A stretch of 64,000 bases of DNA, taken from Cheilinus undulatus. Taxonomy: Eukaryota; Chordata; Actinopteri; Labriformes; Labridae. The position numbers and the translations under genes are program-made. Each line of letters begins with the position of its first letter. Position 1 is the first letter of the stretch. The stretch lies in contig NC_054884.1 of NCBI RefSeq assembly GCF_018320785.1, positions 18,725,667 through 18,789,666 on the forward strand. The letters are read 5' to 3'. Of the stretch, positions 1-64,000 are shown piece by piece. The notes below the pieces were generated by a model, which had not been told where the DNA came from, ran no database searches, and saw only the letters and a list, made by a program, of their open reading frames with translations.

Positions 1-98
1 ATAGATGGATAGTGGTTTTATGTTGCATTCCTCACCTGTGGAGTTCTGTTCAGCTGCTACTGAAGAAAAAAAATTTTTTTGCTAATATGGCTGCTTTA

Positions 99-313
99 TA
101 TACCGCTTTCCACGTTAAGTGGAATTAAGTAAATGACATTTTTTCTTATTTTCCAAAATATTTATGCAAATGACAGAGTATTTTTCAAGTCATCAGCCAT
201 TAGAGCATAATTCAAATGTTTTAGACAAACTTCATAATGCTAACCGTTATTTATTTATTTATTTTTTTAATAAAAACCTCAGAATGCACTTTCCAACATT
301 ATTAAGCAGGCCA
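99..313 (+). repeat. Left terminal inverted repeat of the Tc1-like element
   Basis: About 215 bases pair, imperfectly, with the reverse complement of 1430-1632. Shared blocks include the terminal ACCGCTTTCC, then TATTTTTCAAGTCATCAGCC, then AGCATAATTCAAATGTTTT, and the inner AAATGCACTTTCC-like block. Such long repeats are longer than the short ends of classical mariner elements. Confidence 0.85.
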
Positions 314-329
314 CAGGTTTCAAGCAATA

Positions 330-1300
330 TGGGAAAGAAAAAGGATCTCTCTGCTGCCAAAAAGTGTCAAATAGTGTAATGCCTTGGATAAGGAATGAAA
401 ACATTAGATATTTCACGTGAAGAAATTTGTGGCTGATTCAGAGCACAAACAGGTTTGTGCAGATAAAGGCATAATGAGGAAGGTCTCTGCCAGACAAATT
501 CATCAGAGTAAAAGAGCAGTTGCTAAAATGCCATTACAAAGCAGCAAACAGGTATTTGAAGCTGCTGGTGCCTCTGGAGTCCCACCAACTTCAAGGTGTA
601 GGATCCTCCAGAGGCTTGCAGTCGTGTATAAACCTACTATTCAGCCACCCCTGACCAGTGCTCACAAGCAGAAACAGTTGCAGTGGGCCCAGAAATACAT
701 AAAGACTCATTTTCAAACAGTCTTGTTGACTGATGAGTGCCGTGCAACCCTGGATGGTCCAGATGGAGGAGTAGTGGATGGTTGGTGGATGGCCACCATG
801 TCCCAACAAGGCTGTGACATCAGCAAGGAGGTGGCGGAGTCATGTTTTGGGCCAGATTCATGAGGAGAGAGCTGATAGGCCCTTTTAGGTCCCTGAAGGT
901 GTGAAAATGACCTCAGCAAAGTATATAGAGTTTCTGATTGACCAATTTCTTCCATGGTAAAAAAGAAGAGCAGTAGCAAAATTATCTTCATGCATGACAA
1001 TGCACCATCTCATGCTGCAAAGAATACCTCTGTGTCATTGGCTGCTATGGGCATAAAAGGAGAGAAACTCATGGTGTGACCCCCATCCTCCCCTGACCTC
1101 AACCCTGTTGAGAACCTTTGGAGCATCCTTAAGCTAAAGATCTATGGGGGTGGGAGGCAGTTCACATCAAAACTGCCGTTCTGGGAGGATATTCTGGCAT
1201 CCTGCAAGAAATTCATGCAGCAACTCTCCAAAAACTCACAAGGTCAATGGATGCAAGAATTGTGAAGGTGATATCAAAGAGGGGCTCCTATGTCAATGTG
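330..1300 (+). pseudogene. Degenerate Tc1-like transposase
   Basis: Pieces of a Tc1 transposase can be read in all three forward frames. They include a start MGKKKDLSAAKK, a helix-turn-helix-like stretch near 480-600, a catalytic-core segment reading QTVLLTDEC near 715-740, the block MHDNAPSHAAKN near 990-1025, and SSPDLNPVENLWS near 1087-1125, which is typical of the DD34E group. Many stops and frame changes separate them, so no functional enzyme can be made. Known Tc1 transposases are about 340 aa; the recognisable parts cover most of that length. Confidence 0.85.
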
Positions 1301-1429
1301 TAACTTGGCCTGTTAAGATGTTTTTGATTGAAATAGCTTTTGGTTTCAGTAAATGACCTTCTAATGCTGTAAATTCAACAACTGACCATTTTCAGTTCAT
1401 TACAATCAAAAAAAGGTTTTAAAACTCTG

Positions 1430-1632
1430 TCATGCTTAATGATATGGAAAAGTGCATTTTGGGTTTTTTATTTTTTAAAAAATAATGGTTATCATTATGA
1501 AGTTTGTTCAAAAACATTTGAATTATGCTATAACGGCTGATGACTTGAAAAATACTCTGACTGTTATTTGCATTAATATTTAGGAAAATAAGAGAAAAAT
1601 ATCAATTGCCTAATAATCTGGAAAGCGGTGTA
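1430..1632 (-). repeat. Right terminal inverted repeat of the Tc1-like element
   Basis: This is the reverse-complement partner of 99-313. It ends in GGAAAGCGGTGTA with the flanking TA. Divergence between the two arms, by small indels and substitutions, shows the copy is old. Confidence 0.85.
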
Positions 1633-2220
1633 ATAAAAACATTTCAACAATAAATTCACTGGGGTCTTTCATTGTGAAGGCTCAGATATAAAGAGGGTTG
1701 TCATTGAATAAACTGAACTTTAGAGCCTGGATCTCAACTGTCTAGTCAGGACCCAAAAGTGGGCAATGAAGTCTATAATATGCTTTTGCATGATACTATA
1801 TTGTCTATTGTCCAAGAAGTGGCATAAATTCTCCTTTGACATTGCTCAAACAATAAACTTGCATTTAAACAAAAAGTACAGGTATATAAAGGGGGAAATT
1901 GTCCAATCAACAAGTGACAAAAATGAAGTGTTGTAAAGTGTGTATTTCACATTGTTCAGGGGGGTTATTGCAGATGGAATGAAATATTTTTTTGTAGTTG
2001 TTTTCCAGACCAGTGGGATTTTTTAACAGGGAGTTTGGGGTTAACCAGTGATTTGCTGGCTTGATTAACTATACTGGAAAGTAAGACATAACAGATGGAT
2101 CTGGAACTGTTCTCCCTTAACCTCTCTCATCTTATCCAGACATTTTGATTTGATTATATTAGCCCATTAAAGTCTGAAATATAGACAGATGAATGAGCTT
2201 TGTTGTTCTGTCTCTCTCAG
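1633..2220. other. ric8a intron sequence, no further feature seen
   Basis: This AT-rich sequence lies between the transposon and the first visible ric8a exon. It ends in a good acceptor, a pyrimidine-rich tract followed by CTCTCTCAG. No open frame with recognisable similarity was found on either strand. Confidence 0.6.
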
Positions 2221-4318
2221 GAAGACGCAGCTCTTTACCGACGCCTGGTGGCCATCTTGCGCCTCTGCCTGATGAGGAAGTGCATGCTCGCAGATGACAC
2301 AGACGAACTGCAGGGGTGAGCACAAACCAGAATTGAAATCACAATGTTACCAAAATGATCCAGAAACGATGGCAGGGACAATGATGTGTACAGTGTGGGC
2401 AGAACAGGAACAAACAAGGACAATACAATTCTTTATAGATTATTATAGATATGCTTAAAAGGGAGGATGTTGAATTAGAAGCAACAACAGATGAAAATTT
2501 TCATTTTTTTAATTCTCTGTTGTATTACTTATTCTTGTGTAAAGAAAAGCATGCTTAAATTCTAATCAGTGTTATTAGAAATGTGATATTTTACTGGACC
2601 TATTGCATTTTTGTGCATTTGTCCAGTTTATGAGTCAGAACTCAATTTTGTCAGACTGATTTACATTAAGTACCTGTGTGTTCTCTTTTCAAACTCCCTC
2701 CTTACTGTTTCATGATTGTCTCTCAGTCACACAGTCAACCTGCTGTCAGCACTGCCTCTGCAGTGTCTCGACGTGCTGCTGGTGGCTCCTATTCAGGCTG
2801 ACTCCCAGCAGAGCCAGGGTGTCAACATGGACTGTGTCCACATCCTGCTGTCGTTCATGGAGAGACGCCTTGATTCGGTGAGGAGGAACATGCAGAAATG
2901 TTAAAAGAGGAGGATCAATTACAGAGCCAAAATAAAAAGCCTGTTCCTTCGTTTGTTTAATTTAGCTGAAAAAAAAAAACTGAGGAAGTCTTTTGTCTGT
3001 TTTCAGGGTGATAAGGTCAAAGAGAAGCTGACACCAGTCCTCAACCTGCTGACGGAGAGCTGTAGAGCCCACAGAGAAACACGACATTACATCAGGAAAC
3101 ATGTAAAAAAAAATGCTTATGTCTAATAGTATGTCTCTGTGTTATATTAGTTTTTTAAAAGATCTGAAATGATCATTAAAGCATTATTTGCTTAGATCCT
3201 GCCTCCTCTGAGAGACGTCTCACACCGGCCAGAGGAAGGCTCCTCAGTGAAGAGTCGTCTCATCCGTCTCATGACTCATCTGGACACAGACCTCAAACAC
3301 TGCGCAGCTGACCTCATCTTTGTACTCTGCAAGGAGAATGGTAACACTGTACACTAGCACTCTCTCTGTAGTAACAGGGATTCATTAAATTACAATTTTA
3401 GACATGAAATGACATGCCTATAGATTTAAATGATCTGCTTTCATTGCTGTTTACAAGCTTTGTTTCACCACCCATCTCCCTCACTGCTTCTTCCAGTGAG
3501 ACGTTTTGTTAAGTACACGGGCTACGGTAATGCAGCGGGCCTGCTTGCAACCAAAGGTCTGCTGGGTGGCCAGATGTCCAGGACCCTTAGCTCAGGCACC
3601 CAATACTCCAGCGAATCAGACTCAGACACAGAAGAGTACCGGCAGGTCAAGGACCGTGTCAATCCAGTGACAGGGCGAGTGGAGGCGGAGCAGCCAGACC
3701 CCATGGAAGGCATGACAGAGGAGGAGAAAGAGGAGGAGGCCAAAAGGCTGATCATGATCTTCAACAAGCTGTCCAGGTCCGTGAGAAGACTCACTCATGA
3801 CACCTCAGCTCTGGTGTTTAAAGAAAATTCTTCACAAACTCAAATTGCTCATGAATGATACAGCTACAGAGGAGCCCTCCAAACATACATTAGAAAAGAA
3901 AGTATTTTCTGTTGACTTAAAGGCCTTAAGTTTGCCCCTGAAATCATTTTGCTTCACACCGGTTGTTATGGTATATGAAACAAGAGAAAGAGGCTGCAGT
4001 GTTCACCTGAGTTACCTTAGCCCAATTGTGGCATTAAATGTGTTTTTTCTTTTGTTCCTCCAAATAAAGAGGAAGAAAGCACCTTTCTTACTAAGTGACA
4101 GTGCAAGAAAAGTAGAGTAGACGGATTAAAAGAACAATAAGAGCAGTTTGAATTCTGATATATTTTTCTTTTCCTGCAGAGATAAGATAATCCAGCCAAT
4201 GGGAGTGAACTCAGAAGGGAGGCTTGTCCCAATGTCAGGGCTCAGAGAAAACTCTCTCAATGAGGGAGGGGAGTCTGGGTCAGAGATCGACGAAGGAAAG
4301 GAAGGGAAGAACAACTGA
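2221..4318 (+). CDS. ric8a: Ric-8A (synembryn-A), C-terminal 301 codons, 5' part outside window
   Basis: Six exons join in phase: 2221-2315, 2727-2877, 3007-3102, 3196-3340, 3497-3776 and 4180-4318 (TGA). All introns are GT-AG. The protein is the C-terminal half of a Ric-8 armadillo-repeat protein, a cytosolic chaperone and guanine-nucleotide exchange factor for G-alpha subunits. Diagnostic blocks are [38 protein letters not shown], the acidic [11 protein letters not shown] (casein-kinase-2-like sites, known in Ric-8A) and NPVTGRVE...[14 protein letters not shown]. The segment IIQPMG after NKLSR is closer to Ric-8A than to Ric-8B as I know them, so I choose ric8a. The start codon and N-terminal repeats must lie left of the window. 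It converges on irf3. An ATTAAA at 4873-4878 could be its poly-A signal. Confidence 0.93.
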
Positions 4319-5490
4319 AAGATGGAAAATATTTATTGAATAATTGTGTTTTTTCTTTGCAAATATCTTAAAATTTGACAGTGCGTAAGTATTTCTTGTG
4401 AAGTGTTTGGAAAAAAAAATGAAATCAAAAAGACGTACAGCTAACTCAGACACAGCCTGCTAGTATTAATCCAAATTAACTCAAGAAAGAATATAAAAAA
4501 ATAGTTCAACATTTGTTCTTTGGTTTCAGACTACAAACATGCTGCAGCACTGCAGTGAAAATCTAAAGTTAAAAAGATTGAAGAAAGCTAATTTTATAGC
4601 GTAAACATGATATCCTCCAATATTTTGATAATGTATTGAACTCTGTCATTTGTACTGGTGTTATGTGTATTTTGATGTCTTGTAAAATCAAGTTCCTTCT
4701 ATAGCACTGCTTATTGATAGTCCGGTACAGATCTAGAGCAACCTGCAATTAACATCTGCAAAGTAAATTTAAATTTCTTTCTTGTGAAAATATCAGTTTT
4801 CTTTTATAACTGAACCAGCTGTGCTCAGCTGAATATCTGGCATAACAGAAATGAGACCGAATGTGATGCTTAATTAAAACTTGCACAGCAGTTTCACTCA
4901 ACTTCACTGTTAGTTGAAGTTACAGAATATACAACTTCAGGCACTCACCAAATTTTTAAATGAATAATTTGCTTTTTTAAACACATAGAGGATCATCTTA
5001 TTGCCACTTTTATTTTTTACACGACACGGGCATGATGACAGAAAAAAAATATACAAGATGATTGACAAGGTGACTGACAGCCTTTGAATGGCAGTTCTCT
5101 GCAGTTTTTAGGGAAATCTGTTGTTTTTCTTCTTCCACGACACCAGAGAGCTCTCGTTTTGGAACAAACACACTTTTTCAAGCACAAAATGAAGACTGTC
5201 ATTCAGCTCAAGAAGTAGCAGTAGCTCTCCTCACTCAGAGATCTTTTAATTTTCTGCTTGTCTTAACAGCAGTAAGCAGCCTGGTATCTTAGCACCAATA
5301 ATGTCACTGATTTAAATATCCTCTAAAATCATCTTGATTGGTCTAATTGTTAGGGGGAAAATTAAAATAATTACAGCACATAATTGTTTTAAGAAAGGCA
5401 CAAATTGTACCTCAAACATATTTGCTTTGTTTGAATTTGCAAAGATATACAATAGGTAAACAATAACTTTTTTATGTGCAGCATTGTGCG
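4319..5490. other. Convergent 3' UTR region between ric8a and irf3
   Basis: No coding sequence is evident. A possible ric8a poly-A signal (ATTAAA) lies at 4873-4878. On the minus strand an AATAAA (TTTATT on +, 5009-5014) could serve irf3. If both are used, the two transcripts end roughly 100 bases apart. This is inferred from signals only. Confidence 0.5.
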
Positions 5491-8400
5491 TCAGCACAGC
5501 TCCATCATCTCTTCCAGAGACATCTGCAGCTCCACAGACTGAAGAGAAGAGGCACCACCTATGACCGCCATGTTCTTTAGTAACTCAATTGAGGTCAGGA
5601 ACACCTTAGAGGAAAAAAATAGTAAGGAATGAGAGCATGAAGGAAAACTAGAGATTAACAGCAGCCATACAATTAAAAAAGCAGGAGCAGGATCAAAATG
5701 TCAGACATGTTTCTGCATCTTTTTGTTAAAGCTTTGATTTCTCAGAATGAACTCCTGTTCCAAAACCTTGAATCCCACAGGGATGAGCTGTCAGTGGAGG
5801 TGTCAAGCTTTCTTCTCTGAAATTAATCAATACTTAGACATAATTGCCTCTTGAAATGTGCAGCTGACAAAACCTCCACTGAGTGGGCAATTTCGGGGGT
5901 TTAATCACTCCTGACATTTGAATGAGGTATGTGCAGCAAAAAAAGCAACACCTCTGACGGAAATGCACTATGAAGGTCTTTAAGAGTAGAAAAAAGACCT
6001 GTGCATTTAAATAATTTAAAGGTTTCTCACCTCCACTGTGATGAGTTTTTTCCCCCAAGGCCTGTTGCCAGGGTCAGGCCACTTCTCACCAAGGCAGAAG
6101 AAGAGGGAGCAGGGAGGGGACTCTCCTCTGTCGATGAAGTTCAGTATTCCTACAGAAAAAGCAGGATCAATCACAATATCAAACCAACAAGTCAACAGTG
6201 CATGTTTGCAAAGGTAAGCTTAAGGAAAAAAATCCTCTCACACACCTTGCACAAAGTCCTTGAACTGAAACAGTGGTTCAGGATGCAGCTTAGAAATCTC
6301 TTGGACCTGACAGCTCTTGTCGTACTTGGAGAGGCTCCAAAAAGCTTTGATTTCACCCCGCCGCTGGCAGTAGACCACATGGCCTGACACCCCCACATCC
6401 AAACCTTCACCCAGCTTGTCCAGGATGCGCTGGGTCAGTTTGGTTTGGGTTTGATCCAACATGGCCCGAGGACTTGGCAGAGAGACCAGGGAGAGGCCTG
6501 ACTCTTGATCCAAAACTATCCCTGCAAGTTCAGGTCTGATGTGAGAAAAATTGAATTTGTTAGATTTTTAGTGGAACAAAAGATATACTCTAACATTTTT
6601 GGAAATAGAAGTGCCTATCTTGTATTTGTAAGTTATGGTAGCAGTTATGTCACCTCAGTTAAAATGGTTAGCTAAGTGTAGTACCAAGATAAGCTACTAG
6701 AAAATGACTGAACAAACAAAAACAGATATGTGCTTTTCAGAGAGCCTTCAGTTAGTTGGTAACCTCTCCCCTGTTTTATTAGCATGTACAGTAGTTAGTT
6801 GCTAAAGAAAGTTATAGTAAAGTACTTGCTGAGGTTTGAATGATACAATACTACTCTCATCTCTCCACAGCTAGGTGACTGTTAGCTTAGCTCTAATTTC
6901 AGAAACAAACTCAGGATAGAATAAATTACTTCCAACATGTTTTTTAGGAGGTAAAAAAAGGGCTTAGTTGTAGCCTTTGACACCAGTCAGTACAAGCTAG
7001 TAGTAGCTAGCTAGTAGCTAGTAGTAGGCCACTGGTTTCCCTGTTTAGCCAGTCAGTATCACTGTCTCCACCTTTCCTGTGTTTATGCCATTCTTCTCTT
7101 GGTTTACTTATTATTTACAATATAAATATGAAGCTTGTACTAATATTGTTATCCCTCAAGCCACGCAGAACAACAAATACCATGCTTCTAAAACTGTCAG
7201 ACTGTTACTTGAACAAAAACATTGTATTCAGGTTGTACTGGGAATACTGGAAGTCAATTTTCTAAAAATTCCAATGTGATTAATCTCATAATTTCTAAAA
7301 TTAATCACAATTACTCTCCCCCTTTTTGTCACATCTTGAATTTCCATTTTATTCACAATTTTCCACTTCAAACTTATTTTGTTTCATTTATTTTTTTGCT
7401 TTTAAGTTTTATTTTTGGGCTTTTCATGCCTTTATTGGACAGAGGAGGACAGTGAATAGAATTAGAAATGGGAGAGAGACATGTGGCAAAGGGCCACGAG
7501 CTGGTTTCGAACCCCAGCCACCCGCATACATAGCGCTTTAGATCGCTAGGCCATCTGCACCCCATTTATTTATTTTTTCTTACTCTCTTAAACGTTAAGG
7601 TACTTGACTTCCTGTTTGGATACAGACCTGCTTTTGTTTTGAAATAAAATAAGGAATTTTGAGTAGATCTCAGATTATGACATGCACTTAACCACAGAAA
7701 AAGAAACTTGGATGCACAACTTTATCGGATTATTGATATCAGCAGATATCTTTAAAAGCAAATTATCAATATCTGCAGATTTCAACATTTCTGCTGATAT
7801 TTACGACCAATATTTTGCCAGTAAAAATCTGCCTTTATCAGCTGTCAATATTATCTGTAGGAACAAATAAGTTGGACTGGACCAACAGACCCTTATCAGC
7901 TGTTTTTTCTTTATTCATCATTATTACTTATGCTTACAAGTTTGTTTAAAAGGACTTAAATATGTTAATGACTTATTCATCCTCAAACTTTAAATCATGT
8001 GTTTAAAGGACTGAGGTTTAAGGTCTGAACTACATTTAAATCAATCAATATTGGTATTTGCTAAAATTAATTTTTTAAATATATGCATATCAGATATCAG
8101 CAAAAATCTAATATTGTGCATCCTAATTGTTATGGATTAAAAGGAATATAAGGGAACGGTACTGAGGTAAAGGTATGATAACACGACGTTCAGATGACTA
8201 TTGATTTGTCCACTGAGCTGTGTCATTATTTTTTTTTAGGGGAAATGAGACATTTAGAAGAAGTGGTGTTCTTATTTTACATCACAGCGGCTGCATAGAG
8301 ATATTGCAGTGACTTAACTAAAGTGTGCTGATAGCTCGCAATTAATCATGGTTTTTAAAAATTGCACTTATTATGGACCCTTAATTAATCATAACCAATG

Positions 8401-11224
8401 CATTAAAGCTCACAACCCTTTTGAAAGCCTTTCAGTTTCAATCTTCTTGTGGACACGATGATGCATTTTATCTCTTGACTGTTTTTTCCACTGTAAATGT
8501 GTAGTGTTTTTTAAAGAAAAAAAAATTATCAGCCAAGTTTATGATTTATCAGAAACATTTGCAGTTGAAAATATCCCAGATATGTTGTTTTGGCGGGGTG
8601 CAGTTGATCCATTTGTCTGACACCTACCCTGTGCAGTGGTTACAAGCAAGGTTAAAATGGGTTTGGATTTTTCTTCAGTTTTTTCTTTAATTTCATTTTC
8701 ACTTTCAGTTTTCAGTTTCATTTTAGTTTAGTTTTTATTTGTTTTAGTCTTCATTTTTTCAGATACTTGTCACCGGTGAGACAGGTGAAAAAGTAAACAT
8801 ACATTTTTTACAACACATTTTGATTAACTGAAATGATGCTTACATTTATGTTTTATTATGTTCGTTTCAGTTAACTATAATAACCTTGGTTACAGGCAGT
8901 AAAAAACACTTTACAGAAAGTCAAACTTAATGCTGCTTTTTTTTTGTTGCTTCTGATGGTCACATAGAGGCATCAGTATTCATTTTATTTTTTATAACCA
9001 GTTAGAAGCTCCTTACAGGAGCTCTAATGCTTTATTTGATGTTACCTGTAGACAAGGCGGAATCCAGCTTCATTCTCAACTGTCTGCTCAGATACTTTCA
9101 CTCCCCTGTAGTACACTATTATCCTGAACTGAGTCTCTAAGGATTCAAGCAGAGGACAAGTGTGTTAAAAACATACAGTATTTCAAATATTTTCCTCTTT
9201 AAACATGCTGTATTTCATGTTATGAAGTTTTACTGGCCACATAAAACATATACCATTTAAATAATTGAAGGTGCTTTTTGTGTTTTGTGGGTTTTTTTCT
9301 CTTCAGTGTGATCCTTCGACTTACTGAAACTGTTTCCATCCTTGGTCTGGTTCATCGTCTGCAGAAACAGCTCCTCGTCAAAGGCCCCACCCACGGCCCC
9401 TTCCATTGGACACGCTGGTTGCTCAGGCAACCCAGCTTCCATGGCTGCACCCTCAAACACTACTGGATACTGCTGTTGCCCAGGAAACGCCTGTGCACCA
9501 ATCACAGCCTGGCTGTGGAGCTGTTGTTGCTCAGGAGGAGGCTCAAAGCCTGTGATGCCCTCTGTGGAAAAGTTTGGAGAAAGTGTTTGTGGGAAAGTAG
9601 CTACTGGTTCTCTGATGGTGCTGCAGCAGAAATGAAGAAATGATGAGATGAGACTGGTGAGTCTACCTGGTTCAGGGCCAATGTTGAGCCCCCTCAGACA
9701 CTCCTGGAGAATGTCTTGGTGCACAGTGGACTCAGCTGGCAAATTTGAGATCAGATCACATTCAGAAACGTGATTACACAAGCCTAACTATCAAATTTAT
9801 GATGTGATTAATTCAGCTTACTTACCAGAAGGCCCAGTGTCTTGTTGATTAAAGAGAAAGTCTTCAAAGCATGGGGCCTGGGTCTAAAATATGAAAGATT
9901 TACATCTCAGTGAGTTTGGATGGAAGTATAACTCGTACATTAAACTTCCTGCATGGAGGCTTACATCTTGTATAGGAAAAGTGCAATCATCAAACAAATC
10001 AGAGTCATCTAGGTCCTGGGATCCAGCAGAAGAGTTTGCTGTGGGAGAAAACAAAAGGTCTAGTCACAATCTGCAACTTCATCATTTCTATTCTCCTCAG
10101 AAACACATCTTTAAACTGAGAATCCATTTTTACAAATGGCCCCTTCTCTATTAGCATATTAGCTTGACAACTCTCAACTAGAAAAATGCAGTGATGTGAT
10201 CAAAAGGTGAGGTAATTTAAAAATTCACAACAAACCCACAAACATGCACTAGAGTCACAGCATATTCCCTGATTCAGCTAGTTACAATGCTACAGTGTCA
10301 TTTAGCAGATGCTTTTTTATGCACAGTTATGAACGTCTGAGAGATAGACAGGTGTTCATGGCTTCAAGGACCTTGCCCAAGGGTCCATACTGAATTCTGA
10401 AACTGGCTAGGCCTGGCCAAACCCCCAATCTCCTGTCAGAGATGTAAACCTGAGCTATCCAGCTGCATTTTGTCTCATTTGCGAGCCCTAAGATCACAAT
10501 AATATGAAAATGCTTGGAATTTAAGTGAAGACAAACAAGCTTGAATAATTCTGCATGAAAAAATGGCATCACGTTAGAGCAGATTCAGACAGAAAACAAT
10601 CTGTTTGAATTTTGTCTGTGATTTTTCATGCAGGGAGTCAGAGAATAACACACACTATTTTCAACATAGTTTATTTTCCAAAGATCACACTGGGAAAAGG
10701 TGTTTTTTAACTTGCCTGTTTTCCCACTACAGAAAAGGACCAAATGCTGACTGTCTATGGATGCCGTGGTTGATCCTCACCTCCTGACGCTGATTCATCT
10801 GGCCAGTGAAACACTTTATGAGGGTGTGCAGCGTCATTCTTGTTGTCAGATATGAGTGTAAACTTTTTTGCTCGAAGAGCGCTGCGGAAGTTCCTTTTCC
10901 ATACTGAGGCGTCTCCCTGAGCCCGGCCGTTTCCACTCACCTCTGCCCAGGCCTGCAGGAAGGAAACAGGTAAAAAGATGAACACTGTGAAAATAAGGTT
11001 TTTTGTTTGTTTTTTTAAGCCACGCGATTTATATATCTATACAAGAATGGCATTTTTACCTTAAAAATAAGAATGTCACTGTCAGATGAGTCCTGTCTTA
11101 ACGCATGTTTCCAGGGAATGGAAAACTCTGTGTGCTCCAGGTTTGTCCACTGGACTCCAGGATACTCTCCTCTGTCAATCTTGCTCCGCAGCCATGGGAT
11201 GAGCAGAGGTTTTGAATGAGACAT
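5491..11224 (-). CDS. irf3: Interferon regulatory factor 3, complete nine-exon coding region (497 aa)
   Basis: Exons in transcript order: 11060-11224 (ATG at 11222-11224), 10781-10952, 9965-10038, 9826-9883, 9325-9735, 9046-9136, 6246-6535, 6031-6149 and 5491-5604. All junctions are GT-AG and in phase; total 1494 bases. Residues 5-110 are the IRF winged-helix DNA-binding domain with the tryptophan cluster (PWLRSKID, GVQWTN, FSIPWKHALRQDSSD, AWAEVSG, VWKRNFRSALRAK). Residues 112-290 form an acidic, Pro/Gln-rich linker. Residues 293-475 form the IRF-association domain (VYYRGVKVSEQT, LDVGVSGHVVYCQRRGEIKAFW, LFFCLGEKWPD). The tail has GGASSL at 476-481, matching the human Ser385/386 phospho-site context. 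IRF3 acts downstream of TBK1 to switch on type I interferon. Exon 5 contains a 46-base stretch with splice-like ends that I keep as coding, because removing it breaks the frame. The N-terminal domain rules out IRF7. Confidence 0.93.
7398..7562 (-). mobile_element. tRNA-derived SINE in an irf3 intron
   Basis: On the minus strand the element starts GGGTGCAGATGGCCTAGCG (A-box-like), continues to a B-box-like GGTTCGAAACC, and ends in an A/T-rich tail. A similar sequence with the same TTTATTGGACAGA-like body is at 62739-62879. Flanking CATTTATTTTTT-like sequence on both sides (7385-7397 and from 7563) may be the target-site duplication. Family name not assigned. Confidence 0.7.
7700..8130. repeat. 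Degenerate repeat with ATATCAG / GTGCATCC motifs, possible hAT remnant
   Basis: The stretch carries repeated ATATCAGCAGATATC-like words and ends in AATATTGTGCATCCTAATTG, resembling ends of dispersed fish hAT-type elements that finish in GTGCATCCCTA. A related end, GTGCATCCCTAGATT, occurs near 24321-24334. Boundaries are uncertain. Confidence 0.4.
8639..8896. repeat. MITE-like element with AACCAAGGTTATTATAG-type end
   Basis: The right end reads AACTATAATAACCTTGGTTAC. The left end, TTACAAGCAAGGTTAAAAT, is an imperfect inverted partner. The inside is AT-rich with a GTTTTAGTTT-like body seen in dispersed fish repeats. It lies in the long irf3 intron. Confidence 0.5.
10297..10465. repeat. Interspersed fish repeat (CATTTAGCAGATGC...CCTTGCCCAAGGGTCC)
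   Basis: The sequence starts TCATTTAGCAGATGCTTTT and later has AAGGACCTTGCCCAAGGGTC, both typical of a very common teleost dispersed repeat. This copy is degenerate and lies in the irf3 intron between exons 2 and 3. A related CTTGCCCAAGAACAC block is near 23867. Confidence 0.55.
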
Positions 11225-13001
11225 TTCTGCAGGTGCAAGAAAAAAATCTGTCTGTCAGTACCATCGCGTTTTGTTGCTGTTACAACTCAGAACTGTTTTT
11301 GGTGCTTCTGTAGTCCGTCAACATCCTGACAAGATCAGATCCTTTTTCCAAAATATGACTCCTTAGAAAAGTCATTTTTCTGGTTTAGTTTCCTAAGCAT
11401 CTTTTCACATGCAACATGCAAGGATTGAACAGGCACATGTTCGCAGTTGTTAAAACTCTTAATGAATATTTACTTTAAATTAGGGGCTTTTTTAATCTTG
11501 GAGGAGACATAACTGTGGCGATCTGGGCAGGTAATATTCTATCCTCTGTAAGTTCCAATACACCATTCCATATTGCGCAAACCACTCGGCATTCCTATAA
11601 AATATCAAAAAAAATTATTTTAGAACACTTAACACAGAAGAATTCAATTAATCTTTTGCTGCTTTTCATCATGATCATCATTTGTTGTTTTAATCACAGC
11701 AAAACTAGAGGGCATTTCCAAAATAATACTGCAGTATTGAAGCTATAATTATTGTAGTAGTAAAGAGCATGTAAGACTCAAAGAAAGAGAGAAAAAGGTG
11801 GTGAAGGGGACAGATTAGGTGAGGAGTTATTCATGATTAATTTGAATAAAAATAACTCAGTCTTATATGTATAGATATATGTTAATATGAGACTTTCAGG
11901 TCCCCATTAGGGGGCACTGTTTAGTTATTTAAGCACCACATTTGCTCAGAAAATGTGAAAAAAAAAAATTGAATGATAAAGAAAATTCCCAAAGTAAGGG
12001 GGGTGGGGGGTCATGATGGGGGAGCATGGCAAGACTAAATTAAATCAGTGCAAACCGACCTGCACTGCTACCAAAGCATAGCAAATTTTGTGAGAGGGCC
12101 TCAAGGTACAGGTAACAATGATTTTAAACCAGACACCATGACTACTGAGTCACATTTCGCTCAGTGGGTAATAACAAGAGCTACCGTCTCTTCTTCGCCA
12201 CACCCAGCCTCTGTGATATAGGAGTTTTCCTGCTGTTGCCTCAATTAAGACAAAATACAGATCAAGACTGAATACAAATAAGTGGTGGTCTTACAGCTGT
12301 ACCATTACTTAAAATATATGTAGCATTCAACAAACCCAAAATAGTCACTGAAGTTGTTGCAGGATGGGGGGATTAATCTTACATAATTGCAGTAGTAGTT
12401 GTTCCCATAGTTTGGGAACAACTTTAATAGTGTAAACAGATCCAAAGCAATACACAACAACTGCACTTCTGAATGCTTTACATAAAGTTTAACTGAAATA
12501 TAGTTATTCTGTTATTTAAAGGGTGTTATAAATGTAACTTTAAGAGGAAAGCTTATTCCCGTTTTAATATTCATTTTTTAAATCACAGGAACGAGGAAGC
12601 AGGCAAATATGATGTATGATTTGCAACAATACCAAAACTACTCTAATAACAGCGCATTCAAAATTCAACATTAGATACACACAGATGGGTGTGTTATGGC
12701 AACATGTACTCAAGTATGAAACATACAATACTTTTCCTGATAAGCGCCTCATTGAAAAGTCATACATATTTTCATTTGTGAACAGAAATTCAGTGTTAAT
12801 CTTGAACGTTAGGTTTAGTTTTAATAGAGTTTAAAGTTACAAAGCACAGATTGACAGCACAGCACAGCAGGGGGTCTGACATCTATCAGCGTTAGATTAG
12901 ACTGCATGCCTACTGATGGCCGCCATGTCTTTCGTAACAACAGATGTAAACTTAAATCATTGTACATGCAGCAATGGTTTCATCAATAACGTTTCCCTTA
13001 C
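11225..13001 (-). other. irf3: Probable irf3 5' UTR intron
   Basis: Immediately upstream of the irf3 ATG the minus strand reads CTTGCACCTGCAG then AA-ATG, a good splice acceptor only a few bases before the start codon. A matching donor (GTAAGG on the minus strand, 13001-12996) follows a candidate non-coding exon. The stretch itself is AT-rich with no gene. A small palindrome, GTTGTTCCCA...TGGGAACAAC, lies near 12388-12412. Confidence 0.55.
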
Positions 13002-13170
13002 TTGATGGACGAACGATCAGCTGGTGTTGCAGTTGGTGCTGTGGTCTCGTGCAGTTGTTGTCAGACGTCAGCAGTGCAAACGTGCCCTGTGAGCAAAGAA
13101 AGTAGTATATCCCAGCACACAATTCCTTAAGTACAAAGCAGGACACAGTGGGGTGGTAGTAAGCCGTGTC
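13002..13170 (-). other. irf3: Candidate irf3 non-coding first exon
   Basis: On the minus strand the sequence ends CGTCCATCAA with donor GTAAGGG, and it lies just downstream of the kappaB/ISRE/CRE cluster. The transcription start is not determined; 13170 is an approximate upstream limit. Inferred only from splice and promoter signals. Confidence 0.45.
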
Positions 13171-13180
13171 GGGTTTTCTT

Positions 13181-13234
13181 GGGAAACTCCGAGTCTCAGT
13201 TTCGTTTTCTGAATGTGACGTCAGAGGGAGTTTC
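13181..13234 (-). promoter_or_regulatory. irf3: kappaB + ISRE + CRE cluster at the putative irf3 promoter
   Basis: Within 54 bases the plus strand contains GGGAAACTCC (13181-13190, fits the NF-kappaB consensus GGGRNNYYCC), AGTTTCGTTTTC (13198-13209, a full match to the ISRE consensus AGTTTCNNTTTC), TGACGTCA (13216-13223, a perfect CRE/ATF site) and a second AGTTTC half-site (13229-13234). GAAACTCC at 13183-13190 and GGAGTTTC at 13227-13234 form inverted flanks. The order and density recall the interferon-beta enhancer. I infer interferon- and virus-inducible transcription of irf3. Confidence 0.75.
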
Positions 13235-13479
13235 ATACCGACCGGGCCCTCTAGGTGGGGTCACACACAAATAGACGCACAAGCACATTTAGATTTGTGT
13301 CCTTGTGAGGTCCCATACACTCATAAACTAGAATAACAGAAAAAATAAGCTAATAAATAAAAAATAACAACAACAAAATACTCACTTTAAGCTGTGTTCT
13401 TTCTGATGTAGATACAATGAAAACGTTCTGCTGATCAGTCACATTTTTAAACGCACATCAAATTTCAAATTTTTCAGGT

Positions 13480-14500
13480 CTCTATCTCTTTTTTTACTTC
13501 TTATCTTGTAATTATGACTTTGAATCTAATTATTACAATTTATGTCATAGTAATAACTCACTACCTTGAAACTCTGCCTTTTAAACGCATATTTTTCACT
13601 TTTTATCTCATAATTTTGACTTTTTGTTACCATTTTGACTTTTAACTACAATTATGACTTTTGATTTCATGATTATCGTCATTATTATGACTTAAAATCT
13701 CAAAATTCAGACTTTTTAGCTAACAATTGTGGTTTTGTGGTCATAATCTTGACTTTTAAGCTCATGATTATAACTTGTCTCATGATTTTGATTCAAAATC
13801 TAGTAATTTTGACTTTTAAACTAATAAATTGATTTTTTTCCTTAATATTTTTTAGCTTTTTCTCATAATTTCATCCATTTACCTCAAAATGCCGACTTTT
13901 TAGATTACATTGAAATGCTTTAGTTTTATAATTTTGAAAATCTCATAATTGTCTTAAAATTTAATTTAAACTTTTTTTTACCTCAAAATGAGGACTTTTA
14001 ATCCGATTTAGATTTTTTATCTCATAACTAAGATTATTGATATAAGGTTTATGTTTTACAATTTAATCATTTTAGCCTTTTACCTCAAAATTATGACTTT
14101 TTTCACATATAATTGTTTTACTCGTAATTTGGACTTTCAAGCTCTTAAAATATTTTTTTTCTATCTCATAATTTTGACTTTTTACATCACAGTAATGGCT
14201 TTTGTTACCTAATTTTGACTCTTTATCGAATTGTTTTACTCTCTTTATTTTGACTTATAAATCTCAGAATGACTTTTAATCTTATGATGCTACTTGTCTC
14301 ATGGTTTATAATGTACAATCTGGTAATTTTTACTTTCAAACTCATAATATTGACTTTTTCTAATGACCTTTTGACTTTTTACCTAATAATAATCAGGTTT
14401 TTTTTTAATCACAGTTAGATTTTTTATCTCATAATTGTTACTTTTATCTCACAATTGTGACTTTTTAATCTCATAATTTCAATGAAAGATTATTAATTTA
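13480..14500. repeat. AT-rich degenerate minisatellite (CTCATAATTTTGACTTTTTA-type unit)
   Basis: Roughly 1 kb is built from diverged copies of a unit of about 20 bases close to CTCATAATTTTGACTTTTTA. Examples begin near 13608, 13778, 14164 and 14432. No open frame or RNA gene was seen. Copies differ by point changes and small indels, indicating an old array. Confidence 0.75.
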
Positions 14501-15637
14501 TTTGATCATTTCTTCCCTTTCAAATGTATGTATTTTTTCAAATGGCAGAAGTGGGCTTCCATAAAAACCTGGCTGAATAAAGGTTAAATTAAAAAATAAA
14601 ATAAAATAAAGATCCCAGTTATGTTTTTAAAAAAACATGGTTTCAGATGTAAATAGGGCATACTACAATTTCACTGGAATGTTTTATTAAATAAGCATGC
14701 TTAGACTTTAAATTTTCAACTACAGGATGAAATGTGTGGCCTAAAAATCGGACATTTCTGTGAATGCCTTTCAGAGGCTTGTGATTTATAAATTAAAATT
14801 GTGTAGACTGCATACCTGATAACGGTCACAGATAATCCGTTTTAGGGGGAACCTTACCAATATTTTTCATCCTTATTAGATAAACATAAGTGTCTTTTAT
14901 AATTAATATTGTGCAAATAATCACACTAGATCTTGAAATTCTGAGAAAAATTTAAAGATAAACTCACACAAAGGCTGCCACTGTGAACTCTGGGTAGTGC
15001 TGTCAAATGTTTTGTGTTGCTCCTCTCACATCTTTCTGATTGCACTCACCTTGATCTACATTACAGTAACCCCTTCATTACTATCAGCTTCACTAAAGTG
15101 CACTCAGGTTTTAAAGTTTTCTCTACACAGCAATCTATTGTTCGTTTGTACAACATACACTACTGTTGATCTAAAAAGGACAATATATCTAAATATGCAG
15201 CGTTCCTTTTCAACTTTGAAAAACTTTACTGCTTAAATTTTTCAACTAAACAGCCAACATTTCTTTAAAATAAGTTTTTATAAACTTCACTTTTCATTTA
15301 AAGTTAATTGGACTTCTATTCATTGCATTTCTATGGCTTGTTTTTTGTCACTGGCATGCACAAGTAAATATCTTATGTCTGCTTTTTGTTTTAATGACTT
15401 GGTAAGTTCCCTTGAATATAGACAAAAATGGTCTGAAACTGCTAACTTTTTGTTTTTCTGTTTGCTTGACCGACTTTGACCCTTAAAAAGCCAAAAATCT
15501 CCAAACACATGAGATCTAAGACAAAATACCCTCACATCTAATGTCTAGAAATGAAAATGAGCTTAAAGATCACTGTAGGTCAACTATAGGCCAGCAGACA
15601 CTGTAGGGAAATGAAGCAGCGTTTGTTCTTTGCAGAT
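14501..15637. other. Intergenic sequence between irf3 and prr12, no gene seen
   Basis: AT-rich, with only short frames and no recognisable similarity. The right end leads into the probable prr12 3' UTR. Confidence 0.55.
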
Positions 15638-16856
15638 TTTATTTGTTTCTCAAATACAGGAGAGTTAATGTACAGAAGGACAAAGAATTTCATCAAGAAC
15701 TGTACAATATTTACAAACATTTTTTTTTCCTTTTTTATGGAAAATTAGATTGTTTTCAAAATAAGTCGTAGTATGCACAAACATCAAAATGATAAAAATG
15801 AAATGACTATTTCCTCTTTAAATATTACTTATTTATACTCCTTCTTCCCACATGGGGAACGGATAGTTTACTTCTTTTTCTTTGCACCTGCATGACTGAT
15901 GATTGAACTGAAGCACAACAATGTTAAGTTTCAAATAGATCTGCCCGTCCTCTTCTTCTTCTTTTTTTCTTCTTTCTTTTTTATTATTTTACACCCACTG
16001 TACTACATCCAATATTTCTGTCTCAGTCTGTTTGTATAGAGGGGAAGACGGCTTGGATATGTGGGTTACGACTGTATACTGAACCTGTAGAAAATAAAAG
16101 GTATTTAAAATGTTTCGGGCAGCAAACCCAGCGCTTGTGAGAGTTTAAGTTAAAAACCTCCTCATATAAATAATAAAAATGTGTTTATATATTATCACAC
16201 AGCGGACTGGAGCTGCCCTTCACATAGCACAGGATGAGAGAGAGAGAAAGAGAGCGTTTTATCACATTTCATGTTTCTATCCTGGACGAGTCCATGCTCA
16301 CGCTGCTCACGGCACACTCCACACGCAGTTTAAAAAGCATTCTCACCCTCTTCCACTCTTTTCAAAAGCCGACAGCTGATGTTAGTCTTCAAAAAATAAT
16401 TTATGTAAAAACTAAGTGGTAATAGTTTATCTTTGAACTATCGTCTTTATGACGCACGCTTAACACAATGTCAGTTGCTCCTCGGTCGACTTGGCTTTTT
16501 TTTTCGGCTCCTCCTCTTTGTCCTTCGCTCCCTTTTCAACAATTCCCTCTGACCCACCAGCGACCCCTGATCTGGTAGGGCAGGGTGGGGTCCCCCTTCC
16601 TCACAAAGTACGACAATTCTTTAGTCATTGATCGACAACAAGAAAAAGAACAGAGGCCAGTGTCCGAGGTCACATGAACAGACCTCTTTGTGTTCGTCAA
16701 GGGCCTTAAAAATCCATCCTCAGATCTTAGAGATTTGAAGAAGACGTGGTGGGGGGGCTGTACAGTGGGATCCATCATTTTCCTTTTTGGATTTTCTTCT
16801 TTTTTTTTTAAATCCTCTTAACCTTAAATTCTTTGTCTCTTGTTTTTGCAAGCAGC
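15638..16856 (-). other. prr12: Probable prr12 3' UTR
   Basis: The sequence follows the prr12 stop codon on the minus strand. An AATAAA (TTTATT on +, 15638-15643) about 1.2 kb downstream is a plausible poly-A signal. No other coding sequence is apparent. The true end is not determined. Confidence 0.45.
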
Positions 16857-36090
<19,234 letters not shown>

Positions 36091-36960
36091 TTATGTGCTG
36101 TACAATGTGTGCGATGAGGACGAAAGCAACACGCAGATTATGGGTAAAAAACCCAGTCTTTCCAGTTCTCGGTTTCAGGCTTTTTTCCCCGGTTTCATAA
36201 GCAAGTCCTCAGGAGTGGAAAACAGCATATTGAAAGAGAAATGGAGGGGAGGAGGAGAAAGCTGGATGAAAAAAGAGGGGGGTCTACGGGGCTATAATCC
36301 AACCACCTCCAAAAAAGCCAGTCTTTCTCCTTTTCCTGCGCCTTTCACGTTTATCATTTCCACGATTGCTGATTTAGTCCACAATCAGTCACGGTCATGA
36401 TGAAGATGCCGCGGATTTGGCCCCTGATGGACGAATAGCTGATAAACATTTGATTTGAATGCGTCCTTTTCACCGTCTCTCCTCCCCTTTCTTCAGGCTA
36501 GTCTTTGCTACGCTGCTAGCAACAGAAAAGATTGCAATCGATGGGCCACGTTGGTAGCAATCATTCCCCTTGGACGAGCAAAGAAATCCCCAATTTCAAA
36601 ATCTTTTTTCTTTGCATGCAAATCGTTCCCACCCCCCCCTCCGGAGCAGAGCTGTGGGCTAGCAGCAGATGCTAGCTGTCAGTAACGTCGCATCAAAATA
36701 AAACAGGGCTGCTTTTATTTCCCCAAACGCTCCCAATTTCTCTTCTTTCTTAAGCTACCCGAGTAAAAGCGACGACGAGTTTGTCCACATGGCGAAAATA
36801 CAGCAATAGTACGAAAAAAATCTTAAAAACCGAACTAGGAAGTGAAAAGAAAGCAGGCCGCGTTTTAATATTTTTTCTCATTTTCCTCCGGAGACGCCAT
36901 TTTTGAAGGCGGCTGGCCGCTGTCCGTCCTCCCTCTCCCCCTCTCTGTCTCAGCGCCGAG
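36091..36960 (-). promoter_or_regulatory. prr12: Putative prr12 5' UTR and promoter, GC-richer than surroundings
   Basis: The region upstream of the prr12 ATG contains many CpG dinucleotides in patches, notably 36480-36560 and 36840-36965. On the minus strand AAAAATGGCGTCT at 36893-36905 matches the YY1-type core ATGGCG often found just downstream of vertebrate transcription starts. This suggests initiation slightly right of 36905. No clear TATA box was identified. Confidence 0.5.
36865..36900 (-). CDS. Possible 11-codon upstream ORF in prr12 leader
   Basis: If transcription starts right of 36905, the leader contains ATG GCG TCT..., an 11-residue frame MASPEENEKKY ending in TAA. Its ATG overlaps the YY1-like core, so it may simply be the binding site. 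No homology supports a functional peptide. Confidence 0.25.
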   Translation of the reverse strand: MASPEENEKKY

Positions 36961-39440
36961 ACTCACTCAGTGTCTGCGGTGACCTCCATTCACCGACCCT
37001 GCAAGCTTTTTCACATTTTCATCTCATTGATAGGTTTGTTATTAATTTTAGAAACATTTTTTCATGGACAAAAAAAAATAGTCAGCTGTTTGCACTGAGC
37101 GCCGTGATTGGCTGAGACGCATTCGAGTGCAAACATTATTTCCAGTAATAACCAGATATCTACAGGCCCACAGCTAGAGCTTTGCAAATGCACATCTAAA
37201 GCATGCAGACTGTGTGAGAGACGGTGCCATTTCCTGCCTCAGTCAGACTGGCAGTTTGCCCATAACCTCCATGCCAATATGGGATATTTTCCCCCCTTTA
37301 GATATGCAAATTGCTCAAATACACCGGAGGCTATTTTGGGATTCTTTTGCTGAATATATTATTGGGAGAACCTGTCAAACAGATCTTATTGCACTTGATT
37401 TGTACGCCAGCAGATGGCACACTGATTTTTATGGTTATTAAAAAGGGGAGGGTCCAGAGATGCTCAGTTTTTATTCATATTTCATATATTAGGAGTTTGA
37501 CATTGTCTGACTGGTTTTTAAATGTCCTATAATTAGCTATATTCACGTGTACCATGTGCATTCAAACACGACAACCAGGATCAGTAAGTAGAAGCCGCTG
37601 CATTCTGATTCTAAAGGTGTTTTGCTCAATGTTATTATAATATCTTTGTTTACAAGTAGTCATGAAGGACCCTCTAAATAGCCTAGTTGTTCTACCGTCT
37701 ATGAGTTCTACAGAAATTCATCATTGTGAAATTGGTCGTGTGTCGCCCTCTAGTGGTTGAGTTGGATTCTTTAAAATATTGAGAACTTGAGCCTTGAACA
37801 CACCTTTCAATTTATACAATCTTGAATAGTCTTCGAGATTCAGAGGAAACTTTACTATAAAAATTACTGTACAAACTTCAGGTTTGATTTTATTCAGAGA
37901 CATATATCATAAATTACAATAGACATATCTGATCAATATATTAACTGACCCGGAAAAAAAAAGACTTTTCCCTCAATTTTCCAAAGAATCTACAACACAA
38001 TCGAGACATTAAAAACAAAACTTAATGCCAGTGCTCTGTTTTACCTTCATTACTCCATTAATAACTCAGTATTTAAGTGTGAACTGTGATGAATATTCAA
38101 AATGTTCACTTTTCTTCAATGTGTTTAAGCAACCATTCTTTACTCTATATTTTTCCAACTTTTATTTAAATATTTGTATTTTTAATATATTTTTATGTTT
38201 TTTAAATGTTTGTATAGACTGAGAAATGTAACAAATGTGTGTTTTGTTGAGTGAGTTAATTCAGTAAAATGAAAATAATTCATTCATAATACAAATAACA
38301 AATGAGTTGAAGAAGTTGTGTTTATTTATTTATTTTTGATATTTGTTATCACTGTCTCAAATTAATTTGAAGAATAAAATGTCCCCAGTGTAGGCTAATG
38401 TTTTATGAGGGTCTTTGACTGGCCAAAGTTTAGGAACTATACTGTACCATTATCAAAATATACAACTGAGACCACTTTTAACACCAGTGCGAATGCTAAT
38501 TTGACATTTTATTGGTCAAACAAATGCTCCAACTCTCAGTTCAACCTGTTAATCCAGCTGTGAAAAACAAAGTCAGACTCTGTGGTCTGTTTTCAGGAGG
38601 AGGCTCTCCCCTGTAGTGAGCATTTTAGATGCATTATGTGGCCTTTGTGATGTAGAGTATGTGAGTCAAAAGGTCAGAGAGTGCATATTCATTACAAAGT
38701 GTGTAAAACAAAGGATGGGAGTGAAAGAATTTTAGAATAGCTAATGATATAGGTGGATGTACTTAAAGCTCCTGTGAGGAATTTTTCAACCTCTGTTTGC
38801 TTTTGCTTCTTTAGGCGATAAAGAGGCATCAGTATAAATTACCTCTGGTTTAATTTTGACTGGCCTGCACCGGGTTCTACGAATAAAAACTGAAAAAGGA
38901 TCAAGAAACTTGATTGTATTGTACTTCTTAGTTTTAAACTGGGTGATGTTGCTGTGTTATTTAAGTAAACAAACATTTTGACAAGAAGAATTGGTTGGCA
39001 TGTTTTTTTTCATGACTAAACTGAGACAACATTCATGGCAAACATATTGACAATAATGATATATGATATGATTGTCAACCATTAATGGAAAACTGTGATT
39101 TAGGCTGTTTTTTCTTTGGTAAATTGAATCACTAAACATATCTCAGCACTTTTACTGGATTAGTTTTACTAACTTGAATAAAACTAACAGTGAGATAGAT
39201 TAAAGTGGCTTGCTCATCCTTAAATTTTCTGTTTGCAGCCGTCAGGGAAAATGTTTGGACACTCCTGTCTCAGAAGAAGAACTATAGCCATCAAAATCAC
39301 TTAAAACTGTTAGATAAAACGTTGTAGCAGTTACTAATCTCTTGCATGAATAATTTCCCTCGCACTCAGTCTGTGCCAAGCCCCCCTTCCCTCCCTTATC
39401 GTCTATCCCTCCATCTCTGTAACTAATCTCTTACTGTGCT
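36961..39440. other. Intergenic sequence between prr12 and the CX9C gene
   Basis: AT-rich sequence with no coding exon recognised on either strand. A MITE-like end (TTAAAGCTCCTGTGAGGAA) begins at 38763. The 37.0-37.6 kb part contains several short AT-rich runs only. Confidence 0.55.
38763..38840 (+). repeat. MITE terminal sequence (TTAAAGCTCCTGTGAGGAA)
   Basis: One of five dispersed copies of the same end sequence in this window. It points towards an inverted copy ending at 40979. Together they bracket exon 1 of the CX9C gene, but may be separate insertions. Confidence 0.5.
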
Positions 39441-39499
39441 TGACTTTAGCCCGAGCAGCAGCTCATGCACCTCCACAAACTCAGCTCTGCTCTGTCAAA

Positions 39500-41084
39500 A
39501 TGCCAGACTCTAATGAAGCTGTGCCAGCGCCGTGCCAGGTTATCAAGGAGGATGTCGACAAGTGGTGAGCTCTGACAGGAATGATGTATAATTATTGATG
39601 CTAAAAATGGGATTAAGACAAAACAAAATGTGCATTTAATTCATAAATGAATCATTACGAGCTCTTTAGTGCCTGCAAAAAGTGTCATGTTGTAACTTTT
39701 TGCCCTCAAGGCAGATTGAGAAATTCACTTCCCATCATCTTGAGTTAAATGCATGCTCTCAGTAGGCTATATCCATTCTAACTTCTTATTGCCTGTGGGA
39801 TGAACATTTAGTCCATATGGAGCTAGACAAATTGTTCACAGAGTTGTGACATTTACATTGGGCTCTTACAGTAATGTAAACATCTCGAGGTGCAGAAATA
39901 GATCCAAGGTTTAAAATAGGCGCCCACATGTATGACCTATTGCTGCAAGAGAGGAGCAGCACATTCCTGCCCGCTGGTTCGTGTTACTTGCAGATATTCA
40001 GTGCGTGTCCACGTGCAGCGGTGATTAGTAGTGGAGCTGCTGTGCAGATTACACACTCTTCTTCACCAAATGCAGATAAAAGCAGCTGTGGGGCTTTGAG
40101 TTGAAATGCTTTATTATCAGAAGATACTGTCATAATCCCAGTGATGCACATGTAGACTGAGCTATAAAGATATTCTGTCTGTCCTGTGCATATTTCAGAT
40201 GTCTAATTTATCTATTTAGCCTTATTTACAAGGCCACCCATATGGGGGATAAAAGGGGAGAGCTTTCTGAGCTCAGCCAAACTAAGGGCCGATGGAGGTC
40301 AGCAAATTAGGGTCCACTGTAAAGTTAAGCTGTGATAACCATAACTTTAACCTGAATAATGACCACTCTTATAAGCAACAAAAAGTGAATTCTATTTTTT
40401 TGTGTGGTCATAAAAATACATCCTTTTCCAAAATGCAAACCCCTTTTCTAAAAGAAAAAATGCATTTTTCTTAGGGATGTTAACAATGTGGATGGCCACA
40501 CTCAACTAAATGATTAGGAAAGAAATGCCAGACTTCATAGCTAAGCCATGATTTGCATAAATGTCAGGATGCATAAAGAAGAGGAACTGGGCAAGCTTTT
40601 TAAAAGAGAAAAGAATAATTGTGAAAAGAGACCAAAAATTGGGTTAAACTGGTAAAAAAAATTGTATAAAAGGGTTAAAAGTGACACAAATGGACAGGGA
40701 GTTGCAAAATACAAATACAGGCAAAAAGTGGTAAAAAATATTTCCAAAAGGGACAAAAATGGGATAAAAGTAGCAAATAAAGTTCCAAAAATGAAAAATG
40801 GTGCCAGACAGAATTAGCCCTTTTCACCTTTCACTGCAAACATTTATTACCACAAAAACTGACTGTTGAAAGAAAGCACCTGAACATGCACAGAAAAAAA
40901 TAGCAGAGAGATATCACACTTTGTCCTTAGGGGGGCACTAAAATGAACACAAACCAAGAGTTCCTCACAGGGGCTTTAAATCTGCTTTTTTTTTTTCAGT
41001 GTAAAAGACAAAGGAGCAGAGAGCTGTAAAGATCTGATGGATGCCTTCCAGGCCTGTATCAAAACTCTGTCAGAGGGATCATAA
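39500..41084 (+). CDS. 49-aa twin-CX9C protein, COX17-like without the copper-binding Cys-Cys
   Basis: Two coding exons join in phase: 39500-39564 (MPDSNEAVPAPCQVIKEDVD...) and 41000-41084 (TAA). The intron is GT-AG with a poly-T acceptor. The cysteines at residues 12, 22, 31 and 41 follow C-x9-C-x8-C-x9-C, exactly the spacing of the CHCH fold in COX17. The VKDKGAESC and FQAC parts also resemble COX17's EKGEEHC and HKEC. COX17 delivers copper to cytochrome oxidase in the mitochondrial intermembrane space through a Cys-Cys pair just before this fold. Here the equivalent position is Ala-Pro-Cys, so copper transfer as in COX17 is unlikely. Proteins with this fold are usually imported by the MIA40 pathway. 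The gene is intact, with a spliced 3' UTR and AATAAA. A diverged relative of another CHCH family cannot be excluded. Confidence 0.78.
40600..40810 (+). repeat. Degenerate short-unit repeat (GGCAAAAATGGGTTAAAAGTG-like)
   Basis: About ten diverged copies of an A-rich unit near 20 bases, such as GACAAAAATGGGATAAAAGT. The same unit in the opposite orientation forms 63470-63700. Located in the intron of the CX9C gene. Confidence 0.55.
40900..40979 (-). repeat. MITE terminal sequence, inverted copy
   Basis: Ends AGTTCCTCACAGGGGCTTTAA, the reverse complement of the end family seen at 38763 and 50786. It lies directly before the acceptor of the second coding exon of the CX9C gene, so that acceptor's poly-T tract abuts the element. 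Confidence 0.55.
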
Positions 41085-42025
41085 CAAACAACATCCTCAT
41101 AAATGTAAGTAAACAAAAAACAATCATGCATATTTTATTGAAGACAAAGTCTAGAACTACCACCTGGTGGTTATATGTCTCCATAAGGTGTATAAATACC
41201 AGACAGTGTAAGTATAGTTAGAAGGGCTGAACAAAGGATGAACATAAACCCAGTCATCTTGACTCTGGATAATTCTAATCTTCTCAGTTCATCTTTGAGT
41301 CAGAGTGGGCATTTGTGCAAAGTTTCTCAAAGCATGCTGTGATAGATAACTGAAGAATGCTACCAGAAATGTGAACTGATTTCTAAAGTTTATCAAGAAA
41401 ATAGACAGGATTGGTGAACTGAAACAGCGAAAATTTATTTTTTCATTTTCCAGAAAAATTACTATATTTAAAAAAAAAATGAGATTACAAAACTAGTTTT
41501 CTTGTGATAAAGAGGGAATTTTGATTCACTTCTTTTCAATTCTAACTTTATAACACACTTAGTAACACAAAAAGATACAGTAGCACCCTTTTTCTCTTTT
41601 TACAAAAATACCATAAACATTCATAATTTAAGTACAGTATATTAAAAACTTTTTCAATAAATAAAGACTTCAAAAAGGCCTGATTCAAATAAGTTAAATC
41701 ATTTAATGTACAAGCTTGAAGAGTATTTACAGCTGTAGTTACAAACATTTCACCTAAGCTACCTGTAGCCTCTGTGTGCTTGCTCTCTTAGAGTTGGTCC
41801 ATAAGTGTACTGTAAACAGAAGCAGACTGCAAACTAAACGTTAAACTGAGGTCACTTCAAAGCATGTGTACACAAATTAAATCTGCAATCAAGAATATTT
41901 CCTTGCACATTCATCATTGCCTGTAGATATCAAGATATTAGACCCCATTACAGACATCAAGACTACTATTGAGAGTTTAAAACCAGGACATTTTTGTGAT
42001 GGTTCAACTCAGCACTTTTACCAGC

Positions 42026-42026
<1 letters not shown>

Positions 42027-42081
<55 letters not shown>
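42027..42081. repeat. (TA)n microsatellite
   Basis: About 27 uninterrupted TA dinucleotides. The repetitive IY codons seen in frames here are meaningless. Confidence 0.97.
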
Positions 42082-42084
<3 letters not shown>

Positions 42085-42469
42085 AGGACAATAAGGGATC
42101 ATATAGACAGTATCTACCGGACACCAGCACTAAAAACAACCAGGTCATCTGAATATATTAAATGTTTAAATGTTTCACTCATCTGTCACAAGTTTTAGTT
42201 GTTTTATCTAATTGTAATAATGGAAAAAACAGCATTTTTGGCTCCATAATATGGCAGAGAATAAGTTAGCATCTCTGGAAACAAATGTAAATGAGTCACA
42301 ATCAAGATGAAAACGAAGTGAAACAGAATGTTTGGATGCTACTTTTTTCCATAGGGCTTCTATAGGATAAACTTTGATGCCTTCATTCGTCTTTGACGAT
42401 ATTATTCACATTTTTCTATTATTCTGCTGTCTAATAAATTTCCCATGTTTTCTCTTTTATGAATTGCAG

Positions 42470-42570
42470 ATTTGCCTTAACAGAGTCCTCCAATATCCCA
42501 GCATTCCCTTCCTCTCTGTTTCCCTGGACTGAACCATCTGAAAGAATAAAGAGGGGGGTGATCACGCTGA
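42470..42570 (+). other. 3' UTR exon and poly-A signal of the CX9C gene
   Basis: Exon 2 has a donor (AAAT|GTAAGT, exon end 41104) 20 bases past the stop codon. A matching acceptor (GAATTGCAG) ends at 42469. The following sequence has no frame and carries AATAAA at 42545-42550. A transcript end near 42570 is inferred. Confidence 0.6.
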
Positions 42571-42799
42571 TATTCTGAGACTGTACACCTCTTTGTGTCA
42601 GAACCTATTTCTTACATTACAGACTATAACTGGTTATCAATGAACTGTAGCCTAATGCTTTATTGCAGAAAATACAATACATTTGGTTACAATGGCATAC
42701 AATGGTTTTCTTTCCTTATCACGTCAGAATTTTCTTTTTGTGTTGTCATATTCTAACATAATGGCTGGTGGTGTTGAAAATGATCATTTCAGTTCTGCA

Positions 42800-43330
42800 T
42801 CATGCAGAGGTAGCTCCTAATTGATGCAGTTGGAGCTGCTTGTATATTTTCTCCCTGCAGCTAGATCTAACGTGAATACTCAGAAATAACCCGTGTCCCC
42901 TCCAAACAGGGCTGCTCTTAGCGCATTTCAATAGTAGTCTATTTTGAATGCGCGCAGTTTTTGGTCTTCGCGGTAGCACTGGACACACGTGACGCTACTT
43001 AACCAATCAACTCTCGTGTTATGACTTCGCTCACGCGTCAACCCAGAAATAGTTAGAACATTTTTTTTTTGCTCCTCTCTTTCTTGGGTTCAATATTGAC
43101 TTCCTAAGTCCTTTCCCGTCCACTTCCCTAACACCGGTGGAAATGTCACAGAGTCAAGGAAAGGTGGGAGGAAAAGTGTAGGAAAAGAGAACCGTGGTGA
43201 TAAGGGAATCTAGTGCACGTCCCTCAGGCGGATGTTACGGATATGACATGTATTTACCTTATAAAAACTACAATTTAATGTTGATGGACTACAAAAACGC
43301 ATCTATCGCTTGACGCGTACACAGTGTTAG
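42800..43330. other. CpG-containing intergenic patch, function unknown
   Basis: Compared with the AT-rich surroundings, this stretch has many CpGs and promoter-like words, including CACGTG-like CACACGTGACG near 42983, CCAAT at 43001-43005, and ACGCGTCAAC near 43032. No exon could be tied to it. It could be an unassigned promoter/enhancer or part of a mobile element. Confidence 0.3.
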
Positions 43331-43855
43331 TGAAGCTGGTGAAACGTGAAAACCTTGGAGATAAACATAAGCTCATCAAGGCTTTTGTAGCCTAGTATCT
43401 CTCCAGGATAAGGAACTGTGACTGTGAACACAACAGCTGAAAGGTTTAATTGCTTTTAATTTGAACTTACTTCATAGTCAATAAATCAATAATATTTAAG
43501 TCCTTATATTTTGTGACAGTATTGATTAGATCGTTTGTTTTATTCTCTACTTAATTCTATTTTAAATTCCGTCTTGTTTCTAAGCTGTTAGCCTAATTGT
43601 TTCGGTTTACTCTGGCTCTGTCTTTCTTTCAGCTTGTTGCCTTATGTCCTTTTTTGTACTTGCATCCAGTCATTTGGACATGTTTCTGTACTAGCATCCT
43701 AACTTTGTATACAAACTAAGTTTGTGCCAGTAAACCAGACCTTTTTGCTGTGAGAGTGGAGACTGGAGGCTGTGGTTGGATGAGGCCAGTGCTGTAGGGA
43801 CTATAATCTAAAGCTATACATGGGTAACATATCTATGTAGCTTCCACAGGTGTTA

Positions 43856-44200
43856 TGTGATCTTAGCTATAGCTACATTAGCCACTTAGCTCCATTATCT
43901 ATAGCTAAATTAGCTTTAGCAATGTGAGCTCAAGCATTGCATAGCTTAAGCTAACTTAGCTACGTAGATGATGTAGACTTGTTGCTTATGTAGCTGCTTT
44001 GTGAGCTTAGCTTTAGCTACATAAGCTACTTAGCTGCGTTAACTATAGCTTAATTAGCTTTAGCAATGTGAGCTTTAGCATACATCGCTTAAACTAACTT
44101 AGCTACATAGATGATGTCAACTCGTTGCTTACGAAGCTTATGTAGATGCTTTGTGAGCTTAGCTTTAGCTACATAAACTATGTTGCTCTAATATCTATGT
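43856..44200. repeat. Tandem repeat of about 144-152 bases rich in AGCTA
   Basis: Units start near 43856, 44000 and 44152, each with TGTGA(G/T)CTTAGCT, later TTAGCTTTAGCAATGTGAGCT and TAGATGATGT. The third unit is partial. Internally each unit is made of AGCT-rich words that form many small palindromes. Confidence 0.75.
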
Positions 44201-46689
44201 ATCTTACACACTTAATGGAACTAAGTCAGCTACATTCGCTGCGTTAGAACATTTTGATAGAGGATGGGCTTTTTTCTGTGAGCAGACTGTTTACTTGGCT
44301 TTATTAAATGTTTGTAATTAGGTTTCAAGGGTCAGTCTTTTAGCTTTAAACATTTGAAATTCTAAGTGTTACATTAACCCTTACCCTAACCCTAAACAAA
44401 AGTTTAATCCAATTTTATTTTGAAGATTTAGCATGTATGTTGTCTCAGATGAACGGTCTGTGAGAGTGGCCATCAGAGATTTACAGCCACACTGTCTTGG
44501 GCCCCTTGGACTACAGTTCCCCCCCGCAGTATGCTTTACAGCCCTGACGGTGCCCCATTTTATCTCTGTTTAATCCTCACATTAGTACCTGTTCTCAGCA
44601 TTTTAATTCCACTTTTCTGCTCTGATCTGCACTGAGGAGACTGGAATGGACATGAGAAGGAAGTTTCAGTAGCACTACATGGAAAAAGGTGTTCAGAATA
44701 ACCTCCTTATAAGCTCCTGGTGCTGCCAGAGACAAAAATCACATGAAGGAAAAATTGCATTCTAATTATAAGAGAAACTGAAGGTATACGGTATCGCTGC
44801 AGGTTTATGATAAGAGGCAAACTTCATTCTGTCCCCAAAACCTCAAAGCTGCAGATAGAGAAGTTTTGTCCTACTTTTCCTCCCCTAATGACTCATTTGT
44901 TGCCTCTCTTCTTTGTGTCAAGTGTTTGGGGAACCAAACAAATCCTTATTTTGAATGTTTTCAACTTTTTTGTTGTCCTTCACCAGGAGAGATAGACTGT
45001 ATTGATTATCTGCTGCAGGTTGTATCATTCTGATTAATGCCTACTTATGTGAAAGGACCACGTCTGTCCTATTGGATCGAACCAGAAAACAGTGGGATGA
45101 GTATCACTCCCGTTCTATTTCTGCTCCGTGTTTGGAGACAAATCCTTCTGGCTGCGTGCAAATCAGCCAACTAGGCGCAGATGAAGATGGGCTTTGGGGA
45201 ATTATCCGCCCACACACAACATTTCAAATTGAGATTTTAGAGATTTTTTAAGGCACTTTACAGATGATACATTCAAATGTCCTACTTTAAAAATAAAACG
45301 ATCATCCCTGCAGTTAAATCATCAGCCAGCACTTTTCTTTCCAGTTTCCTCTCCAGATGAGGAGGTGTGATAGGTCACCCAGGAGGTGTGCCCATCAAAT
45401 TAAAAAAAAAATTGTAGTGTGAGGCTCTGTGTCTGTGCTGCTGTTGAGGGATTATGCTATAAACTTTTCCAAAAGTGTCTTATTAACAACAAAAAGTCTG
45501 TGACGTGTTGCTTCCTGGGCTATCATTTTGTGGTAGTGAAAGAATTGTATAGAACAGCACACGTTCCTGCTCTTCCTGTGCCTACAAAGACAGTATTCTG
45601 TTGCTAAGCAACAAAATACCATTGATTAAGTCAATTATAGCGTAGAAGAGGAGCTGGGGTGGAGGATGGTTGCCAAAAGCAGTTTGCAGAGGGAGCAGCA
45701 AAGCACAATCAGGCTAGCGTAGTTTAAATATAGCAGCATGAGTGTAACTAGCCAATGGCGTGCTAGAGCAAATCAGCTGGCTGCAAGCTAAAGAGGGCTT
45801 GTGTGAGATTAACTGATCTCTTTTATATTGTGGCACTTGACTCTGTAGCTTGCCTGAACTATCACTACATGCTCGATTAATGGAGCAATATTGATATACA
45901 CAGCAATTCAAAGCAATTTACAGCCAGAAACAAGGTATTTAAAACATTAAGAGCATCAAAAGGCATGAACATTAGTTAAAATAACTACTTACAATTAATT
46001 AAATACTAAATTTGATAATGGCCACTTGCAAGGTAGAGCATTAGTTTAATTAGGAGAGGCTTCAACACATATGAAAAATGATTTATTTTACACATTTTGA
46101 TGAAAGAGAAATATGCAATATCTTTGGCGGTTAGACACCATCAGGATGACTTCATGCACTTAAAGGTGTAGTGATGCTGACAGCAGGAATAGGATACCCC
46201 AGGGGGTCTAGACACTGATGGTGGTGTTGATGATGTATGCAGGATCAGATGAGGAGTAGGTTTATTTAGAAGCTGGACCGAGACACTTATGGGGCAGCTT
46301 GGAGGAGGAGACAGGGGTATGCAGGACAAGATGAGCAGAAGACCTATGAGGATCTGGACTAGATGCTGTTGAACTGAATGGAGGTGGCTGGGGTGGAGGA
46401 AGGTTGCGGTGTCCACACTGAAACAGCAGGGGATTTGAAATATAAAACAGATTTGAAATATGACAGGTGAATAACAACTGGTCAAACAATGTTGTGGCTG
46501 AAATGCAGGAAGAGAGAAAGAACAGAGGAAGGGAGAGGTAAGAGCAGATGGTGACAAATGAATGAGTATGAAATAGTCTTCCTGCTTAAACTTCCGCTGA
46601 ACTCCATATCTATTAAAAAATAGATATTTAATTAAAATACTTACTAAGAAGAAGCTAAGATGAGTTTGAATTTGTGAGAATGCATCAGT

Positions 46690-46990
46690 AAATAAACTGT
46701 TATCTGTTTCAAAAGAGCTTACAGATGTAGAAAGCCTCAGGCTCTCTGGTAGTTTGTTCCACAGATAATGAGCGCAGAAACAACAAGCTGCTAGGATTTT
46801 TTAAATCTCTTCTTAGGCTCACAGGAGGCCAGTGTAAAGATCTGAAGACTGGTGTTGTATGTTCGACTTTGTTGGTGTTGGAGAGGACTAACTCTGGCTG
46901 CAGTGTTCTGGGTGAGCTGCAGCTGTCTGAAGGATTTTTTTAGTCAGACCTATGAAAACACCATTACAATAATCTAGCATGCTAAAAAAA
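46690..46990. repeat. Interspersed repeat fragment, class unresolved
   Basis: Contains TCTGGTAGTTTGTTCCACAG and ACACCATTACAATAATCTAG, words I recognise as belonging to an abundant fish dispersed repeat. No coding potential was seen. Assignment to a class is not possible by eye. Confidence 0.45.
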
Positions 46991-47129
46991 ACATGAACAA
47001 GTTGTGATCTTTGGACAAAAATTATTTGATCCTTACTACAATTTCAAGATGGCTTATTTTGTAACTGTCTTTCTGCAGCAGCATGATTAGCAATAGGATA
47101 CAGTAGAATAAGATATGATACATTACAAG

Positions 47130-47465
47130 GTTGCATGGTGGAGCAGTGGTTTGTGCTGTCAACTCACAGCAAGACGGTTTCTGGTTTGAAGCTCCATCTT
47201 AAAGGGTTTGTCTGTGTGGAGATTGCATGTTCTCTTCTGCCTGGCTCTCTCCAGGTACTCCAGCTTCCCCCCACAGTCTAGCATGCCAGTTAGGCTAATT
47301 GGTGACTCTACTGACTGTAGATGTGAGTAGGAGAGTGACTAGTTGGTTGTCTCTGCATGTCAGCCCTGTGATTGGCAGCCAGTCCAGGGTGCACCCCACT
47401 TTGTCCCCAGTGGCAGTTGTGATCAGCTCCAGCCACCCTGACACCCCCAATAAAATAAGAAGTGT
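47130..47465 (+). mobile_element. tRNA-headed SINE copy (V-SINE-like)
   Basis: The head GGTTGCATGGTGGAGCAGTGG resembles a tRNA A-box region. It is followed by TGTGTGGAGATTGCATGTTC, TTAGGCTAATTGGTGACTCT and CAGCCAGTCCAGGGTGCACC. Related copies lie at 56215-56583 (plus) and 57845-58120 (minus). The SINE class name is tentative. Confidence 0.7.
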
Positions 47466-47559
47466 AGATAATGAGCGGATGATGCAATACAACTACAACT
47501 ATGATCTGATTACAATCCAAAAAGATACAATACAATGTGATGATATGTAAGATATTATT

Positions 47560-47900
47560 GTTTATGAGAGGAAACGCGCCAAGTACCAGGAACTGGTGGA
47601 GGAGTGCAGGGGCAGGGGCTGGAGGATGTTAAACGAGCTCATAGAAGTTGGCTGCAGAGGCTTTGCGGAACGGTCTCTCTGCAAAGTCCTCGGCTGACTG
47701 GGCGTCACAGGGGCGGCCAAGAAGAGGGCCATCAAATCCACTACAGAAGCTGCAGAGAGAGCCACGAGGTGGCTGTGGGTTAATAGGGCTGATCTGTGGG
47801 TTGCCATTGGGACGCAAGTTAGGGTCTGATCACCCCCGGCTGGGTCGCCTGGGCGAGGGTGTCTGTTGCAAGACCCGAAACACCCCTTGACCCCAGGATA
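47560..47900 (+). pseudogene. C-terminal fragment of a LINE reverse-transcriptase ORF
   Basis: The plus strand can be read as KRAKYQELVEECRGRGWRM, then VGCRGFAERSLCKVL, then, after a stop, GVTGAAKKRAIKSTTEAAER and ATRWLWV. This is the conserved tail of a family of fish non-LTR retrotransposon polyproteins. The in-frame stop and missing upstream part show a dead, 5'-truncated copy. Confidence 0.7.
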
Positions 47901-48002
47901 CAACACTGATGATGTGTCCCAATGGATCCAGGAGGTGTTTCATAAAGAGTTGTACACAGGGAGATACAGCTTAATATGATATGATACAACACAAAACAAT
48001 AA

Positions 48003-48304
48003 GTTGGTGGTTCCCAACCGTTATCCTTTAAGCCCCCATTTCTTAAGAAAAGTGGAGGACCCCAGGAACCCACACACATAAGTGATATATTTTTGTTAAA
48101 AATTAACTTGATTTTATATACTGTTTTCATTGTTAAAACACACATAGAGTGGGCCTATAGGCATTACTTTCCACCAAAGACCTTCGTATAAGCTTTTAAT
48201 TCAGCGAGTTATTAGAATTTTCCAATCCAGTATAGTCAGCCTCTGAGCAGATAAAGCCCGGATCCCTCCAAAGATCTTTGGTGGACCCCAGGTGGGGAAC
48301 CAGT
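48003..48304. mobile_element. Short hAT-like MITE
   Basis: The left end GTTGGTGGTTCCCAACC and right end GGTGGGGAACCAGTG are imperfect inverted ends of the GGTTCCC type. No coding capacity. Target-site duplication not clear. Confidence 0.5.
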
Positions 48305-48722
48305 GATACACTACCCATGATAATAATAATATCATGATACAGGTTTTAGCAGTAATTAATACATTTCTAGAAATACATAATACATCTCAATAACTGATTA
48401 ACACAAGAATATAAAATACCCCTAAAAAGTCAAACCATAATGTTGAGTCGCTGCAGTTTAGTGCCAGGTTGGCTTCTTGTTTTGCTTCATCCTTACACTT
48501 ATTTTACTGATGTCCTGTTTTCTTCTTTTTGAATACTGCTGTGAACTCGGGCCAATTCCCTGCTGTTTACATTACTCTCATTCATGTCACCATGAGCAAT
48601 CATGGGGAGGGTTGTAGTCTAGTAGGGAGATTTATATCACATGAGCCAGATGATGGTTATAAATTGTTTTGTTGTATCAAAATTTGTTCTGCCCCTTTGT
48701 AAATACATGGCATGGTGTAAAG

Positions 48723-50065
48723 CAGGGGTGCCCAGACTTTGCCAAGAACTCCTCCACATGGCATTAGCCTAGGCTCCAAATTGAAAAAAAAAATGTTTAG
48801 TTTCTTGCAAAAACATTAAGATGGCTGATACCAGAAGATCTAATCTACAACTTTCTGACAATTCCTTATTCTAATTTTAATATTTTTAATATTAAAAATA
48901 TTTAATATTCATTTTGTTAAATGAATTCCTTTGCAAACAGCTTTTTATCATGTATGTCTTACTGATGGTTAAGACAGACTTTGTTATTTACTCGTTACAT
49001 TTAAAGACCCTGTAAAGTGAAATCCAAAGTTTTTGTCTTAACACACTAAATATGTTGGAATATGGTCACTGTAAATGTGTGAAAACACTGAGATCTACAT
49101 GTGACTGATCATTGGATAGAGACCTTTAGAAAGTTTTTCACCTCTTCCTGGTTTGGTTTAATTTGGATGGAACGACCCCACCCCTCTAACACTACAATGT
49201 AACATCACATAGCAGTTCATCTCAGTACAGTCTGTTGTTAGCTGATGTCACTGCCTTAATTGAAAGTGAACAGTCAGTTAAATGCTGTTTTTTGTTCATT
49301 GTGAGGTAAATTTGTCAAATCTATCAGCCACAGTGGTCTATGGGTCACTTTAAGTATAATAACTGAGATTTGAGCCAGAAAACAGACTTTGTCTCTTCTT
49401 CTAAGGTCAACAAAAGGTCAAGGGACTTAGATATCTTTTTTGTGACTGAAATTTGACCTGGGGGTTCATAACACAGTCACCTATTATACAACAAACCTAA
49501 ATATGGATCATTTTTCACTTTACAGGGTCTTTAATATATGGTTTGTTGTGTGTTATAATTTATACTGAAAGACTGGCATAAAAAAAGGAAAGTCTGATGA
49601 AGAGCTACTCTGCTGGAAACGTCACGTTGGTGCAATAAATAATTATATTTTTGGAGCCCTGCAGTGTACAAGACGTCTTTCTGTTCTCTGTTAGTCTCCT
49701 TTTCAGCTCAGCGCCTGCCCACCTAGGTTTGGATGTGCGTGTAGACTTTTTTCTTACTATAAAAAAATGAAACCCATATTTCAAAAGGCATTGATTATAA
49801 AATCTATTTTTTTTTTTATACAAAGAATCTTATTAGTGTTTTTCTTTGTTAAAATTTTTGTTCCATTCACGTATCCTCAAAGTCCTCCCAGTGCCTCCTG
49901 GACATCCCCTTGGGCATTGGTTCAGGTTTTTTTGTTTGGCTTTAAAAGATAAAAACAATTTTAAAAATGATGTATCAATTTTTTTCATATTGGTCCTGGG
50001 GGGCCTCAGCTCTTCATACATATGAGTAGTGGGGGCGCAGTGGAAAAAAAAGTTGGGCACCACTG
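48723..50065. mobile_element. Larger hAT-like non-autonomous element carrying a nested MITE
   Basis: The left end CAGGGGTGCCCAGACTTTG and right end AAGTTGGGCACCACTG are inverted ends of the CAGGGGTGCCCA hAT type. The interior lacks a transposase frame. A separate 534-base MITE at 49001-49534 sits inside, so it inserted later. I could not find a matching 8-base duplication, so the borders are provisional. Confidence 0.5.
49001..49534. mobile_element. MITE with perfect 22-bp inverted ends bounded by TTAA
   Basis: The left end TTAAAGACCCTGTAAAGTGA and the right end TCACTTTACAGGGTCTTTAA are perfect inverted copies (22 bases including one more base pair on each inner side than shown). The outermost TTAA at each border could be a piggyBac-type target duplication. 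The interior has no frame. A diverged relative is at 58118-58712. Confidence 0.85.
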
Positions 50066-50239
50066 CTCCAGGGGTCAGGACTCCACTTTGAACAACACAG
50101 CTGTAAAGGATGGTTTAAAGGTACTTTTATTAAATGAAAAAACTAAACTATATCAATATCTCCTGTATATTGTCTTACAAAGAATATTTATTGCAATAAT
50201 GACATGTTTAAATTTTTATATGAAAAAGTAAAGATGATT

Positions 50240-50679
50240 CTTAGTGCTGTCAACATTTGGTTAATTAATCGCAGGAGTGAAAAAATCCGATGAATGCTGG
50301 TTGATTGCACTCTAATGCCACCACACAACCAGCTAAAGTAGCTTTGTAACTTTGTAACAGAATACAAATTCTATGTGCTCTTAATTTTTTTAGGTTTATG
50401 GATAAAATCCATATTCTACAGATTAACATCATCCTAGATGGACTAGTAGGTGAACAATCTGTTCTTGGTCTCAGCTTCCACTTTTTCAAAAACTAGTAAA
50501 AGTTTTAAAGCCATTCAGAAAATTGTCTTTGATGATTATTTTGTTACTATTATGATTAAATCTACCAGTAATCCAGTGAGCAATCTTTCTCAAATGATCA
50601 ACAGATGTGAATAATTGTGATTAATTGATTCTAAAGCACATAAGTAATTAGACTAGTTTTAACTGGCTGACAGCCCTAA
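50240..50679. mobile_element. hAT-like MITE (AGTGCTGTCAACA...TGACAGCCCTAA)
   Basis: The ends AGTGCTGTCAACATTTGG and AACTGGCTGACAGCCCTAA are imperfect inverted ends. Next to them lie GGTTAATTAATCGCAG and GTGATTAATTGATT, typical of abundant vertebrate hAT MITEs. No coding sequence. Confidence 0.6.
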
Positions 50680-50785
50680 TGATTTTCTAAAACTATTTAT
50701 AACTTTATAAATATAAACTATAACTGTGTAATATGTTTTGTTCAAATACTGTAGTACATCTATCTGAGTAGCATTATTTTGTAAA

Positions 50786-50900
50786 TTAAAGCACCAGTGA
50801 GGAACTGTTGGTGTTTGTCAACTTTGGCGCCCCTGTGTGGACAACTCCAAACACCTACATTTTTGCCAGTACCTGTGCATGTGTAAGTACCGTTTTTAAC
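50786..50900 (+). repeat. MITE terminal sequence (TTAAAGCACCAGTGAGGAAC)
   Basis: Same family as the ends at 38763 and 40979. The sequence then reads TGTTGGTGTTTGTCAACTTT and a GCGCCCCTGTGTGGA block. The far end of this copy was not found. Confidence 0.5.
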
Positions 50901-51319
50901 ATCAAGAATCTTTGACGTGGAAGATGTTCAAAGACATGTCTCTTTGACACATATACCACACCTACCCTGTGGCAGCAGTTTCTGCCAAACATTACTTTAA
51001 AGAAATAATCGACTTTATTATCATGTTCTTGTGGGCTCTCATTGCATTAATAGTAGATTCAGTCTGTTTCATGACAAACTAAAATCTCCTTCCAAGAAGA
51101 GTAGTTTAACTTTAACTATTAGATGAGTGTATGTCAGAACATGGCACTGTCTTTATAGTCATGTTGTATTTTTATTAATGCGTTGCTGTGTTTCCAGAGG
51201 CAAAAAAATCCAATTGCATAGTAGAAATGCTTCACCTCAAAATTTTGCACCTCTTAAAAAAACAAACAAATAAACTGCACCTGTGGGACACCAATAATTT
51301 AAGGGCCGGATCTCAGCCT

Positions 51320-52100
51320 TAGCATCCCCTCTCGCGCCGTGTCCCATTCCGCTGCCTCCGGCGATGTTTACAAATGTCTGCTGTCACAGCAGCGTTAACA
51401 GTGATGGAGGTGTCCGCAGCAGATCACAGCGGGGCCCACAGTGTGTCCGGGACTGAGGTGAATGCAGAGATAAGCTTATTTTGAGGAAGATGATCGGGAG
51501 GAGGTGGTGGAGGAGGGCGGGGGAGGAGAGGACAGAGGATGGGGAGAGAGTGGGACCCGGATGCTGATGCGAGTGAGACGAAGGAAGGAAGAGGAGAGAG
51601 AAAATATCGATTTACGGCAAGAAAACCGAAGGGAGTATAATACAGGGGGCCTTTACCCTGCGTGAACTATAATCAGAAGTGAGGAGGGGAATAAGGCAGT
51701 CGATATTAGTGCGGGTTAATCTGCGGGCATCTCTCTGTGTGTTTTTTACCTGAGTATCCGCCGGTGAGGGAGGAGGACACGCCAAAGGAGAGAGGAGAAG
51801 ATGCTGTGATCCGCTACTTGCAGCAGGGATGTAGAGAGGGAGCGACGGGGAGAGGCAGGGAGGGGGAGGACTACGCTCCGCTAAAGGATGGTTGTTTTGC
51901 GAGGAAATATTGCGAGAATGCGGCGGCTGTGTGATAAATTTTACCGTTTGGCGATGTCCGGAAACTTCAGGAGCTGTCGGTTTTTTTGACAGGCGGCACG
52001 AGCGCGACGGCCGTTGGTCAAGGCGTTGAAGCTAAAGCTAGCCTCGCTGCTGTGTGGGAGAGCGGCGGCGAGGCTAAAATAGCATGTTGTTGCACCTGTA
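51320..52100 (+). promoter_or_regulatory. brsk1: GC-rich promoter / 5' UTR region of the BRSK gene
   Basis: The region is rich in CpG (for example CTCGCGCCGTG, GGCACGAGCGCGACGGCCG, GAGCGGCGGCGAGG) in contrast to the flanks, and lies 0.7-1.4 kb upstream of the BRSK start codon. A purine-rich G-run stretch at 51488-51545 has quadruplex potential. Start site and 5' UTR splicing are not resolved. Confidence 0.55.
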
Positions 52101-52757
52101 AAATAGGCCTGAAAGAGAGAAATAAATAGATTTTATTTTCATTGCTAACATCTACTTGACATATTAGATGTTTGGCTGGTATACTCGACCGGCTAATAAT
52201 AAATATTTTCCCAGTAGACGTGAATAAACTTGTTTATTCAAGGCTAATATATAAAACGTCAACGTTCCTATGCGATAATTTTCTTATTAACCGTCATATA
52301 CAGTTATCGTCGTGCAAGTTCAAATAAGCTAATGTACAGATGCGAGGGTTACCCACCTTGCAATGTTTATCTTTATAGTCAGTATTAACGCATAAAACAG
52401 CCTAATAATTTACTGTCATTTTAGTTTTCCGCTTTTATCTATCAATAGTGAGCTTTTTTGTTAAATAACAACGTTATACATGTTTAATGTGCTTCAGAAG
52501 AAATACCAAGCCATGTTTGTTAGCCAGGTTTAAGCGAAGAATGTCCATTCATCATCCAGATGTTTTATATTCTTTACATGTTCACCCCTAACACCAGAGT
52601 AGCAGTGTTATCACTGAAAACAAAGTAGTCCCTTATCTATGTTCAACACCATCCTGTAAGCCACAGTAACTATAAGCTGTAAAATATCACAGTTATTGCA
52701 ATAAAATCGTGCAGTAGAAGTAGTAGTAGTAGTGTATTAGCCTCCAGTAAGAGCAGT

Positions 52758-62451
<9,694 letters not shown>

Positions 62452-62738
62452 GTGAGAGTTGTCTGTAATGTGGGCGTTACTTTGTGTTTTTCGATGCACC
62501 AGGATCTGCACAGGTATGGATCAACATAACAAAAATTGTTGAAACGGTTCCTGTTTAAGTACACAGTGCCGTAGATGTTTTCAGTCACACATCAGCCATT
62601 TTTCTCTGATATCAAGCTCAGAGTGGGTTTCAAGAAGTCAAATCAGCAACCAAAAAAGGATGCACCAGTTTCTTAGATGACCATTGTTACCAGCCAGTAT
62701 CAGCCTGGCTCATTAGCCAGTGTTAGTAACTGATGTTT

Positions 62739-62879
62739 TTTTTTGGATAGAGAAGGACAGTGGATAGACCCAGAAACAGGGATGAGAGCATGGGGGAGAG
62801 ACATGCAGCAAAGAGCCTCAGGCCGGATTCATATGCATACGTGGCGTGTGCCTTAACCACTCAACTACCGGCGCGCCCC
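62739..62879 (-). mobile_element. tRNA-derived SINE with perfect 14-bp target-site duplication
   Basis: On the minus strand the head GGGCGCGCCGGTAGTTGAG gives an A-box-like TAGTTGAGTGG, then a degraded B-box, and ends in a poly-A tail (poly-T on plus). AGTAACTGATGTTT occurs at 62725-62738 and again at 62880-62893, a perfect duplication indicating a fairly recent insertion. Relative of 7398-7562. Intronic in brsk1. Confidence 0.85.
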
Positions 62880-63469
62880 AGTAACTGATGTTTATATGTT
62901 TAATTTATTATTGTTGGAAAATTAGTGTATGTAACTACTGATTCCTAAAAACATTTTTTACTGGGCACCCGTGGGATAAACTGGTGTTTTTCTGTTCAGA
63001 TCAGGAAGAAAATGTCTGTTGTTTGAGAAACTTCTCTCTGGGAAAAATCAACGACATGCATTTAGTAACACGTGTTCCTGGGAAATTTCAAGAGGAGGGA
63101 GAGACAACTTTTCAAATACATCCAGTAACAAAGCTCATTTGAAAAAGAGACTCACAAAGAAACCATGAAAAAAAATTAAAGCTGTCATCAGCTTAACTCT
63201 TAGTCTTTTTGTTGACTTGTGCACATGATAATTCCTGCTCTTTAGGTGAACCCAGGCCTGCCCACAGATTTCGCTTGGCCCCTGACAAACCCAGAGAATG
63301 GGCCCTTCCCAGTTGTGATTATTTCAATAGTATCCTAGTATAGTATGCATGTAGTAGCACTGGTGCTAGCACACACTCTGGCTAACGGTATTTCATTTTG
63401 GAGCTGAAAATGTGTCAAACTATAACTGGGTTCTGATATTGAATTTATTTATTTGTGCCACTCTTTAAC

Positions 63470-63700
63470 CAAATTTCCTGCCCATTTTTGCCAATATTTG
63501 TAATTTTTTCTTCAATTTTGCTCACTTTTCCCCATTTTGGCCTCTTGTTATCCATCTTTAACACTACTCCATTTCTGCCACTTTTAACCCATTCTGCTAC
63601 TTTTAAAGACCTTTTTCACCACCTTCTCCGTCCATTTTTGCCACTTTATAAACGCTTTCCTCCTCTTTTCTGCCCTTTTTGCCACTTTTAATCCATCTTC
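63470..63700 (-). repeat. Degenerate short-unit repeat (TTTTGCCACTTTTAACCCAT-like)
   Basis: About ten copies of a unit near 20-22 bases, such as TTTTGCCACTTTTAATCCAT. It is the reverse complement of the unit at 40600-40810, so the two arrays belong to one dispersed family. Confidence 0.55.
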
Positions 63701-64000
63701 CACATTCTCAGTTGATCCATAGTTGCTTCTATTAACACTTTAAAGCCAATTGTATCATATTTGATAGGTAATTTTGTGAGACTTTAATATGAGGAATATG
63801 ATCAATAATTTCCTTAAAATGATAAAAAGATGCCTGCAGTGGATTATTACTTGCCAAAAACACCTTATGCATCAAATGTGACACAAAAAATATGTGAGAT
63901 GCTATGGCATTTTTTTTTTTTTTTTTGGATTTTGTTTGAAAGTTTATTAAAATCTCAGTTACAAAAAAATGAGAATATTCTGGCTATTTTTGAGGTATCA

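Follow-up and report, generated by a model that had tools for sequence, protein, structure and literature searches.

A 54-base block of DNA of the fish Cheilinus undulatus carries a CRE, a full ISRE and an exact kappaB match, and we consider it reasonably likely that irf3 is controlled through this block as a promoter-proximal, inducible element, with the ISRE as its core and with added NF-kappaB and ATF/CREB inputs. Through this cluster, infection and interferon can probably increase the expression of irf3 itself. We favor this reading because of the sites themselves, the rarity of the ordered triple, a peak in CpG density at the same place, the identity of the gene as irf3 and the published inducibility of irf3 in fish. 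The DNA analyzed, called the window below, was a stretch of 64,000 nucleotides of Cheilinus undulatus (assembly GCF_018320785.1, NC_054884.1, positions 18,725,667-18,789,666, forward strand). Positions are those of the window, and genome-wide counts were made in the species' own genome of 1.17 Gb.

The irf3 gene and its promoter interval

Sequence comparison identifies the gene next to the block as irf3, as the original prediction had proposed. The joined DBD was closest to IRF3 chains: among single-protein chains the values were 2e-28 for IRF3, 9e-20 for IRF10 and 1e-18 for IRF7, and the top row (3e-46) was a p65/IRF7/IRF3 fusion that was matched in two stretches. The association-domain frames matched IRF3 (7jfm_A, E 0.0012) and IRF5 (3dsh_A, E 0.0089) in PDB. 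The following parts of the gene were recognized.

11060-11226, minus strand: first coding exon of irf3, Pfam IRF E 2.1e-14, with the ATG at 11224-11222
10806-10958, minus strand: second coding exon of irf3, holding the rest of the DBD, Pfam IRF E 3.4e-8; the coordinates are the span of the match, not the exon ends
6238-6567 and 6016-6219, minus strand: frames of the irf3 IRF association domain, Pfam IRF-3 E 7.4e-11 and 4.3e-6

The upstream neighbor, on the same (minus) strand, is a gene that presumably resembles prr12 and matches DUF4211 only weakly (E 1.5e-4, 22.4 bits, below the 27-bit cut-off), and beyond irf3, on the plus strand, is ric8. Minus-strand AATAAA motifs at 15985, 15643, 14688, 14502 and 14249 give several candidate ends for the DUF4211 gene. 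The block sits in the interval between this gene and irf3, or close to the edge of that interval, which is most likely where the irf3 promoter lies. Part of the surrounding DNA (13450-14500) is AT-rich and looks by eye like a run of degenerate, roughly 20-base repeats (TTTTGACTTTTTATCTCATAA-like), which the tandem-repeat finder caught only in part, and at 408-1265 there are broken transposase-like remnants (HTH_Tnp_Tc3_2, E 0.0079; DDE_3, E 2.1e-5; both below curated cut-offs).

The first coding exon seems to start 2 bases ahead of the ATG, after a good acceptor (CTGCAG/AAATG, just before 11226), and to end at a donor at 11059 (AAG/GTAAAA), these edges being read from the sequence. Because the coding exon opens at an acceptor so close to the ATG, a non-coding exon is expected upstream. 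Minus-strand donor-like sites in the 11.3-15.7 kb stretch, scored with a textbook position table, include those at 15049 (8.2 bits), 14815 (4.7 bits), 13385 (4.4 bits) and 13001 (4.3 bits). The donors that apparently end the DBD exons score 2.2 bits (11059) and 7.3 bits (10780), and the score therefore cannot pick the donor of exon 1. The site at 15049, AAG/GTGAGT, is a strong donor between the DUF4211 gene and irf3 without an assigned exon. Two features in this interval bear on where transcription begins.

12951-13300, no strand: CpG-densest stretch of 11.3-15.7 kb and probable irf3 promoter, which includes the block
13002-13180, minus strand: candidate non-coding exon 1, placed by its presumed end at the donor CAA/GTAAGG (13001, 4.3 bits)

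The first of these holds 13 CpG per 300 bp, the top value in 11.3-15.7 kb and about rank 50 among all 300-bp windows (step 50) of the 64 kb. Because the CpG peak is there, we favor a transcription start at about 13.1 kb, which would leave the block about 100 bases upstream of it. The original prediction had the block lying directly ahead of a candidate first exon; the block is indeed upstream of irf3 and the arrangement is plausible, but the start codon (11224) is about 2 kb away and exon 1 keeps the standing of a candidate. A 102-codon open frame on the minus strand (12952-13260, ATG at 13236) also crosses the block. It is probably a product of chance, although a transcript that began further upstream would carry it as an upstream reading frame.

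The sites in the block and their rarity

The consensuses used were GGGRNWYYCC for kappaB, GAAANNGAAAC(T) for ISRE and TGACGTCA for CRE. The kappaB, ISRE and CRE sites and the second half-site that had been described within 54 bases were all found where they had been placed when the coordinates were checked, inside 13181-13234.

13181-13190, minus strand: kappaB site, GGGAAACTCC on the plus strand and GGAGTTTCCC in gene sense, an exact match to GGGRNWYYCC
13198-13209, minus strand: ISRE, AGTTTCGTTTTC on the plus strand and GAAAACGAAACT in gene sense, with the full 12-base GAAANNGAAACT core, some 2 kb away from the ATG
13216-13223, no strand: palindromic CRE or ATF site TGACGTCA, the sole copy in the window
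13227-13234, minus strand: distal GGAGTTTC, an IRF half-site or a one-off kappaB look-alike (GGGAGTTTCA on the plus strand) that repeats 13183-13190 in inverted orientation

Read in gene sense, on the minus strand, the block is GAAACTCCC-TC-TGACGTCA-CATTCA-GAAAACGAAACT-GAGACTC-GGAGTTTCCC, which puts the CRE first, then the ISRE, and the kappaB site closest to irf3. Neighboring sites are separated by spacers of 6 bases (CRE to ISRE) and 7 bases (ISRE to kappaB), and the three consensus sites are contained within 43 bases. A second CRE-like sequence, TGACGTCTGA in gene sense, is found at 13061-13070, 145 bases nearer irf3 than the CRE of the block, and GACGTCAG is repeated exactly on the plus strand at 13064 and 13217.

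The inverted flanks reported earlier, GAAACTCC and GGAGTTTC, are present at 13183-13190 and 13227-13234 (8 nt, 100% identical, 36 nt apart). They are weak evidence, because we estimate a chance of a few percent that an exact inverted pair of 8 bases arises within 60 bases, and because the fold is ordinary: a cruciform built on these flanks was rejected at a DNA fold z of -1.17, with 23 of 200 shuffles folding at least as well. An origin of the block from a repeat or transposon was rejected as well, since 13100-13400 (301 bases) matched only itself in a genome-wide search that skipped very common words. None of the five tandem-repeat rows in 11300-16000 overlapped the block, and no RNA element in Rfam matched at gathering score across the 64-kb window.

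The window holds a single TGACGTCA, two copies of GAAANNGAAAC and five matches to GGGRNWYYCC. One ordered CRE-ISRE-kappaB triple, with gaps of at most 12 bases, turned up in the window, and 0 of 100 dinucleotide shuffles produced one. When order was ignored and the three sites had only to fall within about 54 bases, a rough first-order Markov model predicted 2e-6 per 64 kb, or about 0.04 per 1.17 Gb, and a model trained on the CpG-rich flanks gave an expectation of 0.03 triples per genome.

The pairing of CRE and ISRE alone is unremarkable, because a CRE followed by GAAANNGAAAC within 30 bases was found 11 times in the genome, compared with 36 times for a reversed-pattern control and about 3 expected by motif rates. 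A kappaB match within -60 to +110 of the pair accompanied one of the 11, solely the irf3 block, and the other 10 had no kappaB match in this 170-base span. Motif rates predict about 0.15 kappaB-bearing pairs among 11 for the same span, and we therefore regard the single occurrence as suggestive, not overwhelming. On the same counts, the idea that CRE-ISRE pairs are a general mark was rejected.

Twelve IRF genes including irf3, delimited by our own grouping of 24 exon matches, were surveyed, in each case over 3.5 kb upstream from whichever DBD exon was detected first. In that stretch the cluster was found at 0 of the 11 other genes, where single sites were TGACGTCA at 2/11, GAAANNGAAAC at 1/11 and GGGRNWYYCC at 3/11. 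For at least three of the 11 (L055, L056 and L058) the detected exon starts at profile position 19-22, which means that a coding exon ahead of it was missed and that the promoter is further off and probably uncovered; others may have non-coding first exons, and the 0/11 holds for the 3.5-kb stretch only. One surveyed IRF gene (L045/L039, G000:C26:123280-124738) is on a short contig (129,596 bases).

Comparison with the IFNB1 enhancer and rival readings

The IFNB1 enhancer is of similar length to the block. Its elements are ordered PRDIV-PRDIII-PRDI-PRDII, that is, ATF-type, IRF and kappaB toward the gene (PMC7411613), and the irf3 block has the same order toward irf3. The same source describes four overlapping AANNGAAA elements in the IFNB1 enhancer (PMC7411613), whereas 13176-13240 contains one on the minus strand and none on the plus strand, and for this reason the irf3 block falls outside the IFNB1 class in the strict sense. 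The irf3 block also differs in having a palindromic CRE and sites separated by 6-7 bases, and it would control the gene of a transcription factor, where the IFNB1 enhancer controls the cytokine. The block may work like the IFNB1 enhancer, but by the features tested it is not a member of that class. The original description of the block as interferon-beta-enhancer-like holds for the order of its sites, but not for the number of AANNGAAA elements or for the symmetry of the CRE.

This resemblance raises the idea of an enhanceosome-like switch, in which ATF2/c-Jun, IRF3/7 and NF-kappaB, once activated by virus, would bind the CRE, ISRE and kappaB sites together and cooperatively, and infected cells would in this way raise irf3 directly, ahead of interferon action. 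The shared order, the packing of three consensus sites within 43 bases and the fact that this is the sole CRE-ISRE pair of 11 with a nearby kappaB match all speak for it, but the single AANNGAAA element, a symmetric CRE that leaves the direction of the heterodimer unfixed, and the distances of 6 and 7 bases between sites make it quite unlikely in our judgment; cooperative binding and virus induction are both putative. At the opposite extreme, the cluster could be a chance assembly without function. The sites are consensus matches alone, many motif combinations were open to choice, and the 11 genomic CRE-ISRE pairs are fewer than those of the reversed control. We nevertheless find this very improbable, given that 0 of 100 shuffles and a low Markov expectation stand against such a triple, that the block adjoins an interferon-pathway gene, and that ISREs in fish irf3 promoters have been reported (PMC5013148).

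Two further readings keep a function for the block or part of it. CpG-rich promoters often carry palindromic CREs, and the CRE might be an ordinary CREB/ATF site of such a housekeeping promoter, with interferon inducibility coming from the ISRE and the kappaB match being due to chance. Such matches are expected about once per 13 kb, and the second CRE-like TGACGTCTGA nearby fits a promoter of this kind, but the kappaB match is exact and only 7 bases from the ISRE, and the triple is rare by shuffles, Markov models and genome pairs alike, which leaves this reading possible but doubtful. Alternatively, irf3 might start near 15.1-15.6 kb, with a first exon that ends at the donor at 15049 and the block serving as an enhancer in intron 1. 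The 8.2-bit score of that donor is in its favor, as only 3 of 3394 GTs on this strand across the window, counting the donor itself, reach or exceed it; the CpG peak of the interval, at 12.95-13.3 kb, is away from 15 kb, and we consider an intronic position unlikely.

Induction of irf3 in fish

Under the promoter-proximal reading that we prefer, the ISRE would be the core of the element, bound by ISGF3-type complexes after interferon and by IRFs after virus sensing. It would make irf3 an interferon-stimulated gene and would close a positive loop from IRF3 to IFN and back to irf3. The adjoining kappaB and CRE sites would most likely supply NF-kappaB and ATF/CREB-family inputs, and these could maintain basal activity and speed up or strengthen the response. 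We infer that these exact sites are bound and that the kappaB and CRE sites matter.

Published work describes irf3 of fish, unlike mammalian IRF3, as interferon-stimulated and as carrying ISREs in its promoters (PMC5013148; PMC3296712). Mammalian IRF3 is constitutive; its partner IRF7, a different gene, is an IRF that type I interferon does raise (PMC5013148). The irf3 transcript is reported to go up with interferon or poly(I:C) in other fish, and one of the interferons, IFNh, failed to induce it in large yellow croaker (PMC5013148). An IRF3-promoter reporter has been used in fish cells under poly(I:C) and virus (PMC10066338), and fish work more broadly has tested such reporters with poly(I:C), virus or TRAF3 (PMC10066338, PMC11201635), the available parts of both reports giving no promoter sequence. 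Because interferon-induced, ISRE-bearing fish irf3 is already in print (PMC5013148), feedback on irf3 in fish is known and is not new here. The same publications support the part of the original prediction that has irf3 induced by the inputs it triggers (PMC5013148), and its wiring through one composite element is the part that stays conditional.

What the other teleost irf3 promoters considered here (large yellow croaker and, by citation, carp) have in common is an ISRE and interferon induction (PMC5013148, PMC3296712). Those promoters were compared by their ISREs alone, whereas the ISRE of Cheilinus undulatus irf3 is flanked by a consensus CRE and a kappaB site. A CRE-ISRE-kappaB layout at irf3 was not found in the literature searched, which was mostly at the level of abstracts, with subscription journals, figures and supplements outside its scope.

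The block offers a precise, mutable target of 54 bases for the known difference in irf3 inducibility between fish and mammals (PMC5013148). Were the enhanceosome-like reading true, irf3 would be induced by the very trio of activated factors that turn on interferon, and it is conceivable, though improbable, that this fish lineage gained in this way a compact irf3 switch for direct induction, independent of interferon feedback and earlier than it. Should the CRE and kappaB sites act together with the ISRE, irf3 could be raised by virus sensing without an intermediate step, and the time at which the feedback originated could be tested by following one short block across vertebrates.
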